From positions 1 through 57,386 of the forward strand of contig CAMNSE010000007.1 in NCBI GenBank assembly GCA_946554525.1: a stretch of DNA of 57,386 nt. The letters are read 5' to 3'. Position 1 is the first letter of the stretch. Every line of letters begins with the position of its first letter. A program made the translations under genes and the position numbers. This stretch comes from an uncultured Mycoplasma sp. (lineage in GTDB: Bacteria; Bacillota_I; Bacilli_A; RF39; UBA660). Below, piece by piece: positions 1 to 57,386 of this stretch. Under the pieces are notes generated by a model. The model worked only from the letters and a program-made list of their open reading frames with translations. It did not search any database and was not told the origin of the DNA.

Positions 1-71
1 TTACTTATATTAATTATTAACACTGTAACAATTAATATTAAACTAGTTATTGCTAAAATCTTTTTCTTCAT
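1..71 (-). CDS. 5' fragment of a secreted or membrane-anchored protein, cut by the window edge
   Basis: On the minus strand an ATG at 69-71 opens a frame that runs off the window after 23 codons. The visible peptide starts MKKKILAIT and continues as a hydrophobic stretch, which looks like a signal peptide or N-terminal membrane anchor. An AGG-containing purine run lies about 9 bases upstream. It begins 49 bases after the stop of the surface protein at 121-1548 and on the same strand, so the two may be co-transcribed. The function cannot be read from so little sequence. Confidence 0.5.
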   Translation of the reverse strand, partial: MKKKILAITSLILIVTVLIINIS

Positions 72-120
72 ATTTCTTGCCTACTTTCTTTAAAAAATTA
101 ATTTACTTTAAAAAATATTT

Positions 121-1548
121 TTAATTATAGCCCGGAATTGGAAGGCCGTAATCTATTACATATGGTAATTCATGTGTTCCTAATCCTCCCAAAATCTTGA
201 CACTAGATTTTAGATATATAGAGGGGCGAACACCATGGCTATTAGTCATAGAAATGCCTCCAATGAAAGCATAGGGTAAGACATAAAGAGCATAGCCAGT
301 ATAATAAGAATCAGGAGTTAGTGTCCATTGACTACCGTCTTTATATAGCCAGTTTTTTCCAGCACAATCTGTTTTTCCATATGAATTTATATTTGTTGAT
401 CTCGGGCATCCTGTTGATGCGTATGTAGCATATCCATAATCACTGGCACTCATTAAGCCTACACTTCCACTCCACGTTGCACTTATTTCTGACGTATATA
501 TTTTATTTGCGTTCATAGTATTTTGAGCTTTGCCTACATTCCACTGTACAGCTTGTATTTTATCCCTTGCTCCGCTTTTTATTCCACTTTCACTAAATTT
601 GCATGTTTTTGTTACACTTGTCGAATATGCATAACATGTTTCATCTGCTGCATTTAAATATCCGTTATTTAAACTAGATTGTAGTGTTGCACTATTCCAT
701 GGGTCAACACTAGTACCAGATAAATTCCACGCTAAGCCATCTAACGTTTCATTTCTTATTAGTTTTACTAAAGATTGCATTGTATCTGATCCACTAGGTT
801 TTACATCAAATACGCCTATTATTCTCCATAATTCATCATTAAATAATACATAGTTATTAGGATCACTTCCCTCATATCTATATCCATTCTCATTTACTAA
901 ACAATCTTTTGCTTGTGTCTCATTTGTTACGCTAGAACTACATACTTTACTTTTTAAGTATGTGTTAAAAGTCTCACTTTTCTTGGCTTCAAAATCAACT
1001 GTACATGTTGTTCCTTTTGTTGCATCTACTTCTACTTGCCAATCTATTAAATCAAACTTTGCATCTACATCTCCTGTACAACTTATACTCTTTGGCATAT
1101 AACTGCCATTCTTAGCTGGAAATGTATCTGTTGCTACATTATTTAATGTTGCAAGTATAGTAATATCATCACTTTCTTCAAATACTAAATGACACTTAGT
1201 TCCTTTATTCCCAACTTGGATATATACTTTACCATCTTTATATTCTAATTGTATACTTGTATCTCTATTTCCATTTACTTCACAGTATGACTCATCACTT
1301 AATGTATATCCACTTGTTGGTACTGCATCTATATCTCTATAACTATCTCCTTCTTTTATTTGGATAGATACTATCTCTAGATCTGTTGGATTCCAAGTAA
1401 CTTTCGTATTTATTAAGTTTAATCTGTGTTCATCTTTATAATTTGCTCTTGTTGATACAAAGAACACTACTGATGCTATTATAAGTACTACAACTGTTCC
1501 AATAAGCCATTTCTTACGATTATCTTTTTTTAATGTCTCAAACTCCAT
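121..1548 (-). CDS. Membrane-anchored surface protein, DUF6273-like C-terminus (paralogue A)
   Basis: This 475-residue protein has a charged N-terminus (MEFETLKKDNRKKW), one membrane segment at about residues 14-33 and no visible cleavage site, so it is probably N-terminally anchored with the rest outside. Residues 35-130 form a Cys-containing module shared with the proteins at 23973-25247 and 39717-41159. The C-terminal half carries NNYVLFNDELWRIIGVF, a Trp-rich middle, a GLMSASDYGYA motif and a closing GVRPSIYLKS. That order resembles DUF6273-type extracellular domains; the assignment is by pattern, not by search. Paralogue A has about 60 extra residues between the two modules. The start follows AGGATAGGGATAAT. 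The function is unknown; display or adhesion is inferred. A double-XRE gene is divergent. Confidence 0.75.
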   Translation of the reverse strand: MEFETLKKDNRKKWLIGTVVVLIIASVVFFVSTRANYKDEHRLNLINTKVTWNPTDLEIVSIQIKEGDSYRDIDAVPTSGYTLSDESYCEVNGNRDTSIQLEYKDGKVYIQVGNKGTKCHLVFEESDDITILATLNNVATDTFPAKNGSYMPKSISCTGDVDAKFDLIDWQVEVDATKGTTCTVDFEAKKSETFNTYLKSKVCSSSVTNETQAKDCLVNENGYRYEGSDPNNYVLFNDELWRIIGVFDVKPSGSDTMQSLVKLIRNETLDGLAWNLSGTSVDPWNSATLQSSLNNGYLNAADETCYAYSTSVTKTCKFSESGIKSGARDKIQAVQWNVGKAQNTMNANKIYTSEISATWSGSVGLMSASDYGYATYASTGCPRSTNINSYGKTDCAGKNWLYKDGSQWTLTPDSYYTGYALYVLPYAFIGGISMTNSHGVRPSIYLKSSVKILGGLGTHELPYVIDYGLPIPGYN

Positions 1549-1640
1549 ATTATCCCTATCCTTTACTTCTTTATATCATATTTACTAATATTTTTCATTA
1601 GCTTCGACAAATGATATCAAAACCTATCATATATTTTTCT

Positions 1641-1697
1641 ATGTTACAATAATAGTATATAATATCAAGGATTATTTTTCAACAAAAATGTTACAAT
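1641..1697. promoter_or_regulatory. Direct repeats between surface gene A and its divergent XRE regulator
   Basis: The 10-base sequence ATGTTACAAT occurs at 1641-1650 and again at 1688-1697, 47 bases apart, in the 200-base divergent intergenic region. A TATAAT element lies at 1658-1663 after the first repeat. Repeats placed between a divergent XRE gene and its neighbour are commonly operators, so these are candidate binding sites for the protein at 1755-2285. Function is inferred. Confidence 0.35.
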
Positions 1698-1754
1698 ATA
1701 CGTACTTTTTTATGAGATTTAAAATTATCTAAGATAATATTCATAGTGATTATT

Positions 1755-2285
1755 ATGGAAAAAGAAATAAGAAATATAACTATTGTAGAAGAAAAAGCAA
1801 GGCAAATTAGAATAGATAAAGAATTAACTCAAAAAGAGTTTGGGGATATCTTAGGTATATCAAAAAGCTACGTATCTGATATTGAAAATGGTTATACAGG
1901 TCTCTCCATAGATCAAATAAATAAAATATGCAACTTTGCTGATGTTACATTTGATTACATGTTTGACTTTTGTAAAGATTTAAATAAACATGTAATCAAA
2001 GTAGAAAAAATAAATTTAAAAATACTTGGAAATAATTTAAAAACCATTAGAAAAGATTTAAATTATACTCAAGAAAAATTAGCAAGTAAATTAAATGTTT
2101 CAAGAACACTTATTACTCATTATGAAAAAGGAATAAGAAAAATAAGCACTGCTGATTTAAAGCAAATATGTGAAATAAGTGGGTTTAGTGCTGACTGGTG
2201 CGTTGGTAAACTAAATGAGTGTATTAAAAGAGAACAAATAAAAAAGATTAAGCCAAAAGAAATTAGGGAATTAATTAATGCTTAA
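1755..2285 (+). CDS. Tandem XRE-family helix-turn-helix regulator
   Basis: This is a 176-residue DNA-binding protein with two complete XRE (Cro/C1) helix-turn-helix domains. The first holds LTQKEFGDILGISKSYVSDIE, shortened here to its core LTQKEFGDILGIS, at about residues 25-60. The second holds YTQEKLASKLNVSRTLITHYE, core YTQEKLASKLNVS, at about 105-145. Two domains in one chain would allow one monomer to bind two half-sites. I chose the ATG at 1755, since AGTGAT sits upstream; a GTG at 1746 would add three residues. It is divergent from surface gene A and probably controls it or itself. Its C-terminus has no visible metal or ligand motif. Confidence 0.85.
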   Translation: MEKEIRNITIVEEKARQIRIDKELTQKEFGDILGISKSYVSDIENGYTGLSIDQINKICNFADVTFDYMFDFCKDLNKHVIKVEKINLKILGNNLKTIRKDLNYTQEKLASKLNVSRTLITHYEKGIRKISTADLKQICEISGFSADWCVGKLNECIKREQIKKIKPKEIRELINA

Positions 2286-2318
2286 TCTTTTTTATTTTCA
2301 CAAAAAGCGAATATTTGT

Positions 2319-2347
2319 TTGACATTATAAATCTATTATAGTATAAT
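2319..2347 (+). promoter_or_regulatory. Consensus sigma-A promoter ahead of the KilA-N/Bro-N remnant
   Basis: TTGACA (2319-2324) and TATAAT (2342-2347) are separated by exactly 17 bases. This is a perfect housekeeping promoter reading into the broken KilA-N gene and probably the Bro-N gene behind it. Confidence 0.7.
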
Positions 2348-2392
2348 ACATTTATATGATAACACTGGCTTGATAATTCGTTAAAGGGAGGA

Positions 2393-2922
2393 ATGGTTAA
2401 GTAATTATGATACAATAGAATTCCTAGGGCTATGGGAAGTACTAAGTAATGAAAATTTTAATTCGGCGGAATTCAGCCTAATTAAAAATGAAGCGCCTAA
2501 AAAATCTTTTACAATGTCTCCAAGTCAGTGGTGTACAAGGACAAATGCTAAAGGCATAGTAGCTAGCAAAGGAAAATATAGTTCCCAAAATAACAGATGA
2601 ACAAAAGCAATTTGTATATGCTAATGAAGCTGACATTATAAATGTTGCTTTATTCGGAATGACAGCAAAAGAATGGAGAGAGAAAAATCCTGAATTAGAA
2701 GGAAATATAAGAGATTATGCAGATATACTTCATTTAGTAGTTTTAAGCAATCTTGAAGTTTTAAATGCAAGTATGATTGATAATAATATTGATCAAAAAA
2801 TAAGATTAGAAAAACTAAATCAAACAGCAAGAAAAGCATTAGTAATTTTAGCAAATGATAAAAATATTATGGGAATTGAAAATCTAGATAAAAAGAATGG
2901 CAAATTAATAGTAAAGCATTAA
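2393..2922 (+). pseudogene. KilA-N domain protein, decayed by internal deletion and frameshift
   Basis: Two frames together encode pieces of a KilA-N family phage-type DNA-binding protein. From 2403 one frame reads YDTIEFLGLWEVLSNENFNS, then a KilA-N-like SFTMSPSQW and a TNAKGI motif, and it ends at TGA 2598-2600. Another frame, from about 2581, resumes with VPKITDEQKQFVYANEADI and GNIRDYADILHLVVLSNLE, the family's C-terminal part, and stops at 2922. The end of the KilA-N domain and the linker are missing, consistent with a deletion at about 2580. The 5' end is also damaged: after GGGAGG the ATG at 2393 reads only three codons before TAA. From 2659 the C-terminal piece remains open for 87 codons, but it is unlikely to be a complete functional protein. 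Confidence 0.7.
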
Positions 2923-2978
2923 AAAAATATAATGAAAAAGTTTTGGAAAATATTAAATATACGAAAAAGGATGTGATA

Positions 2979-3842
2979 ATGTTGAAAGAAAATAAATTAG
3001 AAACTATTGTGGGATTATTCGAAGAAAAAGAAATTAGAAGTGTGTGGGATAGTGAAATTGAGGATTATTATTTTAGTATAATTGATGTTATTAGTGCTTT
3101 AACTGACAATGATTATGATAAATCTAGAAATTATTGGAAATGGTTAAAAGGTAAATTAAAAGACGAAGGATGTGAACTGGTTAGTAATACTAACCAGTTG
3201 AAAATGAGAGCGCAAGACGGAAAAATGAGAGCAACAGACACTTTGGATACAAAAGGAATTTTAAGATTAATCGAATCTGTTCCAAGTCCAAAGGCAGAAC
3301 CTTTTAAATTATGGCTTGCTAATTTAGGAAGCGAAAGAATCGATGAAGTATTTGATCCTGAGATTGCTGCTAATAGGGTTGTTAATTATTATCGTAGCAA
3401 AGGTTATAGTGATGAATGGATAAAAAAAAGATTACTTGCTATTGTTGATAGATTTAAACTAACTGATATATGGAAAAATGGAGGTATTGAAAAACCAGAG
3501 GAATATGCAATACTTACAAATGAAATATACAAAGGCTGGTCAGGTATGAAAACAAGTGAATACAAAGCATATAAAGGTTTAAGAAAAGAGTCTTTAAGAG
3601 ATAATATGACTGATATTGAAATTGCCCTAACCAATATCGGCGAAATTGCTACTCGTGATATTGCAACTAGTGAGCATCCACAAGGCTTAAATGAAAATAT
3701 GAAAGTTGCTAAACGTGGAGGTAAAGTTGCAAATGATGCAAGAATATCTTATGAACAAGAGACAAAAATGTCTGCTATCTCTAAAGAAAATGCATTAGAT
3801 TATAAATATATAAATCAAAATAATCAAATAGAAAATAAATAG
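2979..3842 (+). CDS. Bro-N domain phage-antirepressor / DinD-like protein
   Basis: This 287-residue protein starts MLKENKLETIVGLFEEKEIR and continues with a Bro-N fold (SVWDSEIEDYYFSIIDVISAL) and the motif RNYWKWLKGKL. The C-terminal part carries VPSPKAEPFKLWLANLGSER and RVVNYYRSKGYSDEWI, as in DinD-like and BRO-family proteins of phages and bacterial islands. Such proteins bind DNA or counter repressors; the specific role here is unknown. I chose ATG 2979 over a TTG at 2943 because AAGGATGTGATA lies just upstream. It follows the KilA-N pseudogene by 56 bases and may share its promoter, so the pair looks like a phage-derived remnant. Confidence 0.8.
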   Translation: MLKENKLETIVGLFEEKEIRSVWDSEIEDYYFSIIDVISALTDNDYDKSRNYWKWLKGKLKDEGCELVSNTNQLKMRAQDGKMRATDTLDTKGILRLIESVPSPKAEPFKLWLANLGSERIDEVFDPEIAANRVVNYYRSKGYSDEWIKKRLLAIVDRFKLTDIWKNGGIEKPEEYAILTNEIYKGWSGMKTSEYKAYKGLRKESLRDNMTDIEIALTNIGEIATRDIATSEHPQGLNENMKVAKRGGKVANDARISYEQETKMSAISKENALDYKYINQNNQIENK

Positions 3843-3850
3843 TTTAAATT

Positions 3851-3905
3851 TAATTGCATCATAAATATTGTCAATTGCATCATTGTCCATAAAATGATGC
3901 AATTG
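3851..3905. repeat. Direct plus inverted repeats of AATTGCATCAT
   Basis: AATTGCATCAT occurs at 3852-3862 and again at 3873-3883, and its complement lies at 3895-3905. The second and third copies extend to a perfect 13-base stem (3872-3884 with 3893-3905) around an 8-base loop. It sits just after the Bro-N gene. There is no T-run, so it is a weak terminator and could equally be a protein-binding site. Confidence 0.5.
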
Positions 3906-3952
3906 AACAAACAAGATACAAAATATAAATGGAATAATTAATTAAGGAAGTA

Positions 3953-3982
3953 AAAAGCTATGTTTATTTAAACATAGCTTTT
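3953..3982. terminator. Bidirectional terminator of gapA
   Basis: A perfect 14-base stem AAAAGCTATGTTTA with a two-base loop overlaps the gapA stop codon. It has a T-run in both directions, so it can end gapA on the minus strand and the Bro-N unit on the plus strand. Confidence 0.75.
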
Positions 3983-4959
3983 GCAGTTCTAAGCATTTGA
4001 GCCGTATATCCATATTCATTATCATACCAAGCTACTACTTTTATTAGGTTTGGTGTTACACTTGTTGAAAAAATATCAAATAAAGCTCCAACATCACTTC
4101 CTATAATGTCACTAGATACAATAGGATCATGTGTTACTTTTAATGTTTCATTTTGATTTGCCTCAAACATTTGGTTTATTTCTTCTTTAGTTGTTGCTCT
4201 TTTAGGAATAAATGTTAGTTCTACTAAAGATCCATCCATTACAGGGACACGGTAAGCTCCTCCATCAAGTCTTCCTTCAAGGCTTGGAATTACTTTTCCA
4301 ATAGCTGATGCTGCTCCTGTTGATGTTGGAACAATATTTTGTGCACACGCTCTACCACGTCTTGAATAAATTCCTTTTTTATGAGATACATCAAGTGTCG
4401 CCTGATCATTTGTATAAGCATGGATTGTAGACATAAATCCTCTTTCAATACCAATATTTTTTTCTAATAAATTAGCTACTGGTGCTAAACAATTTGTTGT
4501 ACAGCTTGCTGCAGATACTATTTGTTCAGTTCCATCAAGGATACTATCATTCACATTAAATACTACTGTTTTTACGTTATCGGATTTTGAAGGTGCTGAT
4601 ATTAAAACTTTTTTAGCTCCTGCATTTATATGTTTATAAGCATCTTCATAAGTTGTAAACTTACCAGTGCACTCAAGTACTAAATCAATATTTAAATCTT
4701 TCCACGGAAGTCTCTCTGGATCAAGTTCATTAAATACTTTAATTCTTTTTTTACTATTTACTACTATTTCATCATTTTCATATGTAATAAGATCAGGATA
4801 AAAAGAACCTTGAGCGGTATCATATTTAGCTAAATAAGCTAAATCTTCTGCTCCTTTTGTATCATTAATTGCTACAATATCAAAACCTGTTGTAGTTACT
4901 ATCCTTCTGAATGCTAGTCTTCCTATTCTACCAAAACCATTAATTGCTACTCTAATCAT
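3964..4959 (-). CDS. gapA: Glyceraldehyde-3-phosphate dehydrogenase, type I
   Basis: This enzyme oxidises glyceraldehyde 3-phosphate to 1,3-bisphosphoglycerate with NAD in glycolysis. The 331 residues are full length. The Rossmann motif INGFGRIGR is at 6-14, an acidic residue at D33 suggests NAD preference, the active-site signature ASCTTNCL gives the nucleophile C153, and the base is H180 (STIHAYT). The C-terminal WYDNEYGYTAQ motif is present. The start overlaps the stop of the kinase gene upstream by 8 bases, so the two are one transcription unit with gapA second. Confidence 0.97.
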   Translation of the reverse strand: MIRVAINGFGRIGRLAFRRIVTTTGFDIVAINDTKGAEDLAYLAKYDTAQGSFYPDLITYENDEIVVNSKKRIKVFNELDPERLPWKDLNIDLVLECTGKFTTYEDAYKHINAGAKKVLISAPSKSDNVKTVVFNVNDSILDGTEQIVSAASCTTNCLAPVANLLEKNIGIERGFMSTIHAYTNDQATLDVSHKKGIYSRRGRACAQNIVPTSTGAASAIGKVIPSLEGRLDGGAYRVPVMDGSLVELTFIPKRATTKEEINQMFEANQNETLKVTHDPIVSSDIIGSDVGALFDIFSTSVTPNLIKVVAWYDNEYGYTAQMLRTAKAMFK

Positions 4960-6595
4960 TACTATCTCCTCCTATAAATTCTCTTAGAATACTATTTTTA
5001 TCTACCATTTCACTAGAAATGGAATAAAACCCTCTTAAAAATTTTAATAATCTTCTTGCTTCTTCATAATAAAGTGATTCTGTATCTACAGATAATAAAA
5101 GTGGCTCTGCAAATACTTTTAAAACTCCAAGTTCATATGGAAGCGCTGTATTAATAATACAATCTGCTTGATGAACATAAGGAAAAATATATTTTTCTTC
5201 CCCATTTCTAACGCTTTGCCATGAAGCAAGTGTTTTAGAAACATCATGTCCTCTAGTCCTATTATCTCTTACCATTCTTCTAATAAGCCTTAAATCAAGC
5301 GTTGAAATATAATTATGTCTATCAATATTAAGCGGAATAAAAGGACTTAAATATATTTTATATTTATACCTTTCAGGTATAAACGGGGTTAAATCATCAT
5401 TTAGTGAATGCAAGCCCTCTATTAATATAATGCTATTATCTTTTAATTTTATGTGACGGTTATGATATTCTTTTTTACCAGTCATAAAATTAAACATAGG
5501 TACATTTACCGTCTCACCTTTTAGTAGTGCAAGTAAATGATTATTTAGTAGTTCGACATCTACTGCTTGTAAACATTCAAAATCATATTCACCAAATTCA
5601 TTTTTTGGAGTATTCTCCCTTTCAACAAAATAATCATCAGTTGAAATACAAATTGGCTCATACCCCTTACTTCTAAGGTAAGATCCTAACACTCTTGTAG
5701 TAGTTGTTTTACCACTACTTGAAGGACCAGCTATCATAATAAATTTTCTTTCACTTGTTCTTAAAATTTCTTTACTAGCTCTTTTTATTTGATCATTAAA
5801 ATGAAGTTCACATGATTCAATAAATCCTTTAATTTCACCATTACTAACAAGATTATTTAAATTTGCCAAATATGGAGTATTCATTCTTTTTAACCAATCT
5901 TGTCCTTCGTAAAATGAATGAATTATATTTTCATGATGAACATATTCAGGAATACGGCCACTAGTTAAGGAGCTGGGATACAAAAATATAATACGATTAT
6001 TACCTAAATATTTTAAATCAAATTTACTAACATACTTTGTACTATATGGAAGATTAACATAAAAATAATTTAAATAATCTTTTAATTTATAAATTGTTAC
6101 TATAGAATCATATACTTGAATATTATTTGCTTTTTCAAAATAACAAGAAGCCTCATAATAATTCTCTAATTCTTTTTTCAATATATTATAACGAGTAAAG
6201 GGATGATCTTCTAAAATAATTTTAGCCATTTCAGATTTTATCTTAGAAATATCTTCACTTGTAAATTTTTTATCAGATATTATTTCTCCTAACATTCCTT
6301 TAGGGACACTATGTAAATAGTGAATATCTGCATTTTTAAAAGTAGATTTTAGAGCTACTTCAAAAATAAATTTAACTGCGGCTTTATAAATTTTTGCCCC
6401 TTCAGTACAAGTAGAATCAAAAAACTCTATTTCTTCATCCTTCACTACTTTATCAGTTAAAGAAAATATTTCATTATTTTTTTTAACTCCTAAAACCGTA
6501 TCTTTTAATTTTGAATGCTTACTAATTTCTAAATAACTAGTTCCTTTAGGATACTCTTCTTTTTTATTTTCATAAGATATTGTAATTAACTCCAT
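4952..6595 (-). CDS. Uridine kinase-like nucleoside kinase with N-terminal TGS/ThrRS-like module
   Basis: The 547-residue protein joins an N-terminal ubiquitin-like TGS region and a ThrRS editing-like region (residues 1-200; a YLHSVPKGMLGE motif replaces the metal-binding histidines) to a C-terminal P-loop kinase of the uridine kinase/phosphoribulokinase family. The Walker A motif GPSSSGKTTT is at 290-299, followed by STDDYFVER and LIEGLHSLND. This architecture is common in Firmicutes and is annotated as nucleoside kinase; substrate specificity is not proven. The start follows AAGGGGTATGTGAT. Translation is coupled to gapA through an 8-base overlap. Confidence 0.85.
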   Translation of the reverse strand: MELITISYENKKEEYPKGTSYLEISKHSKLKDTVLGVKKNNEIFSLTDKVVKDEEIEFFDSTCTEGAKIYKAAVKFIFEVALKSTFKNADIHYLHSVPKGMLGEIISDKKFTSEDISKIKSEMAKIILEDHPFTRYNILKKELENYYEASCYFEKANNIQVYDSIVTIYKLKDYLNYFYVNLPYSTKYVSKFDLKYLGNNRIIFLYPSSLTSGRIPEYVHHENIIHSFYEGQDWLKRMNTPYLANLNNLVSNGEIKGFIESCELHFNDQIKRASKEILRTSERKFIMIAGPSSSGKTTTTRVLGSYLRSKGYEPICISTDDYFVERENTPKNEFGEYDFECLQAVDVELLNNHLLALLKGETVNVPMFNFMTGKKEYHNRHIKLKDNSIILIEGLHSLNDDLTPFIPERYKYKIYLSPFIPLNIDRHNYISTLDLRLIRRMVRDNRTRGHDVSKTLASWQSVRNGEEKYIFPYVHQADCIINTALPYELGVLKVFAEPLLLSVDTESLYYEEARRLLKFLRGFYSISSEMVDKNSILREFIGGDSND

Positions 6596-6677
6596 ATCAC
6601 ATACCCCTTATTCTATTATATCTTATCATATTTTTTTCTATTTGTCATAAAAAAATAGAAGTTTTCATATATTAATC

Positions 6678-6706
6678 TTGAATAACGTACAATTGTATTG
6701 TATAAT
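6678..6706 (+). promoter_or_regulatory. Promoter of the putative type I toxin mRNA
   Basis: TTGAAT (6678-6683), a 17-base spacer and TATAAT (6701-6706) predict a start at about 6713. The transcript would begin at the left arm of the long inverted repeat and run through the small frames at 6784-6886. Confidence 0.65.
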
Positions 6707-6783
6707 TATTATGAGATACATATGATAGTTAGGTGTTTTACTCTATTCCCTCATCTTTAGATGATAGAATCGAGGTGATTTCT

Positions 6784-6886
6784 ATGATATTAAATATTAT
6801 AGAAAGGATTAAATCTTTTGGATTTGTTAGTTGCGTTTGCACTAATTGTGTTTTACACAATCTTAAGCCTTAAAAATAAGGATTAA
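6784..6886 (+). CDS. Small toxin-like peptide region, split over two frames
   Basis: An ATG at 6784 follows an excellent GAGGTGAT ribosome site and opens a 29-codon frame that ends at 6873; its product starts MILNIIERIKSFGF. In the +1 frame, codons 6818-6886 encode LDLLVAFALIVFYTI followed by LSLKNKD, the hydrophobic core and charged tail expected of a small holin-like or Fst-like membrane toxin. Deleting one T from the TTTT run at 6816-6819 would fuse MILNIIERIKS to this core as a peptide of about 33 residues. Either the toxin is frameshift-inactivated, or it starts at TTG 6818 behind AAAGGA. The toxin role is inferred from context. Confidence 0.4.
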
Positions 6887-6889
6887 CTT

Positions 6890-7006
6890 AAAAGAAAACA
6901 CCACTTCAGCATGAATGGTGTTTTCACTACGCAAACGTAGAGTATACACCTAACACGCAAAAATCAGATGTATCTCTTTTTTTATTATATGAAGAATCCT
7001 TCATCT
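6890..7006 (-). ncRNA. Putative antisense RNA antitoxin of a type I system
   Basis: A near-consensus promoter (7013-7041) would start a minus-strand RNA at about 7006. It would end at the hairpin 6894-6925, whose minus-strand 3' side is T-rich, giving about 115 nt. Its 3' end overlaps and is antisense to the 3' end of the plus-strand transcript. This convergent arrangement with a shared terminator is known from par/fst and txpA/ratA loci. It is predicted only from promoter and terminator signals. Confidence 0.5.
6894..6925. terminator. Shared terminator of the convergent small RNAs
   Basis: The outer stem GAAAACACCA / TGGTGTTTTC (6894-6903 with 6916-6925) is continued by TTCA / TGAA around loop GCA. 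T-rich sequence follows on the minus strand and TTTTC on the plus strand. Confidence 0.6.
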
Positions 7007-7012
7007 GTATAC

Positions 7013-7041
7013 ATTCTATCATAATTTATTATTTTTGTCAA
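7013..7041 (-). promoter_or_regulatory. Promoter of the antisense RNA
   Basis: On the minus strand TTGACA (7036-7041), a 17-base spacer and TAGAAT (7013-7018) form a near-consensus promoter. It faces the toxin promoter at 6678-6706 across about 300 bases. Confidence 0.65.
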
Positions 7042-7094
7042 TTTACTGAATAAAATCTTAAAAATCATACTATATATTATATAGGTGAAAAAAT

Positions 7095-7664
7095 ATGAAC
7101 ATTGTACCAACAGTAATTGAAAAAACTAGTAATAAAGAATACGCTTATGACTTATACTCCAGACTACTAAAAGACCGCATTATTTTCTTAAGCGGTGAAA
7201 TTAATGATAATGTAGCTTCTATCGTTGTAAGTGAACTTTTATATTTAGATTCCTTAAACCATGATGATATTTACTTATATATTAATAGCCCAGGAGGGGC
7301 TGTAACAAGTGGCCTTGCCATTTATGACACCATGAATTTTATTAAAAGTGATGTTAAGACCATAGTTGTAGGAATGGCAGCTTCTATGGGAGCATTTCTT
7401 TTATCTAGTGGAACCAAAGGAAAAAGATGCGCTCTAAAGAATGCTGAAGTTATGATTCATCAAGTATTAGGAGGAGCACAAGGACAAGCAACAGACATAA
7501 AAATTCATGCTGAACATATTTTAAAAATAAAAAAGAAGCTAAATGAAATTTTAGCATCTAATACTGGCAAATCAATTGCCAAAATTATTAAAGATTGTGA
7601 ACGAGATAACTATATGAGTGCTGATGAAGCACTTAAATATGGCTTAATTGATGAAATCATTTAA
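7095..7664 (+). CDS. clpP: ATP-dependent Clp protease proteolytic subunit
   Basis: ClpP is the serine peptidase barrel that degrades proteins unfolded by ClpX or ClpC. The 189 residues are full length. The catalytic triad is visible: S97 in GMAASMGA, H122 in [15 protein letters not shown] and D171 in CERDNYMS. The substrate-pore motif SPGGAVTSG is at 65-73. The start follows AGGTGAAAAAAT. The stop overlaps that of the convergent whiA by 4 bases. Clustering with whiA and yvcK is conserved in Firmicutes. I see no clear CtsR or CIRCE operator upstream. Confidence 0.96.
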
Positions 7665-8587
7665 TTTGATTTTTCTTTATGCTTCTTAATTAAGTTTCTT
7701 ACTTTAATAAAGTGGTGATTAACACCACTTTTTCCTATAGTGTAATCTGTTTCCATAGAAATAATATCTGCAAGTTCTTTTAGCGATACTTCTGGATATT
7801 TTTCACGATACTCTAAAACTATTTTGGCTGAATCATCAAGCAAACTAAATAAATCATTGGTTTTTAAATATTCGATATCTTCTAATTGTTTCAAACCTGT
7901 TGCAATTGTTTTTTCTTGGTTAGCTATTTCGCAATTATTTAATCTATTTACCATATTTTTATGATCTCGATAAATTCTTATATCTTCAAAATAAAAGTAA
8001 GCATTTGTGGCACTAAACATACGAATAATATCACTAATTACTTCGGCATTTTTAATATAAACCATATATTTTGAGTTTCTCTTTAAATGCTTAGCATGAA
8101 TAGCTAGATCGCGAAATACTTGAGTTAAAAATACCGCTTCTCTACTTCTATCTGTTACTATTTCAAAATGATATCCACTAGTTGCAGGATCATTAATCGT
8201 TCCAGTCGCTAGAAATACCCCTCTTAAATATGCTATTTTTTCTTCTCTATTAGAAAGAAAATACTCATTAGGTAGTATTTTCTTATTTTCATCAATTATA
8301 TTTAAAAATTTTAAAATTGCCTCTTGTTTCTCATGTACTTCTAAAATATATATTTGTTTTACTCTAAATCTTCTTTGATTACGAATAGTAATCTTGGGGC
8401 TAATGCCAAATATTTCTTTTAAACTACGATAAATATGTCTTGTTACACTAGCATTTTCCAAAGTAATTATAATACTATTATTAATATCCGCAGCAAATCT
8501 AATAAATCCAGATAATTCACAGACTCTTTCATTTTCATTTAGTATAGTTTTTGATATTTCCTCTTTTATTCTCGTAGTATATGTCAT
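7661..8587 (-). CDS. whiA: WhiA sporulation-regulator-like DNA-binding protein
   Basis: WhiA proteins join a LAGLIDADG-like N-terminal fold to a C-terminal helix-turn-helix. In Gram-positive bacteria they influence cell division and chromosome segregation. The 308 residues are close to the usual length. [15 protein letters not shown] and GYHFEI mark the homing-endonuclease-like core (about 137-170), and the C-terminal region contains LKELADII and [16 protein letters not shown], the typical WhiA HTH signature. It lies one base after the yvcK stop, so the two are translationally coupled. Confidence 0.94.
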
Positions 8588-8588
8588 T

Positions 8589-9539
8589 TTATTCTTTCTC
8601 CATTAATACAGAGAAGATATGATAAGCAGTTTTTAATGTATCATGTCTTAAATAATCATCCTCAATCGTAAATATTTTATCTTTAATTACTCTAACACCC
8701 ATTTTATTTAAAACGGCTTCATCTAATAAAACAGGATCTTTTTGTTCTTTAGTCGCGTATTTTTTTACTAAATCTTGAGGTATTTCTACATTATTAGCTA
8801 TAACCATATTAATCGTTTTCTTGCCTAAATACTCTTCTAAAACTTTTATATGATCACTTACTTTATAATCATCTGTTTCTCCTGGTTGAGTAACTAAATT
8901 ACATATGTATAATTTAGGGGCCTTACTTTTTCTTATTGCCTTTACAATATCAGGAATAATAATATTTGGTATAATACTAGTAAGCAAGCTACCAGATGAA
9001 AATATTATTAAATCAGCTTCTCCTATAGCTTTTATAACATTTGGATTTGCTTTTACATCTCGGTCATACATTACTTTTTTGATTTTTTCTTTACATTCTG
9101 TAATTCCTGTTTCGCCAAGGATCTTTTTGCCTTTTGAATCTAGTCCCACTAACTCTGCATTATCTTCTGTAACTGGTAAAATTTGTCCTTCGATATCTAA
9201 GAGTTTTACTAATACTGGAATCGCACTAGCAAAATCACCTTTTTGTTCTAAAAGAGCTGTTAATAACAAATTCTTAACTGAATGATTACCTAGGCTTTTA
9301 GATTGCTTAAAACGATAATTCATTAAATTTACAATATCTTGATCAGTATTACTCATCGCCATCATAACTTTAGAAATATCCCCTACCGCAGGTATATTAA
9401 AGTCTCGTCTTAATCTAAGAGTTGAACCACCATTATCTGAAACAGATACTACTGCTGTAATATCTACTGGAAATAATTTTAGCCCTTTAAGCATTTGAGA
9501 AAGCCCAGAGCCTCCTCCAAAAATAACTATCTTTTTCAT
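8589..9539 (-). CDS. yvcK: YvcK/CofD-like gluconeogenesis and cell-shape factor
   Basis: This 316-residue cytosolic protein is of the YvcK family, which binds UDP-sugars and is needed for normal cell wall and morphology on gluconeogenic substrates. The start region reads MKKIVIFGGGSGLSQMLKGL, followed by SVSDNGGSTLRLRRDF and PAVGDISKVMMAMS, all family signatures. I chose the ATG at 9537-9539, which directly precedes the KKIVIFGGG motif and has GTGAT upstream; the open frame extends to 9617. It is coupled to whiA. The rapZ gene that usually precedes it is absent here; pheT is upstream. Confidence 0.93.
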   Translation of the reverse strand: MKKIVIFGGGSGLSQMLKGLKLFPVDITAVVSVSDNGGSTLRLRRDFNIPAVGDISKVMMAMSNTDQDIVNLMNYRFKQSKSLGNHSVKNLLLTALLEQKGDFASAIPVLVKLLDIEGQILPVTEDNAELVGLDSKGKKILGETGITECKEKIKKVMYDRDVKANPNVIKAIGEADLIIFSSGSLLTSIIPNIIIPDIVKAIRKSKAPKLYICNLVTQPGETDDYKVSDHIKVLEEYLGKKTINMVIANNVEIPQDLVKKYATKEQKDPVLLDEAVLNKMGVRVIKDKIFTIEDDYLRHDTLKTAYHIFSVLMEKE

Positions 9540-9620
9540 TTTCATCACTACTATAACTTTAACACAAAATTGACAAAAATAGAACCCTTTTTTACAAATT
9601 ATTTTATGCTTACACATTTT

Positions 9621-9664
9621 AAAAGAACAAAGCTTATTCTATTATCTCAAAGCCTTGTTCTTTT
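9621..9664 (-). terminator. Hairpin at the end of pheT
   Basis: AAAAGAACAA (9621-9630) pairs with TTGTTCTTTT (9655-9664), with extra AGC/GCC pairing inside. It overlaps the pheT stop and may reduce read-through into yvcK. Confidence 0.5.
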
Positions 9665-11961
9665 ATATGATTAATAAATCTTATTTGGAATGTTTGTAAA
9701 TCCTTTTGTTCAAGAGTTTTATTATCGCTTCCAAGCGTATAACGAATCATATATTTATTTTCATAAACACTAACTAATTCTTGCTTTTTAATTAAATTAC
9801 TCTTAAATAAATCTAAAGCTTCCTTTAAATCTTTATACTTTTTATTATTTAAAATTATTGTATAATCTAATGTAACACTAGGATATTTACTTACCTCTTT
9901 TGCAAATTTAGTATTTTTATTTAAAGAAACATATTTATCAAAATCAATATCTATTGTAACAATACTTTTTTTCTTAGAAAGTTTATTTACATATTCTTTC
10001 TTTAAAACATTTATTTCTCCAATTATATTTTCATCAACTATAATACTTTTTCTTACTTCATCATTAGTATAAGCTGTTGAATTAGCCGAGTTTCTAAATA
10101 TAGCATCTTTATTTTTTAAAGCCTTAAATAAATATTTAACAACCTCTTTTGCCTCTATATAAATATTTTCTAATCTTTTTTCTGTATCAGTCAAAATTAT
10201 ACTTAACATTCTTTTGTTTTCATTATTTATTATAACAGTTCCAATTTCAAAAATCTTAAATGAATTATAATTTTTGAAATTCTCTTTTACAATACTCATT
10301 AAAGATAAAGACAGATTATCCCTTAAAACATTATTAACCTCTTTACCAAGTAGCTTGACATTATCTTTTAGAATTCCTAACTCTTTTAGCGTTAGTGTAT
10401 CATACCATAAATAACTATGAACCTCATGCATATTATATTTCTCTGCAAGCATTCTTTTAACTTTATATTCTTGATCAAATACTGGATCTAAATCTTTAGG
10501 AATTAAATCTAGTTTTAGAGGTTTAGGATTGAAGTTTTCAAGGCCATAAATTCGCGCTATTTCTTCAATAACATCTTCTTTTATTTTTATATCTTTTGTT
10601 GAGCGATTTGTAGGCGCAACAACACTATAACTCTTATCACTAACACTAACCTTAAATCCTAACTTTTCTAATATATTTACTACTACTTCATCGCTTAAAA
10701 CAATACCCATATATGTTGCAAGAGTTTTCTTATCAAGTATTATTTCTTCACTCTCAACTTTTGTTGGATAGACATCAGTTAAATTTGATACTATTTCCAT
10801 TTCTGGATTTTCTAATTTTAATAAATAAGCAAGTCTTTTTATTGCAACATCTGTCATATTAGGATCTAAACTTTTTTCATATCTAGCACTTGCCTCAGTA
10901 CGAAGGCCAAGCGAAACTGCGCTTCTTCTAATACTTCCAGCATTAAATGTTGCGGACTCTAGGAAAACTCCCGTAGTGTCAGGTAAAATTTCGCTATCTT
11001 CCCCGCCCATTATGCCAGCTATTGCAAAATATTTATCACCATTTTTAATCATTAATGTATCAGATGTAAGCTTGCGATTTACGCCATCTAGTGTTGTATA
11101 ATTATCTCCATCTTTGGCAAGCCCAACTTCAATATTTTTAACAATCCGATTGTCAAATGCATGCATCGGCTGACCAAGTTCAAGCATTAAATAATTAGTT
11201 AAATCAACAATGAGCGAAATAGAGCGCATTCCTACATAATAAAGATAGATTTGCATAGCTAGTGGCGTTTTATTATTTTTAATATTTTCAATTTCAAGAC
11301 CAGAGTAGCGATAGCATAATTCTGGATTATTAATTTTGATATCTAAGTTCTTTTTATCATTTGGTATTTCTAAGGTTTCTAGTGGCTTTAACTCATGAAG
11401 AGTAATTGCACAAATCTCTCGAGCAATCCCATAGTGTCCCCAAAGATCTGGTCTATTAGTTAGAGACTTATTATCAATTTCCACGATTATATCATCAATT
11501 TCTGGCAAATATTTTTTAATATCTTCACCATTTTTCCAAGAAGTTGGAAGTTCTAAAATTCCTTCATGGTCATCACTAATTGATAGCTCATTTCCAGAGC
11601 AACACATTCCATTTGATACTATGCCTCTTAAGGGTCTTGCTGTAATATTTATATCATCAATTCTACCACCAACACGTACAAGAGCTGTTTTAAGACCAAC
11701 TCTAACATTAGGAGCGCCACATACAACTTGAATAAGTTCATCTTCCCCAACATCCACTTGCAAAACATGCATATGATCACTATCAGGGTGATCTACGCAT
11801 TCTTTAATTTCTGCAACAACAACTCCTTCAAATGAGTTTCCAACTACTTTTACATCTTCAACTTCAGCACATCTAATTGTAAAAGTATCCCAAATATTTC
11901 TCCAATCTATATCATCACTATTTTTAATATGGCTTTTCAGTTTATTACAAGATATTAACAT
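9634..11961 (-). CDS. pheT: Phenylalanyl-tRNA synthetase beta subunit
   Basis: PheT pairs with PheS in an alpha2-beta2 enzyme that charges tRNA-Phe; beta carries the editing site and tRNA-binding modules. The 775 residues match the usual length of about 800. An N-terminal EMAP/OB domain (about 42-155, VCGAPNVRVGLKTALVRVG), a B3/B4 editing domain with GGEDSEI, a B5 domain and a C-terminal ferredoxin-like anticodon-binding domain are seen in order. The start follows AAAGGAGGAATAAT. It begins 12 bases after pheS and shares the T-box-controlled transcript. Confidence 0.96.
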   Translation of the reverse strand: MLISCNKLKSHIKNSDDIDWRNIWDTFTIRCAEVEDVKVVGNSFEGVVVAEIKECVDHPDSDHMHVLQVDVGEDELIQVVCGAPNVRVGLKTALVRVGGRIDDINITARPLRGIVSNGMCCSGNELSISDDHEGILELPTSWKNGEDIKKYLPEIDDIIVEIDNKSLTNRPDLWGHYGIAREICAITLHELKPLETLEIPNDKKNLDIKINNPELCYRYSGLEIENIKNNKTPLAMQIYLYYVGMRSISLIVDLTNYLMLELGQPMHAFDNRIVKNIEVGLAKDGDNYTTLDGVNRKLTSDTLMIKNGDKYFAIAGIMGGEDSEILPDTTGVFLESATFNAGSIRRSAVSLGLRTEASARYEKSLDPNMTDVAIKRLAYLLKLENPEMEIVSNLTDVYPTKVESEEIILDKKTLATYMGIVLSDEVVVNILEKLGFKVSVSDKSYSVVAPTNRSTKDIKIKEDVIEEIARIYGLENFNPKPLKLDLIPKDLDPVFDQEYKVKRMLAEKYNMHEVHSYLWYDTLTLKELGILKDNVKLLGKEVNNVLRDNLSLSLMSIVKENFKNYNSFKIFEIGTVIINNENKRMLSIILTDTEKRLENIYIEAKEVVKYLFKALKNKDAIFRNSANSTAYTNDEVRKSIIVDENIIGEINVLKKEYVNKLSKKKSIVTIDIDFDKYVSLNKNTKFAKEVSKYPSVTLDYTIILNNKKYKDLKEALDLFKSNLIKKQELVSVYENKYMIRYTLGSDNKTLEQKDLQTFQIRFINHIKEQGFEIIE

Positions 11962-11973
11962 ATTATTCCTCCT

Positions 11974-12981
11974 TTACTCTACATGAAATTGTTCTAAATA
12001 ACGAATGTCTCCGCTATTTAAAACTCTTATATCATTAATTTTATATTTCATCATCGCAAGACGAGTAAGCCCTATACCAAAAGCAAATCCCGTATATTCA
12101 TCTGGATTAATTCCACCAGAAGCTAAAACGTTTGGATGAATCATACCACTTCCAACCATTTCAATATATCCACTGTTTTTACAAGTTGGACACCCTTTAC
12201 CTCCACAAATTAAACAAGACATATCCATTTCATAAGATGGCTCTGTAAAAGGAAAGAATCCTGGACGAAGTCTAACACTCACGTCTTTATGGAATACTTC
12301 ACTTAAAATTTGCTTCATAACATAAAGTAGGTTTTCAATAGAAACTCCTTTATCGATTACCATTCCCTCAATTTGAAAGAAAGTATTTTCATGATTAGCA
12401 TCTAAGTCTTCATTTCTAAAAGTTCTTCCTGGAGCACAAATACGTAATGGCGCTCCAAAGTTTTCCATAGCATGAATTTGATTATCGCTAGTTTGAGTTC
12501 TAAGAAGCATACCATTATCAAGATAATAAGTATCTTGCATATCACGAGCTGGATGATCTTTTGGCACGTTAAGCGCTTCAAAATTATAATATTCTGTTTC
12601 CATTTCAGGGCCACTTACAATGCTAAAACCCATTCTCTTTAATATATCTGTTACTTCTCTTGCTACAATAGTAACAGGATGAAGTGATCCAACTTCTACT
12701 TCATAATCTAGTGTATCATCAAAGCTTACTCTCGTTTTAGACTCTAAAGAATTTAATTTTTCATTAATTAAATTTTCCATTTCTTTTTTAGTATTATTAA
12801 TTAAACTTCCATATTTTTTCTTATCTTCTACACTCATATCTTTTAAACCAGATAAAAGACTCGCAATTTCACTTTTTTTACCTACATATTTTGATTTAAT
12901 ATTTAAAATATCTGCTTCACTCTTAGCATCATTCAAATAGCCCATTAAATCAGATTTTAAATTTAATATTTTTTCTTCCAT
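11974..12981 (-). CDS. pheS: Phenylalanyl-tRNA synthetase alpha subunit
   Basis: The catalytic subunit that activates phenylalanine. The 335 residues are the normal length. An N-terminal coiled coil (1-85) is followed by a class II aminoacyl-tRNA synthetase core with HPVTIVAREV, the motif 2 region NEDLDANHENTFFQIEG, RLRPGFFPFTEPSYE and the motif 3 segment GFAFGIGLTRLAMM. A CLICGGKGCPTCKNSGY stretch is a small Cys cluster typical of Firmicute PheS. The ribosome site AGGAGGAG lies 6-13 bases upstream. It is preceded by a Phe T-box leader. Confidence 0.97.
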   Translation of the reverse strand: MEEKILNLKSDLMGYLNDAKSEADILNIKSKYVGKKSEIASLLSGLKDMSVEDKKKYGSLINNTKKEMENLINEKLNSLESKTRVSFDDTLDYEVEVGSLHPVTIVAREVTDILKRMGFSIVSGPEMETEYYNFEALNVPKDHPARDMQDTYYLDNGMLLRTQTSDNQIHAMENFGAPLRICAPGRTFRNEDLDANHENTFFQIEGMVIDKGVSIENLLYVMKQILSEVFHKDVSVRLRPGFFPFTEPSYEMDMSCLICGGKGCPTCKNSGYIEMVGSGMIHPNVLASGGINPDEYTGFAFGIGLTRLAMMKYKINDIRVLNSGDIRYLEQFHVE

Positions 12982-12998
12982 AATACTCTCCTCCTAAA

Positions 12999-13216
12999 AA
13001 TTAAAAAAAGTCTAGAATGTTGGGACGAGATATACCCGTGGTACCACCCAACTTCTAGAACTTTCTAGCACTTTCTTCGTTTATAGCACGACTTACTATT
13101 AAAACTCCTAAGTACGAAATTCACATACCTTTCTTCACTCTAAATATTTCCAGCCTAAGATATTTAGTCTCTAAATAGTAGTAAAAGCAGTTACTTATTA
13201 CTTAATCAACATTTAT
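12999..13216 (-). promoter_or_regulatory. T-box riboswitch (tRNA-Phe sensing) of pheST
   Basis: The minus-strand leader contains the conserved T-box sequence TTGGGTGGTACCACGGG (13035-13051). Downstream is a terminator stem (TCTAGAA-GTTGGG with CCCAAC-A-TTCTAGA) followed by a T7 run ending near 13003. Stem I closes by ACTATT/AATAGT. A UUC triplet at 13116-13118 is the likely Phe specifier in its 3' side. Uncharged tRNA-Phe would stabilise the antiterminator and turn on pheS and pheT. Confidence 0.92.
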
Positions 13217-13222
13217 GAACTT

Positions 13223-13251
13223 ATTTTATCACTTAAACCAGTAAAAAGCAA
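13223..13251 (-). promoter_or_regulatory. Promoter of the pheST T-box leader
   Basis: TTGCTT (13246-13251), a 17-base spacer and TAAAAT (13223-13228) on the minus strand place the start near 13216, at the 5' end of the T-box leader. Confidence 0.5.
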
Positions 13252-14325
13252 TTATCTTTTTGGTTTTTCTTCAGGACTAATTCCAAAAAATTCTTTTAAT
13301 CCTTCAACATTTGCATTTTCATCTGACTTATAATATAGCATATGTAAATGTTCTGTATCTATTTGACACGGAATACAAATAGTGTTACCTTTTGTAAAAT
13401 CAACATAATAAATAATATATTTGTCTTCCATTTTTTTAATAATGACTCCTTTAGCATGAATAAACGAATTCATATTATAAAGATAATTAGTAAATATTGA
13501 GTATAGTGACTCAGGTATAACAATCTCTCCATCACACCCTACGGTATCCAAAAGTAATTTTGTTAAATAGTTAATTCGCTCATTTTCTTTAAACGAACAT
13601 TTTTCTAAGCTATCTAAAGAAACATCCTTTACCTTTTTTCTTTCTTCATTATTAAAAAAACTTAATAAGTCACTTACATAAAATGGCGATTTAAATTGAT
13701 ACCTAGTTTCATCACTTAATTCTTCTAATTCAAACTCCATTTCTGCTTTTTCTTTGCTATCATTTAAATACTTTGCATATTTTCTAAAGTTTTTTCTAAA
13801 AAACTCAGCAAACTCTATTGGAATACCAAAAGTATAAGCAAATTCATCATCTTTTAATGCTTCCAAATTTATAGGAATTTCATTATATAAATAATCATAT
13901 AAATGGATATCATAATCATATTCAACAATTATATCATCTTCTTTTACAATTTTTGTAGTAGTTATTCTAGAGGCAGTAGGAGACTTTTCTAAAACCATTT
14001 TAATATCTTGCCTAGTAACAGTATCTAATATAGAAAATTTTAAAATTAAATGCCCTTTTTCGTTTTTCTTTAAAGCAAAAGAAATTAGTCCATTACATAC
14101 AAGCAGCTGAAAATATAATAAAGCGTTTGTTGATTCATTCTTTTTAAAGTTTGTTTTATCTTTTAATGAAATTTGTTCATACATACTATCACTAACGCCT
14201 ACTTCACCTAAAAGCTTAATATCTTTAGCGTTTTTTATTATTTCTATAATTTGATTAAAAAACAAATCATTTAAAAGTTCATCCGGTAAAAGTTGAAATA
14301 TTAAATCAAAATCTAGCGCATCCAT
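13252..14325 (-). CDS. Uncharacterised cytosolic protein
   Basis: A 357-residue acidic protein without membrane segments or a motif I recognise. The N-terminus MDALDFDLIFQLLPDELLND is Leu-rich; the middle has alternating acidic and basic helices (about 180-240), and the C-terminal 80 residues look like mixed beta structure (KGVIIKKMEDKYIIYYVDF). I chose the ATG at 14323-14325, since GAGGG lies 6 bases upstream; an upstream TTG (14343) has none. It stands alone between the pheS leader and rubrerythrin. Codon and base usage match the neighbours, so it is probably a lineage gene rather than a recent import. Confidence 0.7.
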   Translation of the reverse strand: MDALDFDLIFQLLPDELLNDLFFNQIIEIIKNAKDIKLLGEVGVSDSMYEQISLKDKTNFKKNESTNALLYFQLLVCNGLISFALKKNEKGHLILKFSILDTVTRQDIKMVLEKSPTASRITTTKIVKEDDIIVEYDYDIHLYDYLYNEIPINLEALKDDEFAYTFGIPIEFAEFFRKNFRKYAKYLNDSKEKAEMEFELEELSDETRYQFKSPFYVSDLLSFFNNEERKKVKDVSLDSLEKCSFKENERINYLTKLLLDTVGCDGEIVIPESLYSIFTNYLYNMNSFIHAKGVIIKKMEDKYIIYYVDFTKGNTICIPCQIDTEHLHMLYYKSDENANVEGLKEFFGISPEEKPKR

Positions 14326-14379
14326 AAATAACCCTCTTTGCAAGTGGTTATTCTAACATACTAGAATCAAATAGTCAAA

Positions 14380-14404
14380 TAAAAAGAGAACATTAATAGT
14401 TCTC
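14380..14404 (-). terminator. Rubrerythrin terminator
   Basis: Stem GAGAAC/GTTCTC (14386-14391 with 14399-14404) with a T-run on the minus-strand 3' side, overlapping the last codons of the rubrerythrin gene. Confidence 0.7.
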
Positions 14405-14932
14405 GCTTTTAAGTTCCATAAAACTTTGTGGATGAGCACAAACAGGACATACAACTGGAGCAGATTCTCCAACATAAACATATCCACAATTGCGACAAAT
14501 CCAAACTACTTCTTCGCCACGTTTAAATACTAAATTATCATCTATATTTCCAACTAACTTTAAGTATCTTTCTTCATGATGCTTTTCTATTTTTCCAACT
14601 TCTTCAAACAATTTAGCAATACGGTCAAAGCCTTCTTCTCTTGCAACTTCAGCAAATTCTTTATACATATTAGTCCATTCATAGTTTTCGCCACTAGCTG
14701 CATCTTTTAGGTTTGTTAACGTATCAGGAACTTTACCTCCATGTAATTCTTTAAACCACATTTTAGCATGTTCTTTTTCATTGTTAGCAGTTTCCTCAAA
14801 AATAGCCGCTATTTGTTCATACCCATCTTTCTTAGCTTTGCTAGCATAATAAGTATATTTATTACGAGCTTGTGACTCCCCAGCAAAAGCAGCCATTAAA
14901 TTAGCTTCTGTACGTGTTCCTTTTAATTCCAT
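14393..14932 (-). CDS. rbr: Rubrerythrin
   Basis: A non-haem iron protein that reduces hydrogen peroxide in anaerobes. The 179 residues show an N-terminal ferritin-like diiron domain with repeated Glu motifs ([34 protein letters not shown]). The C-terminal rubredoxin domain has two Cys pairs, CRNC and CPVC. The order diiron then rubredoxin is classical. Presence suggests an anaerobic or microaerophilic host. The start follows TGGAGGTAAAATT, and the gene has its own terminator. Confidence 0.95.
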
Positions 14933-14971
14933 AATTTTACCTCCATTTCAATTAATATTATATCAAAAATA

Positions 14972-15003
14972 AAAAATAAGTAAATATTATTTTACTTATT
15001 TTT
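14972..15003 (-). terminator. Terminator after the small membrane protein
   Basis: A 13-base stem AAAAATAAGTAAA / TTTACTTATTTTT with a six-base loop overlaps the stop of the gene at 14996-15229. Confidence 0.65.
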
Positions 15004-15229
15004 CATTTATTAATGGTTCGTCAAAGTCATCATTTGTGTATTCTTCAATAGACGGATGAACTTCACTTGAAATTTCATTTTCTACCTTTGCTATCGGTTT
15101 TAATTTTTTTTCCTTTACATCTTTATTTGTATTATCAACTAAATAACCAATTAATGCAAAAATCAAAATCAAGCAAATTACTAAAAACCAAATATAATTA
15201 TTTAGTAAAAAATTTATCACACTTTCCAT
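14996..15229 (-). CDS. Small single-pass membrane protein of unknown function
   Basis: A 77-residue protein with one membrane segment at about residues 12-30 (NYIWFLVICLILIFALIGY), followed by a Lys-rich stretch and an acidic C-terminal tail. No family is recognised. The start follows GGAGGGTAT. It lies 27 bases downstream of the DUF3048 gene and is probably co-transcribed with it, then ended by its own hairpin. Confidence 0.65.
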   Translation of the reverse strand: MESVINFLLNNYIWFLVICLILIFALIGYLVDNTNKDVKEKKLKPIAKVENEISSEVHPSIEEYTNDDFDEPLINEK

Positions 15230-15256
15230 ATACCCTCCATTAACAATTTATGATGC

Positions 15257-16321
15257 TTATGAAATAGATATGCTTCCGGTTTTAGGAACGATATGAATCC
15301 ATGTATTACCATCATTAACAGTTATTTCCTCTCCTGTTTCTTTATACTTATAAACAGTTTGACTGCTTCTATCTTCTTTATCCCATGTAATTGGATAACT
15401 TACTCCACCAGTAATAAAATATCCTTCACCATGTCCCTTATTATCCAATTCTTGTCTTCCTTTATCATCACCAGCAATTGTTTTATTATCAATTTGATAA
15501 ACTAAAATATTTTTAACACTATATTGCTCTTTAGTTTGATAATCTTTATGAGCTACATTATTAACAGATTGCAAATATGTATTAGATTTCTCATCATATA
15601 CATAATTAGTTACAAAACCACTTGAATATTTAATATTAATCTTTACAGCGTCATCACGTTTTATTTCGGGATTTATTGGAGTTGGACTATAATGAAGTAA
15701 TAAATTTTTATTAGCTTCACTTCTATAGCCCTTGCTACTTACAAGTTTTGATACTTCTTTTAAATTTGTATAGCCTGTATGTTCTGTTGCTACGCTACCA
15801 TATTGCTTACGGAAGAAATAAGGATTACTATAAGTTAGAGCATTAATATTATTAATACCAAGAGTACTAATATCTTTTTGGGCTTGAGGACTCCATCCCC
15901 AGTGAACATAAAAAGCATCATTTTCTAAAACATAATCTAAATAATAATGTCTAGCACTACGCACACTTCCAACAATTTCTGGAAGCTCATCTTTAAATAA
16001 TGCCATATATCTTGTAATTCCACCTTCAACTACAATTTCATAGACCAAAAACGCATCTTGAAGCCCTGAATGATATGGTCTTGCTGCTGGCGCATTATTA
16101 ATCATAACTGCAAATGGTCTAGATTTACTACTTACATCAACAATTTGAACTTTGGGCTGATCATAAATTTCCTCTTCTTCATGTGGCACGTTTGTATACC
16201 CTTTATTATCCACTTCTTTTTTGCCCAAACAAGTAACTGCAAGTATAATTCCACCAACCAACAAAGCTACTATTGCTCCCAAAATTATTGCATTTTTTTT
16301 ATTTAATTTTAGCTTCTTCAT
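15257..16321 (-). CDS. DUF3048 (YerB-like) anchored extracellular protein
   Basis: A 354-residue protein with a membrane segment at about 12-31 and the DUF3048 hallmarks RPFAVMINNAPAARPYHSGL, VYEIVVEGGITRYMALF, VGSVRSARHYYLDYV and, near the C-terminus, YPITWDKEDRS. The B. subtilis relative YerB is a lipoprotein. Here a Cys follows the hydrophobic stretch (AVTCLG), but the -1 residue is Thr, so lipidation is uncertain. The biochemical role of the family is not well established; outer surface location is inferred. The start follows AAGAGGTAAAAT. Confidence 0.85.
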   Translation of the reverse strand: MKKLKLNKKNAIILGAIVALLVGGIILAVTCLGKKEVDNKGYTNVPHEEEEIYDQPKVQIVDVSSKSRPFAVMINNAPAARPYHSGLQDAFLVYEIVVEGGITRYMALFKDELPEIVGSVRSARHYYLDYVLENDAFYVHWGWSPQAQKDISTLGINNINALTYSNPYFFRKQYGSVATEHTGYTNLKEVSKLVSSKGYRSEANKNLLLHYSPTPINPEIKRDDAVKINIKYSSGFVTNYVYDEKSNTYLQSVNNVAHKDYQTKEQYSVKNILVYQIDNKTIAGDDKGRQELDNKGHGEGYFITGGVSYPITWDKEDRSSQTVYKYKETGEEITVNDGNTWIHIVPKTGSISIS

Positions 16322-16381
16322 ATTTTACCTCTTATCTATTATATTTTAATTATAGCATGAATTGAATTTTTTTTAAATAAA

Positions 16382-16403
16382 AAAGCATTAATTAAAATGC
16401 TTT
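16382..16403 (-). terminator. Terminator of the zinc-ribbon Yip1-like gene
   Basis: AAAGCATT / AATGCTTT around a six-base loop with a T-run on the minus-strand side, immediately at the stop codon. Confidence 0.65.
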
Positions 16404-17418
16404 ATTTTAAAAATCCTCCCAAAGAACCTAATCCGCCTAAAGAGCCTCCTAAAGAGCCAAGGCCACTAGTTATAGTACTAAGTAAAATCTTATAAGCTAT
16501 GTATCCTCCACCTATTACTAAAATTGAAAGACATATAGAATGTAATATTATTCTAGTATTCTTATCTTCTATATTAATAATATCATTCATTAATTCTACC
16601 AACATTACTAAAGAGTAAACAATTCCAATAACCATAAAAATTAAAGCGCCAGTCATTGAAAATAATCCTACTATTAAGCTTAAAACGCTACCAGCTACAA
16701 ATGGTACATATGCAGTTGCAGATCCAGCTAGAACCTCACTAAATTTAGCGCCTTTCTTAATAATTGAATTAGCTATAAAGTACACTGCAGCAATTGCAAG
16801 CAATATACCAGCATATGTTAAAAATCCTTTAGATATAACATCAAAAAATTCTACATTTTCTAAATTTTCCCATACCCATTCGGTTTCGCCGCTAAAAAAG
16901 CTAGTTACTTTTACTGCTGAAACAATTGAGTTTAGTAATCTTAATAAAGTTAATATTACAACTAATATTAAAGACATAATAGCAGCATGTTTAGTTTCGT
17001 TTATTTCTTCATGATCTTTATACTCACTAAAAGGTCTTATTAATACTTGAATAATATACTTAAAATAATTCATTTTTCCGGTTTGTATTCCATTTTGAGG
17101 AGCAGCGGCATTTAATTGATTATTAAATGCTTGAGGTTGCATATTCATAGCCATTGGTGATACACCCTCTGTAGCGGGAGCAACTTGTGAAGAAAATGCC
17201 TGACCTTCAAATTGGTTTACTTGAGGCGTTTCCACAGTTTGAGGCTGAATTACAGCTTGTGGTTGAATCTCAGCTTGAGGCTGAATTACGGCTTGAGGTT
17301 GAGCTACAGCTTGTGCATTAGTTTGCAAAGCAGCTCCACAATTGATGCAAAAATTTGTTGTTGGAGTGTTAACAGCTCCACAATTAGGACAAATTTTGCT
17401 AGTTAAATTTTCGTTCAT
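16402..17418 (-). CDS. Zinc-ribbon multi-pass membrane protein (Yip1-like)
   Basis: The 338-residue protein begins with a zinc ribbon (CPNCG and CINCG, about residues 10-30). A Gln/Pro-rich linker follows with tandem QPQAVI-type units (about 38-65). The C-terminal 200 residues have about five hydrophobic segments like Yip1-family domains, ending in a Gly-Leu-Ser-rich tail (GLGSLGGSLGGLGSLGG). The zinc ribbon is cytosolic if it obeys usual topology. I chose the ATG at 17416-17418 behind AAGGA; the longer frame from 17445 has no ribosome site. It sits next to another zinc-ribbon membrane protein. The function is unknown. Confidence 0.75.
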   Translation of the reverse strand: MNENLTSKICPNCGAVNTPTTNFCINCGAALQTNAQAVAQPQAVIQPQAEIQPQAVIQPQTVETPQVNQFEGQAFSSQVAPATEGVSPMAMNMQPQAFNNQLNAAAPQNGIQTGKMNYFKYIIQVLIRPFSEYKDHEEINETKHAAIMSLILVVILTLLRLLNSIVSAVKVTSFFSGETEWVWENLENVEFFDVISKGFLTYAGILLAIAAVYFIANSIIKKGAKFSEVLAGSATAYVPFVAGSVLSLIVGLFSMTGALIFMVIGIVYSLVMLVELMNDIINIEDKNTRIILHSICLSILVIGGGYIAYKILLSTITSGLGSLGGSLGGLGSLGGFLK

Positions 17419-17535
17419 ATAAACATATTCCTTCCATTCTTCCATACTTAATAAAAATACTAAGATATCTATACTATTAAGTTAATTTTAATATATATTT
17501 ATTTCAAAGTCAATATCTTAAATAATGCTTTACAC

Positions 17536-19947
17536 TTATGAGCCAAATAAATTTGGAAAATCAATCCATTTCATTTCAATAACGGCATTTTCATGAACAG
17601 GATTATTAAAATCATATACTTTATCTGTGTCTTTATAATACCATGCATAGCTAAAAGTAAAATATGATGTTTGCATTTTAAATATTTTACCATCTGTAGT
17701 AACATTAATCATATCTCCGAAAGAATTATTGATCGTTTTTTCAAGCATTTTATAATCAAGTTTATCGCCATCTTTTATACACATGGTTTCACTTATTCCC
17801 TCATCATCAGTTAGTGTGCTAAAATATGCAGTTATAGCATGGTATCCTTTTTTCTTACATCCGGATTTATTAGTTTCTTCTAACTCTTTTGTAACGATGT
17901 TAATCATCTTCAAATCAACAACAGTATCACCTAAAACAATAACATCTTTTTGATAATCTTCAAATCCTTCCTTTGTGATTTTAAATTTATATACGCCTTT
18001 AGATAATTCTACATTAAATTTACCTTCACTATCTGTTATAACTTTTTCTAAAACTTGTTCTTCATCATATCTATATATTTCAATATTAACGTCTTTTAAA
18101 GGTATTTCTCCACTTATAATACTGCCAGTTACTTTAACACGATTATCTTCAAGAATATTAGTTTCAAATAATGCATTCTTTATTTTTGTAATTGATGTTT
18201 TAGATAAACCTAAGTTTTCTGCAGATTTAATTAAAGCTAAGCCAAAATCTTCAAAGTCGGCATAAGAAGATAACATAAACAAAGAATTATACCAAACTTT
18301 TGCCATTTCTTTATGAGAAGAAAATGCACCATACCTATCCATTAAATATGCAGCATGCCCTATAACTGTAGCGTTCGTATGAACCCCGCCTTGATCAATT
18401 TCACTTAAAGATGAAACACCAACGGCTTTTAAATAATCTTTTAATTCATAACCTTTCATATAATAATCTGGGAAATAATAGTCTCCTCCTACTTTCTTGG
18501 GAAGATTATTGGCAAAAGGATTTTCCAGATTTCTAGGAGTTCCAAACTCTTTTGCAATATACCAATCTTTATCCTCGATTAAAGACCCTAACACATCAGC
18601 TATTCCCTCATTTAAAGCACCGGTCTCAAACGCCTTATTTTTATCCGCTTTTTTAGGAGAATTAGCAAATTTAGAAGTATGTGATATTACCCCATGAGTA
18701 AATTCATGCCCTAATACATCTTTTGATAAGCTTAAATAATATCCTTCATACTTTCCTATATACATTTGGTTTGTAAGGCTATTCCAAAAAGCATTCCCTA
18801 GTTCTTTACTTGAAAATGTCTCAGCTGTTATTCCTAAGTTTATCTTTATTGAACTTCCTTTATTATCATAAGAGTTTCTTCCTAATACATTTTTATAGTA
18901 ATCATAAATATCTTCATAATATTTCATTGTCGTAACAGCAGCCTTAGCAAGCTCCATATCATAATACTTGATATCATTATCAATTAAATCAACTCTAATT
19001 ATATAATCATCTATAATATTAACAGCTGATGCGAATGTCCCCATTACAGGTCCAACACGAGTAAAATTATAAATGCGGATATCTCTTTTAGGATCAATAA
19101 AGCGATATTTTGTCTTTAAGTCTCCTAAATCATAATAATCTTCTATCTGAATGCTATGTACTATATCTTTAATTCCTTTGCCAGTATAATTATAAATTGC
19201 TTCTTCAAAATAGCTTGACTTATTAATTATTTCTCCACTTACAGCATCAACAATATACTCTCTAGCATCGTTATCTGAATATCCTTTTATCACATATACC
19301 AAATTTGTATTTTGACTATCAGCATAAATACATTTTTCTGATTCATAAATCTTAGCATTACTTCCTAAATCTTTCAAAACGATACTTTCTAAATCTTCTT
19401 TAGATTTTTGATTATTTATATCTATATTTATATTAGGAATATAATTTCCCGCGAAAGTTTTAGCTAGTCCAGATTTATCAACTGTTACAATTATATCATT
19501 ATTGTATACTTTTAAACCTTCATATACTTGATTTAAACGATAATATGTATTATCTTCATAAGAATGTTTCTCTTCAACAGAAAATTCTTGTTTAGAATCA
19601 GTAATTTTTAATAAGTCTTTAACATCATCTAAAACTTTATAAATATCATTATCATCTTTTACTATAACCTTAGAAAAATTACCATCTACAAATTTAGGTA
19701 TACCAACCTCAGAATTAACATATGAAATAATATTTTCTTCCTGTGTTGCGCCATAACCAGAAAGATCTTGTTTTTTGTTCTTAAAAAATATTCCTACTAT
19801 TCCAAAAATACAAGTCACCAATAATAAAACAGCAATAATAATTAAAATTATTTTTTTAATATTATTCTTCTTTTTAAATCTTTGACCACAATTTAAACAG
19901 AATAACGCAGTATCAACATTTTCTGCTCTACACTTTGGACAAGTCAT
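17536..19947 (-). CDS. Membrane-anchored M4 (thermolysin-like) metalloprotease with N-terminal zinc ribbon
   Basis: An 803-residue protein. A zinc ribbon (CPKC at 3-6 and CLNC at 17-20) precedes one membrane segment at about 32-54. Then come an FTP/PepSY-like propeptide region (about 90-245) and an M4 peptidase domain. It has HEFTH at 414-418, the third zinc ligand E447 in ALNEGIAD, and the transition-state His H523 in GGVHTN. A carboxypeptidase-regulatory-like beta domain follows (about 605-670). All catalytic residues are present, so it should be active outside the cell. M4 enzymes are normally secreted with a cleaved signal; here the anchor and cytosolic zinc ribbon are unusual. It lies upstream of the zinc-ribbon Yip1-like gene. 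Confidence 0.88.
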   Translation of the reverse strand: MTCPKCRAENVDTALFCLNCGQRFKKKNNIKKIILIIIAVLLLVTCIFGIVGIFFKNKKQDLSGYGATQEENIISYVNSEVGIPKFVDGNFSKVIVKDDNDIYKVLDDVKDLLKITDSKQEFSVEEKHSYEDNTYYRLNQVYEGLKVYNNDIIVTVDKSGLAKTFAGNYIPNINIDINNQKSKEDLESIVLKDLGSNAKIYESEKCIYADSQNTNLVYVIKGYSDNDAREYIVDAVSGEIINKSSYFEEAIYNYTGKGIKDIVHSIQIEDYYDLGDLKTKYRFIDPKRDIRIYNFTRVGPVMGTFASAVNIIDDYIIRVDLIDNDIKYYDMELAKAAVTTMKYYEDIYDYYKNVLGRNSYDNKGSSIKINLGITAETFSSKELGNAFWNSLTNQMYIGKYEGYYLSLSKDVLGHEFTHGVISHTSKFANSPKKADKNKAFETGALNEGIADVLGSLIEDKDWYIAKEFGTPRNLENPFANNLPKKVGGDYYFPDYYMKGYELKDYLKAVGVSSLSEIDQGGVHTNATVIGHAAYLMDRYGAFSSHKEMAKVWYNSLFMLSSYADFEDFGLALIKSAENLGLSKTSITKIKNALFETNILEDNRVKVTGSIISGEIPLKDVNIEIYRYDEEQVLEKVITDSEGKFNVELSKGVYKFKITKEGFEDYQKDVIVLGDTVVDLKMINIVTKELEETNKSGCKKKGYHAITAYFSTLTDDEGISETMCIKDGDKLDYKMLEKTINNSFGDMINVTTDGKIFKMQTSYFTFSYAWYYKDTDKVYDFNNPVHENAVIEMKWIDFPNLFGS

Positions 19948-20008
19948 AAAGACACCCTCCCAACATAATCAACCTCTATGATAATAAATTATATCATAAT
20001 AAAAAAAT

Positions 20009-20039
20009 AAAAGATAGACTATTTTAAATCTATCATTTT
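20009..20039 (-). terminator. lemA terminator
   Basis: AGATAGA / TCTATC stem with flanking A/T pairs and a T-run on the minus-strand side, 14 bases after lemA. Confidence 0.6.
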
Positions 20040-20052
20040 ATTTATCTAAGTA

Positions 20053-20640
20053 TTAATTGTATGGTTTTACTACTGGTGGCTCTTTTTTGCCGTCAGAAAC
20101 TTTAAATAATTCAAATGGAGTACTAAATCCCATCACTTTTGCTACTATTACAGAAGGAAAAGATCTAATTAATGAATTGTAAGAAGTAGCATTACTATTA
20201 TATTGTCTTCTAGCTGCTGATATTTCATTTTCTACGTTAGCAGTCTCTCTAGCTGTAAACATGCCAATTTCTTTTATCGAATCTAATTCTGGATACGCTT
20301 CTGTGCGTATAGCAGGATTAGCAATAAATGCTGAAATTTGGTTACTTGCTTCAACTTTATCATTAATAGAACCATTTTTAGCCTTACTAATACCACTTCT
20401 AAGCCCGGCAACCTGAGTTTGCGTATCAGCTTCGAACTTATAACTGTTCATTGTCTGATCAAGTAATGATTCTATTTCATCAAACCTTTTTTCCAAATAA
20501 ACATCAATATTACTAAAAGACTTTTCAACTCTTCTTTTTTTAGCATTTAAATTATTATAAATTAAAATTATTAATAAAACTAATACAATAACAACTGTAA
20601 GAACGGGATTCTTACTAATCCAATTTAAAATAGCATCCAT
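20053..20640 (-). CDS. lemA: LemA family protein
   Basis: A 195-residue LemA protein: an N-terminal membrane segment (about 12-29) followed by long helices. It holds the signatures YNNLNAKKRRVEKSFSNIDV and, later, AARRQYNSNATSYNSLIRSFP, which are diagnostic. The C-terminus is probably extracellular or exposed. The function of LemA is not established. It starts 18 bases after the DUF3137 gene, a pairing seen in many Firmicutes. The ribosome site is AGGAGTGAT. Confidence 0.92.
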   Translation of the reverse strand: MDAILNWISKNPVLTVVIVLVLLIILIYNNLNAKKRRVEKSFSNIDVYLEKRFDEIESLLDQTMNSYKFEADTQTQVAGLRSGISKAKNGSINDKVEASNQISAFIANPAIRTEAYPELDSIKEIGMFTARETANVENEISAARRQYNSNATSYNSLIRSFPSVIVAKVMGFSTPFELFKVSDGKKEPPVVKPYN

Positions 20641-20658
20641 TTTATCACTCCTATCTTT

Positions 20659-22005
20659 CTAAACTCTACTATTTTTTGCTTCTATTTTAGCTTTTTTTAT
20701 TTCATTCTTATATAAATTTTCAAATTCATCAACATTCATTTCACATATATTTTTAATACCTAATTCATAAGAATCAATAACGTTAGTATTAATATCATAA
20801 TAATTGTCTTGATCCATATATGTATTATATAAATAACATAAATATTTTATAACAAATAGTTTTTCCATATAAGGAAATACATTATAATATTGAAATTCAT
20901 CACTGCCAAATAAACTAATTGATGGCTTCGATACATGAGAATATTTTTCCTTATATGTTTTTTTGAAATCTAAAAATGTTCCTTGTTTAATTTTTTGATA
21001 TAAACTACTATCCATATTCACCCAAAAAGTAATACCATTATCTGTTATATTCATATTAAACGAATTATATCTATATTTTAAGAATAACATTCTTTGCTCA
21101 AATGCTGGGGTAATAATCTTCGTAACAGCATGCATCGCATCTTCATTATCAATAAACCCAGAAGAACCACTCATTCTACAATCAAGAGCTTTATTTAACT
21201 CTTCAGAATTAAAATTATATTCTAAATTGCTTTCATATATTCCCTTAAATGTATCCTCAGCCATACTTGAGACTAAATTGTCATCTTCTATTATTCTAAT
21301 AGTATTTCCTTTTAAAATATTATATGGAATATTCTTTTCACATTTTGCATAAAATCCACTAAATATTTTCTCACTTTTACTACTTTTAAGTCCATTTGAA
21401 TCAATAGTTTCAAAAGTATCATTTAATATAATATCTGATAACCCAGCACTATCATCCCTGATTGTTGCTGTAAATGAATTATATTTTTTTAAACTAGTAT
21501 AATGAGGCAAGCTTTGTTTTAATTCATCTTCATCAAGATTATTTCTTCCATAATAATATTTAGCGCATTCATATGGATTAGTTATTAAACTAAAAAATGT
21601 ATTATTATAATATTCTTTATAGGATTCTTCTTTCCAAACTATTACTAACAAAATAATATACACAACTACCAAAATTATATTAATTATAATTGCTAAATTT
21701 CTATTAAAGTATTCAAAAGATGCCTTCATTGCTATGCCAAAAATTAATAATATCAATATTAAAATAAAGTTAAGTATTCTGTCATACTTTTTACCAATAA
21801 AAGAATATTTTAGATATTCATAAAAGAAATTATTAGAATATATAAGTTTTGATACTTCTACTGCAGATGATCCTAAATATCTTTCCATATCACCTAAAGT
21901 ATTAATAGACCTATCGTAGTTAATAACTTCATTATTTAATGCATTAAAATATTCATGTCCTTTAAAAAAAGCCTTTTTCCTTTTTTTAATAAGGTGATTA
22001 ATCAA
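20659..22005 (-). CDS. DUF3137 membrane protein, LemA partner
   Basis: A 448-residue protein with two adjacent membrane segments at about 78-120 and a large cytosolic C-terminal region. DUF3137 features are visible: FETIDSNGLKSSKSEKIFSG, a GNTIRIIED motif and GITFWVNMDSSLY. I chose the TTG at 22003-22005, which lies 8 bases behind GGAGGTGA; the GTG at 22017 lies inside that ribosome site. It is upstream of lemA with 18 bases between, so the pair probably forms a membrane complex of unknown role. Confidence 0.8.
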   Translation of the reverse strand: MINHLIKKRKKAFFKGHEYFNALNNEVINYDRSINTLGDMERYLGSSAVEVSKLIYSNNFFYEYLKYSFIGKKYDRILNFILILILLIFGIAMKASFEYFNRNLAIIINIILVVVYIILLVIVWKEESYKEYYNNTFFSLITNPYECAKYYYGRNNLDEDELKQSLPHYTSLKKYNSFTATIRDDSAGLSDIILNDTFETIDSNGLKSSKSEKIFSGFYAKCEKNIPYNILKGNTIRIIEDDNLVSSMAEDTFKGIYESNLEYNFNSEELNKALDCRMSGSSGFIDNEDAMHAVTKIITPAFEQRMLFLKYRYNSFNMNITDNGITFWVNMDSSLYQKIKQGTFLDFKKTYKEKYSHVSKPSISLFGSDEFQYYNVFPYMEKLFVIKYLCYLYNTYMDQDNYYDINTNVIDSYELGIKNICEMNVDEFENLYKNEIKKAKIEAKNSRV

Positions 22006-22120
22006 TATTAATTTCACCTCCTAGCATATTATTCTGAACATAGTACTCACTATCATCCAAAATTATTATAACATATTAATTATTACCATATCCAAATAAT
22101 TAATATGACTTAACATTTCT

Positions 22121-23002
22121 TTACAAATTACTTATATTTATCCCTACGCTTGCTCCTTCACTAGCCGCGGTTACTATCTGATAAATATCTTTTTTTATAA
22201 CATCTCCACAAGCATAAACTCCTGATATATTTGTTTCATAGTTTTTATTAACAACAATATATCCATTATCCAAATCAACATTTGTGTTTTTTAAAAAGTT
22301 AGTATTTGGTAAAAAACCTATATATATAAACACACAAGATACTAATAATTCTTTACCGCTTTTTAATGCAATACCTCTAAATTCATCATTTTCACTAATT
22401 ATATCCACTACCTCATCATTTAAAATGAGTTCTATTTTAGAATTATTACGTACCTCTTTACTTAATATTTCTTCTCCACGAAATTCATCTCTTCTGTGTA
22501 TAAGATAAACTTTATCCACAATATTTGATAAGTAAATAGCCTCACTTAAAGCACTAGAGCCTCCACCTATAACCGCAACATGCTTACCTTTATATAAAGC
22601 GCCATCACATAATGCGCATGTACTAATTCCTCTACCTAAATACTTTTCTTCATTTTCAAGTCCTAACATTTTAGGTTGTCTTCCTGTAGCTATTACAACA
22701 TATTTTGCTTGATAGGTACCACTTCCAGTTTTTACAGTTTTAATGGAATCAAAAGAAACATCCGTTACTGTTTCTAATTTATATTCTATTCCAAGTTCAT
22801 TTACTTCTAAAAAAAGATTATAAGCAAAATCAGGTCCGCTTATACTTTTAATACCCGGATAGTTTTCAATATTAACTATATTATTAATTATTCCTCCCGG
22901 TGCGGAACCCTCAAGCATTAATACATTTTTTCCCGCTCTTTTTAAATAAATAGCGCTTGATATGCCACTAATACCCATACCAATAACTATAACATCATAC
23001 AT
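22121..23002 (-). CDS. trxB: Thioredoxin reductase
   Basis: A 293-residue flavoprotein that reduces thioredoxin with NADPH. The FAD motif VIGMGISGISSA is at 6-17, the redox pair is CALC at 129-132 in the STCALCDGA context, the NADPH motif GGGSSALSEA follows, and VYACGDV closes the FAD domain. The start at 23000-23002 follows GGAGGAAG; the open frame extends to 23017. It lies 20 bases after lgt. NADPH use is inferred: the HRRDEFR motif supports it. Confidence 0.94.
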   Translation of the reverse strand: MYDVIVIGMGISGISSAIYLKRAGKNVLMLEGSAPGGIINNIVNIENYPGIKSISGPDFAYNLFLEVNELGIEYKLETVTDVSFDSIKTVKTGSGTYQAKYVVIATGRQPKMLGLENEEKYLGRGISTCALCDGALYKGKHVAVIGGGSSALSEAIYLSNIVDKVYLIHRRDEFRGEEILSKEVRNNSKIELILNDEVVDIISENDEFRGIALKSGKELLVSCVFIYIGFLPNTNFLKNTNVDLDNGYIVVNKNYETNISGVYACGDVIKKDIYQIVTAASEGASVGINISNL

Positions 23003-23022
23003 TTTTCTTCCTCCCATATTTC

Positions 23023-23832
23023 TTAACTTATTCTATCTCTATTTATATCATTATATAAATTAACATATTTTCCTTTTTTATTTAAATAAATAAAATAGCA
23101 AAAACCAAAAATAAATGAAGCAATAGAAATAATTTGAGCTATTTTAAATCCTCCAAGCATAAGAGAATCTGTTCGCCATGATTCAATAAAGAATCTGCCA
23201 AAACTATACCACATTAAATACATACATGTAGTCCCCCCTACTTTAATATATTTATATTTTCTTACAATTAGTAAAACAATAAATCCAAGTAAACACCATA
23301 AAAACTCAAAATAGAATGTTGGTAAATAAATAATTCCTCCAATATTCATTCCATCAATAATAAATTCAGGCACATGAAGAGCATGTAAGTGCGCAATAGT
23401 GGTTGCAAACCCATGTGCTTCACTATTAAAGAAATTGCCCCATCTGCCAATAGCTTGAGCTAAAATTATAGCTGGAACAGCAATATCAAGAATTCTTAAA
23501 AACTCAAGATTCTTCCTTTTTGTATAAACATAAACTGCTATAGCACCAAAAATTAAGCCACCATGAATCGCAAGTCCACCATTCCATACTTCAAATATTT
23601 CTAATAAATTATATTTATAATAAGAAATATTAAATACTACATAATAAAGTCTTGCTCCAATAAGTCCAACAATAACTCCCCAAAAACATAAATCAATAAC
23701 TGTATCTTTAGAAATATTAAATTTTTTAGCTTCTCTTAAAACTAATATTACTCCTATAATAATACCAATTAATATTAAAACTGAATACCATTTAAACTCT
23801 AAACCAAAAATATTAAACATTACTGGATTCAT
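23023..23832 (-). CDS. lgt: Prolipoprotein diacylglyceryl transferase
   Basis: A 269-residue multi-pass membrane enzyme that transfers diacylglycerol to the lipobox Cys of prolipoproteins. Family motifs are present: WYSVLILIGIIIG, ARLYYVVFN, the catalytic-region motif HGGLIFGAIAVY, and the Lgt signature GRWGNFFNSEAHG, whose Arg and Asn are conserved. YSFGRFFIESWRTDSL gives the C-terminal catalytic Arg region. It is transcribed with trxB. Confidence 0.96.
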   Translation of the reverse strand: MNPVMFNIFGLEFKWYSVLILIGIIIGVILVLREAKKFNISKDTVIDLCFWGVIVGLIGARLYYVVFNISYYKYNLLEIFEVWNGGLAIHGGLIFGAIAVYVYTKRKNLEFLRILDIAVPAIILAQAIGRWGNFFNSEAHGFATTIAHLHALHVPEFIIDGMNIGGIIYLPTFYFEFLWCLLGFIVLLIVRKYKYIKVGGTTCMYLMWYSFGRFFIESWRTDSLMLGGFKIAQIISIASFIFGFCYFIYLNKKGKYVNLYNDINRDRIS

Positions 23833-23877
23833 ACTATCACCATTATTATTATACTAATTAAATTAAAAAAACACAAA

Positions 23878-23903
23878 CAAAAAAGAGAGAAATAACTTCT
23901 CTC
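23878..23903 (-). terminator. Hairpin between surface gene B and lgt
   Basis: GAGAGAA/TTCTCTC stem (23885-23891 with 23897-23903) with a T-run on the minus-strand 3' side. It lies downstream of the surface gene and upstream of lgt, so it insulates lgt from that transcript. Confidence 0.6.
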
Positions 23904-23929
23904 ATATGAAATTTGAAACATTTCTGCCC

Positions 23930-23966
23930 ATATATAATATAATAGAAAAGCTATATAGGCAGAAAT
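23930..23966 (-). terminator. Terminator of surface gene B
   Basis: ATTTCTGCC pairs with GGCAGAAAT, with ATATA/TATAT extending the stem inward. It lies just after the stop of the gene at 23973-25247. No clear T-run follows, so strength is uncertain. Confidence 0.5.
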
Positions 23967-23972
23967 TAATAC

Positions 23973-25247
23973 TTAATTTAATACTAAATCATATGGTTTA
24001 GATTGTGAACCATCTTTTCCATTATCAACTATAGATACATTAGATTTTAGATAAACTACCGGATACACTGCATTTATGGATGAAGGTTCAGTGTTCAACA
24101 ACTTACCGCCAAACAAATAAAGGACAGTATTACTACATGAAGAATGAGATGCAATTGTACATTGATTATTACCACTATAAAGCCAATTGTTTCTAAAGCA
24201 TTTCTGTATCCTCATGTCCCCATATTTATTTAAAGTTGTTGTTCTTGGACAAATTTCACTATCTACTGCATATCCATAATCACTTGGATACATTAAGCCT
24301 ATATATCCATTCCATGTTGCTACACTTGGATTTGCAGCAGCTCCTTTTATTCCTCTTTCTTCTATGTAAATCGCTGACGCAGTTTGAACAGGAGATGAAA
24401 CACTACCAATATTCCATTTTACATTTTCTATCATATCTCTTGCTGTATCTTTAATACTTTTTCCTGTTATTGTTACTGTTGGATTAGAACTAACGTGAGA
24501 GTTACTTGGATTTCTATATGTATAATTTATATCTTCTCCAATATAGTATTGTCCATTTAATATTGTTTTTATATCTGACTGTGTCCAATCATTTGAACCA
24601 TAGTCTCCATATGTATCCCAAGCAATGACCCCTATACCTCCTTTCCTTATTATTTTTACCAATGATTCTGTTGTTCCAGATGTTGTTTCTACTTCAAATA
24701 CACCGATTATTCTCCATAACTCATTATTGAATCTTACATAATTATTTGGATTTCGCCCTTCATATCTATATCCTGTATCTATTAATTCGCCACTATCACT
24801 TGTAAATGTTTCATGTACCATTTCATTCTTTGCTATTAAATTTCTACATAAATCATTAGTACAATATTCTTTATCAAAAAATAAATAGCACTTTGTTCCT
24901 TTTTTGCTTATACCAATTTCTACTTTGCCATCTTTATATTCTATAGGTATACTTGTGTCTTTACTTCCATTTACTTCACAATATGATTCGCTACTTAGTG
25001 TATATCCACTTGTTGGTACTGTATCTACCGTATCATATCCTCCGCTAGAGTTTTGTACCTTTATTGCCATTACATTTAAATCACTTATACTATAATTAAC
25101 AGTTTTATTTATTAAGTTTAATCTTTGTTCAGCTTTGTAATTTGCTCTTGTTGATACAAAGAACACTACTGATGTTATAGCAAGTATTGCTATAACTCCT
25201 ACTATCCATTTCTTTCTATTATCTTTTTTTATTGTTTCGAACTTCAT
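23973..25247 (-). CDS. Membrane-anchored surface protein, DUF6273-like C-terminus (paralogue B)
   Basis: A 424-residue paralogue of the proteins at 121-1548 and 39717-41159. MKFETIKKDNRKKW precedes one membrane segment (about 14-33). The shared N-terminal module holds SGYTLSSESYCEVNGSKDTS and KKGTKCYLFF. The C-terminal part holds NNYVRFNNELWRIIGVFEV, YIGLMYPSDYGYA and a final VYPVVYLKS, the DUF6273-like order. I chose the ATG at 25245-25247 behind AAAGGATAGGGATTGT; the longer frame has no ribosome site. The first 90 bases of coding sequence are nearly identical to paralogue C, which suggests recent duplication or gene conversion. The divergent XRE gene probably controls it. Confidence 0.75.
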   Translation of the reverse strand: MKFETIKKDNRKKWIVGVIAILAITSVVFFVSTRANYKAEQRLNLINKTVNYSISDLNVMAIKVQNSSGGYDTVDTVPTSGYTLSSESYCEVNGSKDTSIPIEYKDGKVEIGISKKGTKCYLFFDKEYCTNDLCRNLIAKNEMVHETFTSDSGELIDTGYRYEGRNPNNYVRFNNELWRIIGVFEVETTSGTTESLVKIIRKGGIGVIAWDTYGDYGSNDWTQSDIKTILNGQYYIGEDINYTYRNPSNSHVSSNPTVTITGKSIKDTARDMIENVKWNIGSVSSPVQTASAIYIEERGIKGAAANPSVATWNGYIGLMYPSDYGYAVDSEICPRTTTLNKYGDMRIQKCFRNNWLYSGNNQCTIASHSSCSNTVLYLFGGKLLNTEPSSINAVYPVVYLKSNVSIVDNGKDGSQSKPYDLVLN

Positions 25248-25271
25248 ACAATCCCTATCCTTTACCATTCC

Positions 25272-25318
25272 ATTATAGGCAAAATATAACTATAAGTCAA
25301 TAGTTAAAATATAACTAT
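25272..25318 (-). promoter_or_regulatory. Promoter of surface gene B with tandem operator-like repeats
   Basis: On the minus strand TTGACT (25295-25300) and TATAAT (25272-25277) are separated by 17 bases. The 13-base sequence AAAATATAACTAT (plus strand) occurs at 25281-25293 in the spacer and at 25306-25318 just upstream of the -35. The distal copy is part of the inverted repeat ATAGTT-N7-AACTAT (25300-25318). A repressor bound here would block RNA polymerase. The adjacent XRE protein is the obvious candidate. Confidence 0.6.
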
Positions 25319-25342
25319 GATATATTTCTTTTGGTGATAAAT

Positions 25343-25567
25343 ATGAACAGACTAAAAGAAATTAGAGAAGATAAAGACCTATTTCAAAAAGATATAGCTA
25401 GATTATTAAATATCGATCAATCAAACTATAGTAAATATGAACTTGAAAAAATAAACATACCTATTGATGCCTTACATAAGCTAGCTGATTTTTATAAAAC
25501 TTCAATAGATTACTTACTTTATAGGACTGATGAAAGAAATCCTTACCCTAAGAGTTTAATAAAATAA
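25343..25567 (+). CDS. Small XRE-family regulator
   Basis: A 74-residue single-domain XRE protein: MNRLKEIREDKDLFQKDIAR, then LLNIDQSNYSKYELEK and a C-terminal LHKLADFYKTSIDYLL. The ATG at 25343 has GGTGAT 4 bases upstream; the open frame extends to a TTG at 25331. It is divergent from surface gene B and the intergenic region holds tandem repeats, so it is probably that gene's repressor. Confidence 0.88.
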   Translation: MNRLKEIREDKDLFQKDIARLLNIDQSNYSKYELEKINIPIDALHKLADFYKTSIDYLLYRTDERNPYPKSLIK

Positions 25568-25596
25568 AAAAAGAAGTATTATTTATCTAATACTTC
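25566..25596 (-). terminator. Terminator of the YafQ/RelB pair
   Basis: GAAGTATTA/TAATACTTC stem (25573-25581 with 25588-25596) with a seven-base T-run on the minus-strand side. Confidence 0.7.
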
Positions 25597-25869
25597 ACTA
25601 TGAGTTCCTGTATTTACTAATAATAAAATTATTTCTTCTTCTAGATATTTATATATGAGTACCCAATCTGGTTCAATATGACAATCTCTACAATTTTTAA
25701 ATCTTTTGTCATTATATAATGAATGATCTTTATATTTTGGGTCTAATTGTTCTTTTCTTGAAAGCATATCGACAACACTCATTAGTTTATTGATATCTTT
25801 CCCTTGCTTTTCTATTTTTTTAAATGATTTTTTAAACTCTTTTGTATATTTTATTTTATAATTAGTCAT
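25579..25869 (-). CDS. YafQ/RelE-family mRNA interferase toxin
   Basis: A 96-residue protein of the YafQ branch of RelE toxins: MTNYKIKYTKEFKKSFKKIE, LSRKEQLDPKYKDHSL, KNCRDCHIEPDWVLIY and the closing LLLVNTGTHSEVL. In this family a C-terminal His and the HIEPD region lie at the RNase site. It overlaps the antitoxin by 8 bases. Such toxins cleave mRNA on the ribosome. Confidence 0.9.
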   Translation of the reverse strand: MTNYKIKYTKEFKKSFKKIEKQGKDINKLMSVVDMLSRKEQLDPKYKDHSLYNDKRFKNCRDCHIEPDWVLIYKYLEEEIILLLVNTGTHSEVLDK

Positions 25870-26176
25870 CTGATGCTAAAGCCTCTTTTAATTCTTGCAC
25901 ATTTTTATAACTTTTATACTCTTCCGGATGTTTTTCTATATATTCAAGTTCTTTTGCTGATGCTTCAAGTTCTTCTTTTGTAAAATATTTAAGGAGTTCA
26001 TATTCTTCTTTTGGAATTGATACTTCAAATGGAATACTTCCCCTCATTATTAGTTGCTTAATAGTCATATTTATTAATCCACTCATTGAAACTCCCAATC
26101 TTGACAATATTTCAGTTGCTTGTTCCTTATCTTGTTTATCTATTTGAACACTTATAGCTGTCATTGTACTAGCCAT
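25862..26176 (-). CDS. RelB/DinJ-family antitoxin
   Basis: A 104-residue ribbon-helix-helix antitoxin. The N-terminal MTAISVQIDKQDKEQATEIL and LGVSMSGLINMTIKQLI are typical of DinJ/RelB. The C-terminal half (ELEASAKELEYIEKHPEEYK) would wrap around the toxin. I chose the ATG at 26174-26176 behind TGGAGATG; the open frame extends to 26239 without ribosome site. It is first in the operon, as usual for type II systems. Confidence 0.88.
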   Translation of the reverse strand: MASTMTAISVQIDKQDKEQATEILSRLGVSMSGLINMTIKQLIMRGSIPFEVSIPKEEYELLKYFTKEELEASAKELEYIEKHPEEYKSYKNVQELKEALASDD

Positions 26177-26206
26177 AATAAATACATCTCCATTTCTATA
26201 AGAAAT

Positions 26207-26235
26207 ATAATACCATTCTAATATATAAAAGTCAA
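26207..26235 (-). promoter_or_regulatory. Promoter of the toxin-antitoxin operon
   Basis: TTGACT (26230-26235), a 17-base spacer and TATTAT (26207-26212) on the minus strand. It lies 30 bases before the chosen antitoxin start and overlaps the open frame upstream of it, which supports that start. Autorepression by the antitoxin is expected. Confidence 0.6.
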
Positions 26236-26322
26236 GCATTTATATATTAAATCTATATAATATTTATATAATTATTATATGTTAAAATATTAAAAGTATA
26301 CACTTTATTTATGTATAATACA

Positions 26323-26348
26323 AAAAAGAAGAGAATTCTCTTCTTTTT
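26323..26348. terminator. Perfect 26-base palindrome, bidirectional terminator
   Basis: AAAAAGAAGAGAA followed directly by its complement. T-runs occur on both strands. It lies in the 305-base space between the antitoxin start and the LTA synthase stop. The rest of that space (26349-26445) holds A/T-rich sequence without a clear gene. Confidence 0.6.
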
Positions 26349-26445
26349 AGATATTACTTTTTAATATCGTTAATACATATAATATTAGATTGATATCAAA
26401 ACATAATTTGTACTAAGTAATACCTGTGTACATATATAGTGTATG

Positions 26446-26476
26446 AAAAAAAGGGGTTTATAAACAACCTCTTTTT
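26446..26476 (-). terminator. Terminator of the LTA synthase-like gene
   Basis: AAAGAGGTT pairs with AACCCCTTT (with G-U-type imperfections) and a T7 run follows on the minus strand, just after the stop at 26482. Confidence 0.6.
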
Positions 26477-26481
26477 ACCAT

Positions 26482-28800
26482 TTATTTTAAAATATAATCA
26501 TACATATTATACTTAATTATTTGACTACTTACAGTAAAACGATTGGCTACTATTTTATTAATACTTTCTATATATTCTTCTTCATTATCTAATGTTGCGC
26601 CTTTATTTATAGTAAATTTACCAGTATTATATACTCCATAATCACTTACCCAACTACGATTGGAAAATATTGCCAAACCTGGTGTATCACTTAGTATATC
26701 ATTCCCCATAATAAGCCTTGAATCATACTCTATACCAAACAAATTTAATAGAGTAGGTAAAATATCTATTTCGCTTCCAACTTTATCAACTAAAATGGTA
26801 TCTTCCATTGCACTATTCCAAATAACTAAATTACTTTTATTTACTCCCACAACTGCATCTCTTTTAAAATCACTAATTTCATTTATTTCATCTAAGGATA
26901 AGGTATATGGGTAATGATCTCCTACAAAAGATATTACTGTATCATCTAAAATTCCTTCTTCTCTTAAGCCATCAATTAAAGATTTTAGTGCTCTATCAAA
27001 TTCAATTTGTGTAGCCAGATAAGCTTTAACAGAATCAGAATATGGTAACTTTTCAACCAACTTTTTATTTTTCTTAGCAATCGGACTACTAGAGCCAAAA
27101 TGATATGGTCCATGTCCAGACATCGTAATATAATATGTTACAAAATGTTCATCATTCTTATATTCAGGAAGTGTTTTCTTAACCATCTCGATATCACTTG
27201 GGATCCATTTACAATTAACTATTTTTTCAAGTCCATTTCCACAAGCTGAAAAAGAATCAAAACCTTCAGTACTCATAGTTTTATCTCTCTCATAATAATC
27301 ATATTCCCAGTTATGATAGCTTCGCACATTATATCCTAAACTTTTAAAGGCATTTCCAAATGAATAAGTTAAAGTTGGTAGATCCTTCTTCCATGTTGAT
27401 AAAACTTCTTGAGTTGGAATTAGTCCCGTCGTAGCTTGAAATTCCCCTCCTGTAGTACTTAAAAAAACAGGAGAATAAAAATTATTAAATACAAATCCCT
27501 CATGAGTTAACTTATAAAGAGTTGGTGTAAGTTCAGGATCTACTGCAATTGTATTAAAAGATTCTGCTAAAATGAAAATCAAATTCTTATCCTTAAACAT
27601 TCCAGTATATTCATTTTTCTTTGATGCTTCACTATTTTTAAAATAGCTTAAAACGCTTTTAATAGTATTATTACTCTCATTATTAATTAATTCATCAAAA
27701 TTAATATCAATTTTATTATAAGAAATAGTTGGTTCTTCCTCTACCTTATTATTAGATGGATGTAATGTAATTTCCTCATCAAATCCAAATAATACTCTTT
27801 TTATATCTAATCTAGTATAAGTAGCTAAGCCAAATTTTTCTACCATTTTAAATTCATTATTAACATTATAATATAAATTATAGGCCGAATACATTTCATT
27901 TCGATTAATAAATAAAGATGCCAAAGATAGCATAAATATCCCAAATAAAACCATAATTTTAATTAATATATTTTTCCAACTAAAAGATTCAAAATTTATT
28001 TTCTTTCTAAAAATAACAAGTAATATGATAGGAAGTAAATATAATATAATAAAAATAACATTTTTAGAAAGAGTCTCAAATAATATATTTTTAAACTCTA
28101 CTACATTCCCAGCCATTCCAATAGTATTAAAAGAAAATATATTACTAAATAATTTATTAAAGAAAAAATGAAATGCATAATAACAACTAAATATAATAGT
28201 AAATATATATGTAATTACCTTATTAGCTCTTTTTTTAAATATATTAGATAATAATCCTAATAAGAGAATAACAGACGCACTAAAAAGCAATGTATATATA
28301 ATTCCTGTTGCGCTTTTAGTAACTAATACTTTAGTTAAAATTTCTAAATAAAGAATCATAAAAGAGTAAAAATAAAGAACACTATATTTTTTACTTTTTC
28401 TAATTTGCTTTAACTTCTTTTCTTCTTCAAAAATATCATAAAATTCATCACTTTGAGCCTCTTTTTCTATTGCTTTTTGAGGTTGTATTTCTTTTACTGA
28501 ACTTTCTTTTTTTACAGTATCTATCTTTTTATTTGAATTTATATTTTTAGTATTAGTAGTAGCTTTTTTTGCAGTAGTTTTTTTAGTTCCAGTTGTTGTT
28601 TTATTTTTATTAGCCACTGATTTACTACTTTTATTGGTATTTGTTTTAGTAGTTGTTCTAGCTTTAGTATTTGCTCCACTTTTAGTAGTGCTAGCCTTTT
28701 TTGTTTGATTTTTTTTCGTATTATTTATTTTATTTTTACTACTACTGCTTTTGTTTTGAGTAGTTTTTTTATTTTGATTATTTTTATTTTCATCTTTCAT
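26482..28800 (-). CDS. Lipoteichoic acid synthase-like sulfatase-family protein with Lys/Thr-rich N-terminal tail
   Basis: LtaS-type enzymes polymerise glycerol phosphate onto a glycolipid at the outer membrane face. This 772-residue protein has a 115-residue N-terminal tail made almost only of K, T, N and S. Five membrane segments lie between about 139 and 300. The extracellular sulfatase domain has LIFILAESFNTIA (E413), the nucleophile region LSTTGGEFQATTG (T449/T450), TMSGHGPYHF and FVGDHYPY. The catalytic features are present. The tail is cytosolic and unusual. The start follows GGAGTGATTTTTT. It is divergent from gtrA. Confidence 0.87.
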   Translation of the reverse strand: MKDENKNNQNKKTTQNKSSSSKNKINNTKKNQTKKASTTKSGANTKARTTTKTNTNKSSKSVANKNKTTTGTKKTTAKKATTNTKNINSNKKIDTVKKESSVKEIQPQKAIEKEAQSDEFYDIFEEEKKLKQIRKSKKYSVLYFYSFMILYLEILTKVLVTKSATGIIYTLLFSASVILLLGLLSNIFKKRANKVITYIFTIIFSCYYAFHFFFNKLFSNIFSFNTIGMAGNVVEFKNILFETLSKNVIFIILYLLPIILLVIFRKKINFESFSWKNILIKIMVLFGIFMLSLASLFINRNEMYSAYNLYYNVNNEFKMVEKFGLATYTRLDIKRVLFGFDEEITLHPSNNKVEEEPTISYNKIDINFDELINNESNNTIKSVLSYFKNSEASKKNEYTGMFKDKNLIFILAESFNTIAVDPELTPTLYKLTHEGFVFNNFYSPVFLSTTGGEFQATTGLIPTQEVLSTWKKDLPTLTYSFGNAFKSLGYNVRSYHNWEYDYYERDKTMSTEGFDSFSACGNGLEKIVNCKWIPSDIEMVKKTLPEYKNDEHFVTYYITMSGHGPYHFGSSSPIAKKNKKLVEKLPYSDSVKAYLATQIEFDRALKSLIDGLREEGILDDTVISFVGDHYPYTLSLDEINEISDFKRDAVVGVNKSNLVIWNSAMEDTILVDKVGSEIDILPTLLNLFGIEYDSRLIMGNDILSDTPGLAIFSNRSWVSDYGVYNTGKFTINKGATLDNEEEYIESINKIVANRFTVSSQIIKYNMYDYILK

Positions 28801-28907
28801 AAAAAATCACTCCATTTATATATTATACCAAAAATTAAAAAAGAATAAAGAAAAATATTTTCTTTTTTAAATTATTTAGGTATAATGATAATAAGGAGTG
28901 AATAAAA

Positions 28908-29336
28908 GTGAAAAAACTAAAAGACTTATATAAAAAATATGAAGAAATAATCAACTATTTAATTGTCGGAGGACTAACAACAGTTGTAAGTTTAGCTAGT
29001 TATTATTTATGTGTATACACTATATTAGATCCTAAAATAGGATGGCAACTACAACTTGCTAACATTATTAGTTGGGTATGTGCTGTAACATTCGCTTATT
29101 TTACAAACCGCAAATATGTGTTTAAAAGTAAAGAAAAAAACATGATAAAAGAAGCATCATCTTTCTATGCTTCTCGTGTAGTTACACTGCTTGCAGATAT
29201 GTTAATTATGTTCTTACTCGTAACCGTATTACACGGAAATGATAAAATTGCTAAAATTATTGTTCAAATAGTTGTAACAATTGGAAATTACATAATTAGT
29301 AAATTCTTTGTATTTAATAAAAAGAAAACTAATTAA
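28908..29336 (+). CDS. GtrA-like four-helix membrane protein
   Basis: A 142-residue GtrA/DPMS-like protein with four membrane segments. It has the family signature YLIVGGLTTVVSLASYYL near the start and SWVCAVTFAYFTNRKYVFKS in the middle. GtrA proteins are thought to help move lipid-linked sugars. The GTG start (28908) is 9 bases behind AAGGAG, and a TATAAT lies at 28881-28886. It stands between the LTA synthase-like gene and an envelope glycosyltransferase-like gene. Its stop overlaps the convergent TspO gene by 8 bases. Confidence 0.9.
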   Translation: MKKLKDLYKKYEEIINYLIVGGLTTVVSLASYYLCVYTILDPKIGWQLQLANIISWVCAVTFAYFTNRKYVFKSKEKNMIKEASSFYASRVVTLLADMLIMFLLVTVLHGNDKIAKIIVQIVVTIGNYIISKFFVFNKKKTN

Positions 29337-29766
29337 GTAAATATACTCCAAAGTTTAAATAAGCTGCAAACAAAAGCCATAATAAATAAGGAAGATTTAA
29401 ATAAAAGGCTTCTTTTTTTATTGTTTTAAAATCTTTTAACATACGTATTACTAAAATGATTAAAAGAATTAACCAAAAAAACGCTACTAAATACCAGTTT
29501 AATCTAAAGAAAATAAGCGGCCAAATTATATTTACTATAAGTTGTAATTTATAGTATTTGCTTTCATTGTTTGTAAGATAGTTCCCAAGTCCCATTAAAA
29601 AATAAAGAATTGTCCACACTATTGGAAAAATGACTACTGGAGGAGATAATAGCGGCTTATTAAATGATCCATAAGCGCTTGTATTACTGATAAATCCTAT
29701 TATTGCTCCTAAGCCTATGGGAATCAAAATATTTAATATTAATTCTTTATTAAAAAATTTTTTCAT
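29329..29766 (-). CDS. TspO/MBR family membrane protein
   Basis: A 145-residue five-helix protein of the TspO/peripheral benzodiazepine receptor family. The Trp/Pro signature FPIVWTILYFLMGLG is at about 47-61, and the fourth helix region carries the aromatic motif FRLNWYLVAFFW. TspO proteins bind porphyrins or related ligands; the physiological role is unclear. The start follows AACAGGTGTTAAT. It is not clearly in an operon with the gene at 29819-31675, from which 52 bases separate it. Confidence 0.85.
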   Translation of the reverse strand: MKKFFNKELILNILIPIGLGAIIGFISNTSAYGSFNKPLLSPPVVIFPIVWTILYFLMGLGNYLTNNESKYYKLQLIVNIIWPLIFFRLNWYLVAFFWLILLIILVIRMLKDFKTIKKEAFYLNLPYLLWLLFAAYLNFGVYLLN

Positions 29767-29818
29767 ATTAACACCTGTTATTAATATATTATAATTAATT
29801 ATAATTATAACAAAAAAG

Positions 29819-31675
29819 CTAATTTTTATTAGCTTCTTTTTTTATATAACTATGTAATAATCCTATAATAAGAGGCAGGCTCATCATAATTGGAAAAATA
29901 TATCTAAAATAGGTATTAACTGGCCCCACTAATACAGTAAGTAATAAAACAAATGCTGGTAATAATAATGGAATTAATTTTTTCTTATGCTCGGTAATCA
30001 TAAATGTTAATAAGTATAGATATATCCACACGATAAATCCTACATTAACTAAAGATCCCACAATTGGAATATAAGGATAAGCAACCCCAATGCCAGTTAA
30101 AGCTCCCCTAGCTATTTTAAGACCATTATAATGATATGGAAGACCTGCTTCTATTAATTTAGTATCATATTCATGATAGATATACCAATTAGAAGTATTA
30201 GGATAAAAATAACCATAGGTTGTATTTAAAAATGCATCTATATACACTCCCGGATGCTTAAAAAAACATAAAAACCAAACTTTAAAATAAGCCTTTAAAT
30301 CTTCTGTTGTTGCATCTTTATTAAATTTATTTTTAACTTTATCGGCTAAGTGAGGTTCATATCTAGAAGCAAGAGTATCATATTCTAAAATTTTATCTAT
30401 TACCTCTCTTTCTTCATTTGTTATTTCTTCATTATAATACTTTACATATCTAGCTGTTTGTTGAAATGGAACAGACATAGTCTCTCTAATACTTCCTGGA
30501 GTAATATTAATATATGGAAGCAGCAGTTTATTGTGAGATACATATAAAGATACACTAAGAAGTAAAAGTATTAATAATTTAAATCTTTTATTTTTAAGTA
30601 AAATAATCAAAGCTGGAAAACTAAGTAATATTATATAAACCCCATTATTACGAATTAGCATCATAATTAAAAGTAATAAAAATAATCCAATATAATCTAC
30701 CTTTTTATAAGGCTTATTGGTAATGAGCTTATGAAGTTCTATAATATAAAAAACAAACAAACTAGCAAATATTGTATCCTTAACTGGGCTTAAAGCATAA
30801 AAAGGAAATACTGGAGTAAATGCAAAAATACACAATACGATAAAGCGATAAATAAAAGGGATGCTTTCTTTTTTTAAATAAACGAGTGCATAAGATAAAG
30901 CACTAATTAAAATAAATATTTGAAAACAAGAAAATAAGAAAATCCCAAAGTTTAAACTTCCAATTAAATCGCCTATTTTTGCAAATCCACCTAAGATAAA
31001 AGTATGAAATACAGGATGATGATTTGTAATTAATACATTTGGATTAATTAAATTAACTCCAGTTATATAATGAGTTTCTATATTAAAATACTGTTTAATT
31101 TGATTAGCTGGATCTGGTGATAAGATAGCAGGATAAAAACTGATAATATATGGAAGCCAAGAAATTAAAAGAACTAAAATAGTTACTTTATAAGGGTGGG
31201 CTTCATAATACTCCTTAAATTTTTTTAGAGTTTTTTTTTCACTCTTTTTTGATAAATCAAGATTAAGTAGATAATTAGTAACTAACTCTAGTATTGTAGA
31301 TATAAAAAAGTAATAAGTGATAAAACGAATAATAGATATAACTATACAAATAATATTTCCAAATACTAAATAGGTTGTTCCACTAATACTATAACTATAA
31401 CCAAATACTAAAAATAAAGAAAATAATAAACTAAGAACTTTATATCTTCTCTTTTTAGGCATAAATAAATATTTTTTATAAAAAATTATAAGAGCTACGC
31501 CGATAATTAACATTAGCAAAAATTGGGTATTATAATAACTAAAATGAATCAATTCTTTTAAATTAGATAGTTTAATAATACCTTCTCCAACAATATACAT
31601 TTCTTTTAAAGCTGCCTCTGCATATAAACAAAAAGCTGATAAAATACTTAAAAATATAATAAGAAACTTTTTCAT
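29819..31675 (-). CDS. Polytopic DUF6020-like putative glycosyltransferase
   Basis: A 618-residue membrane protein with about 12-14 hydrophobic segments. An external loop carries PDPANQIKQYFN and NHHPVFHTFILGGFAKIGD, features seen in DUF6020 and GT39-like lipid-linked-sugar transferases. A further external domain around 400-510 contains FKHPGVYIDAFLNTTYGYF. I chose the ATG at 31673-31675 behind AGGTGATG; a GTG at 31684 is inside that ribosome site. The substrate is unknown. The location next to gtrA and the LTA synthase suggests envelope-polymer work. Confidence 0.7.
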   Translation of the reverse strand: MKKFLIIFLSILSAFCLYAEAALKEMYIVGEGIIKLSNLKELIHFSYYNTQFLLMLIIGVALIIFYKKYLFMPKKRRYKVLSLLFSLFLVFGYSYSISGTTYLVFGNIICIVISIIRFITYYFFISTILELVTNYLLNLDLSKKSEKKTLKKFKEYYEAHPYKVTILVLLISWLPYIISFYPAILSPDPANQIKQYFNIETHYITGVNLINPNVLITNHHPVFHTFILGGFAKIGDLIGSLNFGIFLFSCFQIFILISALSYALVYLKKESIPFIYRFIVLCIFAFTPVFPFYALSPVKDTIFASLFVFYIIELHKLITNKPYKKVDYIGLFLLLLIMMLIRNNGVYIILLSFPALIILLKNKRFKLLILLLLSVSLYVSHNKLLLPYINITPGSIRETMSVPFQQTARYVKYYNEEITNEEREVIDKILEYDTLASRYEPHLADKVKNKFNKDATTEDLKAYFKVWFLCFFKHPGVYIDAFLNTTYGYFYPNTSNWYIYHEYDTKLIEAGLPYHYNGLKIARGALTGIGVAYPYIPIVGSLVNVGFIVWIYLYLLTFMITEHKKKLIPLLLPAFVLLLTVLVGPVNTYFRYIFPIMMSLPLIIGLLHSYIKKEANKN

Positions 31676-31740
31676 ATGCATCACCTATCTTTATTATATC
31701 AAAGCTAAGCTTTTTTTAAAAGTATTATATTTAAAATCAC

Positions 31741-31769
31741 TTGCACAATTTAGTTAACTAATATATAAT
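31741..31769 (+). promoter_or_regulatory. uvrB promoter with a palindrome in the spacer
   Basis: TTGCAC (31741-31746), a 17-base spacer and TATAAT (31764-31769). The spacer contains the perfect 12-base palindrome TTAGTTAACTAA (31750-31761). It is not the usual SOS half-site pattern, but the position is that of a repressor site. Confidence 0.6.
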
Positions 31770-31854
31770 AAAGTCATTAAATAAAAACTACGGGATATTA
31801 ATTTTAATTTGGGAATAATATAAAGGAATAAAAAATAGATAAGAGGTAACAAAT

Positions 31855-33801
31855 ATGTTTGAGTTAGTATCAAAATACAAGCCAAGTGGAGATCAACCTA
31901 AAGCAATTAAAGAATTAGCTGATGGGATAAAAAATGGAAAAAAAGAACAAGTATTATTAGGTGCAACAGGAACTGGTAAAACTTTTACTATTGCTAATGT
32001 AATTGCGAGTGTTAATAAACCAACCCTAGTTTTAGCTCATAATAAAACTTTAGCAGGTCAATTATATTCAGAATTTAAAGAATTGTTTCCAAATAATCAT
32101 ATTGAGTATTTTGTCTCTTATTATGATTATTACCAACCTGAAGCATATGTACCATCAAGTGATACTTATATAGAAAAAGATTCATCTATTAATGATGAAA
32201 TAGATGAACTCCGTCATGGTGCTACTTCTGCTTTAATTAATTATAAAGATGTAATTGTAGTATCTAGTGTATCATGTATATATGGTATTGGTGAAAAAGA
32301 AGAATATGAAAAATCAATGCTAGTACTAACTGTAGGCGATACTATAAAAAGAAATGATATTGTAAGCCGTCTTGTTGATATGACTTATGAGAGAAGTGAT
32401 ATTGATTTTCATCGTGGGACATTTAGAAGTCGCGGAGATATTATTGATGTTATTCCTGCGAATGAACATGCTCATGGAGTCAGAATTGAACTTTTTGGCA
32501 ATGAAATAGATAGAATTTCTACTTTTGATCCAGTAACGGGTGTTGTTATAGCTGATAAAAAAACTGTAACAATTTCTCCAGCTTCTCACTTTGTAACAAG
32601 CCCCGAAAAATTAGAAGAAGCAATAAGAAGAATTGAATCTGAACTAGAAAGCAGACTTAAATATTTCAAAGATAACAATAAATTATTAGAAGAGCAACGT
32701 CTTAGAGAAAGAACAAATTATGATATCGAAATGTTAAAAGAAACAGGATTTTGTAATGGAGTAGAAAACTATTCAAGACATTTAGCTCTACGTGGTGAGG
32801 GAGAAACTCCTACATGTTTAATTGATTTCTTTCCTGATGACTTTTTACTTGTTGTAGATGAGTCTCATGTTACTCTTCCCCAAGTTAGAGGAATGTATAA
32901 CGGAGATAGAATGCGAAAACAAACATTAGTAGACTACGGTTTTAGACTTCCTAGTGCTCTTGATAATAGACCACTAAACTATACAGAGTTTGAATCAAAG
33001 ATTAACCAAGCAATTTATGTTTCAGCAACTCCAGGAGATTATGAACTTGAACATACCAATAATACATTTATAGAACAAATTATAAGGCCTACTGGTCTTC
33101 TTGACCCTACAATTGAGGTTAAACCTACTACTAATCAAATTGATGATATTATTGAACAAATAAAAGTTAGAATTAAAAAGAATGAAAGAGTATTAATCAC
33201 TACACTTACTATCAGGATGAGTGAAGAGTTAACTAATTACTTAAAAGAGATGGGTATCAAAGTCGCATATTTACATAGTGAAGTTAAAACTTTAGAACGT
33301 CTAAAAATTATTCAGGACCTAAGAAAAGGTATTTATGATTGTATTGTCGGAATTAATCTTCTAAGAGAAGGATTAGATATCCCTGAAGTAAGCTTAATAT
33401 GCATATTAGATGCTGATAAGCAAGGATTCTTAAGAAGTGAACGCTCATTAATTCAAACTATAGGTAGATGTGCTAGAAATGCAAGTGGACATGTTATCAT
33501 GTATGCTGATACAATTAGCGAAGCAATGAATAGCGCCATAAAAGAAACTGCTAGACGTAGGGAAATACAAAATAAGTTTAATAAAGAACATGGAATTACT
33601 CCAAAAACTATTATCAAAGATATTAAAGAAATAGTATCTAATGAAATAGAAAATAAAGCTCATAAGCAAAAGATTAGCAAAAAAGAAAAAGAAAGCATTT
33701 TATTAACACTAGAAGATGAAATGAAAGAAGCAGCTAAAAACTTGGATTTTGAACGAGCAATGGAACTTCGTGATATAATATTTGAAATGAAAAAGAACTA
33801 A
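31855..33801 (+). CDS. uvrB: UvrABC excinuclease subunit B
   Basis: UvrB is the helicase-like damage verifier of nucleotide excision repair. The 648 residues are the usual length. Walker A GATGTGKT is at 36-43, the beta-hairpin region [15 protein letters not shown] at about 92-106, then VDESHV, the helicase motif [15 protein letters not shown] and a C-terminal UVR domain ([11 protein letters not shown]). The start follows AGAGGTAACAAAT. It is separated from uvrA by about 13 kb, whereas many Firmicutes carry uvrB-uvrA in tandem. Confidence 0.97.
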
Positions 33802-33804
33802 GAA

Positions 33805-33832
33805 AAAAGTTTTGTAAATTTACAAAACTTTT
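33805..33832. terminator. Bidirectional terminator between uvrB and the XRE gene
   Basis: AAAAGTTTTGTAAA followed directly by its complement; T-runs follow on the plus strand. It ends uvrB and, in the other direction, the convergent XRE gene. Confidence 0.75.
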
Positions 33833-34043
33833 ATTTTTTCTTGATAATAATTTCAAGATCAAAATTATTCATTAATTTCATTAAAAATTCAATATTATAA
33901 TTAACTGAACCTGCCTCATATTGCTCAATAGTTCTAGTAGATTTATCCATTTTCTTAGCAAACTCTTTTTGAGTTAAATCTGTCCATTCACGAATAATTT
34001 TTATAATATCGCCTTGAGAATATTCACTAAGATTTATCTTCAT
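33831..34043 (-). CDS. Small XRE-family regulator facing a putative small RNA
   Basis: A 70-residue single-domain XRE protein: IREWTDLTQKEFAKKMDKST, then RTIEQYEAGSVNYNIEFLMK. The ATG follows ATAGGTGGTATT. It is convergent with uvrB and divergent from the small transcript at 34145-34231, with the palindrome TCACTA-N5-TAGTGA between them. It may repress that transcript or itself. Confidence 0.85.
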   Translation of the reverse strand: MKINLSEYSQGDIIKIIREWTDLTQKEFAKKMDKSTRTIEQYEAGSVNYNIEFLMKLMNNFDLEIIIKKK

Positions 34044-34096
34044 AATACCACCTATTGTCTATAGTTTACCAAAAGAAATGAAAATATTCTCAAAAC

Positions 34097-34138
34097 TCAC
34101 TATTTAGTAGTGACATTTTTTAAAAATTATGATAGACT
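34097..34138 (+). promoter_or_regulatory. Promoter and operator-like palindrome ahead of the putative small RNA
   Basis: GTGACA (34110-34115), a 17-base spacer and TAGACT (34133-34138). The inverted repeat TCACTA-N5-TAGTGA (34097-34113) overlaps the -35 element, so a bound regulator would block initiation. Confidence 0.45.
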
Positions 34139-34144
34139 AATTAG

Positions 34145-34231
34145 TAGGTGAAGCATAAACTATTCCACGCCAAAAATATTTATGCTGGGTATGGGTGGGT
34201 TTTAAAAACACAAGAGTAATCTTGTGTTTTT
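34145..34231 (+). ncRNA. Putative small structured RNA of unknown class
   Basis: A plausible promoter at 34110-34138 and a strong terminator at 34204-34231 define an RNA of about 87 nt with no open frame. It contains the stem GCATAAA (34153-34159) / TTTATGC (34179-34185). The loop holds CTATTCCACGCC and the 3' flank is the G-rich GGGTATGGGTGGG, so loop-to-tail pairing (CCAC with GTGG) could form a pseudoknot. G-richness is striking in this AT-rich region. It matches no RNA family I recall. Function unknown. Confidence 0.4.
34204..34231. terminator. Terminator between the putative small RNA and fhs
   Basis: A perfect 12-base stem AAAAACACAAGA/TCTTGTGTTTTT with loop GTAA. It works for both strands and lies 27 bases after fhs. 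Confidence 0.75.
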
Positions 34232-34257
34232 AATTTGCTAATAATTTTATATATATT

Positions 34258-35907
34258 TTAAAATAAACCAACGATATTATTATCTATTAGATCTATCTGT
34301 TCAAAATTAGGTTTCTTTGGTAATCCTGGCATTGTCATAATATCTCCTAGTAATACAGTTATAAACCTTGCACCAGCATATAACCTAATATCTCTTACAG
34401 TAACTTCAAAATCTTTCGGATCTCCTAATTTTTTAGGATCATCAGATAAAGAATATTGCGTTTTTGCAATGCAAATAGGATAAGACTCATAAATTGTATT
34501 TTCTAGTTGTTTAATTTTATCAAGAGCTATATCACTATATTTTACATGCGAAGCATGATAAATTTTGCTTGTAATTTTTTCTATTTTATCCATAATACTA
34601 TCTTCAAGTTCATAAGGATGAACTATAATAGGATCATCATTTGCTACTTCCATTACTTTTTTAGCTAAAGAAATTGCACCTTCTCCACCATTTACATAGG
34701 CAGTACTTACTTCCATTGGAACATTTAGAGAATCACATATTTCTCTTACACATTCAATTTCTAAATCTGTATCAGTTGTGTAGCGATTTAGCGCAACCAC
34801 TACTGGGATCCCAAAAGACTTCATATTTAAAATATGAGCTTTTAAGTTACTACTACCCTCTTTAACTGCTTCTATATTTTCTTTTAAAATATCTTCTTTT
34901 TCTATTCCTGCATTATATTTAAGAGCTTTTAATGTTGCAACCAAAACAATTGCTGATGGTGCAAATTCTCCAGTACGACATTTAATGTCTAAAAATTTTT
35001 CGGCTCCTAAGTCTGAGCCAAAACCAGCTTCAGTAACAACATAATCTCCTAATGATAAAGCCGCTTTAGTTGCAATTATAGTATTACATCCATGCGCAAT
35101 ATTAGCAAAAGGTCCACCATGAACAAAAGCAGGATTACCTTCTAGGGTTTGAACTAAATTAGGTTTTATTGCATCTTTTAAAAGAGTTACCATACTTCCA
35201 GTAATATTAAGATCACGTACATATATAGGTTTATGATCATAATTATAGCCAATTACTATTTCATCAATTCTATTTTTCAAATCTTCTAAATCACGTGCTA
35301 AACAAAAAAGAGTCATTATCTCACTAGCAGCAGTGATATTAAAGTGATCCATACGTGGGACCTCTTTTGCCATAGATAAACCCACATTAACACTTCTAAG
35401 TGCTCTATCATTAATATCTAAACACCTAGAAAAAGAAATTGTCTTTGGGTCAATATTTAGACTATTGCCAAAATATAAATGATTATCTATAGCTGAGCAT
35501 AAAAGATTATTAGCTGCAGTAATTGCATGAAAATCTCCGGTGAAATGAAGATTAATATCTTCCATAGGAATAATTTGAGAATATCCTCCTCCAGTTGCGC
35601 CACCCTTCATCCCAAACACAGGCCCTAAAGAAGGTTCGCGTAAGGCTAATACAGAAGTTTCACCAAGCTTACATAAAGCATCATCAAGTCCAATACTAAC
35701 TGTTGTTTTTCCCTCACCATAAGGAGTAGGTGAGATTGCTGTCACTAAAATTAATTTACCCTTTTTCCTTTTTTCTAACTTATTAACATCAACTTTAGCT
35801 TTTAGATTGCCATATAATTCTAAAGCATCTAAAGAAATTCCAAGCTTACTTGCTACTTCTGTAATTTTTTTAGGAATTACTCCATGTGCTATTTCAATAT
35901 CAGTCAT
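34258..35907 (-). CDS. fhs: Formate--tetrahydrofolate ligase
   Basis: This enzyme makes 10-formyl-tetrahydrofolate from formate, THF and ATP. The 549 residues are full length. The nucleotide-binding signature TPYGEGKTTVSIGL is at 61-74, and GFGSDLGAEKFLDIKCR and FVHGGPFANIAHGCNT follow, both diagnostic. The start at 35905-35907 lies behind GGAGGATGATAAA; the open frame extends to 35922. It is a single-gene unit. The presence of fhs fits an anaerobic one-carbon metabolism. Confidence 0.97.
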   Translation of the reverse strand: MTDIEIAHGVIPKKITEVASKLGISLDALELYGNLKAKVDVNKLEKRKKGKLILVTAISPTPYGEGKTTVSIGLDDALCKLGETSVLALREPSLGPVFGMKGGATGGGYSQIIPMEDINLHFTGDFHAITAANNLLCSAIDNHLYFGNSLNIDPKTISFSRCLDINDRALRSVNVGLSMAKEVPRMDHFNITAASEIMTLFCLARDLEDLKNRIDEIVIGYNYDHKPIYVRDLNITGSMVTLLKDAIKPNLVQTLEGNPAFVHGGPFANIAHGCNTIIATKAALSLGDYVVTEAGFGSDLGAEKFLDIKCRTGEFAPSAIVLVATLKALKYNAGIEKEDILKENIEAVKEGSSNLKAHILNMKSFGIPVVVALNRYTTDTDLEIECVREICDSLNVPMEVSTAYVNGGEGAISLAKKVMEVANDDPIIVHPYELEDSIMDKIEKITSKIYHASHVKYSDIALDKIKQLENTIYESYPICIAKTQYSLSDDPKKLGDPKDFEVTVRDIRLYAGARFITVLLGDIMTMPGLPKKPNFEQIDLIDNNIVGLF

Positions 35908-35974
35908 TTTATCATCCTCCAATTTACTTGATTATATCATATAAAAAACAAAAACTTAAGTAGTTCTTGTTCTT

Positions 35975-36925
35975 TTATAAAACTTCTAAGTTAGTAATTA
36001 CTATTTTGTTAGATAAAAGACTTTTATCCTTAACAACTTCTTTACTTAAATCAGTACTAAGATACTTTTTAAAATCATCAGGGAAAACTGTTACAACATT
36101 AGAATAACCGGATAAAACACTTGCTAAGAAATTAGCTCCACTAGAAATTCCTACACCAAGACCTAGACTTTTAGCTAAGATTCTACTCATATTTATGGCA
36201 TCATCATCATTTATTAATATAACATCATCAATTAGCTTTTTATCAACAATAGAAGAAATAAAATCATCACCAATCCCCTCAATTTTATGGCTGCCAATTA
36301 TGTTTTTATCGCTTAAAAGTGACATATTATCCGGTTCTAAAGCAATAACTTTTATATCAGCATTTTCTTTTTTTAAAAATGATCCTATTCCCATTAAAGT
36401 ACCACTTGTTCCAATTCCACTTATAAAAGCATCAATATTAGATACTTTATTTATAATTTCCTTAGCAGTAGTATTCATATGTGATTCTATATTTAGAGTA
36501 TTCTCAAACTGACTTGGTAAGAAGCCATTTATTTTTAAAGATAGCTCTTTACTTCTTCTAATACATTCCCTAAATCCACCTTCTTCTTTACTTACTAAAT
36601 AAACATGAGCATTATATAACTTCATTATTTCTATTCGCTCACGACTTACCCAATCTGGCATAAATATATGAACATCATGTTTATAATAAGCTCCAATAGC
36701 GGAAAGTGAAATTCCTGTATTACCACTTGTTGCTTCAATAATGGGTTGCCTACTATGTAACAAACCTAACTCTTTTGATTTTTTAATAATATAATAAGCC
36801 ATTCTATCTTTAATACTTCCAGTATAATTATAATACTCCAGTTTTGCATAAACATTTATTTTCCTATTTTCGTATTCACATGAGATTTTAATCATGGGTG
36901 TATTTCCAATTAAGCCATCCAACAT
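35975..36925 (-). CDS. PLP-dependent cysteine synthase-like protein
   Basis: A 316-residue fold-type II PLP enzyme. The start MLDGLIGNTPMIKI is typical of O-acetylserine sulfhydrylases. The PLP lysine is K39 in TGSIKDR, the substrate loop is EATSGNTGIS (64-73), and the phosphate-binding loop is SGIGTSGTLMGIG. IGDDFIS near 235 fits the family. Cysteine synthase is the best guess, but no other cysteine pathway gene is nearby, so cystathionine beta-synthase-like or diaminopropionate-type activity cannot be excluded. It is upstream of the divergent-looking palindrome at 36939-36967 and not overlapping murD. Confidence 0.8.
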   Translation of the reverse strand: MLDGLIGNTPMIKISCEYENRKINVYAKLEYYNYTGSIKDRMAYYIIKKSKELGLLHSRQPIIEATSGNTGISLSAIGAYYKHDVHIFMPDWVSRERIEIMKLYNAHVYLVSKEEGGFRECIRRSKELSLKINGFLPSQFENTLNIESHMNTTAKEIINKVSNIDAFISGIGTSGTLMGIGSFLKKENADIKVIALEPDNMSLLSDKNIIGSHKIEGIGDDFISSIVDKKLIDDVILINDDDAINMSRILAKSLGLGVGISSGANFLASVLSGYSNVVTVFPDDFKKYLSTDLSKEVVKDKSLLSNKIVITNLEVL

Positions 36926-36938
36926 AAAAAATACCTCC

Positions 36939-36967
36939 TATATAATTATCATATAACTAATTATATA
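36939..36967. repeat. Palindrome upstream of the cysK-like gene
   Basis: TATATAATTA (36939-36948) and its complement TAATTATATA (36958-36967), nine bases apart. It fills the space between the murD stop and the cysK-like ribosome site. It could be a murD terminator lacking a T-run, or a regulatory site. Confidence 0.45.
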
Positions 36968-36982
36968 AAAGGTACTTAATTT

Positions 36983-38269
36983 TTACTTGCAAACTAGTTC
37001 TTTATATCTATTTCCTTTTTCTTCAAAATTTTTAAAATACTCATAACTTGACGCTGCTGGAGATAAAAGACAAATAGATCCTTTTTTAGTCACTTCTTTA
37101 GCAATATTTACTGCTTCTTCTAAAGTAGAAGCATATACTACATTTTTATCAGTAACTCTCTCTAATTCATGACCTATTTTATCCCCAGTCGTAGGCATAC
37201 AAATAAAGTTTTCAACATTACTATGGCTTAAAAAATTTATAAACTCTTCATAATGAATTCCTCGGTCCATACCTCCGAAAATTAATGTATTAACATTTTT
37301 TAAAGCACTTATTCCACTCATTGTAGCTTCTGGTATAGTTGCAATCGTATCATTATAATAAATTACTTCATCATATTTCCCAACATATTCAAGCCGATGT
37401 TCTAATCCGTTAAATTCATCTATTACCTCTTTGGCTTTTTTTAAATCTAAAGAAAATAGTGATGCCACTAACATTACAATATGAATGTTAAGTAAATTAT
37501 GAAGCCCAAGTAATTTTCTCTTGCCATCATCTACATATAAATTATCATCCAAATTTACAGGATAAAGCTTACCTTTATAATTTCCATTTTTAACTTTATC
37601 CACTAATGTTTCATTTAAAGAAGAATAAATAGCGATGTCTTCTTCTGTTTGATATTTAAACATATTCATTTTACAAGCATGATAATGTTCTACACTTATT
37701 GCATGATCTAAATGATCTTCATATAAATTTAAAACAATTCCAATATGAGGAGAAACATTAAGATATTCTAATTGATGACTAGACATTTCTACTACTATAA
37801 TAGAATTATCATCAAATTCTTTGATTCTATCAAATATTGGGATACCAATATTTCCAACTAAAAAAACATGGTCTAGTTGGTCTTTTAAGACATTATAAAT
37901 TAATGTTGCAGTTGTACTCTTACCCTTAGTTCCGGTAATTCCAATAGTACGCTTTTTATGAAACTCTAACATAAGTTCCATTTGTGAATATATTTTTTCT
38001 TCAAATAAATGAATATCTATATGATTTAAACTAACCCCAGGACTTTTCATAATAATATCATAATCGTCTAAATAACTTAAGTAATCATCTCCTGTTATAA
38101 TAGAAACATGATTATCGCCTAAGACTTCTACATCTTTTTGATCTAATATTGTAATTTCTAGATCAGGTAAAAATTCACGAATAAAATGATAAGTAGATTT
38201 CCCTTCTCTTCCAAATCCTAAAATAGCTATTTTTTTATCTTTAAAAAAATCAATTATTTTTTCTAGCAT
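36983..38269 (-). CDS. murD2: UDP-MurNAc-L-Ala--L-glutamate ligase (MurD2-type Mur ligase)
   Basis: A 428-residue Mur ligase: an N-terminal Rossmann domain (KKIAILGFGREGKSTYHFI), the ATP site GTKGKST at 113-119, the central motif VEMSSHQLEY and LNLYEDHLDHA, and a C-terminal domain beginning near GLEHRLEYVG. It looks like MurD. Because it overlaps the murL gene by 20 bases, it is likely the MurD2 type that adds L-Glu, which MurL then epimerises; this was shown in Xanthomonas. Substrate stereochemistry cannot be read from sequence alone. A standard D-Glu-adding MurD is the alternative. Confidence 0.8.
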   Translation of the reverse strand: MLEKIIDFFKDKKIAILGFGREGKSTYHFIREFLPDLEITILDQKDVEVLGDNHVSIITGDDYLSYLDDYDIIMKSPGVSLNHIDIHLFEEKIYSQMELMLEFHKKRTIGITGTKGKSTTATLIYNVLKDQLDHVFLVGNIGIPIFDRIKEFDDNSIIVVEMSSHQLEYLNVSPHIGIVLNLYEDHLDHAISVEHYHACKMNMFKYQTEEDIAIYSSLNETLVDKVKNGNYKGKLYPVNLDDNLYVDDGKRKLLGLHNLLNIHIVMLVASLFSLDLKKAKEVIDEFNGLEHRLEYVGKYDEVIYYNDTIATIPEATMSGISALKNVNTLIFGGMDRGIHYEEFINFLSHSNVENFICMPTTGDKIGHELERVTDKNVVYASTLEEAVNIAKEVTKKGSICLLSPAASSYEYFKNFEEKGNRYKELVCK

Positions 38270-39593
38270 TGTCTATTGCCTCCTTAAGTATTTTAATAAA
38301 TTCTAAAGGTACATTATTTTCTAAGTTAAAATCTTTTAAATAATCATATTTTACGAGTGGATAATGATTTTTATAATACTCCAATAAATAGGGCAAATCA
38401 TTTCGTTTTTTAATTGCCATACTTACTGCATATCTAACTTCTTCTCTTGTTCCAACACATTCAAAAGGCTTTGTTTCTCTAAATCCAAGTAATTCTAAAA
38501 ATGTATCTAACAATTCTTCTTTTGCAAATAAGTCTTCTCCAAAAATACTCACTAATTCATTTTTGCTTAAAAATGGACTTAATATGATATAAACGAATAA
38601 ACATTTAGGACATGATGAGCACCAATGCCATGGTTCTTTTTTGCTTCCTACATTACAGCTTTTAAATACAGAATGATACTTTTTTAAACTAGAAAAAAGC
38701 ATTGCAATTTGAAGCTCATTTAAAGGTCTTAGTAAACTAAAATAAGTAATATCTATTTTAAAATATTTTTTTACATATGAATTAAAATCATTTTCAAACT
38801 CAAAAGATTTAGAATATTGATGATTAATATCCGTACCAATTACAGTCGCTTCATTAGCACTTGCCTCATTAGATAAAACAATGTATTTTTTCTTATATAT
38901 ATAGCTAACTAAGTAAGAAATAAAAGCTACAATTCCACTAAAAGGAGTATGACCATTTAAAAATCCTTCTTTATTTAAATCTAGTAAATTAGAATCAATT
39001 ACTCTTTTTACTCCAATGGTTTTATCTTGATATCCGGCAATACTTGCACAATTAAGGGTCACTTCTTTAGGATTTATAATGAAAGCATGATTATCTAACC
39101 CACTTAATAATTCAAGAGTAACATTAGAATCTTTGCCACCCCCAACAGGAATTAAATTTCCACTTCCTTTAAATTCAGGAATTTTTATATCGTTCACTTT
39201 TTCAGTACATGAAATATTCATAAACTCATCCATAGAAATATCGATATGATTTAAATAGCGGAATTCTCCTAAACCATGATAATAAACTTTTTTAAACCAA
39301 TTTAGCTGTTCTTCGTTTAAATATCCAGCTTTAATATAAACATTAGGGCTACAAGTACATTTCCAATAACTAATAAGTTCCATCAAACCAACATGAAACA
39401 CTAAATAAGAAAAGAACTCATTTTTTATATCAACATTTTTGGTTTTAGGAATTTCAATCGTAGGATAAAACTCTTTTAATTCTTCTATTTCAAAATGAAA
39501 TGTTAATTTTATTGTGTTAGTTTCTTCTTCTACATGATAACTATGATATATAAATGTAGGATATTTGCTTCTTAATTCTAAAAATTGATCCAT
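38250..39593 (-). CDS. murL: MurL-type UDP-MurNAc-L-Ala-L-Glu epimerase
   Basis: A 447-residue protein of the MurL family, which inverts the terminal L-Glu of UDP-MurNAc-L-Ala-L-Glu to D-Glu in an ATP-dependent step. A PP-loop-like motif NLIPVGGGKDSNVTLELL lies at about 147-164. EASANEATVIGTDINHQYSK follows at about 255-275, and a C-terminal Cys cluster WHWCSSCPKCLFVYIILSPF at about 325-345. I chose the ATG at 39591-39593 behind GGTGAGGCAT. Overlap with murD2 supports the assignment, which rests on recalled motifs rather than a search. Confidence 0.75.
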   Translation of the reverse strand: MDQFLELRSKYPTFIYHSYHVEEETNTIKLTFHFEIEELKEFYPTIEIPKTKNVDIKNEFFSYLVFHVGLMELISYWKCTCSPNVYIKAGYLNEEQLNWFKKVYYHGLGEFRYLNHIDISMDEFMNISCTEKVNDIKIPEFKGSGNLIPVGGGKDSNVTLELLSGLDNHAFIINPKEVTLNCASIAGYQDKTIGVKRVIDSNLLDLNKEGFLNGHTPFSGIVAFISYLVSYIYKKKYIVLSNEASANEATVIGTDINHQYSKSFEFENDFNSYVKKYFKIDITYFSLLRPLNELQIAMLFSSLKKYHSVFKSCNVGSKKEPWHWCSSCPKCLFVYIILSPFLSKNELVSIFGEDLFAKEELLDTFLELLGFRETKPFECVGTREEVRYAVSMAIKKRNDLPYLLEYYKNHYPLVKYDYLKDFNLENNVPLEFIKILKEAIDNARKNN

Positions 39594-39689
39594 ATGCCTC
39601 ACCATCACTACTAATATTATAGCACATATCCAGTTGAAAAAGAACAAATGCCATATTATTTCTGTAAAGTACTAATAAATAAACATATA

Positions 39690-39719
39690 AAAAAAGCATA
39701 GATCAAAGTCTATACTTTA
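39690..39719 (-). terminator. Terminator of surface gene C
   Basis: AAAGTATAGA pairs with TCTATGCTTT around a six-base loop, with a T-run on the minus-strand side. It overlaps the stop of the gene at 39717-41159. Confidence 0.65.
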
Positions 39720-41159
39720 TGACACAACATATACCCCTTGAGAGTCTATAGTCACATTATTTATTTTAGTTGGTTCTATGTTTATAACCGGGCGCAAACC
39801 TAGTTTGTTCGAAACATTATATGGTTCTAAACAACCTGCGCAAATAAATTCCGGCTCTTTCCACACGTCAGCATAATAAGACGTCACCTCACCGTTGGGA
39901 TCGTCGTCAGTACCGATAAGTAATTTTTGGCTTACTAGCTTTATTGGCGACATTGTCCAATACGAATTTCCATTATATAAGTAATAGGCATAGTTTATGG
40001 TACCTGCTATTCCTCCTGCAACTGACGCTTCATCGGCGCTTATTAATCCAACTGGATATGTTAATTGTCCATTTCCTTTTGTTGCGTTTACAGTATATAC
40101 ATCATCTTTATTACCACTTTCATATCCACTTTCATAACTTATTGTACTACATTTAAGGGTTGGATCTTTTTTTGTATATAATCTATAATAAGCACCATAG
40201 TAAGTTGTAGTGGTTCCTGTTCCTCCGGTATTATTTGGTTTTCCTCCATATGTTGTGGTGCTTGTTCTATCTCCACAAAATCCTGAATCAGATAAATAAC
40301 TTGCATAATTTGTCAATCCACTACTTGTATACCATGCATCTAATTGTGTTTTTGCATTACTTGATGTTCCTGTTCCCCTTTTACTTCCGGTTGCATATGT
40401 ATAGCCTACATAGGCATTATCATTAGCAGATGAATTAAAAGTTTGTGATACTACAGCTATCCTATTACTTGTACTTATTCCATTAGCATGATATTCTGTT
40501 CCGTCATAGATTAGCCTTATACTTCCGTCTCCGTTTATTCTTATTATTCTCCAATAGTATCCTGCAAACTTTACATAGTTATTTGTTGGTGACCCTCTAA
40601 AGTAATAACTTGTTCCATAGTCATCTTCCATTGCCCACATTCCCGTTGTATCTTCTCCACATGTCCTTGAGATTCCATTATAGACACCACTAGTACATGA
40701 TGTTTTACTAAAGTCAGGATTGCCTTTGGCTTTGATTATTGTTTCTCCGCCATTTGAAGCTAAAATTATATCTTTTAAGTTAGATTTGTCAAAGAACAAA
40801 TAACACTTTGTACCTTTTTTGCTTATTCCAACACTTACTTTACCATCTTTGTATTCTATAGGAATATTTGTATCTCTACTACCATTTACTGTACAATATG
40901 ATTCATTACTTAGTGTATATCCGCTTGTTGGAACTGTATTAGTATCTGTATAGTTATCTCCATCTTTTAGTTTAATAGATACTATTTCTAAATCTGTTGG
41001 GTTCCAATTAACTTTCGTATTTATTAAGTTTAATCTTTCTGTAGTTTTATAATTGGCTCTGGTTGATACAAAGAAAACTACCGATGTTATAGCAAGTATT
41101 GCTATAACTCCTACTACCCATTTCTTGCGATTATCTTTTTTTATTGTTTCGAATTCCAT
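39717..41159 (-). CDS. Membrane-anchored surface protein, DUF6273-like C-terminus (paralogue C)
   Basis: The 480-residue third paralogue starts MEFETIKKDNRKKW, with one membrane segment at about 14-33 and the shared Cys-containing module (residues 35-130). Its C-terminal domain is a different subtype: NNYVKFAGYYWRIIRINGDG and a Ser/Thr/Gly/Tyr-rich central region (about 250-330), with SYWTMSP and the final LGLRPVINI. This resembles DUF6273 or Fib_succ-type extracellular domains. Swapped C-terminal domains behind one conserved anchor suggest modular surface variation. The promoter spacer contains a run of nine G. The start follows AGAGAGTGATAAT. Function unknown. Confidence 0.75.
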   Translation of the reverse strand: MEFETIKKDNRKKWVVGVIAILAITSVVFFVSTRANYKTTERLNLINTKVNWNPTDLEIVSIKLKDGDNYTDTNTVPTSGYTLSNESYCTVNGSRDTNIPIEYKDGKVSVGISKKGTKCYLFFDKSNLKDIILASNGGETIIKAKGNPDFSKTSCTSGVYNGISRTCGEDTTGMWAMEDDYGTSYYFRGSPTNNYVKFAGYYWRIIRINGDGSIRLIYDGTEYHANGISTSNRIAVVSQTFNSSANDNAYVGYTYATGSKRGTGTSSNAKTQLDAWYTSSGLTNYASYLSDSGFCGDRTSTTTYGGKPNNTGGTGTTTTYYGAYYRLYTKKDPTLKCSTISYESGYESGNKDDVYTVNATKGNGQLTYPVGLISADEASVAGGIAGTINYAYYLYNGNSYWTMSPIKLVSQKLLIGTDDDPNGEVTSYYADVWKEPEFICAGCLEPYNVSNKLGLRPVINIEPTKINNVTIDSQGVYVVS

Positions 41160-41184
41160 ATTATCACTCTCTCTTCTTATATTT

Positions 41185-41212
41185 ATAATAGCATACCCCC
41201 CCCCGGAGTCAA
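41185..41212 (-). promoter_or_regulatory. Promoter of surface gene C with a G9 tract in the spacer
   Basis: On the minus strand TTGACT (41207-41212) and TATTAT (41185-41190) are separated by 16 bases, nine of which are an uninterrupted G run (C9 at 41196-41204 on the plus strand). Slippage in the tract would change the spacing and so promoter strength. This is the layout of known phase-variable promoters. Confidence 0.65.
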
Positions 41213-41224
41213 TATTTTTGCAAA

Positions 41225-41252
41225 ATAAAAAAGCTTTTTAAAGCTTTCTTAT
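41225..41252 (-). terminator. tsaD operon terminator
   Basis: AAAGCTT pairs with AAGCTTT and a T-run follows on the minus strand, about 40 bases beyond tsaD. Confidence 0.55.
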
Positions 41253-41291
41253 TTAAGTTAAACTGGTGTGATTAAATTTCAATTTATATTT

Positions 41292-42296
41292 TTAACATAT
41301 ATCAGCGCTAGATGATACATTTAAATCATAATCACTAAATTCCTTTTTTAAATATAATGGATATGCTGCTGCTCCTATCATAGCAGCGTTATCACCACAA
41401 TATAAAAGTCTTGGAATACATAATTTAGCTTGATATTTATCACATAATTTTTGCATTTCATTCTTTAAATATTGATTGGCAGATACTCCGCCTGCGACTA
41501 CAAGCCTTTTAATATTTGTTTCTTTTAACGCTTTTTCAACCTTACGTACTAATTCATCAATTGCTACATCTTGGAAAGAACGAGCTAAGTTTTCTTTATT
41601 TATTTCATTTCCTCTTTGAGTCTCATTATGAACTAAATTTATAATTGCACTTTTAAGTCCACTATAACTAAAATTATAAGTATCGTCATTAACTGGTTTA
41701 GGAAGATTATAAGCATGTTCTCCTTTGCTTGCATATTTTTCTACATTTGGTCCTCCTGGATAAGAGAGTCCTATTACTCTGGCTACTTTATCATATGCTT
41801 CTCCAATAGCATCATCAAGCGTCTCACCAAGCTTCGTAAATGTATAATCATCTTTCATAATAAGTAATTCAGTATGTCCTCCACTTACAATTAAGGAAAG
41901 AAGTGGATACTCCATTTTCTCTTCTAAATTATTTGCATAGATATGTCCTATTAAATGATTTACGGCAATTAAAGGTTTATGATAAATTAACGATAATGTT
42001 TTTGCTGCTTCTACCCCAACAATTAAAGAACCACTAAGACCTGGGGCATAAGTAACTGCGATAGCATCTACATCTTCAATTTTCATTTTAGCTTTATTTA
42101 GAAGATCTTCTAATACCAAAGTTATAGCCTCCGTATGCATACGACTTGCAATTTCAGGGACAACTCCTCCGTACATTTTATGTGTGTCTATTTGTGTTGC
42201 TATACTAAGCCCCACAACTTCACATCCATTTTTTACAATAGATGCACTCGTTTCATCACAAGAAGATTCTATTGCTAATATATATACATCTTTCAT
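41292..42296 (-). CDS. tsaD: tRNA threonylcarbamoyladenosine transferase subunit TsaD
   Basis: TsaD transfers the threonylcarbamoyl group to A37 of ANN-decoding tRNAs, working with TsaB and TsaE. The 334 residues are full length. AIESSCDETSASIV is at the N-terminus, then the metal-binding HxxxH in NHLIGHIYAN, and the ATP site region GGVSANQYL and YCGDNAAMIGAAAY near the C-terminus. The start overlaps the rimI stop (ATGA). Confidence 0.97.
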   Translation of the reverse strand: MKDVYILAIESSCDETSASIVKNGCEVVGLSIATQIDTHKMYGGVVPEIASRMHTEAITLVLEDLLNKAKMKIEDVDAIAVTYAPGLSGSLIVGVEAAKTLSLIYHKPLIAVNHLIGHIYANNLEEKMEYPLLSLIVSGGHTELLIMKDDYTFTKLGETLDDAIGEAYDKVARVIGLSYPGGPNVEKYASKGEHAYNLPKPVNDDTYNFSYSGLKSAIINLVHNETQRGNEINKENLARSFQDVAIDELVRKVEKALKETNIKRLVVAGGVSANQYLKNEMQKLCDKYQAKLCIPRLLYCGDNAAMIGAAAYPLYLKKEFSDYDLNVSSSADIC

Positions 42297-42721
42297 TCTT
42301 GATCCATCCTTCTTGCCATTAAATATGCATCATCATCCCCATAATAAGATTTTCGAATATTTACTTTTTCAAAGCCAAATTTTTCATATAACGAAATTGC
42401 TGGCAAATTTTTTGTAGCTACTTCTAATGTAATTAGTTTTAAATATGGGCTTAACTCACCTATTAAATAATTAATTAAATTAGAAGCGATCTTTTGCTTT
42501 CGAAAATCTGGATCTACAACTATTGTTAAAATATCACAAGTTTCTCCTAAATCAGTTGCTATTATAAAACCAACAACATAGTCCATTTCATAAACAATAA
42601 TTTTAGTTAATGCATCATCTAGCATTTCATTTAAATTATTTACCTTACGAAAATTATCATTTACTAACTCTCCAAGCTCATAAATTCTTGGAAAATCTAA
42701 AACAGTTGCTTCTCTAATCAT
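42293..42721 (-). CDS. rimI: RimI-type N-terminal acetyltransferase
   Basis: A 142-residue GNAT protein: the acetyl-CoA motif VVDPDFRKQKIASNLINYL is at about 70-90, and LEVATKNLPAISLYEKFGFE follows. RimI acetylates ribosomal protein S18 in E. coli, and in Firmicutes its gene sits between tsaB and tsaD as here. ATGA overlaps occur on both sides, so its translation is coupled to both neighbours. The stop of each overlap is TGA, showing that TGA ends translation. Confidence 0.93.
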   Translation of the reverse strand: MIREATVLDFPRIYELGELVNDNFRKVNNLNEMLDDALTKIIVYEMDYVVGFIIATDLGETCDILTIVVDPDFRKQKIASNLINYLIGELSPYLKLITLEVATKNLPAISLYEKFGFEKVNIRKSYYGDDDAYLMARRMDQE

Positions 42722-43272
42722 TTTAACACCTCTATTTTCTTTACATAAAGAGGTTTTAATAAATGAGGATTAATAGCATTTTTATTCTTCATATAATGAA
42801 TTAATTTATTTAAATCTACCTCTTCTTGATAAATAATTTCTTTAGGGTAACTCTCTAAATCTTGATTATTTATATATTCATAATCTTCTATAAGTTCATG
42901 GTTAGAATTAAATGAAGCAACAAATGCTCCATTTCGGTCTTTAATACCTAATGTTACATAATTATCATAAGAAAGACTTGCTGCTTCCAAAAAACTAATA
43001 GGTTTTACTAAAATATTTTTAGTATAAGCTATCATTTTAGCAATTACAACTCCAATTCTTACTCCTGTAAAAGATCCAGGTCCTATAATAACAATTATTT
43101 CATTTAAATCTGTAACTTCTAATTCATGTTCCTTTAACATATTATTAATATTTAAAACTACATTCTTAGAATGCTCCGCACTAGTGACTTCTATTTTTTT
43201 TAATACCTCATCATCTTTAAATAAAGCAAGTACAAGCTTTATAGAATGTGTATCAATATATAGTGTATACAT
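42718..43272 (-). CDS. tsaB: t6A biosynthesis scaffold protein TsaB
   Basis: A 184-residue ASKHA-fold protein that dimerises with TsaD. It starts MYTLYIDTHSIKLVLALF, and IIVIIGPGSFTGVRIGV is the family signature. The start at 43270-43272 lies behind AAGGAGGTAATT; the open frame extends to 43302. A small terminator-like hairpin lies directly upstream, between tsaE and tsaB. Confidence 0.95.
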   Translation of the reverse strand: MYTLYIDTHSIKLVLALFKDDEVLKKIEVTSAEHSKNVVLNINNMLKEHELEVTDLNEIIVIIGPGSFTGVRIGVVIAKMIAYTKNILVKPISFLEAASLSYDNYVTLGIKDRNGAFVASFNSNHELIEDYEYINNQDLESYPKEIIYQEEVDLNKLIHYMKNKNAINPHLLKPLYVKKIEVLK

Positions 43273-43294
43273 AATTACCTCCTTAGAAAAAAAG

Positions 43295-43313
43295 CTCACC
43301 ATAAATAAGTGAG
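43295..43313 (-). terminator. Intra-operon terminator-like hairpin between tsaE and tsaB
   Basis: CTCAC (minus strand, 43309-43313) pairs with GTGAG (43295-43299) and is followed by C then T7, just ahead of the tsaB ribosome site. It may lower tsaB-rimI-tsaD expression relative to tsaE. Confidence 0.45.
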
Positions 43314-43314
43314 A

Positions 43315-43764
43315 CTATAAAACTGCATTACAAAGTTCAACGTATTGTTCACCTAATGGTTTAAACACTAATACACGAGTATTTTCATCCACTATTTTAA
43401 TAAATATATCTAATCTTTCTTTTGGCAATCTATCCTCTATTAATTCAGGCCATTCAATTAAGCAAATACCATCTTTATTAAAGTAATCTTCTACTCCAAA
43501 TTCCGCATTATCCTCTATACGATAAACATCCATATGATATAAAGGAAGTTCGCCACTAAAATATTCTTTTACAATGGTAAAAGTTGGTGAAGTAATATTA
43601 TCTTCTATCCCTAAAGAAGCCGCAAATCCTTTAACAAAAACAGTTTTGCCACTTCCTAAATCTCCATTAAGGCATATTACCATTCCAGGGAATTTTTCAC
43701 TTTCAATATTTTCAGCTAATTCTAGTGTATCTTCTACACATTTTGATGTAAATTTATAATCCAT
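43315..43764 (-). CDS. tsaE: t6A biosynthesis ATPase TsaE
   Basis: A 149-residue P-loop protein that drives the t6A cycle. Walker A is GDLGSGKT at 34-41, and ITSPTFTIVKEYF (switch region) and LIEWPELIEDRLP follow. The start at 43762-43764 lies behind AAGGTGAGCAAA; the open frame extends to 43812. It is the first gene of the tsaE-tsaB-rimI-tsaD set. The remaining t6A gene, tsaC, is not in the window. Confidence 0.95.
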   Translation of the reverse strand: MDYKFTSKCVEDTLELAENIESEKFPGMVICLNGDLGSGKTVFVKGFAASLGIEDNITSPTFTIVKEYFSGELPLYHMDVYRIEDNAEFGVEDYFNKDGICLIEWPELIEDRLPKERLDIFIKIVDENTRVLVFKPLGEQYVELCNAVL

Positions 43765-43845
43765 TTTGCTCACCTTAAATTTATTATAGCAAAAGACTAT
43801 TAAGTTATTCAAGAATATTTTAAATAGTTTACATGTATTAGAAAA

Positions 43846-43871
43846 AGAAAAATAGAGGAGTCCCTCTATTC
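43846..43871 (-). terminator. Terminator of the Big_2 repeat protein gene
   Basis: AATAGAGG/CCTCTATT stem (43852-43859 with 43864-43871) with a T-rich minus-strand flank, overlapping the stop at 43866. Confidence 0.7.
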
Positions 43872-46760
43872 ATAAGATACCATTATTTTTACCGGAACTA
43901 TATAACCGCCATTATACTTAGTTACGTAATTAAAATTATTAATAGTTGTTGTAAGTTTAATAGCAGCACATCCATTACTTGTATATCCACTTGTTGCTGT
44001 TACATTAAAGTTAACATTGTTTAATGAATATTTCATCATATCTCTATAATTTGTAAAATAATTATATCTCGTATTTCTAACACCACTATATACTTGGAAG
44101 TATTCATAAGTATTAGAATAATAATTCATATAATCAAAAACATAATTACCAGAAGTACTAATTTTACTAAATGGTGCAACATCTACTTTAAGAATTTTTT
44201 TATTTGATGGAATATTATTCAAACGAACCATTTGAGTCATAACACCACGGCTAGATGCATCAACAAATGTAGTCATATAATAAGTATTAGAATAACTAAC
44301 ATTTACGGGAATAGATATAGATTTTCCACCTAATCTAACAGTAACGTTTGCAGTTCCTTCACTTAAAGCTGTTACATTACCTTTGCTATCTACTTTTAAA
44401 ATATTTGAATTGCTACTACTAAAGCTTGGAGTACCAGATATATTAGTTTCATAAGCATTCTTAATATTATAAGATCCACCAACTACCATTTTAACGCTAC
44501 TATAAAGACGTTCTAAATGTTTTTTATCTTGAACAGTAACACTCATCTTAGCTTTTAATCCACCAGATGCTACAGTAATTGTGGCAATTCCTGCTTTTTT
44601 AGCAGTTAAATTACCCCAAGAATCAACACTTACTACAGATGTATCATCACTTTCCCAAGATAAGTTACTTAAATTTGTAACCGGACTAACCATTCTTTTA
44701 TCATCTTGTATCATTGTAATAGATTTAGTATTAAATGATAAATATCCATTATTTAAAACTGTTACATAAATACTATTACTATAACCATTTGATGAGGCTG
44801 TAATAATTACAGTTCCAACACTTTTACCAGTAATATTACCTTTTTGGTCTACACTAACTACACTTGTATTACTACTTCTCCAATATAAATTATTTAAATT
44901 TGTATTTACATTTAATTTAGTTGTGCCATTTACATTTAAATTAATACTTGATGCATTAAAAGTAATATATGGTGTTTCTGAAACATTTATTTTTATTGTA
45001 TCAGAATAACCACTTGCTCTTACTGTAATAGTTGCAGTTCCAATTTTTTTGGCTGTTATTTTACCAGTAGTTGAAACACTTACAATACTTGAATTAGAGC
45101 TTGAATATGATAATCCACTTAAATTTGTAATCGGATTTAAATAATCAATATCTCCAACTCCTAAATTAATAGAAGAAGTATCAAAATATAAATAACCATT
45201 ATCTTTTACAGTTACATACATAGAAGCACTTTTACCATCTATACTTGCTGTAATATAAGCACTACCAGCTTTTTTAGCAGTAATATATCCATATCTATTT
45301 ACACTAACTACACTTGAATTAGAACTTGCCCATGAAATAGATCCTGAGATATTAGTTTTATAACTAGCATAGCGTGATTCCCCAACACCCATTGAAATAT
45401 GAGATGAAGAAAGTTCTAAATAGTTTTCACTATTTGAAACTGTTACATTAGCATAAGCTCTCTTACCTCCAGCTGTAACTGTTATAGTAGCAGCTCCTGC
45501 TTTCTTAGCAGTTAACTTACCACTCGTTGAAACACTTACAACATTTGAGTTAGAGCTTGAATAAGTAACATTATAATTTGCATTACTAGGATATACATAA
45601 GCATATAGGCTATATGTTTCTCCAACATTTAAATAAACACTATTTGTATTTAACGAAATACTTGAAACACTTACAGAAGTATTGTCATTAGGTTTGTTAT
45701 TTCCATATAAACTACTACGTAAATCAATAAATACTTTACGATTATTATAAGTATCTAAGTAATAGGCATATACACATCTTGTATTAAAAGCTTGTTTTTC
45801 ACTAACTTTAAATATCATTTGGAATCCAACATAACCTAAACCTTCTTTATTCATAACGGGTTCAATAATTGGAGATTCTACATAAAGATTAGCTCCAGTT
45901 TTTTTCTTTAATTCTTGAACTTCACTTACAAGCTTAGTATATTCTTTAGCTTGTTTTAAGCTTGCACTATTTGCATGTTCGGCATAGTATAATACATCTT
46001 TTGTAACAGCACAATTGCTAACTTTATATGCAAGTGGATAAATAGAATTTGCATTTAAGCTTCCATACTTACAAATGTTATTATTTGGTTTATTATTAAC
46101 TATTGGTTTTGTTACAGTAGTATTTGTATTTGGCTTATTATTTGTATTTGTATTTGGTTTACTACTTGTATTAGTGTTTGGCTTACTATTTGTACTATTG
46201 TTATTATTTGTAGTATTATCATTTCCTTCATTTCCACTATTTGAAGTATTGTCATCAACATTATTATTTTGATTATCATTATTGTTATTATTTTGGTCAT
46301 CATCTTTATTATCGTCTGTACTATTATCTACTTTTTCTTCATACTTAACAGTATTAATAATATAATCAGAAGCTTCACCACATACAAGCTTTACTTTAAT
46401 AGTATAGTCTGTACTATTTATTTTTGTAGCTTCAGCATAACTTTCAGTTAAGTTACATGCGTTACCATCTTGATCAGTAAATTCAATAATAGCTTTTTTA
46501 TCAAGCATTTCACCTAATGTGATTTTTTCTTTACCATTAAGCGTTTGTGGTAATCTAGAACCAGTAAAATACTCCATAGCAGAATCTTTCATTACTTTTA
46601 AATTAACAGATAAATTAGATTCTTTTACAGTCTTATTATCATGCCCTTTTACTAATGAAATAATCCATAAGATAATGAAAACTACTACTAATAAAATTAC
46701 TAATTTAATAAGTAGTGATTTCCATTCAATTTTTAAACCTTTTCTCTTATCTTCATACAT
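43866..46760 (-). CDS. Membrane-anchored surface protein with six Big_2 (bacterial Ig-like) repeats
   Basis: A 964-residue protein. The N-terminus is cytosolic (MYEDKRKGLKIEW), then one membrane segment at about 17-37, a small Cys-containing module, and an Asn/Asp/Thr-rich linker of about 90 residues with KPNTNT units. A globular segment with two Cys follows. Six Big_2-like repeats cover about 365-835; each ends with a VSVS-type strand, TAKKAG and TITV. The last 130 residues are distinct (YMTTFVDASSRGVMTQMVRL). Such repeats form adhesin stalks. The absence of LPXTG or a C-terminal anchor fits N-terminal anchoring. It is a single gene with its own leader hairpin and terminator. Confidence 0.85.
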   Translation of the reverse strand: MYEDKRKGLKIEWKSLLIKLVILLVVVFIILWIISLVKGHDNKTVKESNLSVNLKVMKDSAMEYFTGSRLPQTLNGKEKITLGEMLDKKAIIEFTDQDGNACNLTESYAEATKINSTDYTIKVKLVCGEASDYIINTVKYEEKVDNSTDDNKDDDQNNNNNDNQNNNVDDNTSNSGNEGNDNTTNNNNSTNSKPNTNTSSKPNTNTNNKPNTNTTVTKPIVNNKPNNNICKYGSLNANSIYPLAYKVSNCAVTKDVLYYAEHANSASLKQAKEYTKLVSEVQELKKKTGANLYVESPIIEPVMNKEGLGYVGFQMIFKVSEKQAFNTRCVYAYYLDTYNNRKVFIDLRSSLYGNNKPNDNTSVSVSSISLNTNSVYLNVGETYSLYAYVYPSNANYNVTYSSSNSNVVSVSTSGKLTAKKAGAATITVTAGGKRAYANVTVSNSENYLELSSSHISMGVGESRYASYKTNISGSISWASSNSSVVSVNRYGYITAKKAGSAYITASIDGKSASMYVTVKDNGYLYFDTSSINLGVGDIDYLNPITNLSGLSYSSSNSSIVSVSTTGKITAKKIGTATITVRASGYSDTIKINVSETPYITFNASSINLNVNGTTKLNVNTNLNNLYWRSSNTSVVSVDQKGNITGKSVGTVIITASSNGYSNSIYVTVLNNGYLSFNTKSITMIQDDKRMVSPVTNLSNLSWESDDTSVVSVDSWGNLTAKKAGIATITVASGGLKAKMSVTVQDKKHLERLYSSVKMVVGGSYNIKNAYETNISGTPSFSSSNSNILKVDSKGNVTALSEGTANVTVRLGGKSISIPVNVSYSNTYYMTTFVDASSRGVMTQMVRLNNIPSNKKILKVDVAPFSKISTSGNYVFDYMNYYSNTYEYFQVYSGVRNTRYNYFTNYRDMMKYSLNNVNFNVTATSGYTSNGCAAIKLTTTINNFNYVTKYNGGYIVPVKIMVSYE

Positions 46761-46778
46761 AGATAAAACCCCCTACAC

Positions 46779-46796
46779 TTCAGGATAGCTCCTGAA
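46779..46796 (-). promoter_or_regulatory. Leader hairpin of the Big_2 gene
   Basis: TTCAGG/CCTGAA around a six-base loop lies about 20 bases before the ATG, with AGGGGG ribosome site following. It could affect mRNA stability or start access; no known riboswitch fits. Confidence 0.35.
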
Positions 46797-46866
46797 TTTA
46801 GCTGCTATGATAACACATTTTTATTAAAATGTCAAATAAAAGACTACATGTATTAAATCAATATAA

Positions 46867-46900
46867 AAATGTGCAATTATTAGATTTAAATTGCACATTT
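46867..46900 (-). terminator. Orphan terminator-like hairpin of the deleted paralogue
   Basis: A perfect 12-base stem AAATGTGCAATT/AATTGCACATTT with a ten-base loop lies 40 bases beyond the remnant's stop codon, where surface gene C also has its terminator. Confidence 0.5.
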
Positions 46901-46939
46901 AAATTAAGTATTAAAAACTATTATATATTTATACAAAAT

Positions 46940-47097
46940 TTATTCAATTTCATATACGCCTTGAGAGTCTATGGCCACATTATTTATTTTAGTTGATTCT
47001 ATGTTTATTACCGGTCGAAGACCAATCGCATTATTAATGATATAACTCTTAATGTCCATTTTTTACGATTATCTTTCTATAATATTTCGAACTCCAT
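46940..47097 (-). pseudogene. Deletion remnant of a fourth surface paralogue
   Basis: Only the two ends of a surface-protein gene remain. The start codon at 47095-47097 opens MEFEIL, then a TAG stop, then KDNRKKWTLRVI, matching the family N-terminus. After the junction the other frame reads IGLRPVINIESTKINNVAID, then SQGVYEIE, and the stop at 46940-46942, matching the C-terminus of paralogue C. The two parts are out of frame. Some 1.3 kb is therefore missing relative to paralogue C. The leader and promoter region still resemble those of paralogue C. Confidence 0.85.
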
Positions 47098-47122
47098 ATT
47101 ATCACTCTCTATTCTTATATTT

Positions 47123-47145
47123 ATAATAACATCCCCCGAAGTCAA
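47123..47145 (-). promoter_or_regulatory. Promoter relic of the fourth paralogue, G5 tract
   Basis: TTGACT (47140-47145) and TATTAT (47123-47128) are only 11 bases apart, with five G in the spacer. It is otherwise the same layout as the promoter of surface gene C, where nine G give a 16-base spacer. Confidence 0.55.
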
Positions 47146-47163
47146 TATTTTTTAAAAAAACTC

Positions 47164-47192
47164 TTGAACAACATATGTTCGTATGTTATAAT
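47164..47192 (+). promoter_or_regulatory. uvrA promoter with SOS-box-like palindrome
   Basis: TTGAAC (47164-47169), a 17-base spacer and TATAAT (47187-47192). The segment ACAACATATGTTCG (47168-47181) matches the Gram-positive LexA box CGAACATATGTTCG at 12 of 14 bases and overlaps the -35 and spacer, so LexA repression is likely. Confidence 0.7.
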
Positions 47193-47257
47193 AAGCTTGC
47201 TTTTAAAGAAAGAAAAAATGTATTTTGTACATAATAATATAGATAAGGAGTACATTT

Positions 47258-50068
47258 ATGGATAAGATTGTAGTTAAAGGAGCAAGGGTAAATAATTTAA
47301 AAAATGTTAGTATTGAGCTCCCCAAAAATAAATTAATTGTCATGACCGGAGTATCAGGAAGTGGTAAATCATCACTCGCTTTTGATACTATTTTTGCAGA
47401 AGGCCAAAGAAGATACGTTGAGTCTCTTAGTGCTTACGCTAGACAGTTCATTGGGATTAGCGAAAAACCTGATGTGGATTCTATTGATGGACTTAGCCCC
47501 AGCATATCAATTGATCAAAAGACAACTAACAAAAACCCTCGAAGTACAGTTGGTACTATTACTGAAATTTATGATTATCTAAGACTTTTATATGCAAGAA
47601 TTGGCGTTCCTTACTGTATAAATCATAATGTACCTATTTCAAGACAATCTATTGAAGAGATGACTAATAAAGTTTTAGAATTAAATGCTGGTACTAAAAT
47701 CGAAATTATGGCTCCAGTTGTTCATGGTGAAAAAGGAACCCATAAAGATTTATTTGAAGATTTAAGAAAAGATGGCTATTCTCGAGTTCGGGTAAATGGT
47801 ATGGTTCGTTCTTTAGATGAAGATATTGTGTTAGAAAAAAATATTAAAGATAATATTGAAGTGGTAGTAGATAGAATTGTTGTAGATAAAGAAGAGAGAG
47901 CTCGTATTTTTGAAGCTATTGAGACTAGTACAAAACTAGCAGATGGAAAAGTATTAATAAATATTATTGGCGAAGAAGAAATTTTAATGAGTGAGAATTA
48001 TGCTTGTCCAAAATGTAATTTTTCTATTCCTGAACTAGAGCCTAGATTATTTTCATTTAATGCTCCATATGGAGCTTGTCCTGAATGTAAAGGCCTTGGA
48101 ACAAAATTAAAGATTGGCGAAGCTCTTCTAATGCCAGATATGGATTTAAGTATTTTAGATGGTGGAATTAAAACTATTAATAATGATGGTAGTATGGATA
48201 CGACACAACTTTTAACTGTATGTGAACATTTTAAAATTAATCCAAACTTACCATTAAAAGAATTAACAAGAAAAGAATTAGATATTATTTTATATGGAAC
48301 AAAAGAAAAAATTGATTATAAATACATTTCTAAAAATGGCAATGTTAGATATGTAACTGATTCTTATGAAGGAGTTATTAATACACTTGAAAGACGCTAC
48401 TTAGAGACTACCTCATCTTGGAGAAGAGAATGGCTAGAAACTTTCATGGTTGAATCTTCATGTCCTGTATGTCATGGTGCTAGATTAAATGAATCAGTAT
48501 TAGCAGTAAAAATAAATCATAAAAATATCTTTGAAGTTACTAACTTAAGTATTTTGGAACTAAGAGATTTTATAGCTAGCTTAAAACTTTCTAATGAGCA
48601 AAAAGAAATAAGTGGATTAGTAACAAAAGAAATATTAAATCGTCTAGACTTTTTAATTAATGTTGGACTTGGATATCTTACATTATCTAGAAGTGCCGGA
48701 ACATTATCTGGTGGAGAAGCACAGCGTATTAGACTTGCAACTCAAATTGGTTCAAAATTATCAGGGGTATTATATGTACTTGATGAGCCTAGTATTGGAC
48801 TTCATCAAAAAGATAATGAAAAGCTAATTAAAGCATTACAAGAAATGCGTGATCTTGGAAATACCTTAATAGTTGTAGAACATGATACAGATACCATGCT
48901 TGCTAGTGACTTTTTAGTAGATATTGGCCCAGGCGCTGGAGAATATGGTGGAGAGATTATTGCCTCAGGAACCCCAAAAGAAGTTATGAAAAATAATAAT
49001 AGCTTAACAGGCCGTTACTTGTCTGGATTAGAAAAAATCGAAATACCAGAAAAACGCCGAAAAGGAAATGGTAAATCTTTAAAAATAGTAAAGGCTAGTG
49101 AAAACAACTTAAAGAACATTAATGTAGATATACCTCTTGGGAAATTTGTATGCGTAACAGGAGTTTCCGGAAGTGGTAAATCAACTTTAATTAATGAAAT
49201 TTTATATAAAACGCTTGCAGTAAAAATTAATCGTTCAAAACAAATACCAGGAAAGTGCAAAGAAATAAAAGGAATTGAAGAAATCGATAAAGTGATTCAA
49301 ATAACTCAAGACGCTATAGGCAGAACACCAAGAAGTAACCCTGCTACTTATGTAGGAGTATTTGACGATATTCGTGATGTTTTTACAAATACTAAAGAAG
49401 CAAAAATGCGTGGATATGATAAAGGAAGATTTTCCTTTAACGTTAAAGGTGGTAGATGTGAAGCATGTTGGGGAGACGGTGTAAAAAAAATAGAAATGCA
49501 CTTCCTTCCAGATGTATATGTTCCATGTGATGTGTGTGGTGGAAAAAGATATAATAAAGAAACTTTGGATATTAAATTTAAAGATAAAAACATTGCTGAT
49601 GTCTTAGATATGCGCGTATCTGAAGCTCTAAAGTTTTTTGAAAACATTCCAAAAGTATATAACAAATTAAAGATTATGGATGAAGTTGGTCTATCTTATA
49701 TTAAGTTAGGTCAACCAGCTCCAGAATTATCTGGAGGAGAAGCAGGCAGAGTTAAACTTGCAAAAGAATTACAAAAGAAGCCTACTGGAAAAAGTATCTT
49801 CATATTAGATGAACCTACTACAGGACTACATAGTGATGACATTAAGAAATTACTTAAAATTCTAAACCGTATTGTAGATAATGGAGACACCGTAGTAGTA
49901 ATTGAACATAACTTAGATGTTATAAAAGTAGCAGATTATATTATTGATTTAGGTCCAGATGGAGGAAACTTAGGCGGAGAAATTGTGGCAACAGGGACTC
50001 CAGAAGAAGTTGCCAAAAATCAACAATCATATACAGGACAGTTTTTAGCCAAAATTTTAAATAAATAA
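47258..50068 (+). CDS. uvrA: UvrABC excinuclease subunit A
   Basis: UvrA is the dimeric ABC-type ATPase that finds DNA lesions and loads UvrB. The 936 residues are full length. Two Walker A motifs (GVSGSGKSSLAF at 31-42 and GVSGSGKSTLI near 635), two LSGGEA signatures, and the zinc pairs CPKC/CPEC and CEAC/CDVC are all intact. The ribosome site is AAGGAG. It stands alone behind an SOS-type promoter. Confidence 0.97.
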   Translation: MDKIVVKGARVNNLKNVSIELPKNKLIVMTGVSGSGKSSLAFDTIFAEGQRRYVESLSAYARQFIGISEKPDVDSIDGLSPSISIDQKTTNKNPRSTVGTITEIYDYLRLLYARIGVPYCINHNVPISRQSIEEMTNKVLELNAGTKIEIMAPVVHGEKGTHKDLFEDLRKDGYSRVRVNGMVRSLDEDIVLEKNIKDNIEVVVDRIVVDKEERARIFEAIETSTKLADGKVLINIIGEEEILMSENYACPKCNFSIPELEPRLFSFNAPYGACPECKGLGTKLKIGEALLMPDMDLSILDGGIKTINNDGSMDTTQLLTVCEHFKINPNLPLKELTRKELDIILYGTKEKIDYKYISKNGNVRYVTDSYEGVINTLERRYLETTSSWRREWLETFMVESSCPVCHGARLNESVLAVKINHKNIFEVTNLSILELRDFIASLKLSNEQKEISGLVTKEILNRLDFLINVGLGYLTLSRSAGTLSGGEAQRIRLATQIGSKLSGVLYVLDEPSIGLHQKDNEKLIKALQEMRDLGNTLIVVEHDTDTMLASDFLVDIGPGAGEYGGEIIASGTPKEVMKNNNSLTGRYLSGLEKIEIPEKRRKGNGKSLKIVKASENNLKNINVDIPLGKFVCVTGVSGSGKSTLINEILYKTLAVKINRSKQIPGKCKEIKGIEEIDKVIQITQDAIGRTPRSNPATYVGVFDDIRDVFTNTKEAKMRGYDKGRFSFNVKGGRCEACWGDGVKKIEMHFLPDVYVPCDVCGGKRYNKETLDIKFKDKNIADVLDMRVSEALKFFENIPKVYNKLKIMDEVGLSYIKLGQPAPELSGGEAGRVKLAKELQKKPTGKSIFILDEPTTGLHSDDIKKLLKILNRIVDNGDTVVVIEHNLDVIKVADYIIDLGPDGGNLGGEIVATGTPEEVAKNQQSYTGQFLAKILNK

Positions 50069-50090
50069 TATAATATTTTGTTTTAAAATA

Positions 50091-50132
50091 AAAAATGTCG
50101 TTAAATTTATATATAACAATTACGACATTTTT
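50091..50132. terminator. uvrA terminator
   Basis: AAAAATGTCG (50091-50100) pairs with CGACATTTTT (50123-50132) followed by T-rich sequence. It also serves the convergent HD gene. Confidence 0.7.
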
Positions 50133-50135
50133 ATT

Positions 50136-50822
50136 TTAACTAATTTTATTTTTACTTAAATAATTATCTAAATACTTAATCCATTCTGGAGCATTTTCTT
50201 CATCAAATAACTGATATAGGAAATCAACAATCAGTTTATGTCTTCCTTTTGACTCCTCTTTTCCAGAATCCGTTAACATTAAACCTTCAAGTTTTAAAAC
50301 TTTTTCAAATATATGGCACACACCACTGTCAGCGCATTTACTTGTATATTTTTCTGCAGTTATATCTTCAATTGGAAATATATCTTTGTCGAAAAAAGGT
50401 TTTTCGTTTTTCAAACTATAATTATAAACTCGCAAAATACAGTTAGCTCCTAGGGCATCACACATATCAGCATCAGATACTATTTTACCTTCAATAGTTG
50501 TCGGATAATGGCCATTTAATCTTTTACTATATCCAATATTATTAAGTTGAAGGCATACCTGATCTTGTATATTTGAATCTATATTACATTCGTTCATAAT
50601 TCTTTTAGCATTTGTTAAGTTTTCAGAACTTTCTATTCCAAATAATTTATAATCATCTACGTCATGTAACAGTGCAATTAACGAAACAATATCTTTATTG
50701 CCATTTTCTTTTAAAGCAAACTTTAAAGACAAATCTAATACTCTATCAATATGGTCCATTCCATGACCAGAATCATCTTCGCCTAATAATTTACATACTT
50801 TATTTCTTACTTCTCCTATCAC
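50136..50822 (-). CDS. HD-domain phosphohydrolase
   Basis: A 228-residue HD-superfamily protein. The metal site is formed by H20 in GHGMDHIDRV, HD in ALLHDVDDYKL, and a later Asp in IVSDADMCDALGANCI. It resembles YedJ-type HD hydrolases. The substrate is unknown; nucleotides are typical. The GTG start (50820-50822) is 8 bases behind AGGAGG. It is convergent with uvrA. Confidence 0.85.
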   Translation of the reverse strand: MIGEVRNKVCKLLGEDDSGHGMDHIDRVLDLSLKFALKENGNKDIVSLIALLHDVDDYKLFGIESSENLTNAKRIMNECNIDSNIQDQVCLQLNNIGYSKRLNGHYPTTIEGKIVSDADMCDALGANCILRVYNYSLKNEKPFFDKDIFPIEDITAEKYTSKCADSGVCHIFEKVLKLEGLMLTDSGKEESKGRHKLIVDFLYQLFDEENAPEWIKYLDNYLSKNKIS

Positions 50823-50980
50823 TTTTAAATCCTCCTGTATTTCTAATTAATTATAACACATAACATATTAGAATAATATTTTTTTATAAGTCATCATTTT
50901 AATATAGTAAATTAGAAGTAAATACCACCAAGAACACTATGATTTAGTTCTAAAATATTGTATAATAATAATGTGATAGT

Positions 50981-51331
50981 ATGAGAAAGTTAAATAATAA
51001 AGGATTCACATTAATAGAGATATTAGCTACTATTGCTATTATGGCAATAATTGCTACAATGACTACTATTAACATGGCAAAGATTTTTAAGGATAAAAAT
51101 AAAATTACTACTGATAATAAAAATAGTGTCATTGAAAATGCTGCTTGTGTTTATGTAGAATTAAAAGAAAATAAAAATTTAAAAAACGAATGTAAAAAAG
51201 TCGGATGCAATATAAAGGCTGAAATATTAATTAAAAGAGGCCTTTTAAACGAAACAGATGTGGATAAAGATCAAAATATTAACATTTATTATGAAAAAAA
51301 TGAAAAGCAGTGCAAAATAAAGGAAGTGTAA
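50981..51331 (+). CDS. Lone prepilin-like protein with N-terminal methylation motif
   Basis: A 116-residue protein with the class III signal KGFTLIEILATIAIMAIIAT: cleavage after Gly, Phe at +1 and Glu at +5. A 25-residue hydrophobic helix follows and then a charged, Cys-containing domain (CVYVELKENKNLKNECKKVG). Such pseudopilins are assembled by type II/IV-type ATPases and need a prepilin peptidase; none is in the window. The start follows GTGATAGT. It ends 3 bases before tdk and may be co-transcribed with it. A TATAAT lies at 50961-50966. Confidence 0.8.
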   Translation: MRKLNNKGFTLIEILATIAIMAIIATMTTINMAKIFKDKNKITTDNKNSVIENAACVYVELKENKNLKNECKKVGCNIKAEILIKRGLLNETDVDKDQNINIYYEKNEKQCKIKEV

Positions 51332-51334
51332 AAG

Positions 51335-51928
51335 ATGGCTAAATTATTTTATAGATATAGTGCAATGAATGCTGGGAAATCTACTATGGCAATACAAGTA
51401 GCGCACAATTATGATGAATTAGGACTAAAAGCACTAGTATGGAAACCTAGCGTTGATACCAAAGGAAATGATACTATTACTAGTAGAGTTGGTATTTCAA
51501 GAAAAGTTGATGCTCTTATTGCACCTGAAGATTCACCGATTGAAATTTTTAAAAAGTTTCAAAAAGAAAATGAAAATATAGATGCTATAATTGTTGATGA
51601 AGCACAATTTCTAAATGAAAAACAAGTTAATGAATTATATTTCATAACCAAAGAAATGAATATAGCAATAATATGTTATGGGCTTAGATGTGATTTTAAG
51701 ATGAACTTATTTCCAGGATCCTTAAGATTACTTGCCATCGCAGATAAAATTGAAGAAATTAAAAATATGTGTAAGTGTGGAGAAAAAGCTACACAAAATC
51801 TTAGAATGGTTGATGGCAAACCAACCTTTGATGGAGAGCAAGTAGCAATTGATGGAGAGCACAAAACAACATATGAAGCAGTATGTGGAAAATGTTATAT
51901 TAAGTACTTTTTACAAAATAAAAAATAA
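51335..51928 (+). CDS. tdk: Thymidine kinase
   Basis: Salvage enzyme that phosphorylates thymidine to dTMP. The 197 residues are full length. Walker A is SAMNAGKST at 9-17, the Walker B region is DAIIVDEAQFL, and the lasso domain carries the zinc pairs CKC and CGKC. The SAMNAGKS version resembles the E. coli type. The ribosome site AAGGAAG is inside the end of the pilin-like gene. Confidence 0.96.
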   Translation: MAKLFYRYSAMNAGKSTMAIQVAHNYDELGLKALVWKPSVDTKGNDTITSRVGISRKVDALIAPEDSPIEIFKKFQKENENIDAIIVDEAQFLNEKQVNELYFITKEMNIAIICYGLRCDFKMNLFPGSLRLLAIADKIEEIKNMCKCGEKATQNLRMVDGKPTFDGEQVAIDGEHKTTYEAVCGKCYIKYFLQNKK

Positions 51929-51949
51929 ATAACGAAAAAAGGAGTAAAA

Positions 51950-54064
51950 ATGAAAGAAGAGATAATAAGCAAATTAAAAGATATCCATGAAGCAAAAACA
52001 TTAATAGAAATTAATGATTTACTAAATTTAAAAACTGTAGAAGAATATCAAGAATTACAAAAAACTGTAGAAGAATTAATTGATGAATTTATAATTTTTA
52101 AAACTAAAAAAGATAAATATTTACTAATGGAAAATTGCCCCGGATTAAAAATAGGAAGACTATCTATAAATAAAAAAGGATTTGGTTTTTTAATATTAGA
52201 AAGGGAAGATGACATTTATATAAATGAAGACAATTTAAATAACGCTATTAATAACGATACTGTATTAGTTGAAGTATATAAAAAAGGATTAAAACCTGAA
52301 GGAAAAGTTTTAAAAATTATAAAAAGAGATATCAAAAATGTAGTTGGAGAAATAATCTTAGAAAATGATAAAATGGTATTAAAACCTGATGATAACAAAC
52401 TTGATCTAAAGATTTATTTAAGCAAAGAAACAACTAAAGACTGTGTAGAAGGCCATAAAGTGTTAGCAATATTAAATAAAAGTGCGGGAAATAAAACTTA
52501 TATAGCTGATGTAATTAAAATACTAGGCCACAAAGATGATGCTGGTATAGACATTTTAAGTATTGCCTATAAATATGGAATTTATAATGAATTCAGCAAA
52601 GAAACTGAGGAAGAGTTAGAGCATATTCCAAATGAAGTAGATCCTAAAGATTTTATTGGAAGAAAAGATTTAACACAAGATTTAATTTTTACAATTGATG
52701 GTGATGATACCAAAGATATTGATGATGCAATTAGTTTAAGTTACAAAAATGGAATTTATACATTAGGAGTTCATATTGCAGATGTTAGTCATTATGTTAA
52801 AGAAAATACGGCATTAGGAGACGATGCATTCGATAGAGGAACTTCAGCTTATCTTGCTGATACAGTAATTCCAATGCTTCCTCATAAATTATCTAATGGT
52901 ATATGTTCATTAAATGAAGACGCTATAAGACTTAGTATGAGCTGTGTAATGGATATTAATAATCGTGGAGACGTTATTAATTATGATATTTTCCCAAGTT
53001 ATATTAAATCAAGAAAGAAAATGACATATAAAAAAGTTAATGAAATATTAGAGCAAAATCATATTCCTGAAGGATATGAAAACTATGCTGATACTCTTAT
53101 TAAAATGAATGAGCTTGCTCACATATTAAGAAAGAAAAAAATAACTAGAGGATATATCGAATTTGAATCTTCTGAAGCAAAGATAATTCAAGATGAAAAT
53201 GGTAAAGCTATCGATATTGTAAAGAGAACACAAGGCGAAGGAGAAAGTCTTATTGAAGACTTTATGATTGCTGCTAATGAAACTGTAGCAACTCACATTT
53301 CTAACATGGATTTACCTTTCATTTACCGTGTACATGCTAATCCTAATTCAGAGAAAATAGAAGACTTTATGAATTTAGTAAAAGCCTTAGGATATACTAT
53401 CCACACTAGTATTAATGAAATTACACCTAAAACAATGCAAAGATTACTAGACGAGCTAAAAGAAAAACCAGAGTTTCCTATTCTTTCTAGCTTGCTTTTA
53501 AGAAGTATGAAGAAAGCCGAATATTCTAAGACAAATATAGGACACTTTGGCTTAGCTAGTTCTAATTATACTCATTTTACATCACCTATTAGACGATTTC
53601 CAGATTTAATAGTACATCGTCTTTTAAAAACATATTTAGTAGATAAAAACTTTAGCATGTCAACTATTAACTATTTAGATAATTACCTTGTTACGGCTTC
53701 TGAACACTCAAGCGAAAGAGAAGTAGCGAGCATAAATGCTGAAAGAGATGTAAATGATATGAAAATGGCAGAATATATGGAAAGTCATATTGGAGAAGTA
53801 TACACCGGAATTATTAGCTCTGTTACTAACTTTGGATTCTTTGTAGAATTAGATAATTTAGTGGAAGGTTTAGTCCATGTAAATACGCTTAAAGGTGATT
53901 ATTATAATTATGTTCCAGAACTTTTATCCTTAATTGGAAAAGCTACTAAAAAAACTTATCGAATTGGTGACAAAATAAAAGTAAAAGTTGTAAGCGCATC
54001 TAAAGAAAATGCAATGATTGACTTTGAAATAGAAAGTGATATAAATGATAGAAATAAAAAATAA
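51950..54064 (+). CDS. rnr: Ribonuclease R
   Basis: A 704-residue RNase II-family 3'-5' exonuclease. After an N-terminal helical region come cold-shock-like OB domains, the RNB catalytic core (TIDGDDTKDIDDAISL holds the active-site Asp cluster) and the C-terminal S1 domain (VYTGIISSVTNFGFFVELDN). It degrades structured RNA and acts in tmRNA-linked decay. The start is behind AAAGGAG. It overlaps smpB by 20 bases; this rnr-smpB coupling is conserved in Firmicutes. Confidence 0.96.
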   Translation: MKEEIISKLKDIHEAKTLIEINDLLNLKTVEEYQELQKTVEELIDEFIIFKTKKDKYLLMENCPGLKIGRLSINKKGFGFLILEREDDIYINEDNLNNAINNDTVLVEVYKKGLKPEGKVLKIIKRDIKNVVGEIILENDKMVLKPDDNKLDLKIYLSKETTKDCVEGHKVLAILNKSAGNKTYIADVIKILGHKDDAGIDILSIAYKYGIYNEFSKETEEELEHIPNEVDPKDFIGRKDLTQDLIFTIDGDDTKDIDDAISLSYKNGIYTLGVHIADVSHYVKENTALGDDAFDRGTSAYLADTVIPMLPHKLSNGICSLNEDAIRLSMSCVMDINNRGDVINYDIFPSYIKSRKKMTYKKVNEILEQNHIPEGYENYADTLIKMNELAHILRKKKITRGYIEFESSEAKIIQDENGKAIDIVKRTQGEGESLIEDFMIAANETVATHISNMDLPFIYRVHANPNSEKIEDFMNLVKALGYTIHTSINEITPKTMQRLLDELKEKPEFPILSSLLLRSMKKAEYSKTNIGHFGLASSNYTHFTSPIRRFPDLIVHRLLKTYLVDKNFSMSTINYLDNYLVTASEHSSEREVASINAERDVNDMKMAEYMESHIGEVYTGIISSVTNFGFFVELDNLVEGLVHVNTLKGDYYNYVPELLSLIGKATKKTYRIGDKIKVKVVSASKENAMIDFEIESDINDRNKK

Positions 54065-54476
54065 AAAAGCATATTTTGATTATCAAGTATTAGAAGAAAT
54101 TGAATGTGGCATTGCTCTTGTTGGAACTGAGATTAAAGCAATTAGAAATGGAAGTGTAGATTTAAAAGACACTTTTGTTACCATTAAGAATAATGAGGCA
54201 TATTTACTTAATATGTATATTGCCAAATACGAAGAGGGAAACATCTTTAATCATGATGAGAGAAGAACAAGAAAGCTTTTATTACATAAAAAAGAAATCA
54301 AAAAATTAAAAGAAAAAATAAAAGTAGAAGGATTAACTCTTATACCATTAAAGCTATATTTTAAAAAACAATATGTGAAAGTTTTAGTTGGAATTTGCAA
54401 AGGAAAAAAACTATATGATAAACGAGCTGCAATTAAGGAAAGAGACATAAAAAAAGAAGCTAAATATTATAATTAA
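54045..54476 (+). CDS. smpB: tmRNA-binding protein SmpB
   Basis: A 143-residue protein needed for trans-translation, which frees stalled ribosomes. It has KAYFDYQVLEEIECGIALVG, TEIKAIRNGSVDLKD, and a basic C-terminal tail (KLYDKRAAIKERD), all characteristic. It overlaps the rnr stop by 20 bases and is translationally coupled. The tmRNA gene itself is not seen in the window; the downstream 50 bases carry only a terminator. Confidence 0.97.
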   Translation: MIEIKNKKAYFDYQVLEEIECGIALVGTEIKAIRNGSVDLKDTFVTIKNNEAYLLNMYIAKYEEGNIFNHDERRTRKLLLHKKEIKKLKEKIKVEGLTLIPLKLYFKKQYVKVLVGICKGKKLYDKRAAIKERDIKKEAKYYN

Positions 54477-54487
54477 TTTGCTTCTTT
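54453..54487. terminator. smpB terminator
   Basis: AAAGAAGC (54453-54460) pairs with GCTTCTTT (54480-54487), followed by a T-rich stretch. It can also end the convergent DUF308-like gene. Confidence 0.7.
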
Positions 54488-54525
54488 TTTATTTTTTTAA
54501 ATATTTCTCGGGGTTACTTCAAATG

Positions 54526-55050
54526 CTATTTTTCTTCCTTAAAGTATTCCCAGAAAAGTAATACTGCATTAATAATTAATACCCATCCAACAATTAAAAA
54601 TATTACATTAGAAAATAAAATACTATAAATTCCAAGAATTATTAAAACAATATTACTGAGGTTAGACCAAGAAATAAAATTTCCAAAACTGGCTTCAGTA
54701 ATCATCCTACTAACCCCCAAATATACTAAGAAAAATCCTAATACATAACGTGTACTAGCTTCTAATACCCCACTTAATAAAATAAGAAGTATACCAATTA
54801 TTACTGATACTCCTGCAATTCCAAAATTTATATTTTTAATTTGGGTATGCTCTTTGTTTTGATAACCAACAACAAATGATTTAATGCCATAAATAATTAT
54901 TAAAATTCCAATAATATAGAAAATAATTTTCGTTACTTCATTACTTTTAAATGCTAAAAGTAATCCTAAAGCTAAGTAAATCACTGGTGTAAGTATTGAC
55001 TTTTTTTCTTTTCCCTCTTTTTTAGGCTTAATAATTTCTGCTTTCATCAT
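54526..55050 (-). CDS. DUF308/HdeD-like membrane protein
   Basis: A 174-residue membrane protein with about five or six hydrophobic segments arranged as two repeats of paired helices. It starts MMKAEIIKPKKEGKEKKSIL, a basic cytosolic end. The pattern (GYQNKEHTQIKN, LVYLGVSRM, IVGWVLIINAVLLF) fits DUF308 or HdeD-like proteins, whose role is unclear. It ends convergent with smpB and stands alone. Confidence 0.75.
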   Translation of the reverse strand: MMKAEIIKPKKEGKEKKSILTPVIYLALGLLLAFKSNEVTKIIFYIIGILIIIYGIKSFVVGYQNKEHTQIKNINFGIAGVSVIIGILLILLSGVLEASTRYVLGFFLVYLGVSRMITEASFGNFISWSNLSNIVLIILGIYSILFSNVIFLIVGWVLIINAVLLFWEYFKEEK

Positions 55051-55106
55051 CTACCAACTTTCTAAGTTAATTATATACTCTATTTATTTTTTAAGCAAGT
55101 ATAAAA

Positions 55107-55135
55107 TTGAATAAATAAATTATCTATGATATAAT
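55107..55135 (+). promoter_or_regulatory. Promoter of the two-gene unit at the right end
   Basis: TTGAAT (55107-55112), a 17-base spacer and TATAAT (55130-55135), about 28 bases before the ATG at 55164. Confidence 0.65.
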
Positions 55136-55163
55136 AAGTAAAGAATAGAAAGGACTAATTAAT

Positions 55164-56858
55164 ATGAATCTTAATGGCTTTATAAAACTATGTAATTCTT
55201 ATAATATTAATTCCAATGGATATGGTCCTACTATTTATCATAATAATAAAGAACTTGGATTATGCATTGATATTAAAGATACCACATTTGGTTTTTTAAC
55301 AAGAATATTTACCTTTAATAATATAGACGAGGCAGAAGCCTTTTTAAAAAAATATAACTGGTATCAGATTAACCATAAAAAGTATCCCATTACTCTTTCA
55401 TTAGATAGCTATAATACAATAAATCCCAATATTAAATATAAATATGATAATAAAGAGTTAGAGTTTAACGATATGCTAAAGATAAATGAAATAATTGAGT
55501 CTATCAGCCAAAATAATTATAAAGCTAGTGAAAAAGATTTATATATTGCAAATATTAAAGGAATTGCTAACTATATTATAGAATTAAGAAATAAAAAAAG
55601 AGAAAATTTTGAAATTAAATGCAAATTAAAAAATGAAGAAAATGATTTAAAATTTGTTTTATTAAAAGAATTAACTACTTATTATGAAAGAAAAAAAGAG
55701 CCTATAAAAAAAGAAGTAACACCAGAGTACTTTGAAAACTTTTCAAGTGATAGTTTAATTTTTAACACTGATGCTTTAGAATTAGATGAACTTAAGAAAC
55801 TTTTAGAGGATTTAATTAAAAAAGCTAAGAATGAAGAGCTAGATGAAAAAAACTTAGTAACCCTTTATTCCAATATTGTCTATAATTATAATATTAGTAT
55901 CTTAAATAAACAAATTAATTTTGTTAAAAACAAAATTGAATCCGAAAAAAACTTTAACTTAAAGGGATCTAAAATTCATAATATCGACCAAGAGTTAAAA
56001 TCATTTCTAAACAGTAGTAAAACACCGATTAAAATTGAAGAGTTTATAAAAGAAAATACAAATGCCATACAGGATAAATATAACCAAATACTAAATATTA
56101 AAAGCGCTTATCAAATAATTAGTGGAAATCCTCTTAATGTTAATATTAGCTCAAAACCTAAACAAGTTAAAACTAAAGAATCAATTTTAAATGAACTTAA
56201 AGAAAACTATAATAGTTTAGATGATAATAGTAAAAACAGTTTAGTATTATATCATTCTTTTTATAAAAATATTTGTAACTTTATTTGGGACAATAATTAT
56301 CCTTCTATTGAAGCAATAAAAAAGAGCTTTGATATAATGGACTTATATAATACTATTAAGAACGCTATATATGATGCAAATAACAGTCATTACTTAGTGC
56401 ATTATTTTAAAATAATTGACTTTAAAAGTATTGATACATTCCTTGCATCTATTGTTAATATTTGTAAAACAATCGATAATATAAAAATGAATACTCCAGG
56501 AACATTAACAGTATTTGCTCTTAATACAAATACAAAATATAAATATTTTTCTACGGTTATAAACACGTTAAACAAAGATATCAATTATTTAATTCAAATT
56601 CCTGAAGATTATCCTATATTATTTATACCTGACAAAATAGAATTAGATGAAAATACAGGGGAAATGACTTTATTAAATAGTGATTATATATATGCTAAAG
56701 GACAAATCATTGAATCTAGTGAATCTATTACTTTAAATAAATATAGAAAAATAAATGAGCAAAATAAAAAAGAAAGAAAAATATTTACTAAAAATCTTGA
56801 AATAACTAACAGTATTCAGTATGATTTATGTTATATAGAAGGTGATATAAATGAATAA
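55164..56858 (+). CDS. Large hypothetical protein, cytosolic, lysine/asparagine-rich
   Basis: A 564-residue protein with no membrane segment and no recognised domain. The N-terminal 120 residues form a compact region (MNLNGFIKLCNSYNINSNGY; FGFLTRIFTFNNIDEAEAFL). The middle is helical and charged, including possible coiled coil between about 150 and 280. The C-terminal part (about 400-530) has FSTVINTLNKDINYLIQIPE and VFALNTNT-type segments. It has a consensus promoter and AAAGGA ribosome site. It overlaps the next gene by 8 bases, so the two form one unit. Function unknown. Confidence 0.65.
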   Translation: MNLNGFIKLCNSYNINSNGYGPTIYHNNKELGLCIDIKDTTFGFLTRIFTFNNIDEAEAFLKKYNWYQINHKKYPITLSLDSYNTINPNIKYKYDNKELEFNDMLKINEIIESISQNNYKASEKDLYIANIKGIANYIIELRNKKRENFEIKCKLKNEENDLKFVLLKELTTYYERKKEPIKKEVTPEYFENFSSDSLIFNTDALELDELKKLLEDLIKKAKNEELDEKNLVTLYSNIVYNYNISILNKQINFVKNKIESEKNFNLKGSKIHNIDQELKSFLNSSKTPIKIEEFIKENTNAIQDKYNQILNIKSAYQIISGNPLNVNISSKPKQVKTKESILNELKENYNSLDDNSKNSLVLYHSFYKNICNFIWDNNYPSIEAIKKSFDIMDLYNTIKNAIYDANNSHYLVHYFKIIDFKSIDTFLASIVNICKTIDNIKMNTPGTLTVFALNTNTKYKYFSTVINTLNKDINYLIQIPEDYPILFIPDKIELDENTGEMTLLNSDYIYAKGQIIESSESITLNKYRKINEQNKKERKIFTKNLEITNSIQYDLCYIEGDINE

Positions 56859-57318
56859 GGAAGAATTTATAAAAGAATTAAATAAAAACCTATATTATTT
56901 AAAAAAGAAAGAAAGATTAGAAGAAATAAAAAAATATGAAAATCTTGAATCATATAATTTAGATCCAGTTGAGACTGCTAATCAAATTTATATTAATAAA
57001 GGCTTAACATATCGTATTACAAATAATATTAAGTTTATTGATTCTATAGAAATTATCATTGATAGTTTAAAAAAGAAAGAAAAATTAAAAAAAGTTTTAT
57101 TATTTTTTCTAAAAATATTAATTATTATTATTTTTCTCGAAATACCTTTCATATATATTAGAGATATGATTGTAACACTATTTACTGAAGTATTTGCTAA
57201 TGATAAAAATTATATAATTTTAAAATTAATTGTTGAATTACTTTACGCTATAACTACAATATACATAATTATATTTCAATTTAAGAAAAAAGCCTATGAA
57301 TTAAAAAATGCGAAATAA
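56851..57318 (+). CDS. HAAS/DUF1700-like protein with two membrane segments
   Basis: A 155-residue protein. The N-terminal region MNKEEFIKELNKNLYYLKKK, followed by an NLDPVETANQIY-like segment, resembles the HAAS (DUF1700) helical domain often found next to PadR or sensor proteins. Two or three hydrophobic segments follow (about 80-105 and 122-142). It overlaps the 564-residue gene by 8 bases (ribosome site AAGGTGATATAA), so the products probably act together. A terminator overlaps its end. Assignment to DUF1700 is tentative. Confidence 0.6.
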   Translation: MNKEEFIKELNKNLYYLKKKERLEEIKKYENLESYNLDPVETANQIYINKGLTYRITNNIKFIDSIEIIIDSLKKKEKLKKVLLFFLKILIIIIFLEIPFIYIRDMIVTLFTEVFANDKNYIILKLIVELLYAITTIYIIIFQFKKKAYELKNAK

Positions 57319-57330
57319 TCGCATTTTTTT
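57303..57330 (+). terminator. Terminator of the right-end unit
   Basis: AAAAAATGCG/CGCATTTTTT with a seven-base loop, overlapping the stop of the gene at 56851-57318. Confidence 0.8.
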
Positions 57331-57386
57331 AATCGATAAATTATAATAATAAGTGCAACAAATAAAAAAGGTTCATAAATTAACTC

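Follow-up and report, generated by a model that had tools for sequence, protein, structure and literature searches.

In the window (the whole 57,386-nt stretch of DNA analysed), a gene for a 480-aa protein is read from the minus strand and is preceded by a promoter with a G tract (Table 1). The element at 41185-41212 reads ATAATAGCATACCCCCCCCCGGAGTCAA on the plus strand and TTGACT-CC-GGGGGGGGG-TATGC-TATTAT on the minus strand, where GGGGGGGGG is the G9 tract. The -35 box TTGACT, the -10 box TATTAT and the 16-nt spacer holding nine G agreed with the initial annotation of this DNA. That description is widened here, as TG stands one base ahead of the -10 box and gives an extended -10; the promoter scan score was 10/12 with TG. 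The element is a poly-G spacer promoter of the sigma-70 type, with at least 7 G between its -35 and -10 boxes. The ATG of the ORF is 25 nt past the -10 box.

Table 1. Features of the window at the tract promoter and in related genes.
Feature	Position	Strand	Evidence
Gene for 480-aa protein with predicted N-terminal membrane helix (residues 11-34)	39717..41159	-	ORF, structure model, family searches
Short 5' leader with purine-rich SD-like stretch AGAAGAGAGAGTGATAAT	41160..41184	-	Sequence; paralogues with similar leader
-10 box TATTAT	41185..41190	-	Sequence
Extended -10 element, TATGC + TATTAT	41185..41195	-	Sequence, genome pattern search, promoter scan
G9 tract within promoter spacer (CCCCCCCCC on + strand)	41196..41204	-	Sequence, shuffles, run counts
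-35 box TTGACT	41207..41212	-	Sequence and promoter scan; conserved at ~17 loci of the genome
15-nt inverted repeat, then T-rich stretch on minus strand	41223..41254	-	Inverted-repeat search
Paralogue of 480-aa protein without G tract (internal control)	121..1548	-	Family search
Paralogue without G tract, divergent from XRE-like regulator gene (regulator by eye)	23973..25268	-	Family search
Degenerate remnant of 480-aa surface family, its start fused to its end, with an internal stop	46970-47097	-	Sequence comparison
Decayed promoter copy TTGACTTC-G5-ATGTTATTAT, spacer 11	47123..47145	-	Sequence comparison

The only repeats found by an inverted-repeat search around the promoter were the terminator-like hairpin and short, imperfect, AT-rich pairs. 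Long inverted repeats flanking the promoter were missing from this search, and an invertible promoter switched by site-specific recombination was therefore rejected. The hairpin is a probable terminator of the upstream tsaD and would isolate the promoter from that gene; it got no score as a terminator in the sequence scan that scored the promoter. The exact promoter sequence of 41185-41212 was absent from the viral contigs searched.

The GC content of the window was 27.8%. Apart from the G9 tract, no G/C run in it reached 7, the next longest being 6. From base composition, the expected number of runs of at least nine G was 0.002 for the window and 0.04 for the genome (1.13 Mb, 28% GC), and dinucleotide shuffles gave 0.09 G8 matches per window. 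The run is thus as rare in this AT-rich DNA as had been claimed. The genome contained 15 such runs, including two that are both contig ends of one locus, and 15/15 lay directly behind TTGAC. Homopolymer lengths are prone to error in short-read assemblies, which would fit a run that is a neutral homopolymer or arose by a mistake of the assembler, and the tract lengths given here come from metagenome assemblies, where miscalls can occur, and are to be read as assembled. The 15 runs observed against 0.04 expected, and the recurrence of the tracts across the class with zero matches for a reversed-pattern control, rule out chance or artefact for the presence of the tract, leaving this explanation a practically negligible probability.

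The 480-aa protein had been described as an anchored surface protein. The membrane anchor was supported by the predicted N-terminal hydrophobic helix; a C-terminal sorting signal was not recognised. The product is probably a membrane-anchored protein that may be exposed at the surface. No Pfam, NCBIfam or PDB relative of the protein was found. The mean pLDDT of its structure model was 61, and the best PDB match (E 0.53) was uninformative for the fold. A scan of further genome contigs with the protein found no relative.

The multigene family of the protein was present in 13/13 genus genomes sampled. This genome gave 19 matches, of which several are pieces of a single gene, and each of the 12 other genus genomes gave 13-55; 8 genomes from other genera of the class gave 0 matches. 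The N-terminal 50 residues are found again in ten genes of the genome. At least four paralogues have no tract, two in the window and two elsewhere in the genome, and the decayed paralogue at 46970-47097 sits behind a tract shrunken to G5. Tract-free family members (G000:C20:15016, which is L030, and L017; G000 is the genome of the window) had inverted-repeat promoters, with AACTTAAATTAAGTT, and TATAAAATAGCGAA...TTCGCTATTTTATA, upstream. These inverted-repeat promoters may be operators.

The initial annotation covered one locus, and G-tract promoters were found here to be a genome-wide system. A genome search for TTGAC-N-TGCTATTAT gave 18 places, one of them without a G run. A looser pattern and the list of tracts brought the distinct loci with a pure tract of G7-G10 in this genome to about 17. 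Six clear members of the 480-aa family lie behind these tracts, as do a second family of membrane proteins (MEKKKN...SYAYF), one METKKSKLW gene, the genes for a GNAT acetyltransferase and two sigma factors, and one for a DltA-like ligase (TIGR01734 match with E 2.6e-88, below the TIGR01734 cut-off). The surroundings, TTGACTCC-Gn-TATGCTATTAT, are highly conserved in this species. The spacers of the pure tracts were 14 (1), 15 (2), 16 (7), 17 (6) and 18 nt (1). The genome also has three interrupted tracts (GGATAGGGGG, GGGGGGAGG and GGGGAGGGG), and their spacer was exactly 17 in 3/3, compared with 6/17 of the pure tracts. Interrupted tracts would no longer be slippery, and the three form a small natural experiment, which is consistent with 17 being the favoured fixed state.

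The tract lengths of similar promoters were compared between loci within a genome, not between strains. Where the 38 flanking nt of two promoters showed no more than 3 substitutions, the number of G differed in 14/23 pairs; where the 38-nt flanks were identical, it differed in 8/9. Therefore, tract length changes faster than its surroundings and is much more variable between loci than the flanks.

The overlap between contigs of this assembly is exactly 55 nt. The end of C6 and the start of C2 are a 55-mer finishing at the last G of a G9 tract; C9 stops at the 8th G of a tract that C18 reads as G10, and the 55-mer with which C18 starts finishes at the 9th G. The 46 nt upstream of each of these broken tracts were unique in the genome even allowing 3 mismatches. 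Repeats were therefore not the cause of the C6/C2 and C9/C18 breaks, while reads with differing G numbers would branch the assembly graph. The breaks are as expected if tract lengths were mixed in the sample, and the break positions at the C9/C18 locus would then imply at least three lengths there. Sequencing error or strain mixture could also be the source. There was no contig break at 41196-41204 itself, and none of 40 contig starts in two other genomes (G138 and G282) lay at an exact tract end.

Recombination or gene conversion among the repeated promoters, in which a multigene family would have its 5' ends shuffled and the G tract would be a mere part of the repeat, would agree with the many paralogues whose promoter and DNA for the N-terminus are identical; contigs C1, C4 and C13 do break within those repeats. 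However, unrelated single genes are also driven by tract promoters, the promoter has no long flanking inverted repeats, and the C6/C2 and C9/C18 breaks sit behind unique upstream DNA. As a replacement for slippage, recombination is very unlikely; it could act in addition to slippage.

Outside this genome, the looser tract pattern matched in 18/36 genomes of the genus. The class was scanned with TTGAC-N(0-12)-G8-N(0-9)-TANNAT in 395 genomes of Bacilli. About 323 matches, summed from the table with overlapping alternatives counted, were found in 56/395 genomes and 41/192 genera. The reversed pattern gave 0 matches and the poly-C version 4. Spacer homopolymers in the class are thus almost exclusively G on the sense strand and practically never C, and a spacer homopolymer of either base was rejected. 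Slippage alone does not predict this strand preference. A detailed reading of 129 tract promoters gave tracts of G7-G14 and spacers that were mostly 14-21 nt, with most at 16-19. Two layouts were present, differing by lineage: the tract lies beside the -35 box and is followed by an extended -10, or it abuts the -10 box. Such a difference in placement between lineages is expected if length, not the bound sequence, matters.

RF39 has been described as uncultured gut Bacilli with reduced genomes that retain mutSL (PMC6784871, PMC7301438). MutS was present in 36/36 genomes tested, this genome included. The idea that the tracts are unstable through loss of mismatch repair was therefore rejected, and no repair defect accounts for their instability.

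The G tract might instead mark a fixed class of sequence-specific promoters, in which a regulator or an alternative sigma factor would use it as a binding site or as a conformational element, with the length differences being incidental drift. The strict G-not-C orientation, the conserved surroundings of the tract in this species and the sigma factor genes within the tract-led set would all fit such a site. Against it, the tract stands beside the -35 box or abuts the -10 box by lineage and with different flanks, paralogues that are otherwise identical have unequal tract lengths, and the interrupted tracts lose the run but retain a spacer of 17. These results make a binding site an improbable explanation of the run.

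The genes behind the tracts were compared with other ORFs from the same DNA pieces. A hydrophobic N-terminal (membrane or signal) segment was present in 85/117 tract genes (73%) and in 79/234 other ORFs (34%; Fisher p 5e-12). Many of the remaining tract genes encode regulators or envelope functions, including sigma factors, GtrA-like proteins and ABC ATPases, as well as XRE and IclR-type regulators (assigned by eye).

In contig C15 of this genome (G000:C15, L086; 4500-10000), two tandem sigma genes each have their own tract promoter (G8 and G9) with a spacer of 17. One is SigK/SigE-like with a C-terminal extension, and the other is RpoD-like with long extensions. Orthologues of the SigK/SigE-like gene in two more species also lie behind tract promoters (G10 and G14). 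In one of these two species, an RpoD-like gene (L409, G043:C4) has a G10 tract in the coding region near the N-terminus and is out of frame as assembled. The RpoD-like orthologue in a third genome (G041) has no tract. With promoter tracts in some species and a coding-region G10 in another, one regulator is apparently repeat-controlled in different ways. A two-tier random regulation can be tentatively proposed, although it is rather doubtful: the sigma factors would be phase-variable, and a length change in a single tract would turn an entire sigma regulon on or off, to which the other G-tract promoters possibly belong. If this were true, single-gene switching would be extended to regulon switching, akin in idea to phasevarions.

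The initial annotation had proposed slippage-driven phase variation at this locus. Slippage was supported by the recurrence of the tracts, their length differences, the spacers around 17, the preference for membrane genes and the contig breaks, and altered expression at the locus would be its predicted consequence. DNA polymerase slippage would add or delete G between the -35 and -10 boxes and shift the spacer towards or away from about 17 nt. The shift would raise or lower RNA polymerase binding, giving a heritable and reversible change in the expression of a membrane-anchored surface protein. Spacers centred on 16-19 nt in the 129 promoters, with the three interrupted tracts at exactly 17. 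A contingency switch by spacer slippage is highly likely to explain the G9 run, judged from the anatomy and position of the tract, its recurrence, the gene-class enrichment and the length variability among near-identical promoters. We infer that slippage at 41196-41204 occurs in the living population and affects transcription. A one-base change of the spacer from 16 to 17 may alter expression in degree alone.

Across the genome, changes in G-run length very probably act as random on-off switches for surface proteins and for a small number of gene regulators. Since the same switch lies at about 17 promoters (two surface-protein families, the dltA-like gene, GNAT and two sigma factors), a population with many combinations of surface proteins would result, and cells of one gut strain are predicted to differ in surface. 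The benefit would probably be evasion of phage, IgA or competitors. The known cases of simple repeats that switch the cell surface at random come mainly from pathogens. The tracts reported here would form a large, recurrent promoter-based system across uncultured gut Bacilli with reduced genomes.

The mechanism itself is already known from meningococcal porA and Treponema tp0126. The Neisseria precedent named earlier was confirmed for porA of Neisseria meningitidis, where poly-G lies between the -35 and -10 boxes and expression drops off a spacing of about 17 (PMC7864442, PMC2791445). porA, fetA and opc resemble the present locus in having a homopolymer in the -35/-10 spacer of a surface-protein gene. 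They are few loci in a Gram-negative pathogen, whereas here about 17 loci occur in a 1.1-Mb Bacilli genome, with paralogous families and sigma factors. In Treponema pallidum, tp0126 has poly-G between the -35 and -10 boxes and is best at 17 nt, and the tract length of tprL varies in vivo (PMC7864442). The likeness is again poly-G in promoters of surface-protein genes; the phylum is different, the tpr tracts are partly outside the spacer, and the gene families are unrelated by name. The Campylobacter poly-G phasome (PhasomeIt) is likewise a genome-wide set, mostly of G9 and G10, in a small gut-associated genome. However, 82% of Campylobacter tracts are inside reading frames (PMC6321876), whereas here 15/15 runs of at least nine G are in promoters. 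In the open-access literature searched, a large multi-locus version with sigma factors in uncultured gut Bacilli of reduced genome was not found described, and no paper was found on such promoter tracts in RF39-type or other uncultured gut Bacilli.

Variable lipoproteins of mycoplasmas, such as Vlp of Mycoplasma hyorhinis, are also a multigene surface family with combinatorial switching in a reduced-genome relative. The vlp promoters have a poly-A homopolymer near the -10 box, and the Vlp family is defined by a poly-A promoter tract and a prolipoprotein signal with a lipobox cysteine. Vlp are lipoproteins with repeats, and the present locus differs from that definition, with a poly-G tract and a 480-aa protein that has no cysteine after the membrane helix.

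Two minor observations were made on the gene surroundings. Weak matches to PF01624 (MutS mismatch-recognition domain), in standalone frames of about 140 aa, adjoin genes of the 480-aa family in G005:C25, G007:C22 and G009:C64. Collagen-like genes with Gly-Pro-Thr repeats lie at the contig ends of C12, C13, C15 and C20 of the genome of the window (G000).
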